A DNA stretch of 64,000 nt from Paenibacillus amylolyticus (GTDB lineage: Bacteria > Bacillota > Bacilli > Paenibacillales > Paenibacillaceae). The translations under genes and the position numbers were made by a program. The DNA lies in NCBI RefSeq assembly GCF_001570725.1, contig NZ_BCNV01000006.1, forward strand, positions 1 through 64,000, given 5' to 3'. This document shows, piece after piece, positions 1-64,000 of the stretch (its first letter is position 1; the number at the start of each line of letters is the position of its first letter). Under the pieces are notes generated by a model that did no database searches, was not told where the DNA came from, and saw only the letters and a program-made list of their open reading frames with translations.

Positions 1-34
1 AGCTGACCAGTACTAATCGGTCGAGGGCTTATCC
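1..34 (+). rRNA. 23S ribosomal RNA, 3' end (partial)
   Basis: The first bases match the conserved 3' end of bacterial 23S rRNA, with the segment ACCAGTACTAATCGGTCGAG followed by the closing helix strand. The rest of the gene lies before the window. The exact 3' end is estimated from the Bacillus pattern and may be off by a few bases. Confidence 0.9.
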
Positions 35-115
35 AAATATGCAAGTTCTGATTGCGTAAGTTTCGTTTCGAATCTAGTTTTCAGAGAACAACAACTCTGA
101 AATGTAAGCACCGCG

Positions 116-232
116 TTTGGTGGCGATGGCGGAGGGGTTCCACACGTACCCATCCCGAACACGACCGTTAAGCCCTCTAGCGCCGATGGTACTTGGACCG
201 CAGGGTCCTGGGAGAGTAGGACGCCGCCAAGC
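116..232 (+). rRNA. rrf: 5S ribosomal RNA
   Basis: The sequence follows the Bacillus 5S pattern. It starts TTTGGTGGCGAT, has the central CCGAACACG loop and the GCGCCGATGGTA segment, and ends GTAGGACGCCGCCAAGC, which pairs with the 5' end to form the terminal helix. Its place about 80 bp after the 23S end and just before a tRNA block is the normal rRNA operon order. Ends are accurate to a few bases. Confidence 0.95.
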
Positions 233-289
233 GATTTCCCTTTGGGGTATTTTTTTTGCCCCCCTTGCCAAGGAATAAGGGATATATAA

Positions 290-363
290 GGGCCCTTAGC
301 TCAGTTGGTTAGAGCGCACCTCTGATAAGGGTGAGGCCGGTGGTTCGAGTCCACCAGGGCCCA
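290..363 (+). tRNA. tRNA-Ile (GAT)
   Basis: Cloverleaf with acceptor GGGCCCT/AGGGCCC, a GGTTCGAGTCC T-arm and anticodon GAT in loop CTGATAA. The 3' CCA is not encoded (A then TAG follows). First tRNA after the 5S gene. Confidence 0.97.
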
Positions 364-398
364 TAGCAAGACCACAACAATGAAATATACCAGTGTAT

Positions 399-474
399 GG
401 GGCCATAGCTCAGCTGGGAGAGCGCCTGCCTTGCAAGCAGGAGGTCAGCGGTTCGATCCCGCTTGGCTCCACCA
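399..474 (+). tRNA. tRNA-Ala (TGC)
   Basis: Acceptor GGGGCCA pairs with TGGCTCC (one G-U), anticodon TGC in loop CTTGCAA, standard GGTTCGATCCC T-arm, CCA encoded. Confidence 0.97.
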
Positions 475-475
475 T

Positions 476-551
476 TCCCTGATAGCTCAGTTGGTAGAGC
501 ACTCGACTGTTAATCGAGTTGTCACAGGTTCGAGTCCTGTTCGGGGAGCCA
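476..551 (+). tRNA. tRNA-Asn (GTT)
   Basis: Acceptor TCCCTGA pairs with TCGGGGA (one T-G), anticodon GTT in loop CTGTTAA, discriminator G, CCA encoded. Only one base separates it from tRNA-Ala. Confidence 0.97.
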
Positions 552-554
552 TAT

Positions 555-646
555 GGAGAGGTGTCCGAGCTGGCCGAAGGAGCACGATTGGAAATCGTGT
601 AGGCGTCACAAGCGTCTCGAGGGTTCGAATCCCTCTCTCTCCGCCA
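555..646 (+). tRNA. tRNA-Ser (GGA)
   Basis: A class II tRNA of 92 nt with the long variable arm typical of Ser. The anticodon is GGA in loop TTGGAAA, the acceptor GGAGAGG pairs with the 3' strand, and CCA is encoded. Confidence 0.96.
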
Positions 647-663
647 GATAATTTTTTTAGCAA

Positions 664-735
664 GGCCCGTTGGTCAAGGGGTTAAGACACCTCCCTTTCA
701 CGGAGGTAACAGGGGTTCGAATCCCCTACGGGTCA
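664..735 (+). tRNA. tRNA-Glu (TTC)
   Basis: Acceptor GGCCCGT pairs with ACGGGTC, anticodon TTC in loop CTTTCAC. The 3' CCA is not encoded (A then TAATA). Confidence 0.96.
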
Positions 736-741
736 TAATAT

Positions 742-817
742 GGAGGCTTAGCTCAGCTGGGAGAGCATCTGCCTTACAAGCAGAGGGTCGGGGGTTCGAT
801 CCCCTCAGCCTCCACCA
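742..817 (+). tRNA. tRNA-Val (TAC)
   Basis: Acceptor GGAGGCT pairs with AGCCTCC, anticodon TAC in loop CTTACAA, CCA encoded. Confidence 0.97.
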
Positions 818-834
818 TATAACTTTTATAACGA

Positions 835-908
<74 letters not shown>

Positions 909-933
909 TTAACTTTCCTTGAGAAAGTATTAT

Positions 934-1011
934 GGAACCGTGGTGTAGTTGGCCTAACATGCCTGCCTGTCACGCAGGAGATCGCGGGTTCGAATCCCGT
1001 CGGTTCCGCCA
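934..1011 (+). tRNA. tRNA-Asp (GTC)
   Basis: Acceptor GGAACCG pairs with CGGTTCC, anticodon GTC in loop CTGTCAC, discriminator G, CCA encoded. Confidence 0.97.
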
Positions 1012-1034
1012 TTTTTTAATTAAATATACACCGT

Positions 1035-1110
<76 letters not shown>

Positions 1111-1206
1111 TTTTTAGTAATTACATCTGAATTTGTGATAGAATGTATATTATAGATGAAGTTGCTAATACTAAGATACTCTTAGTGGATGAATGGCTTA
1201 CTCTAT

Positions 1207-1283
1207 GGCGATCGTGGCGAAGTGGTTAACGCACCGGTTTGTGGATCCGGCATTCGGGGGTTCAATTCCCCTCGGTCGCCCCA
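1207..1283 (+). tRNA. tRNA-His (GTG)
   Basis: Anticodon GTG in loop TTGTGGA. The extra G at position -1 and its partner C73, specific to tRNA-His, are both present. CCA is encoded. Confidence 0.96.
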
Positions 1284-1294
1284 TGATTTTTTAA

Positions 1295-1369
1295 TGGGGA
1301 TTAGCCAAGCGGTAAGGCAACGGACTTTGACTCCGTCATGCATAGGTTCAAATCCTATATCCCCAGCCA
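1295..1369 (+). tRNA. tRNA-Gln (TTG)
   Basis: Acceptor TGGGGAT pairs with ATCCCCA, anticodon TTG in loop CTTTGAC, discriminator G, CCA encoded. Confidence 0.97.
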
Positions 1370-1378
1370 TTTCATTAT

Positions 1379-1454
1379 GAGTCATTAGCTCAGTTGGTAG
1401 AGCACCTGACTTTTAATCAGGGTGTCGAAGGTTCGAGCCCTTCATGACTCACCA
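1379..1454 (+). tRNA. tRNA-Lys (TTT)
   Basis: Acceptor GAGTCAT pairs with ATGACTC, anticodon TTT in loop CTTTTAA, CCA encoded. Confidence 0.97.
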
Positions 1455-1463
1455 TTATATTTT

Positions 1464-1551
<88 letters not shown>

Positions 1552-1559
1552 TATGTTTT

Positions 1560-1634
1560 GCGGAAGTGGCTCAGCGGTAGAGCATCGCCTTGCCAAGGCG
1601 AGGGTCGCGGGTTCGATTCCCGTCTTCCGCTCCA
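1560..1634 (+). tRNA. tRNA-Gly (GCC)
   Basis: Acceptor GCGGAAG pairs with CTTCCGC, anticodon GCC in loop TTGCCAA, discriminator T, CCA encoded. Confidence 0.97.
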
Positions 1635-1640
1635 ATATTT

Positions 1641-1717
1641 GCGCCCTTAGCTCAGCTGGATAGAGCGTTTGACTACGAATCAAAAGGCCGGGAGTTCGAA
1701 TCTCTCAGGGCGCGCCA
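1641..1717 (+). tRNA. tRNA-Arg (ACG)
   Basis: Acceptor GCGCCCT pairs with AGGGCGC, anticodon ACG in loop CTACGAA (the A is normally edited to inosine), discriminator G, CCA encoded. Confidence 0.97.
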
Positions 1718-1733
1718 TTATTTTCATAAGTAT

Positions 1734-1807
1734 CGGGATGTAGCTCAGCTTGGTAGAGCACCTGGTTTGGGACCAGGGGGTCGCATGTTCAAATCGTGTC
1801 ATCCCGA
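1734..1807 (+). tRNA. tRNA-Pro (TGG)
   Basis: Acceptor CGGGATG pairs with CATCCCG, anticodon TGG in loop TTTGGGA. CCA is not encoded (A then a T run). Confidence 0.96.
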
Positions 1808-1820
1808 TTTTTTTTATTTT

Positions 1821-1891
1821 GCGGGTGTAGTTCAATGGTAGAACTTTAGCCTTCCAAGCTAATAGCGTGGGTTCGATTCCCATCACCCGCT
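1821..1891 (+). tRNA. tRNA-Gly (TCC)
   Basis: Acceptor GCGGGTG pairs with CACCCGC, anticodon TCC in loop CTTCCAA, discriminator T, CCA not encoded. Second glycine tRNA and last of the block; a terminator follows about 18 bp later. Confidence 0.96.
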
Positions 1892-1908
1892 TCCTAGTAA
1901 CATACAGA

Positions 1909-1939
1909 AAAGTCTTTGCTTATAGCAAGGGCTTTTTTT
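1909..1939 (+). terminator. Rho-independent terminator of the rRNA/tRNA operon
   Basis: Stem AAGTCTTTGCT / AGCAAGGGCTT with two G-U type pairs and a short TAT loop, followed by a run of seven T. It directly follows the last tRNA. Confidence 0.85.
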
Positions 1940-2073
1940 GTGCGTTAAAAAGAATAAGTGTATTCCTTTCAAAATAGGGTCAATTGTCATTTGATTAAGG
2001 ATGGAATCTTTGTTTAAATAAACAGAACAATTCTTATCTGATTAACCGTATTTATAAAGGAGGACAAATAGTA

Positions 2074-2679
2074 ATGAAAAGAGCTCTGGTCATTGGCGGA
2101 AATGGAACACTAGGTAAAGCTGTTGTTGCGAAGCTGAGAGATCATTCCATTGAGGTTATTACAGCGGGTAGACAATCTGGGGATGTTCAGGTGGATATGA
2201 CGTCGACAGAGAGTATTACTTCTCTCTTTGAGACGGTGATTAACATTGATTACGTCATTGTTGCGGCAGGCCAGGCCCATTATGCGAAACTGGAAGAACT
2301 GACACCTGAGAACAATAGGATTAGTGTGCAGGGAAAACTGCTTGGACAGGTTAATATCGTGTTGATTGGTCAGCACTATATTAACGACAAGGGGAGTTTC
2401 ACGCTAGTCAGTGGCATTATACAAGACCACCCTATTGAGAAGGGGGCATCAAGCGCTATGGTCAATGGGGCTATTGATTCGTTTGCCAGAGCGGCAGCGT
2501 TTGAGTTACCAAGAGGTATTCGTTTGAATTCAGTTAGTCCTAATCTGTTTGTAGAGTCGGCGGAAAAATATAAGGATTTCTTTATTGGATTTAATCCCGT
2601 ACCTGTAGAGCGGGTTGCCAATACGTTCATCCAGAGTGCACTTGGGATTGAAACAGCCCAAAATTTTAAAATATATTAA
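2074..2679 (+). CDS. Short-chain dehydrogenase/reductase-like protein (Lin1944-like)
   Basis: The 201-residue protein begins with an NAD(P)-binding Rossmann signature, IGGNGTLG at about residues 7-14, and keeps the hydrophobic strand VIVAAG near residue 62. The SDR active-site YxxxK is not visible: where it should be, the sequence reads SSAMVNGAIDSFARAAAFEL, and the normal 240-250 residues are shortened. This fits the Lin1944-like branch of classical SDRs, described as lacking the usual catalytic residues (established knowledge, from memory). AAAGGAGGACAAATAGTA precedes the ATG and fixes the start. It stands alone between the tRNA block and an iron-uptake gene on the other strand, and its substrate is unknown. 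Confidence 0.8.
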   Translation: MKRALVIGGNGTLGKAVVAKLRDHSIEVITAGRQSGDVQVDMTSTESITSLFETVINIDYVIVAAGQAHYAKLEELTPENNRISVQGKLLGQVNIVLIGQHYINDKGSFTLVSGIIQDHPIEKGASSAMVNGAIDSFARAAAFELPRGIRLNSVSPNLFVESAEKYKDFFIGFNPVPVERVANTFIQSALGIETAQNFKIY

Positions 2680-2831
2680 AAGTCGGACAGTTATATATGA
2701 TATTGATGATTACCTATCTCTAATTAATTGTAGGATGAGAAGGGTGTACATGAAGTGCTTTTAAATGTTAAGCATGTAGAATGATTTTTCTTGAAACAGG
2801 ACTGAGTGAAGCCATTTGGAGTATAAAATAT

Positions 2832-2868
2832 AAAGGAGATCCACCGAAAATCCGGTGAATCTCCTTTT
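2832..2868. terminator. Bidirectional terminator between SDR and siderophore-binding genes
   Basis: A 15-bp stem with one mismatch (AAAGGAGATCCACCG against CGGTGAATCTCCTTT, loop AAAATC) ends in TTTT on the + strand and has an AT-rich flank on the other side. It lies between two convergent genes. Confidence 0.75.
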
Positions 2869-2903
2869 GTTTGCTGTGGATGAAACAGACGGTATGTTTG
2901 CTA

Positions 2904-3953
2904 TTATAGAGCAGGTAGTCCAAGAACTTCGAGCATTTCATTACGTTTGAGCGATTCGGCAATGGGGCCGTCAATGAGCCATTTCTTTGCATTGAGGACA
3001 TAGACATGACCATTTTGAACAGCGGGTAGGCTTTTCCACACTTGGAGTTGTTGGATTTCGTTGAGTTCATCTTTTGTTTTTTGCAACGCTTCAGCTGACC
3101 CATCTGAGCTAATGGACACGATAAACAGATAGTCTGCTTTGATTTCAGGCAAAAGCTCAACCGAGATACTGGCATTCATCCGTTCCGGATTCTCTGCCTC
3201 TAGTTTGCTAACGAGAGCATCGGGAGTGAATCCAATTTCATAACCCGCTCCTACATAACTGGAAGCCGGGAATGGCGTGGATGGAATGGACGAGAAGAAC
3301 AAACGCATATCTTTCTCTTCCAGGCGAAGGAATGCAGCTGTAGGTTTGGTCTGGTTGATATCGGCTGCGAGCTTCTGAGCTTCAGTTACTTGATCTTTAT
3401 TTTTTTGTAAAAGCTGTTCAGCCCGCTCTTCAATATCCAGTGCAGTAGCTACCTGCACGATAGATTCCTGCCAATTACGGCGATCATAAGTGATCGTTGG
3501 GGCGATCTTCTCGAGTTGTTCGAGAATCTTGGCATCCAAACTGGCATTGGCAATAATGAGGTCCGGATTAGCGTTGACTACAGCTTCAAAATTGACACTT
3601 TCATTAATGGGTTCGACAGCCACGCCTTGAGCTTCAAGTTGCTCGTTCAGGTAGTCTTGTCGGCCAATAGGTGTAGCGAGTACCAGTGGTACCTCCAAGG
3701 AGAGGAGAATGTCCTCCATATTAATGGACACAATCCGTTCAGGATGTGCCGGGATTTCTTTGCTGCCACTGGCGCTCTCTACGGTCTTAGTAGCTGATTC
3801 AGCGGATGAGTCACCATCTGTCTCCGCAGCTGATTTCACGCCATCTGCAGATGGCTGCGAAGTGCTTGTAGGTGTCTGTCCACACGCAACAAGTAACATC
3901 GCGAGTATGAACAGTATCCCCGTTATTTTGACAAAATGCTGTTTGTACATCAT
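2904..3953 (-). CDS. Iron-siderophore ABC transporter substrate-binding lipoprotein
   Basis: A 349-residue exported protein. It has a lipoprotein signal ending LLVACG (lipobox cysteine at about residue 24), a Thr/Ser-rich linker to about residue 60, then a type III periplasmic-binding (TroA/FecB-like) fold. Typical elements are PERIVSINMEDILLSLEV near 72, NPDLIIANASLD near 130 and a C-terminal VLNAKKWLIDG. By family it binds a ferric siderophore outside the membrane and hands it to an ABC permease. No permease or ATPase is nearby, so it must share one encoded elsewhere. A Fur-box-like site at 3973-3987 sits just upstream, so iron repression is likely. The regulator gene upstream (5730 to 4048) carries a similar binding domain. 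The siderophore cannot be named. Confidence 0.88.
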   Translation of the reverse strand: MMYKQHFVKITGILFILAMLLVACGQTPTSTSQPSADGVKSAAETDGDSSAESATKTVESASGSKEIPAHPERIVSINMEDILLSLEVPLVLATPIGRQDYLNEQLEAQGVAVEPINESVNFEAVVNANPDLIIANASLDAKILEQLEKIAPTITYDRRNWQESIVQVATALDIEERAEQLLQKNKDQVTEAQKLAADINQTKPTAAFLRLEEKDMRLFFSSIPSTPFPASSYVGAGYEIGFTPDALVSKLEAENPERMNASISVELLPEIKADYLFIVSISSDGSAEALQKTKDELNEIQQLQVWKSLPAVQNGHVYVLNAKKWLIDGPIAESLKRNEMLEVLGLPAL

Positions 3954-3972
3954 AATCCCCCTGTATTTCTAA

Positions 3973-3987
3973 TGATATTGATTCTCA
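3973..3987 (-). promoter_or_regulatory. Putative Fur box
   Basis: TGATATTGATTCTCA agrees with the Bacillus 7-1-7 Fur consensus TGATAATnATTATCA at 12 of 14 defined positions. It lies 20 bp before the start of the siderophore-binding protein gene. Confidence 0.7.
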
Positions 3988-4047
3988 GTACACTTTATAT
4001 TGTAGCGTTCTCATGTTGGGGGAGACATAGCCTTCTGTGCTATCCAG

Positions 4048-5730
4048 TCATGGATTAATGTGCTGAGTGCCACCAAAAAGTTTGATGGTCTCATCAATAA
4101 TTTGATCATGGGCATACGGTGAATAATCCAACCAAGGCATTTCATCTAGCAGATATACATGCTGTTTTTGCACGGGTTTCAAATGTTGCCATAGCTGAGT
4201 ATGTTGGAGTTTATGCCAACGCTGCTGGGATTCCGAGTCTTGGTCCACAATCAGTAACATGCGATCTCCAACCATTTGAGGCAACTCCTGTTCATCCAAT
4301 GCACGATAGACTTGCCCTGGAAGCAGATCGTGTGAAGGTGAAACACCGAGATCGTTATATAGAACAGCACCCCCATTACGTCGCCCGTAGATTAACAGAT
4401 GACCCATCATGATATGAATGATGGAGACCGTATCCTTACCGATTAGATGACTAAGCTGCTCTTTGGCATGGGTTACTTTGTCATCATACTGCTCCAACCA
4501 TTGCTGAGCTTCCTGTTGCTGTCCCACAATGGAGGCAACTTGTACGAAATGTTCCCGCCAGTTCAAACCTTTCCATGGGATAACGATGGTAGGTGCAATT
4601 CGTTGCAGTGTTCTTTTTAACGTCTGGGCTTCGTACTCATTACAGAGTATGAGGTCTGGGCTCGCTTGCATCAACAACTCAACATTGGTTTGCCAGATAC
4701 GAGGATTCATGCGTTTGCTACGTCCCAGATGATAAGGAATATTCGAAAAAAACAGATTCCTGTGTTGATCCCGTCGGTTATCAATCAGTGCCGCATGGGG
4801 GATAATCTGCAATGCTAGCAGGTGGCCAGTCGTTCCGAAAGAAAGAGCAGCGATTTTATTGCGTTTCTGTCGTTGATAGGTAGAGGGAGACACACCAACA
4901 TATTTTTTGAATTTGCGGCTAAAGTAAAACTCGTCCTGAAAACCAACCTTTGAGGCGATATGTTTGATGGTTTGGCCGGGGACGAGCAGCATCTCTTTGG
5001 CCCGGTCCATACGGATGCTATTCACGTATTCCATGGGACTGATGCCAGTACGGTTTTTGAATACCCGCGAATAGTGCCATACACTCATGCCTGCCACTCC
5101 GGCAAGAACTTCCCGAGAAAGATGCTCAGCATATCCAAGTTCAATAAGTTCAAGCGTTTGATCCAAAGCAGAGGTGTGCTCCGAATCCCCTAATGCACTC
5201 TCTTTGGGAGGAGCATACACATGGGTCAACAATTCATGCATCAAAGTCTGAATACGAAATGGACGATTTTCTTGAGGTACAGAGATGCATTCATGGAGCT
5301 GGGAGGCAATTCTGGTACATTCCTGAAAGAGTTCACGCGGTAATTCATCAGCGTAAGACGAACGAAGTAACCCTTTTTGGTATACCTCTATTACAGTAGA
5401 TCCAGAAGTGGTTTTGTTCATATCTGAAATGGGCTTTAACAGATCAAAATATATCGCGAGTCCCTGTAAAGGATGAACTTCATCCGTTGTATATTCTATC
5501 GCTGTTCCTGGCAGGATTAGATAAATCTTGCCAAGTGTGGCATGATTTTGCCTATGCCCAATACGGATAGTGGCTTCACCGCCAGTACAGATGAGCAGAA
5601 GATGTGAGTCTGTTAATACGAATGGGGGAAGAAAAGACGCTTGATCTAGAACTTCGGATGTCTTGAATCTTGCATATAGGTCACGGGTATGGTCACCGTT
5701 AGATATCAGTGGAAAGACTTGCAAAGTCAC
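4048..5730 (-). CDS. AraC-family regulator fused to a siderophore-binding-like domain (Btr-like)
   Basis: 560 residues in three parts: an N-terminal cupin-like sensor region (about 1-170), a double helix-turn-helix AraC DNA-binding domain (about 185-285, with FQDEFYFSRKFKKYVGVSP as the second HTH), and a C-terminal periplasmic-binding-like domain (about 300-555, with SPDLILCNEYEAQTL) but no signal peptide, so it acts in the cytoplasm. This is the architecture of B. subtilis Btr (YbbB), which senses Fe-bacillibactin and activates its uptake genes. By analogy it should activate the binding-protein gene downstream. GTG start at 5730 chosen for the GGAGGG site 7 bp before it. A near-perfect Fur box lies at 5778-5792. 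Confidence 0.88.
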   Translation of the reverse strand: MTLQVFPLISNGDHTRDLYARFKTSEVLDQASFLPPFVLTDSHLLLICTGGEATIRIGHRQNHATLGKIYLILPGTAIEYTTDEVHPLQGLAIYFDLLKPISDMNKTTSGSTVIEVYQKGLLRSSYADELPRELFQECTRIASQLHECISVPQENRPFRIQTLMHELLTHVYAPPKESALGDSEHTSALDQTLELIELGYAEHLSREVLAGVAGMSVWHYSRVFKNRTGISPMEYVNSIRMDRAKEMLLVPGQTIKHIASKVGFQDEFYFSRKFKKYVGVSPSTYQRQKRNKIAALSFGTTGHLLALQIIPHAALIDNRRDQHRNLFFSNIPYHLGRSKRMNPRIWQTNVELLMQASPDLILCNEYEAQTLKRTLQRIAPTIVIPWKGLNWREHFVQVASIVGQQQEAQQWLEQYDDKVTHAKEQLSHLIGKDTVSIIHIMMGHLLIYGRRNGGAVLYNDLGVSPSHDLLPGQVYRALDEQELPQMVGDRMLLIVDQDSESQQRWHKLQHTQLWQHLKPVQKQHVYLLDEMPWLDYSPYAHDQIIDETIKLFGGTQHINP

Positions 5731-5777
5731 CAGAATCCCTCCTTAACTTGCAATAGTAACATTACATATGATGTATT

Positions 5778-5792
5778 TGAGAATAATTATCA
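5778..5792. promoter_or_regulatory. Fur box in a divergent promoter region
   Basis: TGAGAATAATTATCA matches TGATAATnATTATCA at 13 of 14 defined positions. It is 48 bp upstream of the AraC-type regulator and 86 bp upstream of the rightward gene at 5878, so it could control either or both. Confidence 0.8.
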
Positions 5793-5877
5793 ATTATCGC
5801 ATATTGTCATACAAATAAGAAGTCCATATGATAATATGAAATGATATACAGAAGAGAAAGAGAAGGGGGTATATAGA

Positions 5878-6303
5878 ATGTGGTTTTTACTTGGTTTTAT
5901 TATCTTAGTTTCGATATTTGGTATTCGAACGACGAGTCGATCCAATAAATTAAAACAGCAGTTCGGATCAAGGTTACATGCAGTAGGGATTCATCAGTCA
6001 GGGCTTCCACAAGTTGCGGAAGGCAGGCGGGTGGATGTGCTGATAGGTAATGGAAACTTTTATATTCAAAGTGGTCAGCAAACGTTTGAACTCTCATTAA
6101 GAAAAATCGGGAGTGCAGGATATCCAAATAGAACAGGTAGCTCAAACTCGAGAAATTACCTCGTAATACACTATGAGATGAATGGTAGGGTACGTCCAAT
6201 AGTATTAAGATTTATGAAGCCTGCGCACGCTAAAGCATTTCTATGGGAAATCGAGGGTCAGCTATTCACGCGAAACTCAAGTGATGGAATTATAAGACTT
6301 TAG
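5878..6303 (+). CDS. Membrane-anchored protein of unknown function
   Basis: 141 residues. The first 20 (MWFLLGFIILVSIFGI) form one N-terminal membrane segment followed by a basic stretch (TTSRSNKLKQQ), which suggests an N-out anchor with the rest on the cytoplasmic side. The remainder is beta-rich with no motif I recognise. AGAAGGGGG precedes the ATG and supports the start. It is divergent from the AraC-type regulator and shares its Fur-box-containing upstream region, so an iron-related role is possible but is only an inference from position. Confidence 0.75.
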   Translation: MWFLLGFIILVSIFGIRTTSRSNKLKQQFGSRLHAVGIHQSGLPQVAEGRRVDVLIGNGNFYIQSGQQTFELSLRKIGSAGYPNRTGSSNSRNYLVIHYEMNGRVRPIVLRFMKPAHAKAFLWEIEGQLFTRNSSDGIIRL

Positions 6304-6487
6304 AAATTTTGAGCATTGAACCGCGTAACTCTCCACTAAAAATTGAATTGATATAGGTTACCGAGCTGGAAAATAGCCAATACATAGTTCCCATCATCCA
6401 AACTGTTGAGCGAATAACCGGTAAAATCTCAACCGATGTTAATCGTAGAATTACTTAAATAACAGATCATTTAATTCACTACGCAAA

Positions 6488-6538
6488 AAAAGACAAGCTC
6501 CTCTCCTACGATGTCTGCAGGAAGAGGAACTTGTCTTT
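6488..6538. terminator. Bidirectional terminator
   Basis: An approximately 19-bp stem (AAAGACAAGCTCCTCTCCT against AGGAAGAGGAACTTGTCTTT) with an 11-nt loop lies between the convergent genes ending at 6303 and 6555, with A/T runs on both flanks. Confidence 0.7.
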
Positions 6539-6554
6539 ATAGTTAGAGCAGCGA

Positions 6555-7421
6555 TTAATATCTTTCCAGAATCGTCTGTGTCTTCAAGCCATCGGCAGGA
6601 ATCAGCCAGTTGTTGTTCTCCAGCAATTGCAGCAGTTGGGTACGCAGTCCGGATACGGCTACAGCATCATCGGTTTTGAAAGAAACCTCTACGATATTCT
6701 CAATACCTGTACCTGCTGCGTTGCGGATTGGCCATACTTCGAGTGTAAGTTCTTGACCATTCCATGTACCTTCATAACGTTGGAATGTGATCGGACCATA
6801 TGCACGGGATTGCGTAAGTTGTTGTTTGCCCCAGTTGGAGGAAGTCCAGTTTTTCAATTTGCCCGGGAGCTTGTCCAGTAACATGTTCAAGGCTTCTTGC
6901 TCCGAAGGAAGTTGAACACCTGTTGCTTTGGTATCGACTTTTTTGGTGTTGGAGAAGCTCAAGGTTTGTTTGCCATATCCCCAATCAATCTCAGCCTCGT
7001 AATTATCATCCGATTTGTCGAATCCTTCTTGGTTAGCCAGAGTCAGCGCTGCGTTGATATCGCCATTGATCACAGGGTAGCGTTTTTTATAAGTCAATTC
7101 GTAGTTATTCTTGTCATCCTTTTTGCGAAAACGAACGTTCCATCCTTGTTGATCCAATCCGAGAGCATTGGTGTCAAAGTACTCTACGTTAATGTTTCTT
7201 GGCGTGGAACTCAGGCCGAGTGTCTGAATCACTTCACTGCGTGGTGTCCCATCTGTATTCAATACAAGTTCCGGCTTGGCCAGAAACTTTACTTCATAAG
7301 CAGGAACGGCATTGGCAGCAGCTGAAGCCTGGGGTGCTCCCACAAATGTCATTCCACTTCCCAATGTTACGATGCTCAGCATCAATGAGGCAGTTACCTT
7401 TTTCCACTTTTTCAAAACCAA
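6555..7421 (-). CDS. Secreted CYTH-like domain protein
   Basis: 288 residues with a classical signal peptide (KKWKK, hydrophobic core, cleavage after APQASA near residue 35). The mature part resembles a CYTH/triphosphate-tunnel fold: an early YEVKFLAKP strand, GWNVRFRKKDD and YELTYKKRY (charged strands like the usual RxR and LTxK), then NYEAEIDWGYG. The N-terminal ExExK signature is only partial, so catalysis is doubtful. CYTH proteins normally act in the cytoplasm on triphosphates or polyphosphate; an exported one would be unusual. The TTG start at 7421 follows AGGAG by 5 bp. The fold assignment is inference. It has no partner gene in the same operon beyond the LysR gene upstream. Confidence 0.65.
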   Translation of the reverse strand: MVLKKWKKVTASLMLSIVTLGSGMTFVGAPQASAAANAVPAYEVKFLAKPELVLNTDGTPRSEVIQTLGLSSTPRNINVEYFDTNALGLDQQGWNVRFRKKDDKNNYELTYKKRYPVINGDINAALTLANQEGFDKSDDNYEAEIDWGYGKQTLSFSNTKKVDTKATGVQLPSEQEALNMLLDKLPGKLKNWTSSNWGKQQLTQSRAYGPITFQRYEGTWNGQELTLEVWPIRNAAGTGIENIVEVSFKTDDAVAVSGLRTQLLQLLENNNWLIPADGLKTQTILERY

Positions 7422-7561
7422 TCACTCTCCTAATCTGGATTAACGTACAGACTCACTTTATCGCCCGAATATATGAAAGCGATTAAAGGGAAGCGCACAT
7501 TGCGTTAACCCTGCATAGATTTGATGAATGGCAAACGATAGTTTATAGCGGATCAGGGCGA

Positions 7562-8470
7562 TCAGCCATGGAAAATGGGGAAGCCGTGACTCACCTCTCG
7601 CAGCACTTCTTTGAAGCGGTTTAACTGAACTGAAGGGTGGCGGTCCTTGTTATGTACCGTATAGATATGGCGCGGCGCTTGCTCTCCGGGAATGGGAAGA
7701 ACTTGAATGAGCCCCTGCTGTTCCTCCCACTGTACCGCCATCCGAGACATGAATGAGACATGCCCCCCGAGTAACACGAGCTGTTTGATCGCTTCCAGGG
7801 AATCCATCTCCACCGTGCTCCGCAAACGAATGTCATGTTGCGCAAGCCATTGGTTGGTTAACCGACGCGTACTGGATTCATTGCCATGTAAGGCAAAAGG
7901 AATCTGTGCGATATGATCGGGCGTTAATGCATCCTTCTGGGCCAAACCATGATGCGGAGAGCAGATTAATACCAAGTCATCTTCACACAGCGTTTCAGCT
8001 TGCAGAGCAGGTCCGACAAATGGCTCGGAAGAGATCACACCCAGATCAATCTGATGCCGAATTAACATCTCGCGAATAACAGGTGATGGTTTGACGGATA
8101 AGACGATACGAATGCCCGGGAATTCCTGAGAAAAGGTGTTGAGCATGGCGGGCAACAGATATGTAGCTGGTACATAGCTTGCCCCAATGTGCAGGGTGCC
8201 CCGATAGAGGCTGTCATATTCCTTCACTACCCGCCTTGCCTCTTGGGTCAAAGCATTGATTTTAACGGAATAATGGAGCAGAGCCTGTCCGGCTTCGGTT
8301 AGAAAAGTCTTTCCACTGCGCGATTCAAATAATCGAACACCCATCTCTTCCTCTAATGACTTCATATGAAATGTAACGGTAGGTTGTTTGATCCCCAGTA
8401 ACTCGGCCACGCTTGTCATGTGATGATGCTTATCGATCAGCTCAACAATTTGCAATTTGATCAGATTCAA
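7562..8470 (-). CDS. LysR-family transcriptional regulator
   Basis: 302 residues. The N-terminal winged HTH (residues about 1-60) reads HHMTSVAELLGIKQPTVTFHMKSLEEEMGVRLFES, and a LysR substrate-binding domain (about 88-295) follows. It is divergent from the ABC operon that starts at 8821 and is the obvious candidate regulator of it; the inducer is unknown. The TTG start at 8470 is 8 bp after AAAGGAGTG. A 192-bp palindromic repeat (8495-8686) sits inside the shared upstream region and may have displaced or split the original operator. Confidence 0.9.
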   Translation of the reverse strand: MNLIKLQIVELIDKHHHMTSVAELLGIKQPTVTFHMKSLEEEMGVRLFESRSGKTFLTEAGQALLHYSVKINALTQEARRVVKEYDSLYRGTLHIGASYVPATYLLPAMLNTFSQEFPGIRIVLSVKPSPVIREMLIRHQIDLGVISSEPFVGPALQAETLCEDDLVLICSPHHGLAQKDALTPDHIAQIPFALHGNESSTRRLTNQWLAQHDIRLRSTVEMDSLEAIKQLVLLGGHVSFMSRMAVQWEEQQGLIQVLPIPGEQAPRHIYTVHNKDRHPSVQLNRFKEVLREVSHGFPIFHG

Positions 8471-8494
8471 TGTTCCAACACTCCTTTCACTTCT

Positions 8495-8686
8495 ACTATA
8501 TAAATTGAACTAAAGGTTATTTACACAGACACTACGATGACAGAACAACCTTCCAATCGCTGTTATCCCCAGATTTTTTGATTCCCTTTCTCAAGGGAAA
8601 ATCCGGTGATAAAGGCGAACGCTCCGCTTTTTCAGGTTTCTTCTGTCCTCGCCGTTATCGTGCAAATGATTAGTTCACCTACTATA
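8495..8686. repeat. MITE-like palindromic repeat, copy A (long form)
   Basis: The ends form a terminal inverted repeat (ACTATATAAATTGAAC on the left, TTAGTTCACCTACTATA on the right). The left 70 bp are nearly identical to the reverse complement of 21784-21866 and share CACTACGATGACAGA with 25267-25365. This copy has a 92-nt central segment (8568-8659) that the other two lack. That segment is bounded by the 10-bp direct repeats CGCTGTTATC (8558-8567) and CGCCGTTATC (8650-8659). No ORF is inside. It fills most of the 350-bp gap between the LysR gene and the ABC operon. Confidence 0.85.
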
Positions 8687-8820
8687 GATTTAATCTATGA
8701 ACATCAACAGAATTCATCTAAAAAGTTAATTCCAATTTTACATACAAGACATACAACTCGCGAAAGCGGACGTTAGACTGAGAACAGTGCAAGAGATCAA
8801 GTTACAGAAGACAGGCAGGG

Positions 8821-9843
8821 ATGCTTATGAAATTAGAGATGACAGGAATTCAAAAATCATTTAATCAAACACCCGCACTGCTGCCGACAGATCTAACGCT
8901 TGAACATGGAAAGTTCACGACACTGCTCGGCCCATCGGGCTGTGGCAAAACAACACTGCTCCGTATGTTGGCCGGGCTGGAACAGCCGGACGCGGGGGAG
9001 ATTCGTGCAGATGGTCAGTGTATCTACTCTGCGGCGAAGCGGATTGATATACCAACACACAAGCGTAATCTGGGCATGGTGTTTCAGGATTTTGCATTAT
9101 GGCCGCATATGACCGTATACGAAAATGTAGCGTTTGGCCTAAAGGCCGGAAAACAGAAATCAGATCTGCGGCAAAAAGTGAACGAAGCACTTGGTATGGT
9201 TCGCCTGCAAGGCATGGAAGATCGATATCCTCATCAGCTGTCTGGTGGACAGCAGCAACGGGTTGCTTTTGCCAGAGCTGTTGCGGTCAGACCTGGTGTG
9301 ATCCTGTTCGATGAGCCACTGAGTGCACTGGATGCTGTACTCCGGGAAGAGATGCGGATTGAGATGATGTCACTGGTTCGGGACATGGGATTGACTGCGC
9401 TGTACGTCACACATGATCAGATCGAGGCAATGTCGATGTCGGATGAGATTGTGGTGATGCAGAAGGGGCGGATCTTGCAAAAGGGCAGCCCGGAAACGAT
9501 CTACTCGGCACCAAGTGATCCGTATGTCGCTTCGTTTATCGGAAAGTCCAACTGGCTCACGCCTAATCAATCGATGGTGCGTCCAGAGCATGCCACCTGG
9601 AACAAAACAGGTCATGATGATCTGTGTTATCCGGGGACGGTACTTAGTGTCAGCTATGTAGGTGAGCGTTATGAAGTACGAGTGCAGATGGAAGGGCTGG
9701 GCGTATGGACAGCCTATATGAACCAAAGAGTGCGCCTAGGGGAGCGGGTTCAGCTTTATGTTGCTCCCGAGCGGATATGCCGAATGGATGGTTATGACCA
9801 CCCGAGTATGAAGCAAAACGAAGCGATCGCAGTGGCATATTAA
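8821..9843 (+). CDS. ABC transporter ATP-binding protein, Fe(III)/spermidine type
   Basis: 340 residues with all ATPase motifs: Walker A GPSGCGKT at 37-44, Q-loop Q89, signature LSGGQQQ at 140-146, Walker B ILFDEP at 161-166 and H-loop H198. A short TOBE-like domain follows (about 250-330). It energises uptake together with the permease at 11061, on the cytoplasmic face. It leads an operon in which the genes nearly touch. The start could be the ATG at 8821 or the one at 8827, which is better spaced from AGGCAGGG. The family (AfuC/FbpC/PotA group) includes iron, phosphonate, thiamine and sulfate systems, so the substrate is not settled. Confidence 0.9.
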   Translation: MLMKLEMTGIQKSFNQTPALLPTDLTLEHGKFTTLLGPSGCGKTTLLRMLAGLEQPDAGEIRADGQCIYSAAKRIDIPTHKRNLGMVFQDFALWPHMTVYENVAFGLKAGKQKSDLRQKVNEALGMVRLQGMEDRYPHQLSGGQQQRVAFARAVAVRPGVILFDEPLSALDAVLREEMRIEMMSLVRDMGLTALYVTHDQIEAMSMSDEIVVMQKGRILQKGSPETIYSAPSDPYVASFIGKSNWLTPNQSMVRPEHATWNKTGHDDLCYPGTVLSVSYVGERYEVRVQMEGLGVWTAYMNQRVRLGERVQLYVAPERICRMDGYDHPSMKQNEAIAVAY

Positions 9844-9913
9844 ATTGTTGAATGAGCACGCAGTTGGAAGCAGGAGTACACATTTTATTAGAAACCAGGG
9901 GAGATGGACGAAT

Positions 9914-10987
9914 ATGTTGGGTATGAAAACACGGAAAAAGAGTGCAATGCTGTTATTAACTGCGGTAATGAGTATCAGTTTGTTCGGATGTAGTACGGGC
10001 AACACAACTACAAGCAACGCGGCACAACCCGCGGGTGAAGGAAACACAGCAGCAGCTGCGGAAACAACGAAACCGGCTGGCGGCAAGCTTGTCTTGTACA
10101 GTGCTGGTCCACAGAAGCTGGCGGATAACATCGTGAGTGGATTTACGGACAAAACGGGGATTGAAGTCGAGATGTTCCAGGGAACGACAGGCAAAATTCT
10201 GGCTCGTATGGAAGCAGAGAAATCCAATCCGGTGGCAGACGTTGTAATCCTGGCCTCTTTACCATCAGCACAGGCTCTGAAAGCCGATGGACTGACTATG
10301 CCATACCCGGACGCAGCGAATGCAGACAAGCTGAACAAGGATTGGTCGGATGCAGAGGGCAACTACTTCAGCAGCAGCGCATCCGCACTGGGTATTGTAT
10401 ATAACACCAAACTGGTATCTACACCACCAACAAGTTGGGCAGAGCTTGCTACGCCTGCGTGGAAAGATGCAGTGAACATTCCCGACCCTACATTATCAGG
10501 TTCAGCACTCGACTTCATCACAGGATACCTGAGTGCGATTGGTGAAAAAGGATGGGATCTGCTGAGTGCCTATAAAGCCAATGGTGTAGCGATGGCGGGC
10601 GCCAATCAGGAAGCACTTGATCCGGTCATTACGGGTGCTAAAAGCATCGTAGCAGCAGGTGTGGATTACATGGCGTATTCCTCCAAAGCAAAAGGTGAAC
10701 CCCTGGATATCGTATATCCTGAGGAAGGCACGGTAATCAGCCCAAGACCGGCAGCGATTCTGAAATCCAGTCCGAATGTAGAGAATGCCAAAGCATTCAT
10801 TGACTACCTGTTGTCCGATGAAGCACAGAAGCTCGTTGCAGATGCTTATCTGATCCCAGGCCGCGAAGACATTGAAGCGACTAACCGTGCCAATGTGAAG
10901 GATATTCCACAACTTAAAGTGGACTGGAACTGGATGAGCGAGAATGGCGAAGAGACAGCGGCGCGTTTTTCGGAGACTTTTAAATAA
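9914..10987 (+). CDS. ABC transporter substrate-binding lipoprotein, Fe(III) type
   Basis: About 357 residues. A lipoprotein signal ends SISLFGC, followed by a low-complexity T/A linker. The mature protein is a type II binding fold: KLVLYSAGPQKLADNIVSGF, ADVVILASLPSAQALKADG, ALGIVYNTK, and a C-terminal AILKSSPNVENAKAFIDYLLS, as in AfuA/FbpA-type proteins. The ATG at 9914 is preferred because AGGGGAGA ends 9 bp before it; an upstream in-frame start would put a non-signal sequence before the export signal. It is the second gene of the operon. The same family also carries phosphonates and phosphoglycerate, so iron is not proven. Confidence 0.9.
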   Translation: MLGMKTRKKSAMLLLTAVMSISLFGCSTGNTTTSNAAQPAGEGNTAAAAETTKPAGGKLVLYSAGPQKLADNIVSGFTDKTGIEVEMFQGTTGKILARMEAEKSNPVADVVILASLPSAQALKADGLTMPYPDAANADKLNKDWSDAEGNYFSSSASALGIVYNTKLVSTPPTSWAELATPAWKDAVNIPDPTLSGSALDFITGYLSAIGEKGWDLLSAYKANGVAMAGANQEALDPVITGAKSIVAAGVDYMAYSSKAKGEPLDIVYPEEGTVISPRPAAILKSSPNVENAKAFIDYLLSDEAQKLVADAYLIPGREDIEATNRANVKDIPQLKVDWNWMSENGEETAARFSETFK

Positions 10988-11060
10988 GAAGAACAAGTAT
11001 AGAAACAATTAGGCAAAAGGAATACCTGCTGTCTGTGGAAAGTCATGTGAGGTGAACGTA

Positions 11061-12746
11061 GTGAAACCTGTTGGAATGGACAACAACCGAATTTTTCGGA
11101 GAGTGGGCGTGATTCTGGCCCTCTTTCTGCTGACCATAAGCATTGGCGTGCCGCTCTTGCTGATCTTCTGGCAAAGTGTGTATCCAGACGGACAATGGGA
11201 CTGGATGGCCCCAATTCGCACGATTACGGGTCATCATCTATCAGGTGTGCTGCTGAACTCCGTCTGGCTTGGCATCTGCGTTGTAGCGGTAACCACACTG
11301 CTGGCGCTGCCGCTGGCCTGGATGATGGCGAAGACCCGGATGGGCGAGCATCGCTGGGTCGATGTGATCCTGATGATTCCGTTCATGACCCCGCCGTATA
11401 TCGGCTCGATGGGCTGGATTCTGTTTATGCAAAAAGGGGGATATCTGCAGCAATGGGTACCATCATCTGCAGGCTGGAGTGAGTTGTTCTTCAGCTTCTG
11501 GGGCATGGTGCTCATCATGAGCTTGCATCTGTTCCCATTCCTGTATCTACTGCTTCGGGATGCATTGATTCGCATCGGTGGCAATCTGGAAGAAGCGGGA
11601 GCCGTGCACGGTGCACGTGCGGGGTATCGTTTCAGACGCATTATTCTACCCCTGTTGTTGTCGTCTTACGGCATGGGCATCATGCTGGTCTTTGTCAAAA
11701 CGATTGCGGAATTCGGAACACCGGCGACCTTTGGACGCAAGATTGGCTTTTATGTCATGACCTCCGAGATCCATAAGTACATCTCCAGTTGGCCGATTGA
11801 CTTCGGTAAGGCGACTTCGCTGGCATCGGTGCTGCTGTCCGTCTGTCTGGTGATGTGGTATATGCAGTCTGCCATGAGTCGCAAGTTCACGTATCGTCTG
11901 GTTGGTGGCAAAGGGCAACGTTCGAAGCGATATTCTCTTCGTGGCGGAGCAGGATGGTTGTGTGGGGCGTATCTTGCGATTCTGTTGATCCTGTCGATAG
12001 GTATCCCGTATTTCTCCATCATAGCCGCTTCGACCATGAAGTTACGGGGATCAGGAATTGCTTTTGATAATCTGACCTTGGATCATTACAAGGAACTGTT
12101 ATCTTGGGGATCGGTGAGCATGAAGGCCATCGGGAACAGTCTCGGGCTATCCCTTGCGGCTTCAACGGTCGCTGTTATTATCGGTACGGGGTTTGCACTC
12201 GCGATCGGCAGATCATCTTCATTCATGCAGCGTGTGATTGACTTATTCAGTCTGTTGCCTAATACGGTGCCGGGTATCGTGATGGTGGTGGGTCTGATTC
12301 TCTTCTGGAACTCACCTTGGATGCCAGTCACGTTGTATAACACCTACGGCATGGTTGTTCTCACGTACGTTGTTCTCTTCTTGCCTTACACGGTGCAGTA
12401 TGTAAAATCGAGCTTTACCCAGATTGACGGAACATTGTTCCAGGCTGGGCAAGTATTTGGCGGGAAGCCGCTGTATATTCTGCGGCGAATTCTGATCCCG
12501 CTAATCCTACCCGGCATGCTGGCCGGCTGGATGATGACCTTTACGATTGCTACCCGTGAGTTGGTAGGTTCGTTGTTGATTCTTCCGCCGTCGATGCAGA
12601 CGTCGGCCACGTATATTTTTGCCCAGTTTGAACAAGGTCAGGTATCACTGGGAATGGCGATGGCCGTTGTGACTGTAGGTATGACGGTGCTGATGCTGCT
12701 GGGAATCGAACTGCTGAATTCAAAGAGAAAGTGGAATGCATCATGA
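11061..12746 (+). CDS. ABC transporter permease, fused two-domain Fe(III) type
   Basis: About 561 residues with roughly twelve membrane segments in two homologous halves, like FbpB/AfuB/ThiP. Each half carries an EAA-type loop that docks on the ATPase: EAGAVHGARAGYRFRRIILP in the first and QAGQVFGGKPLYILRRILIP in the second. It therefore supplies both halves of the channel from one gene. GTG at 11061 is chosen because GTGAGGTGA ends 5 bp before it; GTG 11052 and ATG 11076 are alternatives. Its last bases overlap the next gene (ATGA), which indicates translational coupling. Confidence 0.9.
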   Translation: MKPVGMDNNRIFRRVGVILALFLLTISIGVPLLLIFWQSVYPDGQWDWMAPIRTITGHHLSGVLLNSVWLGICVVAVTTLLALPLAWMMAKTRMGEHRWVDVILMIPFMTPPYIGSMGWILFMQKGGYLQQWVPSSAGWSELFFSFWGMVLIMSLHLFPFLYLLLRDALIRIGGNLEEAGAVHGARAGYRFRRIILPLLLSSYGMGIMLVFVKTIAEFGTPATFGRKIGFYVMTSEIHKYISSWPIDFGKATSLASVLLSVCLVMWYMQSAMSRKFTYRLVGGKGQRSKRYSLRGGAGWLCGAYLAILLILSIGIPYFSIIAASTMKLRGSGIAFDNLTLDHYKELLSWGSVSMKAIGNSLGLSLAASTVAVIIGTGFALAIGRSSSFMQRVIDLFSLLPNTVPGIVMVVGLILFWNSPWMPVTLYNTYGMVVLTYVVLFLPYTVQYVKSSFTQIDGTLFQAGQVFGGKPLYILRRILIPLILPGMLAGWMMTFTIATRELVGSLLILPPSMQTSATYIFAQFEQGQVSLGMAMAVVTVGMTVLMLLGIELLNSKRKWNAS

Positions 12747-14323
12747 TCAAACTGAACGTATGGGGCGGTGCAGGGGAACACGGACGTTCCGCCTATCTCC
12801 TGAGCGGGAGCAATGTTCGCCTATTGCTGGATTGTGGTGTGAAAAAAGAAGGCACGGGCCAGTATCCGCTGATTGAACCAGAGATTGTCCCGCAACTGGA
12901 TGCGGTGTTTTTGTCCCACGCCCATGAGGATCATTCGGTCGCCATCCCTTTGCTGTATAAGATGGGCTACCAGGGTGAAGTGTGGACGACGAGAGAGACG
13001 AGGGCGCAGCTGCGTACGTATTTTGCCAACTGGCGTAGGTTTGTAGAGCGTATGGGCGAAGAACTTCCTTATGATGAAGCAGACGAGCAGGCTATTCGTT
13101 ATCGGTATCTGGAGGATGAGGTCGTATCCCTAACTTGGTTCGAACCCATTCCTGAAGTAAAAGTGATGTGGGGCCGGAGTGGACATCTGGCTGGATCGGT
13201 GTGGTTTGGGGTTGAAATGGAAGGTAAGCGGATTTTTTATTCCGGGGACTACACTTCCGAGTCGATGCTTTTACAGGCGGATTGCCCAGCGGAGGCGTTC
13301 TCACAGGCAAACATGATTCGTGAAAATCTGTTATTTGATACTCCGAGCAGTGAACGGTGGGATGCGGAGGAACTAATCGCTATAAACAGTGGGCAAAAGG
13401 CTGGAGAATTGATAGCGTCACAGGATCGGATATCTGTTGCATCAGAGGCGTCGCCAAGAACACTTGTATCCACGGAGACACTCATGAAGCAGGAGAATTT
13501 CACATCTAACGGAGCAGATGGAGCAGGCAGAGCAAACCTAACAGACGTAGCAGAAGTATCTTCTGTCGGGCTGGTGGATCTGGCGATCGTTGATGCGGCC
13601 TATGGTACGGACCAAGATACACAGGCTGACAAACTGGAACAGCTCGAACGGGCCATTCGCCAGACAATTGCTCGATGCGGAAAGGTGCTCTTACCCATGC
13701 CTGTCGTAGGGCGTGGACAGGAGATCCTACTGTGGGCACAGCAACAATTCCCGACTGTTCCAATCGTAGTGGAGCAAGGGCTGGTGGACGGTATGAAGCA
13801 GCTTATGCATGTTCCATACTGGTTGAGGGAGCAGGGAGCGCATGTCACTGGAAGTCCGTTACAAGACGAAATAGATTTCTTTCTGACTGGACGAGGATGG
13901 GATCTGCCTACGACCACTCTAGAGCGGGAACAACTGTTGAATCAACATGCTGCTTCGCTATGGTTCATTCCGGACGGCATGATGCAGTCCTCGCTTGCCC
14001 GCTGGTATTATAGCCAATTATCAGACAGCGAGGAGAACCTAATTCTGCTCACCGGGCATGTTGCTCATGGTACATTTGCTGACAAGCTGCTACAGGTTCC
14101 TGACAACTATGGAGCATGTGAGGTGCGGAAAATACGCTATAAAGTGCATCAGGGCTGGAAGGATGTTGAGCGGATGATGCTTGGAATTCCAGCAAGGCAT
14201 ACGGTCCTTGTGCATGCTGAACGAGCAGAGACGGACAGATTAAAAGAAGGTTTACTCAAGAATAGCCCATCACCGGGAACAGTGATACATTCACTGTCTG
14301 CTGGTGACGAGCTATATGTGTGA
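12743..14323 (+). CDS. Metallo-beta-lactamase-fold hydrolase, beta-CASP-like
   Basis: 526 residues from the ATG that overlaps the permease stop. The metal site is intact: HAHEDH at 59-64, GHLAGS with H148, and SGDY with D169. Further on, VVGRGQEILLWAQQ resembles the beta-CASP GRxQE segment, and a late VLVHAERAETDRLKEGL resembles the final histidine motif, so an RNA- or DNA-processing nuclease-like fold is plausible. About 70 hydrophilic residues (roughly 210-280) interrupt the domain and look like a lineage-specific insert. No signal peptide is present, so it should be cytoplasmic. Coupling to an ABC transporter is unexpected. The actual substrate is unknown. Confidence 0.8.
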   Translation: MIKLNVWGGAGEHGRSAYLLSGSNVRLLLDCGVKKEGTGQYPLIEPEIVPQLDAVFLSHAHEDHSVAIPLLYKMGYQGEVWTTRETRAQLRTYFANWRRFVERMGEELPYDEADEQAIRYRYLEDEVVSLTWFEPIPEVKVMWGRSGHLAGSVWFGVEMEGKRIFYSGDYTSESMLLQADCPAEAFSQANMIRENLLFDTPSSERWDAEELIAINSGQKAGELIASQDRISVASEASPRTLVSTETLMKQENFTSNGADGAGRANLTDVAEVSSVGLVDLAIVDAAYGTDQDTQADKLEQLERAIRQTIARCGKVLLPMPVVGRGQEILLWAQQQFPTVPIVVEQGLVDGMKQLMHVPYWLREQGAHVTGSPLQDEIDFFLTGRGWDLPTTTLEREQLLNQHAASLWFIPDGMMQSSLARWYYSQLSDSEENLILLTGHVAHGTFADKLLQVPDNYGACEVRKIRYKVHQGWKDVERMMLGIPARHTVLVHAERAETDRLKEGLLKNSPSPGTVIHSLSAGDELYV

Positions 14324-14356
14324 ATTGTGCATGAATCGAATTAATGCGTCAGATTG

Positions 14357-14381
14357 GAACGTCCCTGGGGACGTTCTTTTT
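14357..14381 (+). terminator. Terminator of the ABC/metallohydrolase operon
   Basis: Perfect stem GAACGTCCC/GGGACGTTC with a TG loop, followed by TTTTT, 34 bp after the last stop codon of the operon. Confidence 0.85.
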
Positions 14382-14399
14382 CCATTGAATTGTTATAAT

Positions 14400-14960
14400 T
14401 TAAGGTTCGCGATGAATGGGGTGCTCCAGTTCAGCATGACCCATCAAACTATCAACGGCTTCACCGTCCACCAGTATATCCAGGCTATTTACTTCATCAA
14501 ATTGAAACATCGTTGTGGTTAAAGCTTCCAATGCGAGCAGTTCTCCACTGGTACCGAGGTTGGCTTCAGCGGGGATATGAACATCCAAAGTTACCGTACC
14601 CTCAGCATATTGGACAGAGAGCAATTCAACCTGTTCCCAAAGGGAAACAAGCTCTGAATCAGTGTTCGTTTGCAGAGCTGTAAATGTTTTTTTATATTTT
14701 TCGGAGTCATCCTTGTACTCAATTTCCTGCTCTGTTTTCTCAAGCTCCAGTACCTGAGAGTCTGCCAAGTAAACGTCGACGACTTGTGTATTCATTTTGT
14801 CCAGATCCACCTCCGGTTCGGATGGGTTTGGTGACTGCGCCTGTCCCCCCTGTACAGCAGGTTCATTCGATCCGGATTCACTCACTGGCTTCTGGGCACA
14901 TCCGACTCCGATAAGGATCAAACATGATAATATAAGTGCACAACCTATCTTCTTATTCAA
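14400..14960 (-). CDS. GerMN-domain lipoprotein
   Basis: 186 residues. The lipoprotein signal ends LIGVGCAQ (Cys about 21) and is followed by a Ser/Glu/Pro linker. The domain from about residue 55 reads VVDVYLADSQVLELEKTEQEI and ends LTTTMFQFDEVNSLDILVDGE, a GerMN pattern like that in B. subtilis GerM, which acts in spore envelope assembly and germination. It lies directly downstream of the amidase gene on the same strand (34 bp gap), so the two may be co-transcribed and work at the cell surface on peptidoglycan. A role in vegetative cells is equally possible. Confidence 0.85.
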   Translation of the reverse strand: MNKKIGCALILSCLILIGVGCAQKPVSESGSNEPAVQGGQAQSPNPSEPEVDLDKMNTQVVDVYLADSQVLELEKTEQEIEYKDDSEKYKKTFTALQTNTDSELVSLWEQVELLSVQYAEGTVTLDVHIPAEANLGTSGELLALEALTTTMFQFDEVNSLDILVDGEAVDSLMGHAELEHPIHREP

Positions 14961-14994
14961 AGAATCACTTCCTTCATCTAATGTATTTAATGAT

Positions 14995-16407
14995 TTATAG
15001 GCCCAAATACTCCTTGATTCCGTCGGCTATCGCTTGAGCCGCTTTCATCTGAACAACTTCAGATGACATCAGTTCTTCATCGAGCACATTACTCAGGAAT
15101 CCCACTTCCAAAAGCACGGCAGGCATGGTCGTGTCTCGGATCACTTCCAAGTTGCCATTTTTCACACCACGGTCTCTGAGCCCCATGGCTTTCACTAAAC
15201 GTTGATGAATAATAGTAGCTAATTCCTTGCTGTTACTGCGTTGATAATAGTATGTCTCCGTACCTGTCGCCTGAGGTGCAGACTTCACGCTATTGCCATG
15301 GATGGATACAAATACATCCGCATTTAATTGATTGGCGAGCTGAACACGCTCAGGGCGGGTTGGATAAGTATCACCCTCACGAGTCATCACCAATTCGATA
15401 TTTGGCTCATTGAGCAACAGGGCTTGTACTTTGTGAGCCAATGCCAGATTGTAGTCCTTTTCGGGTTTTTTAGTAATACTGATCGTCCCTGGATCACTGC
15501 CACCGTGTCCTGGATCGATCACAACGACCTTGCGTCCTGAATCACCTATTGGAGTTACAGGAGTAGGTGCGACGTTGTCTCCTGCAACATTTAGGTCAAT
15601 AATCATTTTATCGGCAATGACGTTCTGGCTATACTGGATATCCTTCACATGATTCAATTCTACAACAATTCGAACTTGCGCCGGATCTCGTTTGAACAGC
15701 GAGTATCTCACTTCCGTCACATTGGGATAACCGCTCACGTCCAGCTTGCCATTGAATCCCTGATCCAGCGGTTGGGACAGATCTCCAAAGGTGGCCCCGG
15801 GCAAGTCCACAACCAGACGATCAGGATACTTGAGGGTCGTTATTACCGGCTGAACGGCCCGATCGGTGGATAAAACGAGCTGATTATTGGTAAATTGGAT
15901 ATCGGTAACCTGAGCGTCAGATATGGAGTCCCCTTTTCCAGAAATGTTGCCTGGGTCGATAGCAGGTTCCTTACTAGTGTTCGTTAAGTATACGATCTTG
16001 TCTTGATTGTTCCATCTTACCTTAAGCCCCATTTGTTCACTGACAAATCGAATGGGCACCACCAGCGTTTTGTTCAAAATTTGCGGTGCTGTGTTTAAGG
16101 TGACTTGCTTGTCGGCAACCATGGCTTGCTTTTGATCCACGGTTAGCGAAATCGTCTGTTGATCTTGCTGGATTTTTACAGTGCGTGCTTGCTGGTTCCA
16201 ATCGACTTTGAATTTCAAATTTTCGGCAACAACACGAATCGGGATCATCACGTTTTTATTGATAATCGTCACCTGTACATCACTTGGGAGGACTAATTCC
16301 TCTCCATCCATAACGATTTTCGACGTGCTTGCAGCGGCATTTCCCTGAGTAGGGAGCAAAACGAGTAAGAACAGGCTCAAAAACAGTAGTAAAATGGTTT
16401 TCTTCAT
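14995..16407 (-). CDS. N-acetylmuramoyl-L-alanine amidase with stalk and AMIN domains
   Basis: 470 residues: signal peptide (1-25), a copper-amine-oxidase N-like stalk domain (about 30-145, VPIRFVSEQMGLKVRWNN), an AMIN domain (about 165-275) that targets septal or surface polymers, and an Amidase_3 zinc hydrolase (about 290-470). The last begins VVVIDPGHGGSDPGT, with later SIHGNS and LLEVGFLSN motifs, so the catalytic residues appear intact. It cuts the bond between MurNAc and L-Ala in peptidoglycan outside the membrane. GAGGTG precedes the ATG. The stalk domain is typical of Paenibacillus surface enzymes and recurs in the gene at 16560. Confidence 0.92.
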   Translation of the reverse strand: MKKTILLLFLSLFLLVLLPTQGNAAASTSKIVMDGEELVLPSDVQVTIINKNVMIPIRVVAENLKFKVDWNQQARTVKIQQDQQTISLTVDQKQAMVADKQVTLNTAPQILNKTLVVPIRFVSEQMGLKVRWNNQDKIVYLTNTSKEPAIDPGNISGKGDSISDAQVTDIQFTNNQLVLSTDRAVQPVITTLKYPDRLVVDLPGATFGDLSQPLDQGFNGKLDVSGYPNVTEVRYSLFKRDPAQVRIVVELNHVKDIQYSQNVIADKMIIDLNVAGDNVAPTPVTPIGDSGRKVVVIDPGHGGSDPGTISITKKPEKDYNLALAHKVQALLLNEPNIELVMTREGDTYPTRPERVQLANQLNADVFVSIHGNSVKSAPQATGTETYYYQRSNSKELATIIHQRLVKAMGLRDRGVKNGNLEVIRDTTMPAVLLEVGFLSNVLDEELMSSEVVQMKAAQAIADGIKEYLGL

Positions 16408-16505
16408 TATGCACCTCGACTAGTATTAGATCTTTTTTTAATTCCAGAATATACCTACATAATATAAACGGTAAAATTGTAAAAATGTTTCTTTTTAACT
16501 AAATA

Positions 16506-16539
16506 AAAGAGACGATCCTGCTGAAGGATCGCCTCTTAT
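16506..16539. terminator. Terminator between serine hydrolase and amidase genes
   Basis: Stem AAGAGACGATCCT / AGGATCGCCTCTT with one mismatch and a 5-nt loop (GCTGA). On the minus strand it is followed by a T-rich stretch, so it should end transcription of the gene 17960-16560. Confidence 0.75.
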
Positions 16540-16559
16540 TGCTTTTTATGAAAATAAAA

Positions 16560-17960
16560 TTATTGCAATTGCAGTGCTTTAGCTGTTTTTGCCTCAACTT
16601 CATCCAAAAGTGAAGTCATGTCCATACCTGCATGATTGCCGAGCAGGATAATGGTGATATCATCGGACAGATTACGTGAAAAGGCTGTAGCAAACCCGCC
16701 ACCACTACCGTTGTGGAAGACGGTACGGTTCGTGCCGTTCTCTTTCAGAATCCAGGCGTAGCCATAGTTTTTATCAGAGTAAGGTTCATACATTTGTTCA
16801 ATCGTATCCTGGCTTAGAATCTGGTCCGTATACAAGGCACGATCCCATTTGAGCATATCGTCCACCGTGGAATAGATGGTTCCTGATCCGGATTGAGATA
16901 CATAGTAAGGAGCAGTTACCCATGCGTTATTTTGTTGAACAAAACCACTAATGGTATGCACTTTACGGGAGGCCTCTCCCGAATTTTTCATGCCAAGTGG
17001 CTTCAGTATCGTCTGCTGCACGTAATCGGCATAACTCATGCCGGATACCTGTTCAACGACGTAAGCGAGCAGAACATACCCGCTGTTGCTGTACAGATAA
17101 GCACTCCCTGGTTCAAACTTCAGCGTTTTGTGGCGAATCTCCTCTACAGTCTCTTCCATAGAAGTTCCTTCACCCCGACCGAATGCGGATGGCAGACCTG
17201 AGGTCTGAGATAAGAGCATATGCAGCGTGATCTGATCTCCCTTCGGTATACCGGAGATGTACTTGGATATTGGATCTTGCACATCAACCTTTCCTTCTTC
17301 CGCCAGACTAAGAATGGAAGCGGCCGTGAAGGATTTGCTCAGCGATGCGATTCGAGTCTTCTGATCCGGACGATTCAGTGTCTGTTCGTCGGCAAGTCCG
17401 TAGCCTTGCTTTAGAAGTACTTCACCATCACGGGCAATCAGAGCCATGCCCGGATAGTTGATCTCGCGCAGATACGTATCTACGCTGGCAACTTCGCTCT
17501 TCAGCAGGCTGACTTGATCGGTTACCATATTCACACTCATCTGACCTGTAGCTGTACGTTGGACCTTGATATCGGCCTTAATTGCATTAGCCATTGCCCG
17601 AACAGGTACCATCAACGTACCGTTAACCGTACGTGAATTCACACCTGTCGCCAGATCAACCTGGTTTACCTTAATGAAATTGCTGCCAGCCTGATGGACC
17701 AGCTTGTCTCTGCCAACGGTAATGGTAGCCGTCTTGGTGCGATTATCCCATTTCAATGTGCCTTTAACCGATGTGACCACATCCCGCAGTGGAACAAACG
17801 TTGAACCTTTGATGATAAGTGGTGCGTTCTTCCAGGATTGTTGCTCACCATTCACTTCAATGTGAACTGCTTGCGTCGTCTGCGCTGCAGATGCCGTGGT
17901 ACCAGCTTGTCCCAGAATCGGGCCTGCGCACAGGATGAGCGCTAACAGAATGCGGAACAT
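16560..17960 (-). CDS. Secreted serine hydrolase (beta-lactamase/DD-peptidase fold) with stalk domain
   Basis: 466 residues: signal peptide ending TTASAA, a copper-amine-oxidase N-like stalk (about 30-145), then a class C beta-lactamase-like domain with the catalytic S206-x-x-K209 (SLSK), a YSN motif (LYSNSGY) and a late HNGSGGG that replaces the KTG box. The family includes penicillin-binding esterases and DD-peptidases; the substrate is unknown. The ATG at 17960 has no good ribosome binding site. A strong GGAAGGAGAGG lies about 60 bp upstream, and the frame stays open to it without ATG, GTG or TTG (see findings), so the true start may be a rare ATC or ATT codon. Confidence 0.87.
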   Translation of the reverse strand: MFRILLALILCAGPILGQAGTTASAAQTTQAVHIEVNGEQQSWKNAPLIIKGSTFVPLRDVVTSVKGTLKWDNRTKTATITVGRDKLVHQAGSNFIKVNQVDLATGVNSRTVNGTLMVPVRAMANAIKADIKVQRTATGQMSVNMVTDQVSLLKSEVASVDTYLREINYPGMALIARDGEVLLKQGYGLADEQTLNRPDQKTRIASLSKSFTAASILSLAEEGKVDVQDPISKYISGIPKGDQITLHMLLSQTSGLPSAFGRGEGTSMEETVEEIRHKTLKFEPGSAYLYSNSGYVLLAYVVEQVSGMSYADYVQQTILKPLGMKNSGEASRKVHTISGFVQQNNAWVTAPYYVSQSGSGTIYSTVDDMLKWDRALYTDQILSQDTIEQMYEPYSDKNYGYAWILKENGTNRTVFHNGSGGGFATAFSRNLSDDITIILLGNHAGMDMTSLLDEVEAKTAKALQLQ

Positions 17961-18227
17961 GGATGAATATACAGTGGAAATGCGTTGCCTTTCATTTAAC
18001 TTGCGTAAGATTTGAATCCTCTCCTTCCAATCGTTTCATGAATAGCCAGCTTATGAGCATTGTAAACGATCTCGCTAAGAGGGTCAAAACGAAAAGTAGG
18101 ATAAGGTGAATCCATCCAACCTGACCGAAAAGATTAAATTTATTCTAATTTAGTATCTATACATAATATTTTTACAGGAATTGTCCGATAAAAGGATGGG
18201 TGAAGATTATGATGGGGGATAGTTAAA

Positions 18228-20201
18228 ATGAAGAAAAGGATTCGAAATTGGTTTACTTTAACCGTAAAAAAACGCCTGATTGCTGCATTGCTCCTGTTCC
18301 TGGTAGTACCGAGCATTACCGTGGGATGGTTGTCTTATCAAAAAGCTGCTGACCAGGTTAAGCTGGAAATTATTCGTTCCGCACAGGCCAAAACAGAAAT
18401 GCTTAGTCTGCAGATAAATCAAATGCTGGAAATGGAGAAGGATAACGCAGCACAGATGGCCGCGGGTATTACTTCAAACGATATTATTAATCAGTCCCCT
18501 GCGCTTCAAAGGCAAATGGACCGGATGTCCCAGAATCATAAGGAACTGGGTGTGCTTACCGCAGGTGCCGAAGATGGTAGCTGGATGAAATCCCCTGAAT
18601 CCGAGGAACAGAATTATGATCCTCGAGAACGTTCATGGTATAAGATGGGTATGTCCCAGGATGAACCGGTAATCTCAGATACGTTCCAATCGGCTTCGAC
18701 GGGCGAATGGGTTGTGACCGCAGCAGCCAAACTGGCTGATGGTAAAGGGGTATTCGGGGCCAATGTCAGTCTCAATCATCTGAAAGAATCTGTTGATCAG
18801 ATACGTATTGGTAAAGAAGGAAAACTGTACATGCTGGATAACGGGGGTAAATTCCTGTTCCACTACAATATTGAATCCGGCACACAGTCGGATGAAAGCT
18901 ATATTAATGAGATGTATACGCAAGAAAGTGGGACCGTGAAGTATACATATGATGGTCACGAAGTGGAAGCTGTGTATTTTACTAATCCGGTGACGGGTTG
19001 GAAGATTGTTGGTGAGATGGTTCCTTCGGAAGCAACGGAAGCCGTAATGCCTATTTTGATCCGTGCAATTACAATTGTGGCATCTGCATTGGTTATTGGG
19101 TTGATTCTGCTTATTTTCATTATCCGCAGCATTCACCGACCACTACTTCAATTAACGCAGGCAGCATCCAAAGTAAGCGCCGGGGATCTCACCGTTCGGG
19201 TTGGTTTGCAGCGCAAGGATGAGTTCGGACAGCTTGGAGAAAGCTTTGACACGATGACGACTTCACTGCGTAGTGTGCTTGGAGAGGTACATGATACGTC
19301 TAGCCAGTTGGCAGCATCTTCTGAAGAGTTGATGGCAAGTTCCGAGCAGACATCCAAAGCCACAGAACAGGTAGCTGAACTGATGCAGGATGCAGCTGCG
19401 GGAACGACTTTGCAGAACAACAGTCTTGCTGCTACTGGCCAACTCGTGGGTGAAATGTCCATTGGAGTGAAAGAAATCTCATCAAGTGCTGAAGATACTG
19501 CTCGTATCGCTCTTGATGCATCCACCAAGTCGGAAGCGGGTATGGTTACAGTAGAAGAAGCGGTTACCCATATTCAGCAGGTGAATGATGAGAGCAAAGC
19601 CATGTCTGTGGTCATTGAAGATTTGCGCGCGAAAAATGAAGAGATTCTTGTGATCGTGGCCGAGATTACGGCCATTGCCAAGCAGACGAACATTCTCGCT
19701 TTGAATGCATCTATTGAAGCTTCAAGAGCTGGTGAGCAAGGGCGTGGATTCGCGGTTGTAGCCAACGAAGTGAAGACACTGGCTCACAGTTCAGGCGCTT
19801 CAGCCGAGCGGATTAATGAACTTATGCATGAGATGCAGGAGAAAACCAATGCGGTGCAATCGACCTTTGCCCGTACAGGAGAAGGTATGGTCAAGAGTTC
19901 GCAGATGGTTACGGAAGCGGGCGAAGCCTTCCAGACTATTCGTACTGCTGTACAGTTGGTTGCTGCACAAGCTGGAGAAGTATCCGCTGCTTCCCGTCAA
20001 ATTGATGGAGGCATGGGTCATATCAACAAGGCAGTAAATGATACGATGGTTCTGTCAGACAGGATTGCTTCTGGAACGGAAGATGGATCAGCGGCTGCTC
20101 AAGAGCAGTTGGCTACAATGGAAGAGGTAGCAGCATCCTCGGCGGCATTGTCACGTATGGCTGAAGATCTGCAAAGCATGATTGAACGATTTAAGTTGTA
20201 A
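18228..20201 (+). CDS. Methyl-accepting chemotaxis protein (dCache sensor)
   Basis: 657 residues. A first membrane helix (about 18-36), an extracellular dCache-type sensor (about 40-275, with the typical [10 protein letters not shown] near 127), a second helix (about 280-303), a HAMP linker (about 305-360), and a cytoplasmic signalling tip containing [24 protein letters not shown]. It transmits ligand occupancy to CheA/CheW. YDPRERxWY is common in amino-acid-sensing dCache receptors (inference for this one). It resembles the opposite-strand receptor at 21869-23869, a likely old duplication. A rho-independent terminator follows at 20273. Confidence 0.93.
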
Positions 20202-20272
20202 CAGGCATTGAAATGAGACAATGAGTCATGAAGAATACTTAAGGAAGGCGCTGAAATGCTCTTTCTGCAATG

Positions 20273-20306
20273 AGACTGCAGGGTTGCGACCCTGTGGTCT
20301 TTTTTC
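20273..20306 (+). terminator. Terminator after chemoreceptor gene
   Basis: Stem GACTGCAGGGT/ACCCTGTGGTC with loop TGCG and a run of six T. Confidence 0.85.
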
Positions 20307-20361
20307 TATTGAACAAGGGGTATCCGGTATGTCTTCGAACAGAACATTCCTTTCAGTTATA

Positions 20362-20390
20362 TTGACATAAACTAAACAAAATTATATTAT
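20362..20390 (+). promoter_or_regulatory. Promoter with embedded inverted repeat
   Basis: A -35 TTGACA (20362-20367), a 17-bp spacer and a -10 TATTAT (20385-20390) form a near-consensus sigma-A promoter 86 bp before the start at 20477. GACATAA inside the -35 pairs with TTATGTC at the -10, a 7-bp inverted repeat that could be an operator. Confidence 0.65.
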
Positions 20391-20476
20391 GTCTATAAAT
20401 AAACAAACAAAAATATAAATAATTTGATTGATATTCGGTTGAAATGAACATAACAATAATAAAAAGGAGCTTTTAC

Positions 20477-21673
20477 ATGAAATCATCGGAATCCTGGTTG
20501 CAAACCGCTTCGTTGGAAGAGGTCAAGCGTGGTTATATGGAGGAAGGTCCTGCCTATATATGTGTCTGCTGCGGATACAGGACGGAAGCGGGGATTATCT
20601 ACCCTGAAGAAGGGGTGCTCTATGAGGCAGCTCGCTATATGCGTGTTCATATCGAGAAAGCTCATGGATCGGTATTTGAGTATTTGCTGGAGCTGGATAA
20701 AAGCGTAACCGGATTGTCTGATGTGCAACGGGGCTTGCTGGCCCAATTCTATGAAGGTAAGAAGGATGCTGAAGTACAGAAGGCCCTTGGCATCGGGAGT
20801 GCTTCCACAATCCGGAATCATCGGTTTGTATTGAAGGAGAAGGAACGGCAGGCCAAGATATTTCTGGCATTAATGGAGCTTCTCAAGAGTAAGGATATCC
20901 AAGCTCCGGCTGAGTGGGTATCACCTGTGACAAGGCATGGACATACGATCCATCGTGACTCATTTGATATTACAGAACAGGATCGGGAGAAGGTGCTGAA
21001 CAAGTATTTTCCAGAGGGTACCAGTGGTCCATTGACGACGTTTCATATGCAGCAAAAGCATAAATATATCGTGCTCACTGAGATAGCCAAACGATTCGAG
21101 ACAGAGCGCAAATATTCCGAGAAACGGGTCAACGAGCTGCTGAAGGAAGTTCATGATGATTACGTGGAAATACGGAGGTATCTCATCGACTATGGTTTGC
21201 TGGAACGTGAGCCAGACGGCAGTCAGTATTGGCTGGGAAGCCATGCAGATCAACAGAGCCACGGAGATGGAAAACAGGAACGCAAAGAAAAGGGGGAGCA
21301 GGAGAAGATGAATCGTCGCAAAGAATTGCAGGAACAGGCCAAAGAAGTTAAAACGGAAGCGGGTATCTACCAGATTCGGAATGAACGTAACGGTAAAGTC
21401 TATATCGACAGCACACTTAACCTGAAAACCATTAACGGACAACGGTTTATGCTACAGATGGGTAGCCATCTGAATCGAAGATTGCAGGCTGAATGGAATG
21501 AATATGGAGAGACTGCCTTTGTAATCGAGGTGCTGGAGACATTGAAGCAAGACGATAATCCCTATTACGATCCCAAAGATGCGTTGGCTAAATGTCTGAA
21601 TCGCTGGTTTGAACAGTTAGAGCCTTATGGAGATCAAGGGTATCACGGAGATAAAAAGCAATCTGCTGAATAG
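20477..21673 (+). CDS. DUF2087 regulator-like protein with N-terminal Cys/His motif and C-terminal GIY-YIG-like domain
   Basis: About 398 residues. The N-terminus has CVCCGY followed some 35 residues later by HIEKAH, a C2H2-like metal-site pattern. Next comes an HTH-like segment (VQKALGIGSASTIRNHRF), a DUF2087 domain (about 170-250, LNKYFPEG to YWLG), a charged linker, and a GIY-YIG-like domain (GIYQIRNERNGKVYIDST). In the last, the second signature reads YID instead of YIG, so nuclease activity is uncertain. AAAAAGGAGC fixes the ATG at 20477. Proteins of this build exist in Bacillus and Paenibacillus as putative regulators with unknown targets. Confidence 0.75.
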   Translation: MKSSESWLQTASLEEVKRGYMEEGPAYICVCCGYRTEAGIIYPEEGVLYEAARYMRVHIEKAHGSVFEYLLELDKSVTGLSDVQRGLLAQFYEGKKDAEVQKALGIGSASTIRNHRFVLKEKERQAKIFLALMELLKSKDIQAPAEWVSPVTRHGHTIHRDSFDITEQDREKVLNKYFPEGTSGPLTTFHMQQKHKYIVLTEIAKRFETERKYSEKRVNELLKEVHDDYVEIRRYLIDYGLLEREPDGSQYWLGSHADQQSHGDGKQERKEKGEQEKMNRRKELQEQAKEVKTEAGIYQIRNERNGKVYIDSTLNLKTINGQRFMLQMGSHLNRRLQAEWNEYGETAFVIEVLETLKQDDNPYYDPKDALAKCLNRWFEQLEPYGDQGYHGDKKQSAE

Positions 21674-21713
21674 GCGGGACATGTTCCTCACTAAAATGCT
21701 TGACCTTTTATAA

Positions 21714-21755
21714 CCCAAAGCCCCTTTGCCAATATGATGGCAAGGGGGCTTTGGG
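21714..21755. terminator. Strong hairpin between convergent genes
   Basis: An 18-bp nearly perfect stem (CCCAAAGCCCC to GGGGGCTTTGGG, loop ATATGA) lies between the genes ending at 21673 and 21869. T tracts are weak on both sides, so terminator strength is uncertain. Confidence 0.6.
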
Positions 21756-21774
21756 TGTTACAGACTACTTATTA

Positions 21775-21866
21775 TTATATAAGTTGAACTAATCTTTTAC
21801 ACGATAACAGCGATCGGAAGGTTGTTCTGTCATCGTAGTGTCAGTGTAAACAATCTTTGGTTCAAC
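21775..21866. repeat. MITE-like palindromic repeat, copy B (short form)
   Basis: Reverse complement of copy A's left arm (62 bp with few differences, including CACTACGATGACAGAACAACC) joined directly to A's right end. The 92-nt centre is missing and one copy of the CGCTGTTATC direct repeat remains. The outer ends are TATATAAGTTGAAC and GGTTCAAC. It ends 2 bp from the stop codon of the chemoreceptor gene. Confidence 0.85.
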
Positions 21867-21868
21867 GA

Positions 21869-23869
21869 TTACAGCTTGAATTGTTCCACCAGCTTCTGCA
21901 GCTTGTGAGCCAGATGTGCTAGCGAGTCAGCAGAGGATGATATCTCCTGCATGGAAGCAACCTGCTCCTCCGTAGCTGCAGAGATGTTCTCTGTTCCGTC
22001 CGCATTGGTTTCGGATATGGTGTGGATCTGGTCAATGGATTGTACCACTTCGGCTGTACTTGCAGACATCTGTTGTGAGGCTGCTGCAATGTTCTCAAGC
22101 TGATGATTGACGACACCCACAGCCTGGCTAATCTGGGCAAAAGCTTCATCTGCAAACTGAACGGCGCGAATGCCATTGCTTACATCCTGTTGCCCGATCT
22201 GTACATTGTGATTGGCCATTGAAATCTCCTGTTGAATCGCTCCAACCATCTCTACAATCTTCTGGCCGGAAAGGCTGGATTGCTCCGCGAGCTTGCGGAC
22301 TTCGCTGGCAACAACGGAGAAGCCGCGTCCATGCTCACCTGCACGTGCTGCTTCAATTGAAGCATTGAGTGCAAGCAGATTGGTCTGTGCAGCGATGTCT
22401 GTAATGACAGATACCATCTCACCAATGGATGTGGAATGCTGTTCAAGTCGTCCAGCAGTATCTGCCATACCTTGTACAAAGCGACTGACGGAATCCATCT
22501 CGGATACGGCCGTCTGCATGGTGGCATTCCCTTTATCCGCGAGTTCACTTGCTTGCATGGCAGCTTCAGATACTTGCTGCGTACTGTGCGTTACCTGTCC
22601 CACACCTCCGGCCAGCTCATTCATCTGTTGTGCCGTATGCTTGAGGCTACTTGCTTGTTTCTCAAGTCCAGCTGCGGATTCTTCCGTGATCAAGGCAACT
22701 TGCTCTGTTGCTTTGGTTGTCTCCGATGAGTTGACTGCCAATTGTGTTGAAGAAGCAGTTAACTCGTCAGCCGTGTGTCGCACGTCCTGAATGACGGTTC
22801 GCAAGGATTCGCTCATTTTATTGAAGCTGGTACTCAGCTTGCCGAATTCATCCTGCCCCAATACAGCAACCTCGATGGTCAGATTACCACCACTAATTTC
22901 GTCAGATGCCTTCACCAAGCGGTTCAGCGGTTTGGTGATGGACTGCACAATCCAGAAAATGATGATGGAGCTTACAGCGATTGCAATAGCTACAACGACA
23001 AGTGTGGTATAGAGGATTGGACGAACAGACGCGGTCACTTCACCACTGTCAATCACACCGACCACGGTCCAGCCCGTCGTTTCATTGGTGGCGAAAAAGG
23101 CATGTTCCTGATTTCCATTTAGTGTATAAGTCAGGCTTCCGTTCTTCTGTGCAAAAATATCATTATAGGGTTCCATGGTTCCTTCGGTCCCTGGTTTTTC
23201 GGTAGGATGTACAATGATTTTGTTGGCATTATCAATGATATAGACATAACCCTTCTCGCCAATCTTGGTGGAATTAACCGTCTTGGAGAGGGCTTCAAGC
23301 GACAGGCTGACAGAAACGACACCATGGCCATCCGCTGAGGTCTGGGCTACCGAAGCAACAACATTGCCGGTATTGCTTGATATGTAGGGTGTAATTACGG
23401 TAGGGACATCTTTGTTCTGCGTAGCAGCCTGATACCACGGGCGTTCGCGCGGGTCGTACCCTTCTTTGTTCACTGCAGTTACAGGGGAGTTAATATACAC
23501 ACCCTGATCGGTACCGATGGAGGCGAGTTCTACGTCATCATGGGTTTCCTTATACGCATCGAGCAAGGTACGTATGGTATCTGTTTCGTCACCCTGGTTG
23601 GGTCCGACATTGCCTGCGTCCAGCTGACTTGCTAGGAAATCAACATTTTTGCGTGTCGCACCAATGATTTGGTCAATAGTCTGGTTAAGTACGGTAACAC
23701 TGCTGATTGCGTTCTCATACATTTTCTCTTCAACCTTAGCATCGGCTGTTTGGAACGAGATAATGCCCAGACTTATTGTTGGAATGAGTAGTACGATGGC
23801 AAATGACAAAATCAGTTTTTCTCTCATCTGCAGCGTTCTTTTGGCCCCTTGTTTACGAATCTTCTTCAT
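21869..23869 (-). CDS. Methyl-accepting chemotaxis protein (dCache sensor)
   Basis: About 666 residues from the ATG at 23869, which is 7 bp after GAGGGGG; a longer in-frame start exists but has no comparable site. It contains a first membrane helix (about 18-38), a dCache sensor (about 40-290) with [10 protein letters not shown], a second helix (about 295-317), a HAMP domain (about 320-375) and the conserved hairpin tip [25 protein letters not shown]. It is a paralog of the chemoreceptor at 18228 on the other strand. The repeat copy B begins right after its stop. Confidence 0.92.
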
Positions 23870-24204
23870 ACACATTCCCCCTCTGTGTAACCCATCCCTA
23901 TGTCTGGTGGACAAGTCAATCTGGTAAAAGATAGTTCATTCCATCCTTTCCAGATGTTTCTGGTGCTATCGTATGACAAAATTCGAGTTTATTCAACAAG
24001 ATTTATGAGTTTTACGAAAATATTTTTCGGTTTTGTAGGTATTTAGGATTACATCTGTTCTATAAAAAGTAATCTGTCTCTCCCTTAGTGCACATCTTGT
24101 GGTATATTTCTGAATTAATGCGAAGTGAAAAATGAACCTGAATGCATATATATCGATATATATCGGTTTATGGAGACCAAAATTGGAGAGGGGTTGTACC
24201 GGAG
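23870..24204. other. Intergenic region between divergent chemoreceptor and azlC genes
   Basis: 335 bp without a gene. It should hold both divergent promoters. It is AT-rich and contains an 18-bp perfect palindrome (24146-24163) close to azlC. No other element was recognised. Confidence 0.5.
24146..24163 (+). promoter_or_regulatory. Perfect 18-bp palindrome upstream of azlC
   Basis: ATATATATCGATATATAT is a perfect palindrome ending about 42 bp before the proposed azlC start. Its position suits an operator for azlCD, but it is made of simple AT steps and could be chance. Confidence 0.4.
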
Positions 24205-24948
24205 TTGGACCAAAGTACATTACAGATATCTGGACAGGAGAACACAGAAGAGGTCCAGGATCAGGCTACATTCATGCAGGGGGTCAAAGATTGTATCCCA
24301 ACGCTGCTTGGCTATTTGAGTATTGGCTTTGCTGCGGGTGTCATTGAAATGACAGCAGGTCTGAGTCTGGCGGAAACGGCCTTGCTCAGCCTGATTTTAT
24401 ATGCAGGATCGGCTCAGTTCATTGCAGCAGGCATGCTCGCATCGAATGGATCAGCAGTAGCCATCATGTTCACCATATTTTTCGTGAATCTACGTCATTT
24501 GCTGCTCAGTGCAGCTGTATCACCGTATTTTCGTCATCTGACCCCACTTAAAAATATGTGGATTGGTTCACTGCTTACGGATGAGTCTTTCGGTGTGGCG
24601 ATGACGCGTGCCATTGGCAGGGAAAGGCTAAGTGAACGCTGGATGCACGGTCTGAATATTACCGCATACCTAAACTGGTTCGTGGCTAATATGGCGGGAG
24701 CGTACTTTGGACGCTGGATTACCAACCCGGAACGACTGGGTCTGGATTATGCCCTGCCAGCGATGTTTATTGGACTGGTCGTACTCCAGTTGGTGCATCG
24801 TAAAAACAAAAAAATACACATTAATGTGGCTATTATCGCCGTTGTCTGTGTAATCTTCGCCAGCATGGCTTCACTTGGCAGCATGAGTGTCATTGTGGCT
24901 GCGGTCATTGCGGCAACGATGGGAGTGTTCATGGAACGATGGAAGTAA
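24205..24948 (+). CDS. azlC: AzlC-family branched-chain amino acid exporter, large subunit
   Basis: About 247 residues from a TTG that follows GGAGAGGGG by 11 bp; an upstream in-frame ATG would add 21 residues not typical of the family. The protein has several membrane segments and the AzlC core GYLSIGFAAGVIEMTAGLS, LYAGSAQFIAAGML, FFVNLRHLLLS and LTDESFGV. With AzlD it forms an exporter of branched-chain amino acids or their analogues (family knowledge). Its end overlaps azlD by 10 bp, which shows an operon. Regulation is not clear; a palindrome lies upstream. Confidence 0.9.
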   Translation: MDQSTLQISGQENTEEVQDQATFMQGVKDCIPTLLGYLSIGFAAGVIEMTAGLSLAETALLSLILYAGSAQFIAAGMLASNGSAVAIMFTIFFVNLRHLLLSAAVSPYFRHLTPLKNMWIGSLLTDESFGVAMTRAIGRERLSERWMHGLNITAYLNWFVANMAGAYFGRWITNPERLGLDYALPAMFIGLVVLQLVHRKNKKIHINVAIIAVVCVIFASMASLGSMSVIVAAVIAATMGVFMERWK

Positions 24949-25268
24949 GATGGGATGTATTTTGGATTATTATGGGCTCGGCACTGTTAACATTTATTCC
25001 GCGTGTACTGCCACTGATGCTGTTCAGCAAGATACAGATTCCAATGTGGTTGTTACGATGGCTGGAGTATGTACCTGTAGCGGTCATGGCAGCGCTGATT
25101 GGTCAGGAACTGTTCATGTCGGACAACCAGTTAGTGCCGATTACGCACAATGCAGCTTTGTGGGCATCCCTGCCTACGATTGCAGTCGCCATCTGGACAC
25201 GCAGTCTGCTCGGAACCGTATTGGTCGGTATTGTGGCTATGATGATTTTGCGATATTGGATCGGATAG
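24939..25268 (+). CDS. azlD: AzlD-family branched-chain amino acid exporter, small subunit
   Basis: 109 residues, about three to four membrane segments, with the AzlD-typical TFIPRVLPLMLF near the N-terminus and a hydrophobic C-terminus (VGIVAMMILRYWIG). It overlaps azlC by 10 bp and acts as the partner subunit. The stop codon TAG at 25266-25268 lies at the edge of repeat copy C, so the last bases of the gene and the repeat are shared. Confidence 0.92.
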   Translation: MEVRWDVFWIIMGSALLTFIPRVLPLMLFSKIQIPMWLLRWLEYVPVAVMAALIGQELFMSDNQLVPITHNAALWASLPTIAVAIWTRSLLGTVLVGIVAMMILRYWIG

Positions 25269-25365
25269 TTGAACTAAAGAATACTTACACTAAACACTAC
25301 GATGACAGAAGGTTGCTCTGTCATCGTAGTGTCAGTGTAAATATATGTAGTTCAACTTATATAGT
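25267..25365. repeat. MITE-like palindromic repeat, copy C (hairpin form)
   Basis: A long inverted repeat with arms of about 40 bp. Both arms contain GTTGAACTA, TTACACT and a perfect CACTACGATGACAGA, separated by a 7-nt loop (AGGTTGC). The right end is GTTCAACTTATATAGT, the same terminal repeat as copies A and B. It directly follows azlD and could act as a transcription end structure. Confidence 0.85.
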
Positions 25366-25464
25366 GATGAAAACGCTATTTTCTATTGTGGCCGAAAGGG
25401 ATAAAATGGAGACTGAGGTGTTCAGTGTTTCCATTTTGCACAAGAGGAAGGAACGATTTCAATC

Positions 25465-26121
25465 ATGAGTACAAGTCCATCCGTTATATTGTTTCAAGGA
25501 GACTCGATTACAGATGGGGGAAGATCACGCAATGATGATCCGAATCATTTTCTCGGCCACGGGTATGCGTATCTAATCTCCAGCAAACTGGGTATGGAAC
25601 TGGCGGGTAAGCAAAAGACGTTCTATAACAGAGGCATCAGCGGGGATCGGGCATCCGATCTGTATGCACGCTGGAATGAGGATACGATTAGTCTGAAACC
25701 GGATCTGATTAGCATCCTCATTGGGGTTAATGATGCCTGGCGCACGATGAATGGTGAACCTAGCGGGATTACGGATCGTTTTGGACGAGCTTATCGCCAT
25801 TTGCTCGAAGAAACACGGGAAGTGATGCCCGATACGGGACTGGTTTTGCTGGAGCCATTTATTCTGAAAACTGGAGCGACTGTGGAGAAATGGGAAGCCT
25901 GGGAAGAGTATATCGGTCAATATCAGAAACTGGCCCAAGGTCTTGCTGAAGAATTCGGAGCGGTGTGGGTGCCATTACAGCAGACGTTTAATGATGCTCT
26001 GAAGCAGGTGGATGCAGCCTACTGGTTGTGGGATGGCGTACATCCAACCGCAGCAGGTCATGAGCTGATTGCACGCCAATGGTTGTCTGTTGTGCAAAAA
26101 TCTCCACTTGCGATTGTGTAA
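25465..26121 (+). CDS. SGNH/GDSL-family hydrolase (esterase-like)
   Basis: 218 residues with the four SGNH blocks: GDSITDGG (about 12-19), a Gly in GISGDRASD, GVNDAW (about 88-93) and DGVHPT near residue 192 with the catalytic Asp and His. No signal peptide is present, so it is probably cytoplasmic. The family includes acetylxylan and rhamnogalacturonan acetylesterases; its place just before a heparinase-like and a GH88 gene suggests deacetylation of imported oligosaccharides (inference). AGAGGAAGGA precedes the ATG. A terminator follows, so it is transcribed separately from the next genes. Confidence 0.88.
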   Translation: MSTSPSVILFQGDSITDGGRSRNDDPNHFLGHGYAYLISSKLGMELAGKQKTFYNRGISGDRASDLYARWNEDTISLKPDLISILIGVNDAWRTMNGEPSGITDRFGRAYRHLLEETREVMPDTGLVLLEPFILKTGATVEKWEAWEEYIGQYQKLAQGLAEEFGAVWVPLQQTFNDALKQVDAAYWLWDGVHPTAAGHELIARQWLSVVQKSPLAIV

Positions 26122-26125
26122 CCAA

Positions 26126-26158
26126 AACGGAGGACCTGACGAAGGTTCTTCGTTTTTT
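26126..26158 (+). terminator. Terminator after SGNH hydrolase gene
   Basis: Stem ACGGAGGACCT/AGGTTCTTCGT with G-U pairs and loop GACGA, then seven T. Confidence 0.8.
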
Positions 26159-26288
26159 TCATATAGGAAGGAGAAGGACTTCAGGTTGTGGAAAGGGTTC
26201 AATGGATAATTCTTCAAAAATGCTATCATATCCGGTAAAATGAAATCGATTACATTATTATGTTTGTATGACAATCCATTAACGAAGA

Positions 26289-28292
26289 GTGGTGAATCCA
26301 GTGGTAGATTCCATTCACGAAGTCGAAAATGAAAACATAAACAAGCGTGGAAACGAGAGCAAAGCAGTGAGTTCCCTAAGTGCCAACAGACTTCGAGAGA
26401 AGTTATCCCGGCCTGAATTGGCTACGCTATACACGGACTTGAAGTCATATGGTGAACGCGCTTTGATTGAACCCATGCCTTCCTTAACGTTCCGTCTATA
26501 TCGCCAGTTCAGAGATACGGGTGAGCGGAAAGCCTATGAAGAGGCTTATTTCGATCGGAGGGGCCGGTTGGCTGCTGTGGCGATGCTCGCATTGGACACG
26601 ATTAGGCCGGATGCACTGCAAGCGCTGGAAGAAATGTTGTGGGACGTGTGTGGTGAGTATACGTGGTGCTTACCCGCGCATCTGGGTACAGGTGAAATCA
26701 ACCAGGTCCATGGGAACATCGATCTGTTCGCCGCAGAGACGGTACATATGCTGGCCGAGATTGTGTCCATTCACGCTGAGCGGCTGGACGGCCTTGTCAT
26801 AGAGCGGATCAGGTCTGAAGCAGATAGGCGTATCTTCACCCCGCTTTACCGGGATCAACGGAAGTTCCACTGGAAGACAGCGGATCACAACTGGTCTGCT
26901 GTCTGTGGTGGGTGCTGTGGCATGGCCGCATTGTTGCTGCTCAAGGATGAGTCCACACTACAGGAATCGATCTCCCATACGATCAGTTGTATGAACGCAT
27001 TCCTGAGCGGTTATGGCGAGGATGGCGGCTGTGCCGAAGGCATTGGATATTGGGTATATGGATTTGGTTATTTCACCTATTATGCCGAGATGCTTCGTGA
27101 ATATAGTGAGGGCGAAATAAATCTGCTGACGGGTTCAAAAATAGCAGCCATCGCAGCCTTCCCGCTGCGAGTTCATCTGTCGGGCGGCACATATGTGAAT
27201 TATTCGGACAGTGCTGAGCAGGAAGAGGTCCCTTCCGGATTGCTGTCCCTGCTCGCATCCCGGGTTGGGTTGCAGGTGGATCTGCCGCTTCATCTTCCAC
27301 TGCTGACCGATGATCCCTGTCATCGTTGGGCCCATCTGTTGCGCAACGTAATGTGGAGCGATCCGGCAGTGTATGGTGATGAAGGTGGCTCTGCACCGGC
27401 TGAACGTGGATTTATTTTTCCAAACCTGGGCTGGATGATTGCAAAAAGCTCGCTCGATTCTCCGGATACAAAACGTCCGAACGGCGAACCCCTTCATGTG
27501 GCTATTTCCATTAAAGGCGGACATAACGATGAACCTCACAACCATAATGATCTGGGGCAGTTCATTATCCATTGCGGTGGTGAGAATATTCTGTGTGATC
27601 CAGGAGCAGGGTTGTATAGCCAAGCGTATTTTGCACCAGGCAGAGAGCAACTGTTCCACATCTCATCATCCGGGCATAGCGTTCCGCTCATAGAAGGCCA
27701 AGAGCAAAGCTCGGGTAGGCAAGCGCAAGCTCAAGTTTTAGCGGCAAAGTTGGTTGAGGGTGGCGGAGAACTGGATATTACATTGGATCTGACATCCGCA
27801 TACTCTGGGGCTGCTTCACTAGCTCGTTATACGCGCCAATTTCATTGGAAGATGGCTTCTGACGGTAGCGGGAATGGAGCGGAATTGCGTCTCATTGACC
27901 GTTTTCAATGGAAGAGCAGGATGGTGTCTTCGGCAGAACGATTCTCTTCGGTGGATGATTCAGATACAGGATGTTCAAGCGTTGTAGAGCGATGGATGAG
28001 CAGAGTACAGCCTGAAGTGGTGAAGGGCGGTGACCTTCGCTGGCAAGGTACACATGGAACGGTCCATATGACGTATGATGCGAACCAGTGGCAAGTCCTT
28101 ACGGAGGCAATAGACACAGTTGATCATGACAATGTTCCAGTCATATTCTATCGGACGTCACTATCATGGGCAGGTGTCATTAATGAGACGGATGTTCGGA
28201 TAGAGAGTCCTAATCCGCTTGAAACGGTATGTGAGGTGCGCTTCATTATTGAACCGAAAATGGGAGAAACCGAGGTGAGCATGCGTGAGTAA
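26289..28292 (+). CDS. Heparinase II/III-family polysaccharide lyase-like protein
   Basis: 667 residues. The first half is an alpha/alpha toroid (about 60-380, with DHNWSAVCGGCCGMAAL), and the second half is a beta-sandwich starting near FPNLGWMIAKSS with the heparinase II/III-typical HNDEPHNHNDLGQFIIHCGG, including the conserved His/Asn cluster and an acidic DPGAGLY. It is likely a lyase on uronic-acid-containing oligosaccharides. No signal peptide, so cytoplasmic. The GTG start at 26289 is uncertain because the ribosome site is weak (GAAGAG); a GTG at 26292 is equally possible. It overlaps the DUF2264 gene by 8 bp, so the two are translated together. Confidence 0.85.
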   Translation: MVNPVVDSIHEVENENINKRGNESKAVSSLSANRLREKLSRPELATLYTDLKSYGERALIEPMPSLTFRLYRQFRDTGERKAYEEAYFDRRGRLAAVAMLALDTIRPDALQALEEMLWDVCGEYTWCLPAHLGTGEINQVHGNIDLFAAETVHMLAEIVSIHAERLDGLVIERIRSEADRRIFTPLYRDQRKFHWKTADHNWSAVCGGCCGMAALLLLKDESTLQESISHTISCMNAFLSGYGEDGGCAEGIGYWVYGFGYFTYYAEMLREYSEGEINLLTGSKIAAIAAFPLRVHLSGGTYVNYSDSAEQEEVPSGLLSLLASRVGLQVDLPLHLPLLTDDPCHRWAHLLRNVMWSDPAVYGDEGGSAPAERGFIFPNLGWMIAKSSLDSPDTKRPNGEPLHVAISIKGGHNDEPHNHNDLGQFIIHCGGENILCDPGAGLYSQAYFAPGREQLFHISSSGHSVPLIEGQEQSSGRQAQAQVLAAKLVEGGGELDITLDLTSAYSGAASLARYTRQFHWKMASDGSGNGAELRLIDRFQWKSRMVSSAERFSSVDDSDTGCSSVVERWMSRVQPEVVKGGDLRWQGTHGTVHMTYDANQWQVLTEAIDTVDHDNVPVIFYRTSLSWAGVINETDVRIESPNPLETVCEVRFIIEPKMGETEVSMRE

Positions 28293-30243
28293 ATATACAT
28301 CCGCGTCCACGTATCCATGGAAAGATGAACTCGAACGTTACCGTACATTGGCAGAACAAGCGGGTCCCGCTCCGGCAGAAGGCTGGAATAGGGATCGTAA
28401 GCTGGCACTTGTTGAGAGTATTGTTCGCGCTTACACACCTTATCAGGACAGCCAAGGCGCAATTATTGATCCATTCTCGGGTGTGGAGAGATATTATTCT
28501 ACACCAGCCTATGCGATGGCTGCGGCGGTTCTGGTTGATGCGGGACGTACAGATCTTATTGATTCAGCAGCGGCAGCCCTGTCACAGAGCATTGATGCCG
28601 TGGTCAAAGGTAGCGCACCAGACAATCACCCCGACTTTTTTCCGGTGCTTATGTTGAGAGCTTATATGTTGTTGAAATCACATCTGCCTAAACAAGCGGA
28701 GATCTGGGCTGAAGCACTCAAGACCATCAGTCCTGAACAAGATTATGTATTTACGATGAGCAAGATGAACAATCCCAACCGCATGATCAACTGGAACGCC
28801 ATTATGATCTCTGGTGAGTATCTGCGGTGGCGTGAAAAGCTGGCAAGTGAGGATACGACGTGGATGGATCGTTATCTGGAAGCCTATCATGTGCCCCGAT
28901 TTACGGCCCTTGGGTTGTATCAGGATGGACCGCTGGACCGCCCCAATTGCCCATTTTCCTACGATATAGCCACCCGGTATCACCTTGGGGTGATGCTTGA
29001 AGCTGGTTACGAGGGAGCTACTGCCGATACGTTACGTGAGCAGTTGCGACATGGTGCGTTCAGCTCGCTACTGACGCTCTCACCGCTAGGTGAGATTCCA
29101 CCACGTGGTCGCAGCTCCCAGCACCAGTGGAACGAAGCAGCCGCAGCTTATGTATGCTCCACACATGCAAAACTAGCTTTGCAGGCGGGAGATCAGGTGA
29201 TGGCAGGGGCTTTTGCACGTGCGGCCAATCGGTGTTTTGCTGCTGTAGAGCGCTGGAAAATGGATGATGGGCGCCTGAAAATTGTACGCAATGAGTACGC
29301 GCCAGAAGATCGCCACGGGTACGAGATCTATACCAATCATACCTGTTACAACCTGTGGACGGCAGCAGCACTGGCTCATGCTTGTCTCAGTGATCCGGGA
29401 GACGATGTGAGCGAAGTATACCTTCCTTCCGAGGTGGGCAGCCGAGTTTTGCAGACGGATGGGTGGTTCGAAACCGTGATTGCTTCCATACCTGGTCAGC
29501 AGCTGGTATTACACACGGCGATGAATGATCCGTATACGATCCCTGGTTTGGTACGGATTCAGCAGATGGGGTTACCTGGTCTGATTGGTCCGTCCGCTGC
29601 CAGCCATGTGCAGGCTGGATTCACGGAATTTGCCGAAGGGGAGGTCCGTCCGCTCAGCTACTGTCCTGCCTGGAAGACACCAGATGGGGTATGGCACAGC
29701 CTCGCAGAGGGCATTCCATCCGGTGGGGCGTATGATCGTGACGTTGGATTAGACCCTGCTCAGGGAGGTGGTTCCATTGTGTACGAGAAGGTAGACTATG
29801 ATTCGCAGAACCAAGTGGAGCAGCATTTGGCGGAAAGAGCGGCGGAAGATGTGGTAAACGCCTCTGAGAATTCTTTTGCCGTGACATGGGTTGGTCCATT
29901 ATCCGGAATTGAAACATTGCGTACCCATTATGTGCAACAGGCGGATGTGCTGACCATAACGTATGAATTCGAAGGTAAGATCGCGGCTGCAGGGGCGCTC
30001 ATTCCATTGATGTTCAGAGATGGTCGTGAACAGGCCGTGATTAATCATACGAATCATAGCGTACGAACGGCGTATCGGGGGGCCTATGTAGAATCTACAG
30101 CACTGGATCAGGGAGCCATTATCCATCTGGAGGAGCAGGCTGTGGCTTCCCGTAATGGGTTGCTGAAGGAAGCGCGAATTGAAGTGAGCGGAGCCCGTAG
30201 TCTGACATTTTCGATCCGATTGGGTGAGGTTAGTGATATTTAA
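28285..30243 (+). CDS. DUF2264-domain protein
   Basis: 652 residues starting at a GTG inside the end of the preceding gene, with GAGGTGAGC as ribosome site. The N-terminal 370 residues match the DUF2264 pattern (ERYYSTPAYAMAAAVLVDAG, NPNRMINWNAIMISGEYLRW, GLYQDGPLDRPNCPFSYDIATRYHLG in pieces), an alpha/alpha barrel; the C-terminal part is beta-rich like that of lyase-type enzymes. DUF2264 proteins occur next to polysaccharide lyases and unsaturated glucuronyl hydrolases. Role in uronic-acid glycan breakdown is inferred from context. Cytoplasmic, no signal. Confidence 0.82.
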   Translation: MSKYTSASTYPWKDELERYRTLAEQAGPAPAEGWNRDRKLALVESIVRAYTPYQDSQGAIIDPFSGVERYYSTPAYAMAAAVLVDAGRTDLIDSAAAALSQSIDAVVKGSAPDNHPDFFPVLMLRAYMLLKSHLPKQAEIWAEALKTISPEQDYVFTMSKMNNPNRMINWNAIMISGEYLRWREKLASEDTTWMDRYLEAYHVPRFTALGLYQDGPLDRPNCPFSYDIATRYHLGVMLEAGYEGATADTLREQLRHGAFSSLLTLSPLGEIPPRGRSSQHQWNEAAAAYVCSTHAKLALQAGDQVMAGAFARAANRCFAAVERWKMDDGRLKIVRNEYAPEDRHGYEIYTNHTCYNLWTAAALAHACLSDPGDDVSEVYLPSEVGSRVLQTDGWFETVIASIPGQQLVLHTAMNDPYTIPGLVRIQQMGLPGLIGPSAASHVQAGFTEFAEGEVRPLSYCPAWKTPDGVWHSLAEGIPSGGAYDRDVGLDPAQGGGSIVYEKVDYDSQNQVEQHLAERAAEDVVNASENSFAVTWVGPLSGIETLRTHYVQQADVLTITYEFEGKIAAAGALIPLMFRDGREQAVINHTNHSVRTAYRGAYVESTALDQGAIIHLEEQAVASRNGLLKEARIEVSGARSLTFSIRLGEVSDI

Positions 30244-30346
30244 CTGATAGATATTGAGTTAGGGCATACGACGCTATAGATAAGTTGAGGATGAGCTGGA
30301 GCATCAAGCATAGATGTCCGGTATTGAATAGAGGAGGGATATGTTC

Positions 30347-31483
30347 ATGAACACATCAACGTCGGTAAAATGGCTCGAGGAAGCGTGGCAACAGGGCGCT
30401 GCCAAAACGATTCGGAATGCGAAGCGGATCAAGGATACATTTCCACATATTGCTCCACAAGGTACGTATGATCGGAATGATCCGGAGTGGTGGACAGCAG
30501 GTTTCTGGCCTGGATTGTTATGGCTGGTCTATAGGGATGCTTCAGAAAGTGAAGCGGTCGCTCCGCTATATCGCATTGCTGAAAGTTGTGAGCGGCAACT
30601 GGAGGGTTGTCTGCGTGATCCCGAATCGGTGGATCACGATCTGGGGTTCATCTGGCTGCTTAGTGGCGTAGCCAACTACCGCCAGACGGGCAGCGCGGAT
30701 GGACGGCGGCGTGGCATGCTTGCCGCCAACCTGCTCGCTGCCCGCTTCCACGTACGCGGTGAGTTCATCCGCGCCTGGAACTTCAGCTCGTCAGCAATGG
30801 ATACGCGCGGCGTAGCCATCATTGACAGCATGATGAACCTGCCGCTGCTCTACTGGGCATCCGAGCAGAGCGGCGACCCTCGCTTCCGCTGGCTGGCGGA
30901 AGCGCATGCGGACACCGTCGCGCGCGAATTCATCCGCGCTGACGGGTCCATCTGCCACGTGGTGGAGTTCGATCCACACACGGGGCAGAAGCTGCGAGAG
31001 CATGGCGGACAGGGCCATGCTCCAGGTTCCGCCTGGGCGCGGGGCACCGCCTGGGCGTTGCACGGGTTTGCGCTGTCTTTCCGGTATACGGGCGAAGCCC
31101 GATATCTGGAGACAGCGGAGCGTGCGGCCGATTTCTTCCTCGCCATGCTTGGCGAAGAGATCGTGCCGGTGTGGGATTTTCGCGCACCTGCGGAGCATCA
31201 GGTGGCGTGGGACTCGTCCGCTGCGGCGATTGCCGCGAGCGGGTTGCTGGAGCTGGCGAAGCTGTCGCCACGCGGGGAAACCTATGCAGCCGCGGGAGAA
31301 CGTATCGTCCGCGGCTTGCATGAGAACTATAGCTCCGGCGACTCAGCAGCGGAAGAAGGTCTGATCATGCAGGGAACGGTGCATTACCCGGAAGGGCGAG
31401 GGTTGAATGTGCCGATTATATACGGCGATTATTTCTACATGGAAGCGCTGGCGAAGCTGCGTGGACGTGAGGGGTTATTTTAG
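30347..31483 (+). CDS. Glycoside hydrolase family 88, unsaturated glucuronyl hydrolase
   Basis: About 378 residues. GH88/GH105-like alpha/alpha barrel with DPEWWTAGFWPGLLWL (about 43-58), VDHDLGFIWLLS (about 95-106) carrying a likely catalytic Asp, the second Asp in AIIDSMMNLPLLYWAS, and GQGHAPGSAWARGTAWALHGF. It removes the unsaturated uronic acid left at the non-reducing end after lyase action. ATG 30347 is 8 bp after GGAGGG; ATG 30341 is too close. The middle (about 30690-31330) is strikingly GC-rich compared with both ends. It completes a set with the lyase-like and DUF2264 genes upstream. Confidence 0.9.
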   Translation: MNTSTSVKWLEEAWQQGAAKTIRNAKRIKDTFPHIAPQGTYDRNDPEWWTAGFWPGLLWLVYRDASESEAVAPLYRIAESCERQLEGCLRDPESVDHDLGFIWLLSGVANYRQTGSADGRRRGMLAANLLAARFHVRGEFIRAWNFSSSAMDTRGVAIIDSMMNLPLLYWASEQSGDPRFRWLAEAHADTVAREFIRADGSICHVVEFDPHTGQKLREHGGQGHAPGSAWARGTAWALHGFALSFRYTGEARYLETAERAADFFLAMLGEEIVPVWDFRAPAEHQVAWDSSAAAIAASGLLELAKLSPRGETYAAAGERIVRGLHENYSSGDSAAEEGLIMQGTVHYPEGRGLNVPIIYGDYFYMEALAKLRGREGLF

Positions 31484-31872
31484 AAGAAAGAGATAAGAAC
31501 TAGGCACAGGATGAACCGAAGGTGAGATCTGATCAGTAGGGTCGTGTTCGTGTTATTAGCCTGCGAGTTGTTGCATTAGATTCAAGCCATAAAATGAGTT
31601 ATATATTCAGTAGTCAATAGCATCAGTAGCCAATCATCATCACCTGTCCGCGTGAGACTGTGTCCAATACTAGAAAGGATATCTCTTCTATTGGAGGCGG
31701 AGCACAACTAAGGGTAATCTTGAAGTAGACGAGTCAAGCCAAGCGGACAGGTAGATGATGTACATAAGTGAAGGAAGACGAAAGAAGAACCTAACATGGG
31801 AAGATCTCACTCATGCGGTTCCCGCTGGGGAACAGATTTGCAATTCTTATGTTCTATTGAAAGGATCAGGTC
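31484..31872. other. Gene-free region with a possible structured RNA
   Basis: 389 bp between convergent genes without a credible ORF. The region 31635-31760 contains a long-range inverted repeat and internal hairpins and is listed separately. The remainder (31484-31634 and 31761-31872) shows nothing I recognise. Confidence 0.5.
31635..31760 (+). ncRNA. Candidate structured RNA (unidentified)
   Basis: CATCATCACCTGTCCGC (31635-31651) pairs with GCGGACAGGTAGATGATG (31743-31760) over 17 bp with a single bulged base. The enclosed 91 nt holds two further stems: CCAATA/TATTGG (31664-31694) and CTTGA/TCAAG (31719-31738). This nested layout with no ORF suggests a folded RNA or the remnant of a ribozyme-type element. 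No family was recognised and the strand is a guess. Confidence 0.35.
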
Positions 31873-32478
31873 TTACTTCGAAGGCGTTCGTCTCAGGATA
31901 ACAAAGTCGGCAGAAGACTGATCGGGATAGCGCTGCGGAATAATCTCATGAACTTTGAAATCAGGATAATCGAAGAGATAATCGAACAGATTACGGTCCT
32001 GGATCGTATCGATCCCCGGATTGCCGGTTTCTTTCAAACGCGTGTATAACACCACCCATGCTGTGGAAGAGTGCAGAACATCATAGAGGGTATTGCGAAA
32101 ATCTGTTTCATCCGTAATGTGATATAACACATCCAAACAGACCGTCAGATCGGCTTGCAGGAAACCACGGTTAATCCACAGACCAGGTGTATATAGCATG
32201 AAGCTCTTGGACGAATCCTTGGCAAACTGGGAAGCACAGCGTTTTACCGAAGAGGCAGCCACATCAACGCCGAGGTAATCCTCATAGTTCATATATTGCA
32301 ACTGGTTGCCATCCCCACATCCAAACTCAATGACTCGATGAATGCCTTCACGGTGGATCAGTCCGTTCACAACCTCGGCTTTGAATTCGGCCAATACCCC
32401 GTATGATCCCCTTCCGGAAGTCTCACCCGAACGATACGTTTGCTCCCAATATCCTTTGTAATCAAAAGGCTGACGCAT
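31873..32478 (-). CDS. Class I SAM-dependent methyltransferase-like protein
   Basis: About 201 residues from the ATG at 32478, which follows CGGGGGA by 6 bp; 14 codons of upstream open frame have no ribosome site. The SAM-binding Gly-rich motif I is VIEFGCGDGNQLQYM (about 47-61), motif II ends YLGVDVAAS, and DLTVCLDVLYHI is the post-motif region. The substrate is unknown; RxYPDQSSADFVILRR near the C-terminus is typical of small uncharacterised methyltransferases. It converges on the GH88 gene across the gene-free region and is divergent from the Ig-repeat gene. Confidence 0.82.
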   Translation of the reverse strand: MRQPFDYKGYWEQTYRSGETSGRGSYGVLAEFKAEVVNGLIHREGIHRVIEFGCGDGNQLQYMNYEDYLGVDVAASSVKRCASQFAKDSSKSFMLYTPGLWINRGFLQADLTVCLDVLYHITDETDFRNTLYDVLHSSTAWVVLYTRLKETGNPGIDTIQDRNLFDYLFDYPDFKVHEIIPQRYPDQSSADFVILRRTPSK

Positions 32479-32687
32479 ATGTTTCCCCCGATCCTGTGAA
32501 ATGAAGTTCAAGACAATCACTATACATAGGTTATGCGCAATATTCGTAGGTATGAATTAGTTAGGAAATGAAGAAAGAATGAATTAATTTCCACAGAATT
32601 CCCTGAAAATTTCCTGAAAGTCTAAACATCTGGAAAGGACTTGCCGACATTAAACATAAGGAAAAAAATGATGATAATCGGGGGGAA

Positions 32688-35063
32688 ATGATGTTAAAGC
32701 CAAGATTGACCAAGTACATGGTGATGATGCTGGTGTTGATACTGAGTATATCCAACGTAGGCTTGGCCGCTGCGGCAGACAAAGAACTGTCCAAAATTGT
32801 GGTTTCCAAGAATGAAATGTCGCTCGAAGTTGGTGATTCCAGTTCCGTTACGGTGACAGGGGTATATTCTGATAATACGTCAGCAAACGTAACGATCAGT
32901 TCATCCTGGAGTACCAGTGATACTTCGATAGCAACTGTATATAATGGCGCAATTACAGCCAAAAAGGAAGGTACAGCGACGATTACCGCAGCTTACCAGG
33001 GTCAAAGTCAAACCGTTCAAGTGAAAGTGACGAAAAAGGTCAAAGCTCTTTCGAAAAACGTGCAAAGTCTGGATTTGCGCACGGGAGATACGAAAGAAAT
33101 TATTTTGACAGCAACGTATAGTGACAATGAAACAAATAATGCAGCAGCAAGTACCGCAGAATGGTCTACCAGTGATGAGAAAGTTGCTACCGTTGTGAAT
33201 GGTAAAGTAACTGGACAAAGCGCAGGTACAGCGGTTATCACAGCCAAAGTTGGCAGCCAAAGTGTGACGGTGGATGTTAACGTTGAAGTGGTTAAACGTG
33301 TAGATGTAGACAAACAACAGGTTAATCTGTTGTTGAACAAAAGTGAAAGTGTAAAAGTAACGGCTACTTATCCAGATGGTACAACCAAAGATGTAACGGA
33401 TCTGGCGGAGTGGACATCCAGCAATGAGAAGGTTGCAGACGTTCTTAAAGGCGAAATTACAGGATACTCGGCAGGTTCTGCCAAGATTACAGCCAAATAC
33501 GGTACAAAATCCGTATCCGTTGACGTGGATGTAGATCTGACCAGCAAACTGAGTGTGGTGAAACAAAATATTTTCTTCCGTTTGAGTGATACAACCAAAA
33601 CGGCTAATGTCGTTGTAACCGCTTCTTATCCAAACAGCAGCGATGTGAATGTAACAGATCAGGCAACATGGACATCGAGCAACGAGAAGGTTGCAACGGT
33701 ATTCAAGGGACAGATCACAGCGATTAGTGCAGGTTCAACAACAATCAAAGCAACCTATAGTGGCAAAACCGTAGAAGTTGCTGTGGATGTAGATACGGCA
33801 AGATATTTGGATATCAAAGATGTGACTGACAAGCTCGCCATGAGTGTTACAGGTGAGAACAAGTCCAAAAAATTGGTAGCCAATGCAGAGTATATTGATG
33901 CAAGCACAGAAATTGTAACTTCCAAAGCAACATGGACTTCAAGCAATGCAGATGTTGTATATGTATCGAACGGCGATCTGATCGCATACAAATCCGGTAC
34001 GGCTACGATCACTGTAGCTTATGGCGGTAAAACGGTTAAATTTACAGTAAATGTAGACGTTCCGGACAAGTATGAAATGGATAAGAAAAAAGCATCAGTA
34101 GCTGTTGGTGGAACGACTTCTGCCAAAGTACTGGCGTTGTATGGTGAAACATCCAAAGATGTATCCGAAGATGCAACTTGGAGCAGCAGCAGCGACAAAA
34201 TCGCTGAGGTAGATAGCAAAGGGGTTATCACAGGTGTTGCTACAGGTAAAGTAACCATCACAGCGAAGATTGAAGGTAAAACACTGACTCTGCCTGTCGA
34301 AGTAGGTATGGCTAGTGGACTGGAAGCAGATGTGAACTTCGTTGTTCTGTCCGCCAAAGAAACACAGACGATCCTTCTAACAGGTACGGATGAGGACGGC
34401 AATACGCTGGATGTTACATCCGAAGCAACTTGGAAATCCAGCAATGCACGTGTAGCTGACGTGAAAAAAGGCGTGATCACAGGTAACAGCAGTGGTAAAG
34501 CCAATATTACGGCAGAATACGGCTCCAAAAAAGTAACCATTCAGGTCGAAGTGGATGTCATCTCACGTATTGAAGCTTCCGAGCCGGCTCTGTCCCTGAA
34601 GTCAGGCGATACAGCTGATCTGATGGTAACTGCGATCTTGAGCGACGGTAGCGAGCGTGATGTTACGGACAAAGCTGAATGGAAAACGAACAGCTACAAA
34701 GTAGCTCAAGTGACCAAAGGTAAAGTCAAAGCTACAGGTTCTGGTAAAGCCAAAATTACTGCAAAATACGGTAGCAAGTCTGTCACGATCGCTGTAGATG
34801 TGGATACACTGAAATATTTGCAGACAGATAAAGTAACGTTGACCATGAAACCTGGTGAAAAGGTAACTGTAGCGGCTACGGCAACGTATGCCGATGGCAG
34901 TGAAGCCAATGTATCCAAACCGGCTCTCTGGAAATCTTCCCGTATTGCAACAGCATCGGTGAAAGATGGAATCATTCAGGCGAACGGCAAAGGTAAAGCA
35001 ACGATTACAGTAACATTTGCAGGTGTGAAAACCAAAGTAACTGTAGTGGTTGAAGCGAAGTAA
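32688..35063 (+). CDS. Secreted protein made of nine tandem BIG2 Ig-like repeats
   Basis: 791 residues: a signal peptide ending near GLAAAADKE, then nine repeats of about 83 residues filling the rest. Each repeat follows the BIG2 pattern: xxATYxDGxxxDVT, xAxWxSSNEKVAxVxxGxITGxSAG, xITAKYGxKSVxVxVxV. No SLH, LPxTG, transmembrane or enzymatic domain is visible, so the protein is an all-Ig rod that must be released or held by an unknown partner. GGGGG precedes two tandem ATGs (32688, 32691); the second is better spaced. A very strong terminator follows. Repeat unit number may vary between strains (inference). Confidence 0.88.
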   Translation: MMLKPRLTKYMVMMLVLILSISNVGLAAAADKELSKIVVSKNEMSLEVGDSSSVTVTGVYSDNTSANVTISSSWSTSDTSIATVYNGAITAKKEGTATITAAYQGQSQTVQVKVTKKVKALSKNVQSLDLRTGDTKEIILTATYSDNETNNAAASTAEWSTSDEKVATVVNGKVTGQSAGTAVITAKVGSQSVTVDVNVEVVKRVDVDKQQVNLLLNKSESVKVTATYPDGTTKDVTDLAEWTSSNEKVADVLKGEITGYSAGSAKITAKYGTKSVSVDVDVDLTSKLSVVKQNIFFRLSDTTKTANVVVTASYPNSSDVNVTDQATWTSSNEKVATVFKGQITAISAGSTTIKATYSGKTVEVAVDVDTARYLDIKDVTDKLAMSVTGENKSKKLVANAEYIDASTEIVTSKATWTSSNADVVYVSNGDLIAYKSGTATITVAYGGKTVKFTVNVDVPDKYEMDKKKASVAVGGTTSAKVLALYGETSKDVSEDATWSSSSDKIAEVDSKGVITGVATGKVTITAKIEGKTLTLPVEVGMASGLEADVNFVVLSAKETQTILLTGTDEDGNTLDVTSEATWKSSNARVADVKKGVITGNSSGKANITAEYGSKKVTIQVEVDVISRIEASEPALSLKSGDTADLMVTAILSDGSERDVTDKAEWKTNSYKVAQVTKGKVKATGSGKAKITAKYGSKSVTIAVDVDTLKYLQTDKVTLTMKPGEKVTVAATATYADGSEANVSKPALWKSSRIATASVKDGIIQANGKGKATITVTFAGVKTKVTVVVEAK

Positions 35064-35096
35064 ATTGATTTTAGTATTCCTTGCGGAATTTAAAAA

Positions 35097-35139
35097 GCAG
35101 AGATGACAGTATTTATACTGTCATCTCTGCTTTTTTTTT
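35097..35139 (+). terminator. Strong terminator after BIG2-repeat gene
   Basis: Perfect 15-bp stem GCAGAGATGACAGTA / TACTGTCATCTCTGC, TTTA loop, then nine T. Confidence 0.93.
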
Positions 35140-35338
35140 GTTGCTCGTGGATTACATTTTTAATTATTAATAGTAAGTTTTGAGATATTATTAAAATAAA
35201 TCTGGATGTATGTTTAAGCATAGATACACTGAAAATTGATATTTACAACTAAAGTATATTATTACATATATTGAAATATATGTAATAATAAATGTGGATG
35301 TCATCCAATAAAACAATTATATGGAAAGGGATGATTTT

Positions 35339-36244
35339 TTGAATATTAAACGTATGCTTATGGTTATGTGTTGTACATTCTTAGTTACTTCCCTAATTAC
35401 CCCTGCTATTTCAGCAAGAGAAGAATTTGATATAGTTGAAGCAAAACAAGAATTAGTTAATAGAGCCTCATTGAAGTCAAAGAATTTAGTGGAAATCAAT
35501 GTTGATATTGATTACACGTTGGCGAAATTAACAGCAGAGGCTAAAGATGAAGAAGAAATTACGGAAGTGATGGAAAGTTTAGGTGTATATAAACTTGAGA
35601 TTCCTAAGGAGTATAATGATGAGTTTTTAGGTGCATTAGCAATTGATAATAGTAATATTACCATGACTAAACCAAACATTTACTATGATAGTAACAGTAA
35701 GGAGTGGGTAGTCGTTGGCGGTGGTTATTGGAAAAATGATAATTGGATCGAACATAATCCATTGGTTTGGCCAGGGATAGGTAGGGTTGGAGAAACATAT
35801 AATGTTGGTGGTGTGGAAGGCTTTGGAGTTGGTTACACTAGTATGGGCGGCACATACAAATCGAAAATTAATAGTGTATATGGGTATATCTCTGATGGTA
35901 ATGGTAATGAAGTAACTACAAGCAATAGATCAGACGGAGACGGAAGTAAGGGATTCGGTTTCCAGATTCAAGATAAAATTAGAGTTAAGAAAACTTGGCT
36001 TGGCATAACTCCAACAACAGAATACTTTTCATATATTGGTAAACATTTTGCGGGATTAGCGAGATACTCATCGGATTTTTCAAGTTCAACTGGTGTAGCA
36101 ACAACATACTATGTCCATACTTGGAATTCGACTTCCATTGACAGTGTTAAGTTTGGTGTATCTAGTAAAACTGCTGGGGTTGATGTATCTTATAAAAACG
36201 CTGGATCAAGTTTTCCTGCTTTTAGCAATGACGTTAGATTTTAA
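35339..36244 (+). CDS. Secreted protein of unknown function
   Basis: About 301 residues from the TTG at 35339, 8 bp after GGAAAGGG. N-terminal signal peptide (KRMLMVMCCTFLVTSLITPAISA), then a helical, charged part to about residue 75 and a beta-rich, Gly/Ser/Tyr/Trp-rich remainder (WVVVGGGYWKND, GVGYTSMGGTY). No cysteines follow the signal and no domain was recognised. Codons are much more AT-rich than in the neighbours, and the 35.1-36.6 kb stretch shares this, which suggests a transferred or fast-evolving patch. It could be a toxin-like or surface-exposed beta protein; that is speculation. Confidence 0.75.
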   Translation: MNIKRMLMVMCCTFLVTSLITPAISAREEFDIVEAKQELVNRASLKSKNLVEINVDIDYTLAKLTAEAKDEEEITEVMESLGVYKLEIPKEYNDEFLGALAIDNSNITMTKPNIYYDSNSKEWVVVGGGYWKNDNWIEHNPLVWPGIGRVGETYNVGGVEGFGVGYTSMGGTYKSKINSVYGYISDGNGNEVTTSNRSDGDGSKGFGFQIQDKIRVKKTWLGITPTTEYFSYIGKHFAGLARYSSDFSSSTGVATTYYVHTWNSTSIDSVKFGVSSKTAGVDVSYKNAGSSFPAFSNDVRF

Positions 36245-36303
36245 ACGAATAAATGTTTATACTGTTATCTAGTCTATACTTATACAAACATTAGGAGAAT
36301 GAC

Positions 36304-36548
36304 ATGATGGCCCTACCATTGGCTCTTATAATAATAATATTTGTATCCGCTGTAATTGTTCTTTTATTAAACACTCTATTGAGGAAAAAAAGTACATTGC
36401 AAATCGGTTTATTGGGAATTGAAATGGGGATTTTCGGTCTTTTTTTAACAAGCCAATTTCAACTCAACAGTTGGTAGGTATGGCAGGAATTATTTTATTA
36501 GTCGCGGGTTTTATTCTGGTGACTATTGCTGTGGCAAGAAAAAGTTAA
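36304..36548 (+). CDS. Small membrane protein interrupted by a -1 frameshift at a T7 tract
   Basis: AGGAGA precedes the ATG. The 0-frame ends at TAG (36475-36477) after 57 residues, with a long hydrophobic N-terminal helix and a second one (GLLGIEMGIFGLFL). Reading -1 from the run of seven T (36440-36446) continues instead through NKPISTQQLVGMAGIILLVA and further hydrophobic residues to TAA at 36546-36548, giving a coherent protein of about 81 residues with a third membrane helix. The slip site reads T TTT TTA in frame, the canonical -1 heptamer. It is either programmed frameshifting or a one-base deletion; the coordinates cover the fused reading. Function unknown. Confidence 0.6.
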
Positions 36549-36567
36549 ACAATGCAGGATTAGGTAG

Positions 36568-36602
36568 AATAGGCATACCGTGAACGGTATGCCTATTTTT
36601 TA
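36568..36602. terminator. Bidirectional terminator
   Basis: Perfect 14-bp stem AATAGGCATACCGT / ACGGTATGCCTATT with a GA loop and T run on the + strand. It lies between the small membrane gene and the convergent chromate transporter gene. Confidence 0.88.
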
Positions 36603-36627
36603 TGTCTAATAATTAGATTGATATAAA

Positions 36628-37173
36628 CTACATCGTGTGAGACAGTACCAGCGCACCATAGGCAAATGCGATCAAGATCAGAATGGCTGGGTGCAGCTTG
36701 GTCTTGGTCATGATCCAGAGCGAGATGCCTGCAATGATCAACGTCTGCCAGATACCGATGGAATCGGTGGATAGCTGACCGAATTCCCATGTGAGCAGAA
36801 TCATGAGCACAGCGATAACAGGCTGCACGAGCAACGTCATACCTTTGACTTTCGGTGACGTGCGATGTTTGTTCAACAGACGAAGTAATAAAATTAGTGC
36901 GGTTGCCGAAGGTACAATTGTGGCAAAACTTGCGATAAATGCCCCAAACCAGCCTGCCACGTGGTACCCGACAAATGCAGCAATTTTGGTTGCAATCGGA
37001 CCGGGAAGGGCGTTACCAATCGCCAGCACATCCCCGAATTGCTCTGTGGTCATCCATTGGTAATGGTTCACAATCTCTTCCTGCATTAGTGGAATGGACG
37101 CCGGGCCGCCCCCATATCCCAATATGTTTGCTACGAAAAATCCCCAAAATAATTCCCACCATGTCTGGAGCAT
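36628..37173 (-). CDS. Chromate transporter half protein (CHR family, short form)
   Basis: 181 residues with the CHR signature near the N-terminus: FFVANILGYGGGPASIPLMQEE and FGDVLAIGNALPGPIATKIAAFVGY, followed by about five to six membrane segments. Short CHR proteins work as pairs, each giving half of the transporter that exports chromate (or exchanges it with sulfate). It starts 2 bp after the stop of its partner at 37176-37763, so both are made from one message. The order regulator-CHR-CHR is like ywrC and ywrB/ywrA of B. subtilis (chr3N/chr3C), recalled from memory. Confidence 0.9.
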   Translation of the reverse strand: MLQTWWELFWGFFVANILGYGGGPASIPLMQEEIVNHYQWMTTEQFGDVLAIGNALPGPIATKIAAFVGYHVAGWFGAFIASFATIVPSATALILLLRLLNKHRTSPKVKGMTLLVQPVIAVLMILLTWEFGQLSTDSIGIWQTLIIAGISLWIMTKTKLHPAILILIAFAYGALVLSHTM

Positions 37174-37175
37174 CC

Positions 37176-37763
37176 TTAGGACACCCCCTTATCGGATTTG
37201 CCTTTGGATTTGAAGCGCTGGACCAGATCGAGATGGAAGACACCATATCCCAGGAAAACAGCGATCACAATCCCTGGATGGATATCCAGTAGCTGCAACA
37301 GTACAAAGGCAATCACACCGAAGAGGGCGGCAAAAGCTTTGCCGAGTCCCTTCCAGGCTTTCATGGCAAATTCGTAAGCCATCATGCCCAGCATGACAAA
37401 AATGACCGGCCGAACGGCGGCTACCATGCCCGCGACCACTTTCGACTCGCGCAGGGCGTACATGGAACCGAGCAGAGCAATAATGGCAATGCTTGTCGGC
37501 AAAATATGAGCGAGTACGGACACAATCGCGCCCAGTACACCTTTGGTTTTATAACCGAGATAGGCGGCCATCTTGGTCGCGATGGGACCCGGCAGGGCGT
37601 TGGCGATAGCCAAAATCTCGCCGAACTCCTCATCACTGACCCACTTGTAACGCGTAACGGCTTCGTAACGGATCAACGGGATCACCGAAGGGCCGCCGCC
37701 ATATCCGAGAATTCCGGTTCGTACCATTCCGATGACGAGACCGTTGTAATCTTTCCAACCCAT
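37176..37763 (-). CDS. Chromate transporter half protein (CHR family, short form)
   Basis: 195 residues, same fold as its neighbour: GILGYGGGPSVIPLIRYE and FGEILAIANALPGPIATKMAAYLGY, then membrane helices and a basic tail. AGGAGGAAAT precedes the ATG. It is the first CHR half of the pair and lies 12 bp after the Lrp-type regulator gene on the same strand, so the three form an operon. The paired arrangement replaces the single long ChrA found in other bacteria. Confidence 0.9.
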   Translation of the reverse strand: MGWKDYNGLVIGMVRTGILGYGGGPSVIPLIRYEAVTRYKWVSDEEFGEILAIANALPGPIATKMAAYLGYKTKGVLGAIVSVLAHILPTSIAIIALLGSMYALRESKVVAGMVAAVRPVIFVMLGMMAYEFAMKAWKGLGKAFAALFGVIAFVLLQLLDIHPGIVIAVFLGYGVFHLDLVQRFKSKGKSDKGVS

Positions 37764-37775
37764 GCTGATTTCCTC

Positions 37776-38270
37776 CTAGAGTCTCATGCCCATCCGGCTT
37801 TTATAACGTTTTAACAACAGCTGTGATTCCACTTTGACGATACCTGGCATCTTGTAGAGCTTCTCCAGCAAGAACTGCTCCATCTCTTCCATATCCGCAA
37901 AAATACCGTGCATGTGCAGGGTACTCGGGCCTGTCATATGATAGAGGCTGGTGACGGCCGGTTCTTCGTCTAGTTTCTCTGCCACTTCATCCAGGAAGGG
38001 TGGTTCGACATCCACATTAAAAAAGGCAGAGACCTGAAGTCCAACCTTGCCAGGGTTGATCACAACGGTGAAGCGTTCAATGATTCCTTTTTCGGATAAC
38101 GCATTGATGCGTGCTTGGACTGCTACACGTGACAACCCGATCTGTGTTCCCAGATCCGTATAGGATATCCGGCTGTTCTTGTGAAGCGCAGCGATGATTT
38201 TGCGATCCATCTCGTCGAGATTGTACATTTGCGGAATTTCTCCTCCCTTGGAGGAGCGTTTCTCTGACAT
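37776..38270 (-). CDS. Lrp/AsnC-family transcriptional regulator
   Basis: About 164 residues. An HTH starting [38 protein letters not shown] in its normal place (about 18-60) is followed by a RAM-type ligand domain (about 80-155). The ATG at 38270 is 5 bp after AAAGGATGG. It heads the operon with both chromate transporter halves. In B. subtilis the equivalent YwrC (ChrS) represses the chr genes and responds to chromate, so autoregulation here is likely (established analog, not shown here). Confidence 0.88.
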
Positions 38271-38450
38271 GTTGACCATCCTTTTCTCTCGCTATATAAA
38301 ATGAACAATGAAATTTTACTGAACATACAATGTGTATGTGGCATTCATAGTTTAATGACGAATCGTAACTCAAGTCAATCTATTTATCATGATTATTGAA
38401 TTTAACCGATTTTGATCTTTCATTTTGTTATTTTGACCAATCGGAAATAT

Positions 38451-38486
38451 AAAAAGGCCACTCGCGTAGTCCAATAGCGAGCAGCC
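38451..38486 (-). terminator. Terminator of the two-component operon
   Basis: On the minus strand, stem GGCTGCTCGC / GCGAGTGGCC (one internal mismatch block) followed by TTTTTATA. It lies 49 bp beyond the end of the sensor kinase gene. Confidence 0.7.
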
Positions 38487-38534
38487 GTTAAATAAGCTAG
38501 AGCGAAGCGCAAAGCACGATGCGAAGCATATTCG

Positions 38535-39650
38535 TTATGCTTGTGCTGTCTTGGGCAGTAAAAGGGTAACGGTGGTCCCTTCGCCAGGCTCGGAAGACAC
38601 TCTTAACGTTCCTCCTGCACCACGGGCACGCTCTTCCATGCTGAACAATCCAACGCCATTGCCAGCGGTTGCTTCGCTGAATCCAGCCCCCTGGTCTTCA
38701 ATAATAACCATCGTCATGTCCTCAGCATCTTCGACAGTAACACGTGCCTCGGAAACATCGGCATACTTTGCGACATTCGTTAAGGCTTCCTGAATAATCC
38801 GGTATATGGAAATCTCCCGATTCATCTCCAGTCGCTTGCGCAAATTACATTCCAGATCGACTTCGATTCCGTAGTGACGGGTGTAATTCTCAATATACGT
38901 CCGAATGGCCGGAACAACACCCAGATCATCCAGAACGGATGGTCTCAGCTCCCATGCCATACCGCGCACATCTTCCATGATGCCCGTGACCTGCTTCCGC
39001 AGTGCTTCAACACCCGGTTGAGGCTGGTCTGCCAGCAGTCGGTCCATCTGAATAACCAGAGAGAAGAGACTCTGCCCAATCCCGTCATGCAGTTCACGCG
39101 AGATCCGACGTCGTTCCTCTTCCTGAATGTTCATCACTTGGGACATCATCTTCTGTAATTCGGCTTCGACGGATTTCAGCTTGGTGACCTCACTACGTAC
39201 AGCCAGGTATTGATATGGCTCACCGTCGTTATCGAGGAAAGGCACGATGGTGGTGTTGACCCAATAATAGCTGCCATCTCTGGCGCGATTGCGAATTTCC
39301 CCGTTCCAAACCTTACCTGAGGATATCGTGTCCCACAGGTTTTTCATAAAGGTTTTGCCATGGTATCCGGAATTAATGATTCGATGATCTTTACCGATCA
39401 GTTCCTCGCGCTCATACTGCGAGATTTCACAGAATTTATCATTCACATATTGGATTTTCCCTTTGCGGTCCGTGAGGGCAACGATAGAGGACTCATCCAG
39501 AGCAAATTTCAGATCACTTAGTTGATGAAGGGAACCTTTCAACCGGCTGCGAAATTCGTTATCCGTAATATGATTGTCGATTTCGTTCAGCAGGAGCCGT
39601 ACGGGCTGGTCTGCGAGTCCACTTAGTCTGTTCTTGCGTGCACTACTCAA
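38535..39650 (-). CDS. PAS-domain sensor histidine kinase (NarL-partner type, HisKA_3)
   Basis: 371 residues, soluble. A PAS domain (about 50-160, with KFCEISQYEREELIGKDHRI) precedes a HisKA_3 dimerisation helix with phospho-accepting H188 in RRISRELHDGIGQ, and an HATPase domain ending DQGAGFSEATAGNGVGLFSM and GEGTTVTLLLP. The PAS may bind heme or flavin; no cysteine cluster like that of NreB is present. Its TTG start overlaps the response regulator gene by 8 bp, so the pair is co-translated. The signal and the genes it controls are unknown. Confidence 0.92.
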   Translation of the reverse strand: MSSARKNRLSGLADQPVRLLLNEIDNHITDNEFRSRLKGSLHQLSDLKFALDESSIVALTDRKGKIQYVNDKFCEISQYEREELIGKDHRIINSGYHGKTFMKNLWDTISSGKVWNGEIRNRARDGSYYWVNTTIVPFLDNDGEPYQYLAVRSEVTKLKSVEAELQKMMSQVMNIQEEERRRISRELHDGIGQSLFSLVIQMDRLLADQPQPGVEALRKQVTGIMEDVRGMAWELRPSVLDDLGVVPAIRTYIENYTRHYGIEVDLECNLRKRLEMNREISIYRIIQEALTNVAKYADVSEARVTVEDAEDMTMVIIEDQGAGFSEATAGNGVGLFSMEERARGAGGTLRVSSEPGEGTTVTLLLPKTAQA

Positions 39651-40293
39651 AGTTCAGCAACCCCTTTTTCATGGCGAACTTCACAAGTTCGGGTCTTGTA
39701 CGCAGACCAAGTTTCTCCATCAGATTGCTTTTATGGGATTCGACCGTTTTGACACTGATGATCAGATGTTCGGCGATCTCCTTGTTGGCATAGCCTTTGG
39801 CAATCCAGGACAAAATCTCTTTCTCCCGCTCGGATAACGTGTCATACGGTCCGGCGTTTTCCTGTTTGGCTTTGTCCAGGTATTCACTCATCAGCCGCTT
39901 GGTTGCACTGGGGTACAGATAGGCGCTACCCTCTGCTACGGAACGAATCGCGGCAAGCAATTCTTCATGCGGCGCACTTTTGAGTATATATCCGGATGCT
40001 CCCGCGTGGATGGCGCGGAACAGATATTCTTCATCGTCATGCATGGTTAGTATCAAAATGGAGACATCCGGCATCAATTTCTTCAATTCAGCCGTAGCCG
40101 TCAGACCGTCTTTGCCCGGTGGCATGCTGAAATCCATCAAGACCACATCTGGTTTCAACTCTTGAGCCTTGGCAATGGCTTCATCGCCATCTGCGGCATC
40201 TCCAACGATATGTATATCATTCTTTCCTTCGAGTAAGGCGATCAGCCCGGAACGCACGACGACATGGTCGTCTACAACTAATAGTTGAATCAC
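39643..40293 (-). CDS. NarL/LuxR-family response regulator
   Basis: 216 residues. The receiver domain (1-120) has VDDH at 7-10, phospho-acceptor D54 in VVLMDFSMPPGKDG and a conserved late Lys. The C-terminal LuxR HTH (about 145-210) reads LSEREKEILSWIAKGYANKEIAEHLIISVKTVESHKSNLMEKLG. GTG start at 40293, preceded by GGGGGAAAT. It is the partner of the PAS kinase encoded immediately downstream. Targets are not evident in the window. Confidence 0.93.
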   Translation of the reverse strand: MIQLLVVDDHVVVRSGLIALLEGKNDIHIVGDAADGDEAIAKAQELKPDVVLMDFSMPPGKDGLTATAELKKLMPDVSILILTMHDDEEYLFRAIHAGASGYILKSAPHEELLAAIRSVAEGSAYLYPSATKRLMSEYLDKAKQENAGPYDTLSEREKEILSWIAKGYANKEIAEHLIISVKTVESHKSNLMEKLGLRTRPELVKFAMKKGLLNFE

Positions 40294-40340
40294 ATGATTT
40301 CCCCCTGTCCGCTTCCTCAGTTCTATCTATATCATAACAA

Positions 40341-40383
40341 AAAAAGAAGCGATTCAGAGCTTAAATCTCCGAATAGCTTCTTT
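40341..40383. terminator. Bidirectional terminator
   Basis: Stem AAAGAAGC-GATTC-AGAG / CTC-CGAAT-AGCTTCTTT with an A/T-rich flank on both sides. It lies between the response regulator promoter region and the end of the siderophore-binding gene, and serves the latter. Confidence 0.7.
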
Positions 40384-40414
40384 CTCTCAGCTTGTAGGAT
40401 AGAAACATTGAACC

Positions 40415-41413
40415 TTAATGTTCTGTTTGGCCGAAACGTTCCTGAATCATATTGGCAATCTCCTGGACCTGTGCTTCCACGGCAAGAGGATCATAAGGCC
40501 AGAACCGTTCCCCATCCAGCTTAAACACTCGATTGTTCTTCACAGCGTCCAGGGATGACCAGACGGGTGATGTTTCATCCAGCGAACCTCCATTGGATAA
40601 ATCGAGGAAAATATAATCACCTGCATAATCCGCCAGTTTCTCCTCGGATACAGTTACAGTATCTTTATCCTGATCAATCAGTTCCTTTTGCACAATGTCT
40701 GGTGCTTTCAGTCCAAGCTGTTGGTAGATGGCTTGTCCACCGCGGTTGACACCATCTCCGTTGATGTACCAATCCTTACCAAAGAGACTGAAGTTGGAAA
40801 AGGTTGTACCTTCCTTGACCAGCCCTTGAATGGAGTCCTTGGCTGACTTCACTTTTACTTCGAATTGGGACAACCAGTCTGCAGCTTCCTTTTGTTTGTT
40901 TAGGATTTCCCCAAAGGCAGTGATTTCCTCATGCACATTGTCGTATGTACCATAAGGGATGATGAGGGTTGGTGCGATTTTGCGATATTGCTCATTCAGC
41001 TTCTCATCCCCACCTACAGTGACGATCAGGTCGGGCTCAAGCGAAAGAATTTTTTCGACTGAACCGCCATCGATACGACCAATGTCTGCTACGCCTTCAA
41101 TCAGATCAAGCACATAAGGGCTTTCCAGCTCATAATCCGGTGCGCCTACTGGCTTGACGCCAAGTGCGAGAAAATCAGCGAGGTAACCCTGCGTCACAAT
41201 CCGCTGCGGGTTCTTGGGTATTTCAACGTCTCCATTAACGGTGGATATGATCTGCGTTTCTGCGGTGCTGTCTGCCGTTTGTTCTTCTGTAGTAACAGGT
41301 GAGGACGGTTTATTTTCTCTTGTATCATCCGCTTGGCTTGAGCAGCCAATAATTCCAATCACCAGTACCAGGAACATAAGCCCAGTCCACCATTTTGATT
41401 TAACCCCTGTCAT
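40415..41413 (-). CDS. Iron-siderophore ABC transporter substrate-binding lipoprotein
   Basis: About 332 residues from the ATG at 41413, which follows GGGGAGAGG by 4 bp. Lipoprotein signal ending LVIGIIGC (Cys about 24), acidic/Thr linker, then a FecB-like binding fold: NPQRIVTQGYLADFLALGVKPVG, LEPDLIVTVGG, and VFKLDGERFWPYDPLAVEAQ near the C-terminus. It binds a ferric siderophore for import. No permease or ATPase is encoded nearby. A Fur-box-like site overlaps the upstream region at 41430. It forms a pair with the upstream AraC-type regulator, just as 2904-3953 does with 4048-5730. Confidence 0.9.
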   Translation of the reverse strand: MTGVKSKWWTGLMFLVLVIGIIGCSSQADDTRENKPSSPVTTEEQTADSTAETQIISTVNGDVEIPKNPQRIVTQGYLADFLALGVKPVGAPDYELESPYVLDLIEGVADIGRIDGGSVEKILSLEPDLIVTVGGDEKLNEQYRKIAPTLIIPYGTYDNVHEEITAFGEILNKQKEAADWLSQFEVKVKSAKDSIQGLVKEGTTFSNFSLFGKDWYINGDGVNRGGQAIYQQLGLKAPDIVQKELIDQDKDTVTVSEEKLADYAGDYIFLDLSNGGSLDETSPVWSSLDAVKNNRVFKLDGERFWPYDPLAVEAQVQEIANMIQERFGQTEH

Positions 41414-41429
41414 TCTGCCTCTCCCCAAT

Positions 41430-41444
41430 CAATAATGATTATCT
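41430..41444 (-). promoter_or_regulatory. Putative Fur box
   Basis: CAATAATGATTATCT matches the core of TGATAATnATTATCA at 11 of 14 defined positions with a fully conserved centre. It begins 17 bp before the start of the siderophore-binding protein gene. Confidence 0.7.
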
Positions 41445-41530
41445 TTCTCAATAAAACCTCCTTAGTATCGTAGCTTTTGGATACAAGTATCGTCCATCTC
41501 AAAATGTGACCTCTTGAGCATGGACAATGG

Positions 41531-43141
41531 TTACCTGTTCTTTTCACCATTCTCCCGAATCAGGATATCTACCATAAGCTGAAGCTGCTTTTCCAGAGCC
41601 AGCGCATCATTACACCAGAATTGTTCCAGCTTGAGCGGATATATCCGGCTATTTCCGTTATTCATAATCTTGTTCCAGTATGCTCGTTCCCTGAGTTTGA
41701 CTTGTGCATCATGATACAGACCACCTTCATGTGAGGAAAGCACGAGAAACATATGGTTTGCCGCATAATCCGTCAATTGATCTTCCTGGATAAACTGATG
41801 ATTGTGGGATTCCAGAACGTCACGCAGGATATTGGGGGCAGGTGTAAGATTGAGTCCGTAATATACGTTGTATGCCGCTCTGGCGGTTACATTCCAGATA
41901 CAGATTGTGCCATCTTCCCAGAGTTCATATAACCCAACGGTTTCATCAGGCTGGATTGCAGCACCAAGTCGTTCAGCTTCACTGCTGACCAGTGCGGTGT
42001 AATGCTCTATCCAGTCTTCGGCAGCCTGCTCTCGACCTATAATTCGTCCGATGAGCTGAACGGTCTCCAGTCGATTTAACTGGTCCCAGGGCAGGACCAT
42101 AACCGGAGCAATCTGTTCCAGTTGTTCGAGTTTATGGGGCAAATAGTATAGATAATCTGGCGCAATGATCAGATCAGGTGGTTCAGTTCGGAGGATTTCT
42201 TCCACACCATGTTCATCCAAATCCAGCACATCATGCAACTCGTCTTGGATCAGCGGTGACATCGCCCAGGGTAGGAATGAGGCGGCAATGGGTTGAACGC
42301 CTAAGGCTAACAGATCTCCTGTGTACTGTACGGTAGCAATTCGTCTAGCGCGGGGCTGTAGTCGGTATTCACTTGGGCTAATCCCAGTAAACTGCTTGAA
42401 TTTTCGACTTAAGTATAAACCATCGGAGTACCCCACAAGCAGCGCAATTTCATTCAAGGTGGCCTTCGTGGACAACAGATATTGCTTCGTCTTGTCCATA
42501 CGAACTCGGGTCAAGTGAGCCTGGAAGCTGCGTCCAACCTGTTTTTGAAAGAACCTGGAGAAGTAACTCGCATTAAACCCGGTTAATCTGGCGAGTTCTT
42601 CACGGGTGAGATGGCTGTCATAATGATGGTTAATATAGCGAAGTGCTTCACGAATTATACTGTCTACCATCTCTGTAGAAGGTTTAATTGCCAGCTTGAA
42701 TAATTCAAGCAATTCACTCAGGAGATAATGGGATCTGGCTTCTTCGGTCTGGGCACTTCCTGTCCTCGTTTCGGAAAGCTCCTGGATGATTGCGAGCATT
42801 CGCAGAACTTGTGGACTTGCTCCGGTCTTCGAACCATGTGAGGGTAAGTTCACTGATGTAAGCTGATAAACACGCTTGTCAGGACTCTCTTCCGTTAATG
42901 CGTAATCCTGAAAACCGATATGATACAAGGTGAAGGAAGAAGGCGGGATATGTATAAGCTCCAGTGAGCACTGGGAATGTAGAAAAAGTAACTGCCCTTT
43001 ATGTAAAACACCATGTTCATTACCATATCTATAGTTCACCGTCGCTGTGCAGGTAACCAACGAAGGCGTTTTTATGGAAATGGCACTGTTGTGCTGTGTG
43101 GATTCCCATGGAATAACACTGGCATTTGTCAGTACAAACAT
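41531..43141 (-). CDS. AraC-family regulator fused to a siderophore-binding-like domain (Btr-like)
   Basis: 536 residues: N-terminal cupin-like region (about 1-155), AraC HTH domain (about 165-265, with NEIALLVGYSDGLYLSRKFKQFTGISP), and a C-terminal binding-protein-like domain (about 270-530) with LLALGVQPIAASFLPW and PPDLIIAPDYLYYLP. Same build as the regulator at 4048-5730 but only moderately similar, so probably a different ligand. It likely activates the downstream binding-protein gene when its ferric siderophore is present. No Fur box was seen upstream of its own start. Confidence 0.87.
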   Translation of the reverse strand: MFVLTNASVIPWESTQHNSAISIKTPSLVTCTATVNYRYGNEHGVLHKGQLLFLHSQCSLELIHIPPSSFTLYHIGFQDYALTEESPDKRVYQLTSVNLPSHGSKTGASPQVLRMLAIIQELSETRTGSAQTEEARSHYLLSELLELFKLAIKPSTEMVDSIIREALRYINHHYDSHLTREELARLTGFNASYFSRFFQKQVGRSFQAHLTRVRMDKTKQYLLSTKATLNEIALLVGYSDGLYLSRKFKQFTGISPSEYRLQPRARRIATVQYTGDLLALGVQPIAASFLPWAMSPLIQDELHDVLDLDEHGVEEILRTEPPDLIIAPDYLYYLPHKLEQLEQIAPVMVLPWDQLNRLETVQLIGRIIGREQAAEDWIEHYTALVSSEAERLGAAIQPDETVGLYELWEDGTICIWNVTARAAYNVYYGLNLTPAPNILRDVLESHNHQFIQEDQLTDYAANHMFLVLSSHEGGLYHDAQVKLRERAYWNKIMNNGNSRIYPLKLEQFWCNDALALEKQLQLMVDILIRENGEKNR

Positions 43142-43296
43142 ATCTGTGGCCTCCTTAGCTGTATATACTATCTATGAACATATGGATGTATGGACTCGAT
43201 TATATCAATCTGTGTAAGTGACGTCGATGTATACAGATGAGTGAAGACAGGTGAACAGACTAAGGCTCGCTCCACTGTGAATAACTATAATAAAAA

Positions 43297-43334
43297 AAGT
43301 CTTGGTACTCCCCTAAGGAAATAACAAGACTTCT
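43297..43334. terminator. Bidirectional terminator
   Basis: Stem AAGTCTTGGTA to TAACAAGACTT around a 14-nt loop, with A7 on the left and TTCTT on the right. It can end transcription of the leftward GAF gene. Confidence 0.7.
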
Positions 43335-43356
43335 TCCATATTAAAGACAGATGTCG

Positions 43357-43788
43357 TTATCCAAACACCTTCGGCTGAAGATGTAGAGCGACTTGCTCCG
43401 TCTGCCGGACCATGTCCGGTGAGAAGGTACAAGGCAGTCTGCTGCCAACGAGCAGCACGGCACCAGGCACGCTTCCTTCCTGGAACACAGGTACCGCTAT
43501 CGCACTTACCAGCCGCTCAGCAAGCATTAACGGGCAGCGACCGGGTGTATGCTCCTCGGTGGATTGTGCATCAGATCGAGCTGTGCGTCCAGTCCGAAGG
43601 GCTGTGCCTACCAGATCTTGTCCGGGACGCATTTCCATGCGTTTCACCCGTTCATTACTAGCCCCAGAGGTATACTTCCAGCGCAGCATCGTCCCGTTTA
43701 GACAGGCAAGTCCGCAGAAGTCGCTGGATGTGTTCAGGCGCAGGCCGTCGATCATCTCCTGAATGCCAGATGGCAGTTCATCATGCAT
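43357..43788 (-). CDS. GAF-domain protein, NreA-like
   Basis: 143 residues, a single GAF domain. The pattern CGLACLNGTMLRWKYTSGASNERVKRMEMRPGQDLVGTALRTGR (spread over about residues 24-68) is close to NreA of staphylococci, a nitrate-binding GAF protein that controls the NreBC kinase/regulator. Neighbouring Fnr gene and an earlier NarL-type two-component pair fit an anaerobic or nitrate-related sensor role, but the kinase at 38535 lacks NreB's cysteines and is 4 kb away. The ligand is inferred only. Confidence 0.72.
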   Translation of the reverse strand: MHDELPSGIQEMIDGLRLNTSSDFCGLACLNGTMLRWKYTSGASNERVKRMEMRPGQDLVGTALRTGRTARSDAQSTEEHTPGRCPLMLAERLVSAIAVPVFQEGSVPGAVLLVGSRLPCTFSPDMVRQTEQVALHLQPKVFG

Positions 43789-44162
43789 GAGAGGACACTT
43801 CCTTTTTCGGATTATAACGTACGTAAAGTAGAATCAATATCATTAACCTTTGCTAGGATCATCTTAAAGTAAGGGTATTACGATGTTAGTTCTATTGTAG
43901 TCCCTTTCTCGTACATTGTAATTCAGGGAAAACCCCTATTTCCGTTCTATAATTTACTGAACATGGACATTGGAGGGTTTCTGAATCAGGTGCACCAAGG
44001 GATTGAAGAAATGCGAAGGATGAGGCATATCGGAGAAATGTGACTTTTCTCACAGCAAATTCAGGGAGTTTCTCGCCAAGGATCAGGTAATCCCCCGATA
44101 ACCCTGAAGCTACTTTCGCGATATGATAGATACATAAGGAATCACCGAGGGGGACGAAGGTT
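43789..44162. other. Intergenic region between GAF and Fnr genes
   Basis: 374 bp between divergent genes. A perfect Crp/Fnr palindrome lies at 44039-44054. A TATAAT occurs near 43950 without a well-placed -35. No credible gene was found; a 26-codon ATG ORF near 43963-44043 looks like chance. Confidence 0.5.
44039..44054 (+). promoter_or_regulatory. Crp/Fnr box
   Basis: TGTGACTTTTCTCACA is a perfect match to the Bacillus Fnr consensus TGTGA-N6-TCACA. It lies 109 bp upstream of the Fnr-family gene, suggesting autoregulation. Confidence 0.85.
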
Positions 44163-44939
44163 ATGGGTACAGTATTTGTAGAAAGAACAACCCAAAGAAC
44201 AGAGCAGAAACAAACGGAGGCGGGCAAAATGACACGAGAAACAGGCGGAATCCTTTCGTTCGTTACACCTGAGCAATGGGACCTGATTGAAGCGAAAATG
44301 CAACCCAAACGGGTGAAGTCGGGGTATAGTCTCTTTCTCGAAGGCGATGAAGCCGGATATCTGTACTACATTCGTTCGGGACGAGTGAAAATGACCAAGT
44401 CGACGGAGGATGGCAAGGAAATTATTTTATCCATTCAGCAAAGCGGCGATCTCATCGGTGAATTCGGGGGCATCGGCGGATTGAATCATAGCTACAGTGC
44501 AGAGATGGCGGAAAAAGGGGAACTGGCCATTATCTCGCTTAGCGACCTGGAAAGTATACTCAGCAAACATGGCGACCTTGCCTTGAAATTCTTGCAATGG
44601 ATGGCACTTTCGCAGCGAATCACTCAGTCGAGATTCCGTGATTTGCTGCTCTATGGTAAGGCGGGTGCACTCGCTTCGACTCTGATCCGTGCTAGCAACT
44701 CGTATGGCAAGACTACACCGGATGGCATCGTGCTAGACATGAAGCTGAACCATACCGAGCTTGCCGAGATGATCGGAGCGACCCGGGAGAGTGTAACGCG
44801 GATGCTGGGGGCATGGAAGGAACAAGGTACGCTGGATATGATGGACGGCAAACTGATGATTCGGGATCTGGCAGCCTTGCGCTGCATGTGCGGATGTCCG
44901 ACATTCCCAAGCTGCCCGGCAGAGCTGTGCCGATTGTAA
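44163..44939 (+). CDS. fnr: Crp/Fnr-family regulator with C-terminal cysteine cluster (Bacillus-type Fnr)
   Basis: 258 residues from ATG 44163 (GAGGGGG 9 bp upstream). An alternative ATG at 44229 after GGAGG would give 236 residues, closer to B. subtilis Fnr (238). A cyclic-nucleotide-binding-like domain (about 35-150) is followed by a Crp-type HTH (about 185-235, HTELAEMIGATRESVTRML). The tail holds Cys 241, 243, 245, 251 and 256. In Bacillus Fnr a C-terminal 4Fe-4S cluster senses oxygen, so this is probably an anaerobic regulator. The promoter carries its own recognition site. A terminator follows the gene. Confidence 0.87.
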   Translation: MGTVFVERTTQRTEQKQTEAGKMTRETGGILSFVTPEQWDLIEAKMQPKRVKSGYSLFLEGDEAGYLYYIRSGRVKMTKSTEDGKEIILSIQQSGDLIGEFGGIGGLNHSYSAEMAEKGELAIISLSDLESILSKHGDLALKFLQWMALSQRITQSRFRDLLLYGKAGALASTLIRASNSYGKTTPDGIVLDMKLNHTELAEMIGATRESVTRMLGAWKEQGTLDMMDGKLMIRDLAALRCMCGCPTFPSCPAELCRL

Positions 44940-45005
44940 GTTAGCTTGTCCGGGTGTTCCGAGGCTTCACCTCCATTGGCGATTGGGGTCGTTACGGAGA
45001 GTAAG

Positions 45006-45042
45006 AAAAAGCTGGCATCCGTATCGGTGGTGTCAGCTTTTT
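45006..45042 (+). terminator. Terminator after fnr
   Basis: Stem AAAAGCTGGCATCC / GGTGGTGTCAGCTTTTT with an internal mismatch, loop GTATC, ending in a T run. Confidence 0.75.
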
Positions 45043-45066
45043 GGTGTGCGCGGAGAATACGAAGAA

Positions 45067-45624
45067 TTACATATGTAACGTTTGGTCTTCATTGGTTGCC
45101 CCATATTCACTGGCGAGAATCGAATAGAGCAACGAATCATGAAAGGAACCTTTGTAGAACCAGTGCTCCCGCAGCAGACCTTCACGCTGCATACCAATCT
45201 TCTTCATGACATTCTCCGAAGCCGTGTTATGCGGTCGACATTTGGCATAAATCCGGTGAATGCCAAGTTCGTTGAAACCGAAACCCAGTAAAGCACGGGC
45301 TGCTTCGGCGGCATAACCTTTCCCCTGGTAAGCAGGGTTGAGGACGTAACCGATCTCTGCATTGGTTTTCTCCATAACGTGAATACCCACTCCCCCAAGG
45401 AGAGTCCCGTCACTTTTTAAACATATCGCAAGTTCAAAGCCCTCTCGTGGTTGTGCCTGCTGTGTGTCCAACACAAACTGCACGTATGCCCGTGTATCTT
45501 CTTCCGTATTCGGTCCCCATGCTGTATGCTGTGTAACTTCCGTCATGGAGGTATAGGCATGAATTCTCTCCCAGTCGGTCTCCAGAATCTCCCGGATGAT
45601 CAATCTATCCGTCTCCAATTGCAT
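45067..45624 (-). CDS. GNAT-family N-acetyltransferase (RimJ/RimL-like)
   Basis: 185 residues. Motif A for acetyl-CoA is NPAYQGKGYAAEAARALLGFGF (about 97-118), with the preceding beta strand TNAEIGYVL and the following HRIYAKCRPHNTASENVMKKIGM typical of RimJ/RimL and SpeG-like enzymes. It would acetylate a protein N-terminus or a small amine or antibiotic; which one cannot be told. AAGGAGTGAACAACG precedes the ATG. It converges on the fnr gene. Confidence 0.88.
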   Translation of the reverse strand: MQLETDRLIIREILETDWERIHAYTSMTEVTQHTAWGPNTEEDTRAYVQFVLDTQQAQPREGFELAICLKSDGTLLGGVGIHVMEKTNAEIGYVLNPAYQGKGYAAEAARALLGFGFNELGIHRIYAKCRPHNTASENVMKKIGMQREGLLREHWFYKGSFHDSLLYSILASEYGATNEDQTLHM

Positions 45625-45752
45625 CGTTGTTCACTCCTTCGTGTTCTGATAACTTAATGTACATTGTACAACAAAAATAGCCCACAACAGATTCAACGAA
45701 TGAATCGGTCATGAGCCATGATGTGATGTAGATCTATGATGTATGTGGAATG

Positions 45753-45908
45753 CTATTGTGGTTGTTTACATTGAACTGCGGGATACGTATACGCCAGCTT
45801 GCGAATAATTTCCTTTTGCCATTTCGTATCACCCAGATTGGTTGCCAGGTTCAGAAGATCCAAGTAATCGTCAAGCTGCAGGTCAGCCTTTTGCAGAGGT
45901 GTATTCAT
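45753..45908 (-). CDS. Small protein of 51 residues behind a perfect Fur box
   Basis: ATG at 45908, preceded by AAAGGGG about 11 bp upstream. The predicted protein starts MNTPLQKADLQLDDYLDLL and continues with NLATNLGDTKWQKEIIRKLAY, likely two short amphipathic helices, and no membrane segment or signal. I do not recognise the family. A perfect Fur box (45986-46000) lies 78 bp upstream and the preceding gene ends before it, so this ORF is the only gene the box can control in this direction. By position it resembles the small Fur-repressed proteins of B. subtilis (FbpA/B/C), but sequence similarity is not evident to me. Confidence 0.6.
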   Translation of the reverse strand: MNTPLQKADLQLDDYLDLLNLATNLGDTKWQKEIIRKLAYTYPAVQCKQPQ

Positions 45909-45985
45909 TCGATGTTCGTTCCCCTTTATCTATAAAATCGTAAAATCATATGCAGTAGACAGGTACATAGAGACAAGTTCAAGAA

Positions 45986-46000
45986 TGATAATCATTATCA
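45986..46000 (-). promoter_or_regulatory. Perfect Fur box
   Basis: TGATAATCATTATCA matches the 7-1-7 Fur consensus at every position and is itself palindromic. It sits upstream of the 51-codon ORF and beyond the stop of the membrane protein gene at 46062. Confidence 0.9.
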
Positions 46001-46061
46001 CAGTTATATACTCATTATGCAATGAACGATGGCAAAATGCAATCCCAAGTCCGTAATGAAT

Positions 46062-46355
46062 TCAACTTTTTTCTGAAAAAAGGCTCATCCACAGCACATA
46101 GGGGAGGTATACACCCAGATATGCAGCCGGATACAGGAACCAGCCATTCAGCAGGAAATGGTGAATCTCGGTGGTGAATGTGGTCATATGGGCATTGGTC
46201 GCATACACATCACCTGCGATGACCGTTGCCGCACTATAAAAGCAGAGCAGCGCAACAATATGGAACAGTCGGGTAACCATCCGAGAACGAAGTGCAACAT
46301 AAGCCATAATTAGAGGAACAATCAACAAAGGTATTAAAAATATAAGCTTCGTCAT
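46062..46355 (-). CDS. Small integral membrane protein of unknown function
   Basis: 97 residues with about three membrane segments: LIFLIPLLIVPLIMAYVAL, FHIVALLCFYSAATVIAG and WFLYPAAYLGVYLPYVLWM. AAGGAG stands 12 bp before the ATG. No motif or family recognised. It lies alone between the Fur-box-containing region and the divergent secreted-protein gene. No regulatory site was seen upstream. Confidence 0.75.
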   Translation of the reverse strand: MTKLIFLIPLLIVPLIMAYVALRSRMVTRLFHIVALLCFYSAATVIAGDVYATNAHMTTFTTEIHHFLLNGWFLYPAAYLGVYLPYVLWMSLFSEKS

Positions 46356-46532
46356 AATCTATCATCTACTCCTTCGACATATGTAAGGTATGATCATCAG
46401 TATGGGCAAATAGACTCAACTTCTAAACTTTTTCATAAAATTTACAAAAATATAGAGGAATTCATCATATGAACAATTAAATTAAAGGAGGATAACCCAT
46501 TATCAGGTAATTTGGAGGAGGAGAAAGGGAAT

Positions 46533-48098
46533 ATGAAGAAGGCGTTATGGCAGCACTGGATCGGGGCATTCCTGGTCTTTATCATGATGGCAACCGCATT
46601 GCTCGGGCCGGGTTCGCAAAGTCCGGTACAAGCTGCAGCACCACTTACGGTATCTCAGGCCATCGCTGCCCAGAGCGGTGGAGGAACGGCAACGGTTGAA
46701 GGGATCATTGTTGGACATGCTACCGGCTCGCTTACAGCCAAGTTTACATCTCCGTATGCCAATGATTTTAATGTTCTGATTGCAGATTCAGCATCAGAGC
46801 GAACCAACGCCAGATTATTGGATGTACAAGTTCCCGCATCTTTCCGTTCGCAATATGGACTGGCTTCCAATCCGAGTCTTGTAGGTAAAAAGATCATCGT
46901 AACCGGAACCTTAGGTGCCTACAACAGCTATGCAGGAGTCAAAAACCCAACGTCCATCGCGCTTTCCTCCGGAACAACCAATCCTGATCCAGAACCGAAC
47001 CCAGGTACAACACTGCCGGATGGTACTGGCAAGAAAGTATTGTTCGATAATACCCATGCCCAGACAGCAGGTGCTGCCGACTGGATTATTGACGGAGCAT
47101 TTTCGGATTTTGCCAATGGTCTGCGAAACGCAGGCTTTGCCGTGGATCAGCTGGAACGCAGTATCCCGTATACATTTGGTGAGCAAGCCATCACCTATAA
47201 TAAATTGAAAGATTACCACGTCTTCGTCATCGGCGAAGCCAACGTGCCGTTCAAGGCGACTGAGCAGGCTGCGCTGGTGCAGTATGTACAGAACGGAGGA
47301 AGTATCTTCTTCATCTCCGATCACTATAATGCAGACCGCAACAAAAATCGCTGGGATTCTTCCGAAGTATTCAACGGTTATCGCCGTGGTGCCTTTCTGA
47401 ATCCAGCCAAAGGCATGTCTTCGGCTGAAGCTGAATCACCTGCCATGCAGGGTGTGATTAGCTCCGATTGGCTGGCGACGAACTTTGGTGTTCGTTTCCG
47501 CTACAATGCTCTCGGCGATGTGAACGCATCGGATATCGTTGCACCTGCACAATCCTTCGGCATTACGGCTGGCGTTAATTCTGTAGCCATGCATGCCGGA
47601 TCGACCATTGCAATTATGGACCCGAACAAGGCCAAAGGCTTGGTGTACGTACCAAGTGGTGTGTCCAAGTGGGGGAATGCCGTGGATCAGGGCGTATACA
47701 ATGGTGGTGGACGAGCTGAAGGAGCTTATGCTGCCATCGCGAAGATTGGTGCGGGCAAAGCCGCATTTATCGGCGACTCTTCCCCTGTAGAAGACGCTAC
47801 TCCGAAATATTTGCGTGAAGAGACTGGCGCTACCAAGAAGACTTATGATGGATTCAAAGAAGTGGATGATGCTACTTTCCTCGTGAATACCGTGAAATGG
47901 CTCGCAGTCAAAGAGAGCTATACTAGTCTTGCACAAGTGCCAGGACTGACATTGGATACGGCAACAAGCCTGCTTCCTATGGAAGCTCCGTCTGCATCGA
48001 CCGAGCCACAACTTGAGCCATGGGCTGCACCCGCAGCAGGGTACAAGTGGTATGACCCGACTACATTTAAGGCAGGTTCATACGGGAAAGCTCAATAA
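46533..48098 (+). CDS. Secreted protein with OB-fold-like (DUF6359-type) domain and a glutamine-amidotransferase-like C-terminal domain
   Basis: About 521 residues from the ATG at 46533, which follows GGAGGAGGAG and AAAGGGA. Signal peptide ends SPVQAAA. An OB-like domain (about 35-150) has APLTVSQAIAAQSGGGTATVEGIIVGH, similar to the N-terminal nucleic-acid-binding repeats of YhcR-type secreted nucleases. A Pro/Asp linker follows, then a domain with KKVLFDNTHAQTAGAADWII, GGSIFFISDHYNADRN and AAFIGDSSPVEDATP, which reads like a flavodoxin/GATase1-type fold. A metal-binding or DNA-related hydrolase role is possible; the function is unknown. A terminator follows. Confidence 0.72.
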   Translation: MKKALWQHWIGAFLVFIMMATALLGPGSQSPVQAAAPLTVSQAIAAQSGGGTATVEGIIVGHATGSLTAKFTSPYANDFNVLIADSASERTNARLLDVQVPASFRSQYGLASNPSLVGKKIIVTGTLGAYNSYAGVKNPTSIALSSGTTNPDPEPNPGTTLPDGTGKKVLFDNTHAQTAGAADWIIDGAFSDFANGLRNAGFAVDQLERSIPYTFGEQAITYNKLKDYHVFVIGEANVPFKATEQAALVQYVQNGGSIFFISDHYNADRNKNRWDSSEVFNGYRRGAFLNPAKGMSSAEAESPAMQGVISSDWLATNFGVRFRYNALGDVNASDIVAPAQSFGITAGVNSVAMHAGSTIAIMDPNKAKGLVYVPSGVSKWGNAVDQGVYNGGGRAEGAYAAIAKIGAGKAAFIGDSSPVEDATPKYLREETGATKKTYDGFKEVDDATFLVNTVKWLAVKESYTSLAQVPGLTLDTATSLLPMEAPSASTEPQLEPWAAPAAGYKWYDPTTFKAGSYGKAQ

Positions 48099-48132
48099 GT
48101 GAAATAGGTAAACATCAAATCATCATGCGAAT

Positions 48133-48171
48133 AGGGCCTGACCGTGAAGGTTTGCGGACAGGCTCTTTTTT
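48133..48171 (+). terminator. Terminator after secreted-protein gene
   Basis: Stem GGGCCTG-ACCG / CGG-ACAGGCTC with loop TGAAGGTTTG and six T. Confidence 0.8.
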
Positions 48172-48321
48172 GCTTGCTATACCCGTTACAATCAAGACCT
48201 TAATTAGCTCATACAGCCTTGCTGCCATTGCATAAATACCTGCTCCGAAGGGGAAGTTATGGGTACTAATGATGTGGTGCGAGGTACAACAGGTCCAACC
48301 CAAAAAAGGAGGCGACGAGGG

Positions 48322-48948
48322 ATGAATCGGCAAGCAGACTGTGACAGTTCTTCGATGAGACAGAAGCTCAAGGCGGACCTCCATCGTGTGGCGGATCGAA
48401 TGAACCTGACGTTATCCCGGTTTGACAATGACAGTGCCTGTCTGTTGGGACAATTTGCAGAGATTCGAGCGGAGATCAAGCAGATCGAGGTGCTCGCATC
48501 TTCGTTTTATCTGGATTGTTATCTGTCACCCTTTACCGAGAAATTTGCCGAATTAACATCGAGCGTACAACATCTATCGGACCGGAGATATGGTGCGCTG
48601 ATTGTGATTGAACGCGAAATTCCGTTGGAGTCGATCATTCATTCAGGGGTGGCGGTGGATGCGAGAGTGACGCATGCGCTACTGGAATCGCTGTTCATTC
48701 CTGGTGCGCCTCTGCATGATGGGGCTGTGCTAATTCGTGGTAATCAGATCGTATCCGCGGGGAATGTGTTGCCATTGTCGCAGGCAGAAGTGCATGAACG
48801 AAAGATCGGCACCCGTCATCGGGCGGCATTGGGACTAAGTGAATTGACGGATGCGGTTGTGCTGGTTGTATCTGAGGAGACGGGGCAGGCCTCATTCGCT
48901 GTGGACGGTGATTTGCATCCAATTAATGTGGTCGAGATCCTTTCTTAA
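48322..48948 (+). CDS. cdaS: Diadenylate cyclase, sporulation type (CdaS-like)
   Basis: About 208 residues from the ATG at 48322 (AGGAGG 9 bp upstream), close to B. subtilis CdaS (207). Two N-terminal helices (about 10-85) replace the membrane segments of CdaA and in CdaS inhibit activity. The DAC domain carries DGA at 133-135 and RHR at 165-167, the signature residues that bind ATP and metal. It makes the second messenger c-di-AMP from two ATP, in the cytoplasm and in Bacillus mainly during spore formation. An upstream in-frame ATG would add 21 basic residues and is less likely. Confidence 0.9.
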   Translation: MNRQADCDSSSMRQKLKADLHRVADRMNLTLSRFDNDSACLLGQFAEIRAEIKQIEVLASSFYLDCYLSPFTEKFAELTSSVQHLSDRRYGALIVIEREIPLESIIHSGVAVDARVTHALLESLFIPGAPLHDGAVLIRGNQIVSAGNVLPLSQAEVHERKIGTRHRAALGLSELTDAVVLVVSEETGQASFAVDGDLHPINVVEILS

Positions 48949-49085
48949 AATGTGAACCGATGCTTCTCTGACATTGCGATGTGATTTTGCACAAACTGGG
49001 TATTCATGGGTACAATAGAGGATGGTAATTAAATAGAGAACACTGCGATTGAATCGCAAAAATGGTTGGAGGAGACGGTTAGCAC

Positions 49086-50192
49086 ATGAGTTGGTTTGAA
49101 GCAATGGAGCATCACGATTATGAGGAACTGGTTCTGTGCCAGGATCGAAATTCAGGGTTAAAAGCAATTATCGCCATACACGACACAACACTCGGCCCTG
49201 CGCTGGGAGGCACACGGATGTGGACTTACGCTTCAGAAGAAGCAGCCATTGAAGATGCCCTGCGCCTTGCCCGTGGTATGACATATAAGAATGCGATATC
49301 CGGCCTCAATCTGGGCGGCGGCAAGACCGTTATCATCGGAGATCCGCGGCGTGACAAAAACGAAGCGATGTTTCGAGCTTTTGGCCGATATATTCAAGGA
49401 TTGAATGGACGTTATATCACGGCTGAAGATGTGGGAACGACGGAAGAAGACATGAACTTGATCTATCAGGAAACTGATTATGTAACAGGCATCTCGGCAA
49501 GTTATGGTTCATCCGGGAATCCATCGCCTGCAACGGCTTGGGGTGTATATCGCGGGATCAAAGCAGCAGCCAAAGAAGCATTTGGAACAGATATGCTGGA
49601 AGGCAAAACGATAGCGGTCCAAGGTGTGGGCAATGTCGCGATGCATCTATGCAAATATCTGTATGAGGAAGGTGCACGTCTGATCGTTACGGATATCCAT
49701 AAGGACTCGGTCAAGCAGGCTGTGGATCGCTTCGGCGCGACCGCTGTAGATCCCGCAGACATCACGGGTAAGGATTGTGATATCTATGCACCATGTGCGC
49801 TGGGTGGCACGATTAATGACGATACGCTTAAGACGCTCAAGGCAAAGGTAGTAGCGGGCTGTGCTAATAATCAGCTACTGGAGACCCGTCATGGAGATCA
49901 ACTGTATGATATGGGCATCGTATACGCGCCTGACTACGTCATCAATGCTGGTGGTGTGATCAATATTGCAGATGAGCTGAATGGTTACAACGCGGATCGG
50001 GCGTGGAGCAAGATCGGAGAGATCTATACCAATCTGGAGAAAATATTCGAAAGCTCACGTACCGAAGGCATCGCAACTTATGTTGCCGCAGATCGTCTGG
50101 CTGAGCGACGGATCGAACAGATGAAGAATACGCGCAGTACATTCCTTCAGAATGGTCATCACGCTTTGAGTTCCCGGAGATTGCGTAAGTAA
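49086..50192 (+). CDS. bcd: Leucine dehydrogenase (Glu/Leu/Phe/Val dehydrogenase family)
   Basis: 368 residues, the usual length. The N-terminal domain carries [44 protein letters not shown] (pieces), with the two catalytic lysines in the MTYKNA and GGGK regions; the NAD-binding domain has [20 protein letters not shown] (GxGxxA/G type) and CALGGTIND. It converts leucine, isoleucine and valine to their 2-keto acids with NAD+, feeding branched-chain fatty acid synthesis and catabolism. GGAGGAGACGG precedes the ATG. It is monocistronic, with a terminator at 50222. Confidence 0.93.
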
Positions 50193-50221
50193 GCTTCATC
50201 CATATTCATCGTATAATCTGA

Positions 50222-50294
50222 AAACTGTCTGTTAGATAACGGCAACATCCATTCCAGAGATGGATCGTGTCGATCTGACAGGCAGTTTTTTTAT
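50222..50294 (+). terminator. Terminator after bcd
   Basis: Outer stem AACTGTCTGT / ACAGGCAGTT encloses an inner hairpin ATCCAT/ATGGAT, followed by seven T. Confidence 0.8.
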
Positions 50295-50425
50295 GCTTTC
50301 AGAATATAAAAACAGAAAAACAGTGGCAATTTTTATCTAATACATCAATTCTAATATTGTTTTTTCCGATAAAGTAAATACATCGATCAGATGGAGATGG
50401 TTCAGGGAAGTGGGGAGAAATGGAA

Positions 50426-52501
50426 ATGGGGAAAACGGGGGAAAAGCAAGGGATAGGGTATAGGATCAAAAATGTGTCGCTTAAAATTAAGCTACCAATT
50501 ATGCTTAGCTTTCTGGTAATTGTGGTGCTGATCGGGACCACGGCCACGAGTTACATGATTTCATCTGATGTTGTGGTCAGGAAAAGCAAGGATGAGATTA
50601 ACGTGTTGGCTGACCGCCTTGGGGAAGGGCTCTGGACAGCGATGCAACTTCAGCAACAATTGAGTCATGCCATATCCGTACATAGTACTTTCAAAGAACT
50701 CTTGGATTTGCGTAATACCAATGAAATGACAGATGAGACCTTCTTCACAGATGAGAATCCATACTTCAATAGAGCGAATACGATTCTTACCGACAGTATA
50801 TCTGACACGATCGGCACCAAGCCGGACCTATTCGTGTTTGATAAGGAAGGAATCATGGTGGCGGGAACCATGCCGGAAGTGATTGGGCAGTCACGGGGAG
50901 ATCGGGAATACTTCAAGGAGTCTATCCAAGGGAAATCCTTCATCAGTGATGCCGTCGTCTCAAAGACTAGCAAGAAGCTAATTATTGCATTCTCGGAGCC
51001 CATCATCGATGATGAGGGGAATATACTGGGTGTGTTCGCCATGTCGGTGGATAGCAACTTTTTCCTGGGGCAACTCGGAGACATTAAGATCAATGGTCAA
51101 GGCAAAGTTGAAGTGCTGAGCCGGAGCGGCATCATTATGTATGATTCAATAGACCCTTCCGTTGTGGGACAAACGCTGGAAGAGGATAAAGACGCGATGG
51201 GAATTATCGAAGCCAGAGCCACCGACAAAGTGAAAATCACTTCGATGGATCGAGACGGTACCTACTATCGTATTAATCAGATTCCGGGTGCAGATCTCTC
51301 TGTGGTGATTATTGACGATTATGATGATATAAGACGCCCGGTGGAGGATATGTTCAAACAGATGCTGGTCGTTACTGCAATCGGAATCATGCTGGCAATC
51401 TTTGTTGGGTTGCTCATATCTCGTAATATAACGAAACCAGTCATTCGCCTTACAGGTCTGTTCAAGCAACTTGCCGAAGGGAATCTGACCGTAAAAGCAG
51501 ACGGCAAGTATAACAGCGAATTCAAGGATCTGGCTGAGAGTTTCAATGGCATGGTGGAGAAAAACAGGATCCTGATTACCGATATGAATAGTTCGATTCA
51601 TGTCCTTCAGGCCAGCACGCAGGAGCTGGAGGAGACATCCAGACAGACGGCCAGATCCATTGATGAAACATCGGCGACGTCCATGGGGATCGCGAAGGCG
51701 ATGGAGGCCCAATCGGAAGATACGGAGCAGATTGCAGGCAAATTCAACAGCTTCGGCGATAAAGTGGCTGCCATGAACAGCAGTGCACAGGATGTGAAGG
51801 CAAGAGCGGATGAGATCGAAAATGTATTTCACAACGGGAATGAAGTTGTCAATGAACTGATGCGTATCAATGAGGTGAACGAACGGGAAGTGGAGAAAAT
51901 CTCTGAGATTACCGTCAAACTTCAAACCAGTTCGGGCAGTATTAGTCAGATCACGGAAGCCATCAGCCAGATCGCTAAGCAGACGAACCTGCTTGCATTG
52001 AATGCTTCAATTGAAGCATCACGGGCTGGAGAGCATGGCAGAGGATTTGCGGTAGTGGCCGAAGAGATCCGCAACCTGGCAGAGCAGAGTTCCCGCCAGT
52101 CCAAGGAAATCTCTAGCATTATCGAACAGAACCTGGCCGATGTCGCCGAGAACAACCAAAGTGTTGCGGAAATTCACACGATCTCGTCCAGGCAGGATGA
52201 GCTTGTCATTCAGACCCGTCAGGCGTTTGATGTGATTTTGGAGAAGGTGACGGTCATTAATCAACAGATCGCCACGATGGCAGGACAGATGCAAGAGATG
52301 TTGCAGAACAAGGACGACGTACTGGAGTCAGCACATAGCTTGTCGGCTTCAGGAGAGCAGGTATCTGCATCGGTTGAAGAGGTAACGGCAACCATGATGG
52401 AGCAGTCTTCGACGGTACAGCAGTTGGCGAACATGGTCGATACGATCGATCAATTGACGCAAAAGCTGGCCGAATCGGCCGCAAGATTCAAGGTGGAGTA
52501 A
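50426..52501 (+). CDS. Methyl-accepting chemotaxis protein (Cache sensor)
   Basis: About 691 residues. ATG 50426 is 8 bp after GGGGAG; ATG 50420 is too close. First membrane helix (about 24-45), an extracellular Cache sensor (about 50-315; [17 protein letters not shown] and [10 protein letters not shown]), second helix (about 320-340), HAMP (about 345-395) and a signalling tip with [25 protein letters not shown]. The sensor is unlike the YDPRER type of the other two receptors in the window, so it senses something else. A terminator with a UUCG loop follows. Confidence 0.93.
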
Positions 52502-52540
52502 GCGCTAGTTGAATATGATATAGAGGGAAAAAATAACGCA

Positions 52541-52569
52541 AAAAAAACACTCTTCGGAGTGTTTTTTTT
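52541..52569. terminator. Terminator after chemoreceptor gene
   Basis: ACACTC-TTCG-GAGTGT with A7 before and T8 after; a stable tetraloop terminator usable in both directions. Confidence 0.9.
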
Positions 52570-52657
52570 GTTTTGCAACCAGCACCCCTGTCCCCATCTA
52601 AGTAATGCGTAAGAAGGCAATGTTCCGTGTGATGGTGTTGTGGTATAGGTTGCACTC

Positions 52658-53521
52658 TTAAAACGTAATGCACTTCTGATTCAGCAGCTTCATGAATTGG
52701 TCCAGCGCACTGCTGACATAACGATCCTCACCGCGGACAAAGGTTGTCGTGGTATGTGTAAAACGATCTGCCAGATCGAATACGGAGAAATCATTCGGTT
52801 TCTTGTGAATAACGCTGCACGGCATAATGGTAAAAGCAATTCCAGACTCCACACAGCTAAGCAGGTTTTCCATCGTACTAACTTCAATGATATTACGGGC
52901 GGACAGCCCCTCTTCCTGCAAAAATTCTTCGGTCATTTCACGATACGGGCAGCCCTCGGGGAAAACAACCCACGATACTTGGCACAGGCTTTCGGGTGGT
53001 GCGTCTGTCTTTTTGGAGATGATATGAACGGTGTCCTGCATCTCGTATTCCACCTTCAAACCTTCTTTCACACAAGCCCCGCTAATAAAAGCACCATCAA
53101 TCTCATAGTCCTGTATTTTCTTGCGCAGTACTTTGGGTGAAGTGGCGTTGACGAGTGAGATGGATACCTTCGGATAGGTTATTTGATACTCATTCAGAAT
53201 CTCCATAAAGCGGCTGGATGCCGCCGTTTCCACAATGCCGATTTTCAGCGTGCCAGAAGGCTCCCCGGGATCGGTCATATCCTGCTTCAGATCGTGCAAA
53301 AGGTTGTGAATGCGCGTGGCGTACTCAACAAACTGTTCTCCTTTGGAGGTCAGCACAACGCCTTTGGGAAATCGGTTGAACAGCTGTATCTGATATTCCT
53401 GCTCCAGTTTTTTGATGCGTGTGGTGACATTGGATTGCGCGTAATTCAGTTCTTTGGCGGCCTGTGAGATTTTGCCTGAACGTGCCACCGCGAGAACAAT
53501 ATCGATATCGGAAAGTTCCAT
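52658..53521 (-). CDS. LysR-family transcriptional regulator
   Basis: 287 residues. Winged HTH (about 1-60) reads MELSDIDIVLAVARSGKISQAAKELNYAQSNVTTRIKKLE, and the substrate-binding domain (about 85-280) begins LKIGIVETAASSRFMEIL. AGGAGGACATAGC precedes the ATG. It is divergent from the flavin oxidoreductase gene at 53678, with an ATC-N9-GAT palindrome between them, so it probably controls that gene and itself. Inducer unknown. Confidence 0.9.
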   Translation of the reverse strand: MELSDIDIVLAVARSGKISQAAKELNYAQSNVTTRIKKLEQEYQIQLFNRFPKGVVLTSKGEQFVEYATRIHNLLHDLKQDMTDPGEPSGTLKIGIVETAASSRFMEILNEYQITYPKVSISLVNATSPKVLRKKIQDYEIDGAFISGACVKEGLKVEYEMQDTVHIISKKTDAPPESLCQVSWVVFPEGCPYREMTEEFLQEEGLSARNIIEVSTMENLLSCVESGIAFTIMPCSVIHKKPNDFSVFDLADRFTHTTTTFVRGEDRYVSSALDQFMKLLNQKCITF

Positions 53522-53578
53522 GCTATGTCCTCCTGAACGTGGATTAACTTCAATTGCTTCTGCAAATTCTGATGTTAG

Positions 53579-53597
53579 GTATCTCTATGAGAGATAC
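53579..53597. promoter_or_regulatory. LysR-type operator palindrome
   Basis: GTATCTCT-ATG-AGAGATAC is a perfect 8-bp inverted repeat (with one preceding G) containing ATC-N9-GAT and T-N11-A, the classic LysR-box pattern. It lies between the divergent LysR and oxidoreductase genes. Confidence 0.75.
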
Positions 53598-53677
53598 ATC
53601 TATATATTTCAATCATTTTACGATATATCAGAGCCGCCTTACAATATTCATAATGACGAAGAGAGTAGGGATATGAC

Positions 53678-54739
53678 ATGGATAACATGAATACACGTTC
53701 AACATTATTAAGCCCGGTGACGATTCATCAGTGGCAATTAAGGAACCGAATGGTGATGGCGCCGTTGACCCGAGGATTTGCTGATGATCAGGAGGGGACC
53801 GTGACGGATGAGATGGTGGCGTATTATGAGCAGCGTGCGCGAGATGGCGTGGGGCTGATCATTACCGAGGGCATTAACCCGAATCTGGCAGGCAAAGGAA
53901 CTTACGGCATCCCTGGTTTATATACAGATGAACAGACGATTTCATGGAAAAGGGTGACGGATGCTGTTCACAGCCATGGCGGCACGATTATTGCTCAACT
54001 ATGGCATGTGGGCAGGTTGTCCCACTCCGATCTAATCGGAACGACTCCATTGGCACCCACCAGCCTTGCGGCAGAGGGAAGAGTTCATAAGCTTCATAAG
54101 CTGTATCAGGTTCCTAAAGCGATGAGTGCACAGGATATAGCGGATACTATTGAGCATTTTCAGACGGCCGCCCGCAATGCGGTTCTGGCAGGGTTCGACG
54201 GGATCGAGCTGCATGCTGCGCATGGGTATCTGATCGACCAGTTTATCAATGAGAAGACCAACCACAGAACAGATGAATATGGAGGCGACACTGCGGGTAG
54301 ATTGCGGTTCCTGCGAGATATTATTGTGGCTGTGAAAAAAGAGATCCGTGTGGATCGCATATCGGTACGATTCTCTGAGAAAAAGGATGATGATGCATCC
54401 TATGCATGGGCAGACAAAGCTGGAATGATCGATGCATATCTGAATTTGTTCCGCGAGACGGGAATTACGATCTTGCATCCCTCAACAGATCAATATACGA
54501 AAGCGTGGGAAGGGGAGCAGTCCTTTCACGAGCGGATTCGAAGTCTGTGGGACGGAATCATCATTGGTGTGGGGGATTTGGATGTTCAGACTGCGGAGCA
54601 CGCTATTGGCAAGGGAAGTATAGATCTGGCTGCATTCGGCAGACCATTTATTGCAAATCCCGATCTGGTGCAGAAATTGCATGCCGGTAAGCAATTGGTC
54701 GAGTATGATGCGACTACGCATCTGAACGTGTTGGTGTAA
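53678..54739 (+). CDS. Old yellow enzyme-family NADH:flavin oxidoreductase
   Basis: 353 residues, a TIM-barrel FMN enzyme: LRNRMVMAPLTRGFAD (FMN phosphate strand, about 22-37), GLIITEGINPNLAGKGTYGIPG, AQLWHVGRLSH (about 105-115), GFDGIELHAAHGYLIDQFINEKTNHRTDEYGG (substrate His-x-x-His/Tyr region) and AFGRPFIANPDLV near the C-terminus. It reduces activated C=C bonds of enals, enones or nitro compounds with NAD(P)H. Divergent LysR gene probably regulates it. A VOC gene follows 126 bp downstream and may be in the same detoxification context. Confidence 0.92.
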   Translation: MDNMNTRSTLLSPVTIHQWQLRNRMVMAPLTRGFADDQEGTVTDEMVAYYEQRARDGVGLIITEGINPNLAGKGTYGIPGLYTDEQTISWKRVTDAVHSHGGTIIAQLWHVGRLSHSDLIGTTPLAPTSLAAEGRVHKLHKLYQVPKAMSAQDIADTIEHFQTAARNAVLAGFDGIELHAAHGYLIDQFINEKTNHRTDEYGGDTAGRLRFLRDIIVAVKKEIRVDRISVRFSEKKDDDASYAWADKAGMIDAYLNLFRETGITILHPSTDQYTKAWEGEQSFHERIRSLWDGIIIGVGDLDVQTAEHAIGKGSIDLAAFGRPFIANPDLVQKLHAGKQLVEYDATTHLNVLV

Positions 54740-54865
54740 AAAATAAAACCGAGTAAGAGAAGAAATCGAAAAAATTGAAAAAAAGAAAGAACACTACTGA
54801 CATACTGTTGGCAAGAGCGGCCTTGTATGATTTAGATATACAAATACGAAGGAGGACATTACATT

Positions 54866-55234
54866 ATGTCAGCAATTGGACCGGATTTCATTTCACTTCA
54901 GGTTAGCAATCTTGAAAGCTCTGCCGAATTTTATCAAAACTATCTCGGACTGGTACGCTCACAGGCGGGACCACCTCATGCTGTGGTCTTTGAAACAAAA
55001 CCTATTGCATTTGCTCTGCGTGACCTATTGCCAGGAACAGAACTCGGTTCAGGTGCTCAGCCAGGACTTGGTGTCGCTCTGTGGCTGCATGCTCCTGATA
55101 CGCAAGACATCCACGACAAGCTTGTTGCAGCAGGTGTAAAGATTACATCTGCCCCAATAGATGGGCCATTCGGGCGAACCTTTACATTTGCCGACCCAGA
55201 TGGGTACCAAGTTACCCTTCACAGTAAAGCCTAA
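54866..55234 (+). CDS. VOC-family (glyoxalase/bleomycin-resistance-like) protein
   Basis: 122 residues, the size of a single VOC domain of two beta-alpha-beta-beta-beta repeats. FISLQVSNLESSAEFYQNYLGL opens the domain, and TFADPDGYQVTLHSK closes it with a Glu/His-type metal position that appears altered. GAAGGAGGACATTAC precedes the ATG. It may detoxify or bind a hydrophobic electrophile; the substrate is unknown. It ends at a perfect terminator shared with the convergent transporter gene. Confidence 0.87.
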   Translation: MSAIGPDFISLQVSNLESSAEFYQNYLGLVRSQAGPPHAVVFETKPIAFALRDLLPGTELGSGAQPGLGVALWLHAPDTQDIHDKLVAAGVKITSAPIDGPFGRTFTFADPDGYQVTLHSKA

Positions 55235-55304
55235 TACGCAAATGTATCCATCTTAATCATAGTGATAACTTCCTGTCACAGGGAAGCCAAGTGGGTATTA
55301 CAAC

Positions 55305-55347
55305 AGTAAGGGCAGAGCTAATCTTGATGATTAGCTCTGCCCTTACT
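55305..55347. terminator. Strong bidirectional terminator
   Basis: A 19-bp perfect stem (AGTAAGGGCAGAGCTAATC / GATTAGCTCTGCCCTTACT, loop TTGAT) between the convergent VOC and MFS genes. T tracts are modest. Confidence 0.8.
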
Positions 55348-55376
55348 CCGTTATTCGAATGAACGATATATTCATT

Positions 55377-56585
55377 CTATTCATTGCTGACGATTACGGC
55401 TTTCTTTTCCGTAAAGTAATACACCAAAGCGAGCAGCGGCATGATTAGGCCAATCAGCGATGTGAGACTCCAACCTCCGTTAGCATAAGACCAGCTTCCA
55501 AGAGATGACCCAATAGCTCCGCCGACAAAAAAGATCGACATGAATATGCCATTCACGCGCCCTCTCGCTTCACTTCCTAACGAGTAGATAATGCGTTGAC
55601 CTAGCACCAGATTTCCTGAGACAGCCATATCCAGTGTGATCGCCACGATCACAAGCAGAATCAATGCAAACGTGGAGTGGCTCTGGAACACATATGCAAG
55701 ACCGAACGAAGCAGCAGCGATCACCATGGCAACACCCGTCAGAATACGCGTTAGCCCGCGATCAGCCAGTCTTCCGGCAATGGGAGCGGCAATAGCACCT
55801 CCGACACCAGCCAGAGCGAACCAGGCAATGCCTTGCTGTGACATGCCAAAATCGTTAGCCAGTCTCAGCGGAACCGTGGTCCAGAACAAGCTGAAAGCAC
55901 CAAACAGACTGGCCTGATAGAACGCCCGGCGGCGCAGCAGAGGCATCGTTCTGAACAGTGTGCCCAAGGACACGATTAATTGACCGTATTTTAAGGTGGG
56001 TTCAGGCTGGCGAGCAGGAAGAGCACGTGACAGAAGTAGCATTAGAAGTGCTATAACAATGGCGGAGAATACAAAGACTGTCTGCCATCCGAAGAGACTG
56101 GTGATAAAGCTTGCGACAGGACGAGCCAGCATGATGCCCAGCAACAGACCACTCATTACATTGCCAACAACCCGTCCGCGTTGTTCCTCGGATGTAAGAT
56201 ATGTCGCATAGGGCACCAGAATCTGAGCGACAACAGAACCTATGCCAATGAATAGAGAGGCAGTCAGAAATACAACAGCCGTGGGCGATAAAGCCGCAGC
56301 AATCAGGGCAACGACCAGTACGCTGAGGAAAAGCACGACCAGGCGTCGATTCTCAGTAATGTCACTGAGCGGCACGATGAATAACAAACCAATGACATAG
56401 CCAATCTGTGTTAACGTCACAATCAATCCGGCAGCGGCAGAAGACAGACCCGTTGTAATACTAATCGGTCCGATAACGGTCTGAGCATAATACAGATTTG
56501 CCACAATCAATCCACAAGCTGAGGCCAGCAAAAAAATAATCCAGGTGGGCACAGGTGCCTGCTTCACTTGTTGTCTCATATCCAT
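55377..56585 (-). CDS. Major facilitator superfamily transporter
   Basis: About 402 residues from the ATG at 56585 (TGGAGG 9 bp upstream). Twelve predicted membrane helices in two halves. The loop 2-3 motif is partial (PLSDITENRR after LLFIVP, similar to GxLaDrxGrr) and motif C-like GMSQQGIAWFALAGVGGAIAAPIAGRLADRG is in the second half, typical of sugar-efflux and drug-efflux members (EmrD/YgaY-like). Export of a toxic compound is likely, since a TetR gene is divergently encoded next door. Substrate unknown. Confidence 0.9.
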   Translation of the reverse strand: MDMRQQVKQAPVPTWIIFLLASACGLIVANLYYAQTVIGPISITTGLSSAAAGLIVTLTQIGYVIGLLFIVPLSDITENRRLVVLFLSVLVVALIAAALSPTAVVFLTASLFIGIGSVVAQILVPYATYLTSEEQRGRVVGNVMSGLLLGIMLARPVASFITSLFGWQTVFVFSAIVIALLMLLLSRALPARQPEPTLKYGQLIVSLGTLFRTMPLLRRRAFYQASLFGAFSLFWTTVPLRLANDFGMSQQGIAWFALAGVGGAIAAPIAGRLADRGLTRILTGVAMVIAAASFGLAYVFQSHSTFALILLVIVAITLDMAVSGNLVLGQRIIYSLGSEARGRVNGIFMSIFFVGGAIGSSLGSWSYANGGWSLTSLIGLIMPLLALVYYFTEKKAVIVSNE

Positions 56586-56594
56586 CGTAATCAT

Positions 56595-56868
56595 CCTCCA
56601 CAGTTATAAATTGATATTCCCTATAAACAGTTCATAATAAAATCGTTAATTACTAAACGATGTGTTCACTAATTACAAACATATAATAAACTAAACGTAT
56701 AGTATTGTAAATAGACACTACATATTTCTGAAGAAAATTTAAATGAAAACGAAAAGGTAGCGGAGGATGGAATTGTGTGTACTTATCGCAGTTTAGTATA
56801 ATGAACGTATCGTTTTTATGAATATTACTGATGATGCTATATATGATTTGCATCCAGGAGGGCTTAAA
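56595..56868. promoter_or_regulatory. Divergent MFS/TetR control region with repeated ACTAAAC motifs
   Basis: 274 bp, AT-rich. ACTAAACG(A/T)(A/T) occurs near 56652 and 56691, and again inverted as GTTTAGT at 56791, next to the -10 of the TetR promoter. The -35 TTGTGT (56773-56778), an 18-bp spacer and TATAAT (56797-56802) form a plausible promoter for the TetR gene. The repeats are candidate TetR operators. Confidence 0.5.
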
Positions 56869-57447
56869 ATGACTGCCAAAAGAGGACGTCCGCGTAACAT
56901 GGAAACCCAGAATGCCATTCTTACAGCATCGTATGAGTTGTTGTTGGAGCACGGCTTCGGGACAGTTACGATTGAAAAAATTGCTGAACGTGCACAGGTG
57001 AGCAAAGCCACCATCTACAAGTGGTGGCCGAACAAAGGCGCCGTCATCATGGACGGATATATGTCTGCTGCAACGGCAAGATTGCCAGTACCAGATACAG
57101 GCTCGGTATTGGAAGATATACGCATACATGCGAGTAATCTGGTTCGTTTTTTGACCAGTCGGGAAGGAAAGGTGATTACGCAGATTATTGGAGAAGGGCA
57201 GTCGGATGAAGGGCTTGCCGAAGAGTACCGTACACGATACATCCAACCACGTCGGCGTGAAGCTCGGGGAATTCTGGAGAAGGGTGTAGAGCGCGGCGAA
57301 TTGAAGAGTGGGATAGACATTGGATTGTACATTGATCTGATCTACGGGCCGGTGTTCTATCGCATGTTAGTGACGGGTGAAGCGATGGATGATGCGTTTG
57401 TAGATGTGTTGCTCCGTTCTTTGTTTGAAGGCATTCAGTCCAAGTAG
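56869..57447 (+). CDS. TetR-family transcriptional regulator
   Basis: About 192 residues from the ATG at 56869 (CAGGAGGG 8 bp upstream). TetR HTH (about 12-58): NAILTASYELLLEHGFGTVTIEKIAERAQVSKATIYKWWPNKGAVI. The C-terminal ligand domain is helical and variable. Divergent from the MFS efflux gene, so it should repress it and be released by the drug-like substrate. The ligand is not known. Confidence 0.92.
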   Translation: MTAKRGRPRNMETQNAILTASYELLLEHGFGTVTIEKIAERAQVSKATIYKWWPNKGAVIMDGYMSAATARLPVPDTGSVLEDIRIHASNLVRFLTSREGKVITQIIGEGQSDEGLAEEYRTRYIQPRRREARGILEKGVERGELKSGIDIGLYIDLIYGPVFYRMLVTGEAMDDAFVDVLLRSLFEGIQSK

Positions 57448-57543
57448 GTATAGGGAGAGCGACGAAACAAGTGGGAGGAAGAGGGAAGAGGGCGATTCGT
57501 AGGAATCACCCTGGAAGGAACTCGTGTATATTGTACGGGGCAA

Positions 57544-58668
57544 CTAAACCTGGAATATAGGTGAGATGGCTGTGGGCCATGAATCTGTAGCATTAGAGGA
57601 AAGGAAGGATGAGTGCTGGGTTAACACCGGGGGTTCATTCCATACCGAACTGGGCAGTTCTCGGCGTAATACAGGGGCCACTTCCTTGGCAAAACGCTCC
57701 ACTTGCTCCAGCTGCTCGCTATGCGTCAGTCCATCTACGCTGATACTCAGCACCTGATGTCCGTAAGCGGCATGATAGTCCAGAATTTTCTCAATGACCT
57801 GCTCCGGACTACCGATCAACGCGGGCCCTCGTGCGATGTTGTCCTCCAGATCGGTGAAGGGAGACTGGTTATGCTGTGCGGCGGCGGTGGCATGGAACGC
57901 TTCATAATACGGCTTATATCGTCGGATGGCTTCTTCACCGGTATCGGCAAGGTAGAGACTGCCGGCACCGGAGCCAATCACTGCCTGCTGCGGATCATGA
58001 CCATAATAATCGAGGCGCTCCCGATAGTGATCAATTAACGCTTTGTATTTGGCCTGAGGGTGAAAAGAGTTCGACGTGAAGAGCGGCTCGCCATATTTGG
58101 CAGCGAGTTCGGTCGAGACCGTGCTGGACGCGCTACCGTGCCAGATCGGGATGGATTGCTGAAGCGGCCTTGGCCACGTGGTCACTCCCTCAAGCGGAGG
58201 GCGATACGTTCCCTGCCAGGTTACATTTTCTTCAGACCACAGCCGTCTTAGCAGATGATAGCGTTCATCTAGTGAATCCCATTGTTGCTCTTCGCTTATG
58301 CCGAACAGCGGATAGTGCCGAGGGTCATTGCCTTTCCCGATGATCATCTCCAGCCGTCCGCCCGATAATTGATCCAGCGTGGCATAATCCTCGGCAACCC
58401 GGACCGGATCAAGTATACTAAGAACAGTGACGGTGGTTAGTAACCGGATGCGTGTGGTTGCTGCGGCTATTGCGGTTAATACGACAGGTGGCGAGGAAGA
58501 TAGAAAAGGCGCGCCGTGTCGTTCACCGATTCCATAGGCATCGAATCCCAGTCGTTCAGCCAGCTTCGCTTGCTCTAATATATTGTGGAATTTCTGTTGA
58601 GTCGTCAGAGCTTCCCCGGTTACTGCATTAGGCAGATTCATCATGAGACTAAACAAGGCAAATTTCAT
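57544..58668 (-). CDS. LLM-class flavin-dependent oxidoreductase (luciferase-like)
   Basis: About 374 residues from the ATG at 58668, preceded by AAGGAGAAGG; the longer in-frame start lacks a ribosome site. Luciferase-like (beta/alpha)8 barrel: LAERLGFDAYGIGERHGAPFLSSSP, LTTVTVLSILDPVRVAEDYATLDQLSGGRLEMIIGKGND (pieces) and SIPIWHGSASS. Such enzymes use FMNH2 or F420-like cofactor to oxidise or reduce organic molecules; in Bacilli the flavin is usual. The C-terminal 30 residues are a polar extension. Convergent with the TetR gene. Substrate unknown. Confidence 0.9.
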   Translation of the reverse strand: MKFALFSLMMNLPNAVTGEALTTQQKFHNILEQAKLAERLGFDAYGIGERHGAPFLSSSPPVVLTAIAAATTRIRLLTTVTVLSILDPVRVAEDYATLDQLSGGRLEMIIGKGNDPRHYPLFGISEEQQWDSLDERYHLLRRLWSEENVTWQGTYRPPLEGVTTWPRPLQQSIPIWHGSASSTVSTELAAKYGEPLFTSNSFHPQAKYKALIDHYRERLDYYGHDPQQAVIGSGAGSLYLADTGEEAIRRYKPYYEAFHATAAAQHNQSPFTDLEDNIARGPALIGSPEQVIEKILDYHAAYGHQVLSISVDGLTHSEQLEQVERFAKEVAPVLRRELPSSVWNEPPVLTQHSSFLSSNATDSWPTAISPIFQV

Positions 58669-58849
58669 CTGACCTTCTCCTTGAACTGAATTGATAATAT
58701 CTGTGTCGTATAATCCTATTGAAATAGTAGGATATGTAAGTTGGATTAAATGTATCACGTTCTCACGGATTCTTCTAATGGATTTTTTCTATAAGCAGGG
58801 ATATTCAGGCTTCCTTGCATATATGTGAAGGAAATTGCCACGATTTTTA

Positions 58850-58878
58850 TTGACCGCTGTAAAATTTAGGATTAAAAT
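58850..58878 (+). promoter_or_regulatory. Promoter of first receptor gene
   Basis: TTGACC (58850-58855), a 17-bp spacer beginning G-CTGTAAAA, and TAAAAT (58873-58878). The same arrangement (TTGACC, CTGTAAAA, TAGAAT) precedes the paralog at 60488-60516, so the two promoters are duplicates. Confidence 0.75.
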
Positions 58879-58932
58879 TGTGCTTATCATATAAATTCAA
58901 AATTATGGATTTTCATTGTGGAGGTGGGATAC

Positions 58933-60318
58933 ATGGAACCTACAACTACGATACGCTCATATATTGAGGACTACATCAGGAAACAGGGATATACCCTGCA
59001 GTATTTTGCCGATATATCGGGAGTTAACGCTGGAACGCTTAGTGCGATTATTAAGGGAACTCGGCCCATCGCTATGGCTCAACTGGATTTGATTACCCAA
59101 GGCATGAAGCTGGAAGAGGGGTATTTCTACGAGGTCTATGGGGCTGAATGTTTCGTGGAATCGGCACCCCATTGGAGAAGACTGGAGCCGTTCCTGCAGC
59201 GCTGTGCTGAATTGGACAAGCTGGAATGTATTCAGAAGGTTATCCAGCAAGTGACGGATGATCGCTCGTATATCTCGGAGTTGTTCGAGATGGCGGAAGG
59301 CATGCTTGAGCGTGGACAGACGAAGGCTGCACGGATGTTGTACGAATGTGTGGCGGAATGTGAGAAATACCAGCACTCGGAACGTCTGGCTCTGTGTCAG
59401 TATCGCATCTTTACGCTATCTCTCGGTCAGGACCAGCATGAGAATCTTCGTGCGGCCGTACATTTCGAACCGTATATTAATCGGCTGGATGAGGAACGGC
59501 AACTGGATGCGATAAAAGACCTGGCGAATACATACTTGGCTCTAAGATACTGGGACAAGGTATTCACTTTGGCTGAAGATCTAGAGCAGAAGACTAAAAT
59601 TTTGCAATCCTACACAAAGAAAAAAACGGATAAAAGTGATCGGATAACGGCATATCCTTTGTTTGTATATAGAGCATATTCAAATTTGCTGAAGTCTTCC
59701 GCATGTGAGAGACAAGGACGCTACGAAGAAGCTCTACAATATACAGAGCTCTACGCCAGTCTTACAAAAATTGCTGAACCGGATGAAGAAGATCAGATTT
59801 ATATTGATAAATTCGAGGGTTGGACGGAAGCAAATAGCTATCTATATAAGTTAATGATGGGCGATCAAGGTGTTTTGCCGGCTTACGTGAATTATATAGA
59901 GCAAAATGAAATGGAATTGCTGCCAGCAATGATAAATATTTTGGAGGCGGCTAATAAATTTGATCATAATATTGATGATATCATTTACAAGTTCAGCGAT
60001 CAGATTAATTCAGAAGTTACGCGATTAAAGGGATATACTGAACAGGTGGAATTAGATATGTACATCACGTTCTTACTTGAACGCACTATCTATCATCTCA
60101 ACCGTTGTGAGTATCCAGAAGGTATGAGGCAGCTGATGAATTGTTTGGAAGAAGCCGTCAAAATAAAAAATCAAACAGACATTATCCATTGTGTAGCGTT
60201 ATATGAGAGATATAGAAATATAGCAAATGCTGAAATTGAGCATCAGTATAAATTAATAATGATGGAGGTTCAGAGCTATTATGATAAAAAAGAAAATCCT
60301 GCATTTAATCTTGCTTAG
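58933..60318 (+). CDS. AloR/AimR-like peptide-responsive transcription regulator (HTH + TPR)
   Basis: About 461 residues from the ATG at 58933, 5 bp after GGAGGTGG. An XRE-like HTH (about 5-60: YTLQYFADISGVNAGTLSAIIKGTRPIA) is followed by a long alpha-helical TPR-like array (about 75-455). This is the RRNPP build (Rap, NprR, PlcR, PrgX, AimR): a cytoplasmic receptor that binds a short re-imported peptide and changes DNA binding. It matches the AloR receptors described for Paenibacillus polymyxa (from memory). The 3' end overlaps a tiny secreted-peptide gene by 38 bp. The C-terminal half is more AT-rich and more divergent from the paralog than the N-terminal half, as expected for a specificity-determining region. 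Confidence 0.83.
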   Translation: MEPTTTIRSYIEDYIRKQGYTLQYFADISGVNAGTLSAIIKGTRPIAMAQLDLITQGMKLEEGYFYEVYGAECFVESAPHWRRLEPFLQRCAELDKLECIQKVIQQVTDDRSYISELFEMAEGMLERGQTKAARMLYECVAECEKYQHSERLALCQYRIFTLSLGQDQHENLRAAVHFEPYINRLDEERQLDAIKDLANTYLALRYWDKVFTLAEDLEQKTKILQSYTKKKTDKSDRITAYPLFVYRAYSNLLKSSACERQGRYEEALQYTELYASLTKIAEPDEEDQIYIDKFEGWTEANSYLYKLMMGDQGVLPAYVNYIEQNEMELLPAMINILEAANKFDHNIDDIIYKFSDQINSEVTRLKGYTEQVELDMYITFLLERTIYHLNRCEYPEGMRQLMNCLEEAVKIKNQTDIIHCVALYERYRNIANAEIEHQYKLIMMEVQSYYDKKENPAFNLA

Positions 60319-60412
60319 CTTTATTGTTATTAACGTTAGTCAATTGGTTACTTTCGACGATGTGTCACCTATTCAAGCATTATTCCACGTGCATGGAGGC
60401 GGCGGTCTGTAG
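60281..60412 (+). CDS. Candidate signalling peptide precursor (AloP/AimP/Phr-like)
   Basis: A 43-residue ORF that starts inside the last codons of the receptor gene, with GGAGG 12 bp before the ATG. The N-terminus is a signal-peptide-like sequence: basic MIKKKIL, then hydrophobic HLILLSFIVINVSQLV. A short polar linker (TFDDVSPIQALF) precedes the tail HVHGGGGL at the extreme C-terminus. The tail is rich in small residues, like the mature hexapeptide of AloP13 in P. polymyxa (SHGRGG, from memory). Secretion, cleavage of a C-terminal 6-8-mer and re-import are inferred. A terminator follows at 60444. Confidence 0.78.
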   Translation: MIKKKILHLILLSFIVINVSQLVTFDDVSPIQALFHVHGGGGL

Positions 60413-60443
60413 TTATTAAATCAGAAATTTGTTGGTTGCTATA

Positions 60444-60476
60444 AACTTACTTCCTGAAAGGGGAGTGAGTTTTTTG
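60444..60476 (+). terminator. Terminator after receptor/peptide operon
   Basis: Stem AACTTACTTCC / GGGGAGTGAGTT with two G-T pairs, loop TGAAA, then six T. It ends the operon 32 bp after the peptide stop and before the next receptor's promoter. Confidence 0.8.
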
Positions 60477-60487
60477 TTATGTGGAGA

Positions 60488-60516
60488 TTGACCACTGTAA
60501 AACACAAGATTAGAAT
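60488..60516 (+). promoter_or_regulatory. Promoter of second receptor gene
   Basis: TTGACC, 17-bp spacer with A-CTGTAAAA, TAGAAT. It closely repeats the promoter of the first receptor gene in spacing and core. Confidence 0.75.
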
Positions 60517-60574
60517 TACATTTATTATAATTTATTGAATAATTAATTCATTTTGGTTGATGGAGGTGGGAGAA

Positions 60575-61942
60575 TTGAAACTTGCACCTACGATACGCAC
60601 ATATATTGAGAATCACATGAGGGAACATGGATTTAAATTGCAGCAATTCTCTGATATTACTGGTGTTAACGTTGGAACCTTGAGTGCTATTCTTAAAGGT
60701 AGCAGACCAATGGCAGTGAGTCAGCTAGATCAGATCACTGCAGGTATGGGATTGGAAAAGGGTTACTTCTATGAAATGTACAGTGTGGAGTTCTTTATTG
60801 AAGCGGCTCCGCATTGGAGACGTTTAAAGCCTTTCCTTCATTGTTGTGCTGAGTTTAATAAGTTAGCTTGCATTCAAAAGGTTGTCATTCAAGTTACGGA
60901 TGATCGCTCCTACATTTCAGAATTATTTGAGATGGCCGAAGAATTTAATAAGAATGGGCTGAGTGAAGCTGCACTTATTTTATATGAATGTGTGGCAGAG
61001 GGAGAAAAATATCAGCATTCGGAGCGGTTGGCTTTATGTCAGTACCGTATTTTTTTGCTCCATAAAACCATTAAACAATTCGATAATCTAAGTGCAGCGA
61101 TAAAATTTGAGCCATATATTGAGAAGCTCGATGAAGAGATACAATTGGATGCAATCAAGGACCTAGCAAATGTTTATAACACAATACATCATTGGGATAA
61201 AGTTGATAAATTGGCGGATGCACTGGAACGGAAAGTTGATTTTCAGCTCGAACTTCAATCTCGAAGACGGAAAAATATAAAGAGGGTTGCCTTTTATCCC
61301 ATATTCACATATAAAGCGTACGCAAATTTATTAAAGGCGAGTGTATGTGAAGCACGAAAGGAATTTGAAAAGGCGCTGGAATACACAGATATTTATGCAA
61401 AAGTTGTTGAAGTTTCTAACCCGACTGAGGAAGAACAGATATTAATAGATCGTTTCAAAGGATGGGCAGAAGGAAATCGATATTTATATCGCTTAAGTAG
61501 TGGAAAGCATGAGGTTATTGAATATTATTTAGATTACCTTGAATCCAATCCTCACGAAATCTTAATAGCATTCGTAAATATTGTTCAGTCAGCTAATCAA
61601 CATTTGCTTAATATTGATTTTGCATTGGATAGATTTGATTCGTATATTACAGATTTTAATACGGAGAGACATTTAGAAGGAACCTACAACCAGCAAATGT
61701 TAAATCATAGGTATATACGCTTTTATTATGAGTTAGCGAAGTACAGGCTCCACCAGCAAAAGTATATGATGGGTATTGAAGCTTTGCTGACAAGTTTGGA
61801 ACTGGCTTCAAGTAGTAGAGATGACCTTATGTCTATTAAATTAATTGATCTTTATGGGAAATTTAGAAGCCAAGCAACTATTGAGCAGGAAGAACTGTAC
61901 ACTGGATTATTAACAAACCGAAGTATAGAAAACTATATATAA
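60575..61942 (+). CDS. AloR/AimR-like peptide-responsive regulator, paralog without visible peptide gene
   Basis: About 455 residues from the TTG at 60575 (GGAGGTGGGAGAA upstream, the same site as in the first receptor). It has the same HTH (KLQQFSDITGVNVGTLSAILKGSRPMA) and helical-repeat region. The blocks APHWRRL, VTDDRSYISELFEMAE, YQHSERLALCQYRIF and LDAIKDLAN are nearly identical to the first receptor; the last 230 residues are clearly more divergent. No overlapping or adjacent secreted-peptide ORF was found (a 22-codon ORF at 61976 is basic and lacks a signal). It may be an orphan that listens to the first peptide or to one encoded elsewhere. Two Spo0E-like genes lie downstream. Confidence 0.82.
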   Translation: MKLAPTIRTYIENHMREHGFKLQQFSDITGVNVGTLSAILKGSRPMAVSQLDQITAGMGLEKGYFYEMYSVEFFIEAAPHWRRLKPFLHCCAEFNKLACIQKVVIQVTDDRSYISELFEMAEEFNKNGLSEAALILYECVAEGEKYQHSERLALCQYRIFLLHKTIKQFDNLSAAIKFEPYIEKLDEEIQLDAIKDLANVYNTIHHWDKVDKLADALERKVDFQLELQSRRRKNIKRVAFYPIFTYKAYANLLKASVCEARKEFEKALEYTDIYAKVVEVSNPTEEEQILIDRFKGWAEGNRYLYRLSSGKHEVIEYYLDYLESNPHEILIAFVNIVQSANQHLLNIDFALDRFDSYITDFNTERHLEGTYNQQMLNHRYIRFYYELAKYRLHQQKYMMGIEALLTSLELASSSRDDLMSIKLIDLYGKFRSQATIEQEELYTGLLTNRSIENYI

Positions 61943-62084
61943 AATACTACTCTACAAAGAATATAAGCTCGTGCAATGCACTTAAACATGTTGCTTAAGG
62001 TGAGATTTAGATTTTTGCAAAGTATTCGATTATCCATTGTTTAGAGAATGTACCCTAGAATAGGTTGAAAAAGGGGTGCATGCT

Positions 62085-62258
62085 GTGAGTGAACTGATAC
62101 AGATCAGAGACCAAATAGAACAAAGTAAACAATATCTTAGTCTCTTGGCAGAGCAACATGGCATGCAGGACTATAAAGTTCTTCAACAGTCTAGGGTTCT
62201 AGATGAACTGATTAATAGATATATTCGACTTGCTAAGAATAATTTAAAAAGAAAGTAG
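62085..62258 (+). CDS. Spo0E-like sporulation regulatory protein (aspartyl-phosphate phosphatase family)
   Basis: About 57 residues from the GTG at 62085, 8 bp after AAAAAGGGG. The Spo0E-family hallmark is KVLQQSRVLDELINRYI (SQxLDxLI-type), flanked by a helix of similar length on each side. Spo0E members dephosphorylate Spo0A~P and thus delay sporulation. It is a tandem relative of 63131-63319, with nearly identical leader (GGGGTGCATGCT) and N-terminus. The location just downstream of quorum-sensing receptors suggests population-linked control of the phosphorelay (inference). Confidence 0.83.
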   Translation: MSELIQIRDQIEQSKQYLSLLAEQHGMQDYKVLQQSRVLDELINRYIRLAKNNLKRK

Positions 62259-62295
62259 CTTGTTAAATTTTCCATAACGAAAAGAGGATTCTCCA

Positions 62296-62820
62296 TTGCA
62301 GATTGATATACAAAAGCTTTATGACAAATATATAACGTTAAACATTCCTAATCCATTCACTTTAGAGCAGATCCATGATCGACTAACACAGAAATACTAC
62401 GCTGAGAAGGTCGATTTAGAAGAGTTTTCTGACTTGCGTAACGACCCTTATGCCGGATTCGATCAGGCGGTTGCAGCTTATGTATTTAAGGATGAGAGGG
62501 GAACTAAGCAATTAATTAGCCTGAACAAGGATGAAGATATCCATGAGCCACTAGAATTTGCATGGATAATTGAATCTACTGTGCGAGGATTTTCTCTTGT
62601 ATTAAATCTTGAAATCGACGTATTTTATGGGATGGAAGAGAGTGAGATGACTCTTGGTAATCAACGTTTTGAGGAATATCTGATCCTACTCTATTTAACA
62701 GGTTACATTGAGTTTGAAAATGATTACTTCATAAATCCTTTGCGTGCTCGTTATCGAGAGGGATACAGACTTCGTTATTTTGGCATGCAGAACGGTGATG
62801 ATAACTATCTATATGAATAG
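62296..62820 (+). CDS. Protein of unknown function
   Basis: 174 residues from a TTG 8 bp after GAGG. It is soluble, acidic, and mixed alpha/beta. There are no cysteine or catalytic motifs I recognise: it runs LYDKYITLNIPNPFTLEQIHDRLTQ, EPLEFAWIIESTVRGF, then FEEYLILLYLTGYIEF. It lies between the two Spo0E-like genes and its end overlaps a 45-codon ORF by 8 bp, so these small genes may be transcribed together. AT-rich like the neighbouring receptors. Confidence 0.65.
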   Translation: MQIDIQKLYDKYITLNIPNPFTLEQIHDRLTQKYYAEKVDLEEFSDLRNDPYAGFDQAVAAYVFKDERGTKQLISLNKDEDIHEPLEFAWIIESTVRGFSLVLNLEIDVFYGMEESEMTLGNQRFEEYLILLYLTGYIEFENDYFINPLRARYREGYRLRYFGMQNGDDNYLYE

Positions 62821-62950
62821 ATTACTTTCTGATAAAGTTATTAACTTTTTGGAGAGAAAGGTACCAAAAACACGTGGGGAAAAAATGATAATATATGCAT
62901 TGCTCACTTTGGTGTCAATTGATTTGAGCTTTCTCGAATACGATATGTAG
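62813..62950 (+). CDS. Possible 45-residue protein overlapping the preceding gene
   Basis: ATG at 62813 lies inside the last codons of the preceding gene (ATGAATAG). The predicted protein has a basic start and middle (NRLLSDKVINFLERKVPKTRGEK in two pieces), then a hydrophobic MIIYALLTLVSIDLSFL and a short acidic tail EYDM. It could be a translation-coupled small protein or even a peptide precursor, since a basic stretch before a hydrophobic segment is present, but the tail is very short. It has no homolog I recognise, so it may be a chance ORF. Confidence 0.35.
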   Translation: MNRLLSDKVINFLERKVPKTRGEKMIIYALLTLVSIDLSFLEYDM

Positions 62951-63130
62951 ACATGCTATAAATGTCTATGCCCCACATCTTGTAGAGATGAGGAGAGTTC
63001 ATGTCTCCATGCAAAATGCTTGATGTTGAAAGTATCTCGATGTAAATAAATATTTTATTCTGCAAAGGAATAAAATATGAATTTTTTGGCAATGTATCCT
63101 AAAATGTTATACAAAGAGGGGGTGCATGCT

Positions 63131-63319
63131 ATGAGTGAACCGAGGCAGATCAAAGATAAAATCGAACGGAATAGGCAAGAGTTAAGTCGTTTGGCGGAGA
63201 ATCATGGCATGCAAGACAACAAAGTCCTTCAACAATCGATGCTACTGGATGAACTGATTAATGAGTATAATCGTTTTAAATATAAGACCGGGTTTATGAA
63301 TAGACAACCGATTGCATAA
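63131..63319 (+). CDS. Spo0E-like sporulation regulatory protein (aspartyl-phosphate phosphatase family)
   Basis: About 62 residues from the ATG at 63131, preceded by GAGGGGGTGCATGCT; longer in-frame starts exist but this one matches its paralog at 62085. The family motif is KVLQQSMLLDELINEYNRF, with EPRQIKDKIERNRQELSRLAENHG before it. It should act on Spo0A~P. The two copies are a tandem duplication. The gene ends inside the stem of its own terminator at 63303. Confidence 0.83.
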   Translation: MSEPRQIKDKIERNRQELSRLAENHGMQDNKVLQQSMLLDELINEYNRFKYKTGFMNRQPIA

Positions 63320-63336
63320 TGCAGTCGGTTGTTTTT
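63303..63336 (+). terminator. Terminator overlapping the end of the second Spo0E-like gene
   Basis: Stem ACAACCGA-TTGCA / TGCAG-TCGGTTGT followed by TTTTT. The stop codon TAA is inside the hairpin. Confidence 0.8.
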
Positions 63337-63421
63337 AGTTGGAGTATATGGGGTGGAGTAGAATGGGAGAGAGGCTCCGTTCGTTCCAAGCCTAAAGCCA
63401 ATAGAGCTAATAAAGATAAAC

Positions 63422-63460
63422 AAGACTCCAAAACCACGTAGAAGTGGAATTGGAGTCTTT
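63422..63460. terminator. Terminator downstream of the ABC permease gene
   Basis: Stem AAGACTCCAA-AACCAC / GTGGAA-TTGGAGTCTT with loop GTAGAA. On the minus strand it lies just beyond the permease stop at 63469. Confidence 0.65.
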
Positions 63461-63468
63461 GGACTGTC

Positions 63469-64000
63469 TCAATTCATTCGTGCCTCAAGTCGTCTTGCGA
63501 CAATAGACAGTGCGTAGTTGATGACAAAATACAATACGGCTGCAAGCAGCAGGGCCGGGATGATGTAATCGAAACTTTGACCGCCAAGGATCTGCACGTT
63601 GTGCATCAGCTCCGGCAGGGAGATGATGATCGCCAGTGATGTATCCTTCAGAAGCGAGATGAACTGGCTGACCATCGGTGGGGACATGCGGCGTAGCGCC
63701 TGTGGCATGATAATGCCACCGAGAGTCTGCATGTAGCTCAGGCCCGAGGAGCGGGCAGCTTCCACCTGGCCACGCTCAACGGACTTCAGACCGCTACGGA
63801 CGATCTCAGCGATCATCGCGCCTTCGAACAGACTCAGTCCAACGACCGTGGACCAGAAGACGGACATTTTGATCCCGAGCTGTGGAAGTACGATGTGGAT
63901 GAAGAAAATGATGAGCAGCAGCGGTAGATTCCGGATCGTATCCACGATCACCGCCACGATCTGCGACAGAATGGGGATACGGGTAAACCGCAACGTACCC
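63469..64000 (-). CDS. Amino acid ABC transporter permease, His/Glu/Gln/Arg type (5' end beyond window)
   Basis: At least 177 residues; the frame stays open to the window edge, so the first helices are missing. Membrane helices and the docking loop VERGQVEAARSSGLSYMQTLGGIIMPQALRRM (EAA motif in EAARSSG) are typical of HisMQ/GlnP-type permeases, with DTIRNLPLLLIIFFIHIVLP at the visible start and SLLKDTSLAIIISLPELM later. It would import a polar amino acid with a binding protein and an ATPase encoded further right. Confidence 0.9.
   Translation of the reverse strand, partial: GTLRFTRIPILSQIVAVIVDTIRNLPLLLIIFFIHIVLPQLGIKMSVFWSTVVGLSLFEGAMIAEIVRSGLKSVERGQVEAARSSGLSYMQTLGGIIMPQALRRMSPPMVSQFISLLKDTSLAIIISLPELMHNVQILGGQSFDYIIPALLLAAVLYFVINYALSIVARRLEARMN

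Follow-up and report, generated by a model that had tools for sequence, protein, structure and literature searches.

Comparative analysis identifies a chromosomal AloR-AloP quorum-sensing pair of the known Alo type, with a diversified peptide signal, in Paenibacillus amylolyticus and related species

Introduction

Does a 43-codon open reading frame (ORF) that overlaps the end of a receptor gene on the chromosome of Paenibacillus amylolyticus encode the signal that this receptor senses, and which genes would such a pair control? We addressed this question in a window of 64,000 nucleotides (NZ_BCNV01000006.1, positions 1 to 64,000 of the forward strand), by which we mean the whole stretch of DNA that was analysed, together with related loci in other genomes. 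In P. polymyxa, the receptor AloR13 activates the promoter of the downstream spo0E gene and SHGRGG, the mature form of its peptide AloP13, shuts this activity off, with an effect from 10 nM (Voichek 2020, PMC7425212); in B. subtilis, Spo0E acts as a phosphatase in the regulation of Spo0A (PMC7425212). Alo13 is the only Alo system that has been functionally tested in the literature searched. On the basis of sequence comparisons, we conclude that the locus described here is a chromosomal AloR-AloP quorum-sensing pair of the known Alo type, a subfamily of the RRNPP systems, which is kept across dozens of related species and whose signal has diversified.

A receptor gene overlapped by a short peptide gene

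The receptor gene aloR1 (58933..60318, + strand) encodes 461 aa from its ATG, and the product is predicted to be a peptide receptor and transcription regulator with a helix-turn-helix (HTH) and a TPR-like domain. The peptide gene aloP (60281..60412, + strand) shares 38 bp with it (60281-60318) and encodes a 43-aa propeptide, MIKKKILHLILLSFIVINVSQLVTFDDVSPIQALFHVHGGGGL, composed of a secretion signal and a C-terminal tail with the predicted mature end VHGGGGL (60389-60409, + strand). Its GGAGG ribosome-binding site (60264..60268, + strand) lies inside aloR1, 12 nt before the ATG; this spacing is longer than usual, yet both the site and its spacing are conserved in nearly all orthologues. When the sequence was re-read, the coordinates, the 38-bp overlap, the 43-codon ORF and the GGAGG site given in an earlier sequence-only reading of this DNA proved exact.

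A promoter upstream of aloR1, TTGACC-N17-TAAAAT (58850..58878, + strand), belongs to a longer, near-invariant footprint whose upstream start is ATTGCCACG, and this footprint is letter-perfect or nearly so upstream of most orthologues, down to ~61-65% receptor identity. A terminator-like stem-loop of 13 pairs (60443..60472, + strand) is predicted to close the aloR1-aloP transcript. The earlier reading had not noted this stem-loop, nor the second receptor gene and the two Spo0E-like genes farther along. The flanks are ordinary chromosomal, non-phage genes encoding a flavin oxidoreductase, a glyoxalase, MFS, TetR and luciferase-like proteins and an ABC permease.

Relationship to described Alo receptors

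Pfam matches to AloR1 were weak, both for TPR families and for HTH_3, which fell just below the cut-off (E = 1.8e-4), and the AlphaFold (AF2) model was confident (pLDDT 87.9, pTM 0.82) and all-helical, with an HTH and an array of helical-hairpin repeats. Pfam and the AF2 model thus give AloR1 the N-terminal HTH and C-terminal TPR-like domain that define Alo receptors, and aloP, with 43 aa, a K-rich start and a hydrophobic core, corresponds to the downstream ORF of 32-50 aa with a hydrophobic N-terminal signal that is expected of an Alo locus. Homology to AloR extends over the full length of the protein. AloR1 aligned at 34% identity over 453 columns (query residues 1-446 of 461) with the receptor of the AloR13-type locus L118 (genome G006), which is overlapped by the gene of a peptide ending in SHGRGG, followed by a Spo0E-like gene and preceded by a second receptor gene, and at 42% over 461 columns with the plasmid receptor WP_029515185.1 of P. 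polymyxa ATCC 842; in published clustering, the cut-offs for Alo were 30% identity to AloR13 and 80% coverage (PMC10075063). The ATCC 842 receptor aligns end to end and is likewise overlapped by a 43-aa signal-bearing ORF, annotated as a hypothetical protein, but the tail of that ORF is ...YIGGA whereas tails of the window clade are xHGxGxL, and no Spo0E-like gene is annotated within the stretch examined around it.

The locus resembles the Alo13-Alo14 system of P. polymyxa (PMC7425212) in its HTH and TPR-like receptor, in the short peptide gene that overlaps the end of the receptor gene and carries a C-terminal xHGxG, in an adjacent second receptor that lacks an intact peptide and in a downstream Spo0E-like gene. 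It differs in receptor sequence (34% identity), in the extra hydrophobic last residue of the tail, in having two Spo0E-like genes and in the position of the second receptor, which stands between aloP and spo0E in the window and upstream in Alo13. The chromosomal flanks also differ (motA/motB-like by eye), and positional orthology with the Alo13 locus was rejected on this ground. The earlier assignment to the AloR-AloP type is upheld by the AloR homology, by a two-gene overlap as in P. polymyxa ATCC 842 and by an xHGxG tail as in AloP13.

We searched 76 genomes of the genus, that of the window included. A match to AloR1 at E <= 1e-60 was present in 66 of the 76, and in ~48 there was a receptor of the syntenic type (61-100% identity), truncated in two cases; by named records, the orthologues belong to the P. 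amylolyticus, pabuli, taichungensis, xylanexedens, illinoisensis and barcinonensis group. In a FastTree phylogeny, a quick, midpoint-rooted reconstruction with long branches, the AloR1 clade and the clade of the tandem paralogue AloR2 were sisters (support 100), the Alo13/14 clade was next (87), and these clades were placed apart from other P. polymyxa-type receptors. The genome of the window itself encodes four full-length receptors and one partial relative; the receptor at C5:190329 has its own peptide, ending in DHGLGT, with a Spo0E-like ORF downstream (by eye), and the receptor at C6:165552 has its own peptide ending in GHGWGGG.

Spo0E-like genes and the proposed circuit

Two genes for Spo0E-like Spo0A phosphatases (PF09388) lie downstream in the window. 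Gene a (62076..62258, + strand, with a start at 62076 or 62085) matched the family above the cut-off at E = 7.6e-9, and gene b (63077..63319, + strand), whose real start is likely 63131 behind GGGGG, matched at E = 1.3e-12; a 174-aa ORF without a convincing Pfam match lies between them (62296-62820). Other genes stand between aloP and spo0E, among them the paralogous receptor gene aloR2 (60575..61942, + strand). Across syntenic loci, a Spo0E-like gene was found downstream in 43 of 46, and the three exceptions include one locus at the end of its contig and one strain whose aloR1 is broken.

By analogy with Alo13, we consider it likely that binding of the trimmed peptide by AloR1 lifts a Spo0E-like brake at high cell density. 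According to this proposal, aloR1 and aloP would be co-transcribed from the conserved promoter, with separate initiation of the peptide at the ribosome-binding site that lies within the end of aloR1. After secretion, trimming of the propeptide would leave its C-terminal end, probably VHGGGGL; an oligopeptide permease would then return this mature peptide to the cell, where the TPR-like domain of AloR1 would bind it. Free AloR1 is predicted to activate the downstream Spo0E-like phosphatase gene or genes and peptide-bound AloR1 to stop doing so, with the sign and the target taken from Alo13; crowding would thus bring more peptide, silence AloR1-driven spo0E and allow Spo0A to act, releasing the brake on sporulation.

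The alternative that survives best, which we nevertheless judge unlikely, is that this is a true AloR-AloP pair whose main target is not spo0E; the receptor would instead act on its own promoter and that of aloR2, or on other genes, and the Spo0E neighbours would be incidental. The promoter of aloR2 (TTGACC-N17-TAGAAT, 60488..60516, + strand) is a copy of the aloR1 promoter with a similar spacer, and across 6.76 Mb of genome the pattern has exactly two occurrences, one ahead of each of these receptor genes, whereas controls gave 0 hits. Since a search before the spo0E genes and elsewhere in the genome found only these two copies, the link to spo0E is one of position and analogy, and the sole recognisable shared regulatory sequence is the one that fronts the two receptors. 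It also speaks for a target outside spo0E that the AloP13 peptide lowered other alo genes in P. polymyxa, including aloR14 (PMC7425212). Against this stand the direct control of spo0E by Alo13 and the retention of the Spo0E-like gene at nearly all loci, even though anywhere from zero to three or more receptors intervene. Control of the Spo0E-like genes is the reading we prefer.

One further sequence element may be mentioned as a lead only. The sequence ATTGCCAC lies ahead of the aloR1 promoter at ~58834-58841. Its first seven bases recur in reverse complement, as TGGCAAT, at ~63087-63093 in the conserved leader of spo0E gene b. ATTGCCA/TGGCAAT is also found upstream of the aloR gene at C6:165552 and was absent from the P. 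polymyxa-type aloR upstream regions checked; it could be a putative operator half-site.

Conservation and diversification of the peptide

The size of the aloP ORF says little in itself, because 94 ORFs of at least 30 aa overlap the surrounding 10 kb, and we therefore turned to a comparative test. In the P. amylolyticus/pabuli/taichungensis/xylanexedens group, no intact syntenic receptor that was examined lacked an aloP ORF behind it, and the start of this ORF was nearly always at -38 from the receptor stop. We collected 42 distinct orthologous propeptides, all of which have a basic N-terminus, a hydrophobic core and a conserved HGxG-type tail. The sequence-only reading had named as refuting outcomes the loss of the ORF from relatives that keep the receptor and a disrupted signal region in close relatives, and both tests favoured the pair.

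These propeptides end in 24 distinct last-seven tails, all of which fit xHG-x-[G/A]-x-[L/I/V/Y] with H and G invariant. Across 128 pairs, nonsynonymous divergence was absent at HG (pN 0.000 vs pS 0.375) and low at the near-invariant second G (pN 0.031 vs pS 0.586), whereas the positions x1 (pN 0.466 vs pS 0.372) and x2 (pN 0.406 vs pS 0.498) were not clearly constrained; the spacer gave pN 0.315 vs pS 0.488. An invariant HG and a near-invariant G beside freely varying x1 and x2 suggest that the tail is a constant framework in which individual positions are free to change, as is seen in pheromones that diversify in specificity. The tail had been put forward as a new peptide code, which is an overstatement, as VHGGGGL is one of at least 24 variants of an AloP13-type motif. 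The length of the mature form is uncertain: the register with SHGRGG gives VHGGGG, but the last residue is hydrophobic (L, Y, I or V) in 42 of 42 propeptides, which argues for VHGGGGL or HGGGGL, and we regard VHGGGGL as the probable form.

From these comparisons we conclude that the small gene aloP is real. It might still encode a signal-bearing peptide with another role, such as a membrane peptide, a leader or a toxin-like product, that AloR1 does not sense; secretion and binding by AloR1 are predictions, and the gene overlap constrains the first 12 codons for another reason. We give this reading very little credence, since an almost invariant C-terminal HG-x-G among freely varying neighbours fits a specificity-bearing pheromone and the motif is the same as that of the experimentally active SHGRGG. 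That the 43 codons are a chance ORF in the overlap can be dismissed, for although ORFs of this length are common in the region, this one recurs behind every intact orthologous receptor examined and its pN lies far below pS at HG and G. A pheromone sensed by AloR1 is thus the reading retained here.

The receptor is under purifying selection overall (aloR1 pN/pS ~0.12), with a marked difference along its length: on the tree of AloR1 orthologues, residues 1-165, comprising the HTH and first repeats, accumulated ~1.0 changes per site, as opposed to ~5-6 for residues 231-461. Such a pattern is what diversification of sensing at constant DNA binding would produce. A branch-wise co-change test on 42 receptor-peptide pairs, which has low power, identified no AloR1 column that co-varied significantly with the variable aloP positions; the best p value, ~7e-3 among several hundred receptor columns, does not survive multiple testing.

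A second receptor without a peptide gene

The tandem paralogue aloR2 is 49-51% identical to aloR1 and has no peptide gene; an ORF with a signal and HGxG was found behind none of 34 AloR2-type receptors. These receptors are nonetheless under purifying selection (pN/pS 0.12-0.20; ~0.2 for aloR2), and loci carry none, one, two, or three or more copies. With the same promoter, a similar HTH and no peptide of its own, AloR2 probably acts on the same DNA sites as AloR1. It is conceivable, as a tentative extension, that AloR1 and the peptide-less AloR2-type paralogues respond to a single xHGxG peptide, or that the paralogues compete with AloR1 for shared DNA, so that one signal would give graded control of Spo0E.

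Whether these conserved peptide-less receptors read the peptide of AloR1 is the main question that the locus raises, and the locus makes the role of orphan RRNPP receptors directly testable. The kind of system is already described and its general picture is unchanged; what is worth following is the diversified peptides and the peptide-less tandem receptors. The orthologous series offers about two dozen naturally occurring peptides combined with DNA-binding domains that hardly change, a set for learning how RRNPP receptor specificity changes. It also supplies a candidate operator region that is conserved, and loci in which the peptide-less receptors ahead of spo0E number from zero to three or more.

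Two loci represent natural mutants. In L098 (genome G040; 5397-7867), aloR1-aloP is intact and aloR2 is interrupted by an insertion that carries an IS30-like transposase (by eye), making this a natural aloR2 mutant. In L060 (Paenibacillus sp. OVF10; 4986-6553), the pair has been lost naturally: aloR1 is broken, and what is left of the peptide, ...FFSHGTGGY, has no intact signal ORF.

Comparison with other peptide-receptor systems and phage relatives

PlcR-PapR and Rap-Phr share a TPR-type fold with AloR1, and PlcR, like AloR1, combines HTH and TPR. A search of the PDB with the AloR1 model placed a PlcR-PapR-DNA complex second (E ~1e-3, TM 0.28/0.43) and Rap proteins, including RapH, among the best 50, all of them weak matches. 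These resemblances are of fold alone, with no significant sequence similarity to PlcR or Rap; a profile search of PDB sequences recovered no solved RRNPP receptor, only HTH-only controllers and unrelated chance matches with weak E values. Membership of PlcR-PapR was rejected because the profile search found no sequence similarity to PlcR, and membership of Rap-Phr because AloR1 has an HTH whereas Rap has none.

The AimR-AimP arbitrium system of Bacillus phages is alike in its receptor-peptide operon and in a peptide that switches off a downstream target, but it belongs to temperate phages, whereas aloR1-aloP is chromosomal with non-phage neighbours. The kinship with phage AimR suggested earlier found no support, with AimR absent both from the sequence matches and from the 50 PDB fold matches shown; we reject it and retain a likeness of general layout only.

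AloR-like genes were also observed in two Brevibacillus phages. In SecTim467 (L139, KT151957; 2661-4484), a Spo0E-like gene (PF09388, E = 3.8e-10) directly precedes an AloR-like gene (29%, E = 7e-56), and the ORF overlapping the latter downstream has no signal peptide. In phage Emery (L141, KC595516; 2420-3697), gp60 is AloR-like (25% over 64%, E = 3e-16); the best viral fold match, S5MC02, is 425 aa, equal in length to gp60, and is probably the gp60 protein. A search of viral contigs with gp60 as query found no relatives. The next gene, gp61 (3772-3903), encodes VKKFFSILILSVMVLSVGTSVSAHGGIGWISGDIKPFHGGIGW, in which HGGIGW occurs twice after a signal peptide. Together, gp60 and gp61 are a candidate signalling pair of the phage whose pheromone would be doubled; upstream there is an AgrB-family gene.
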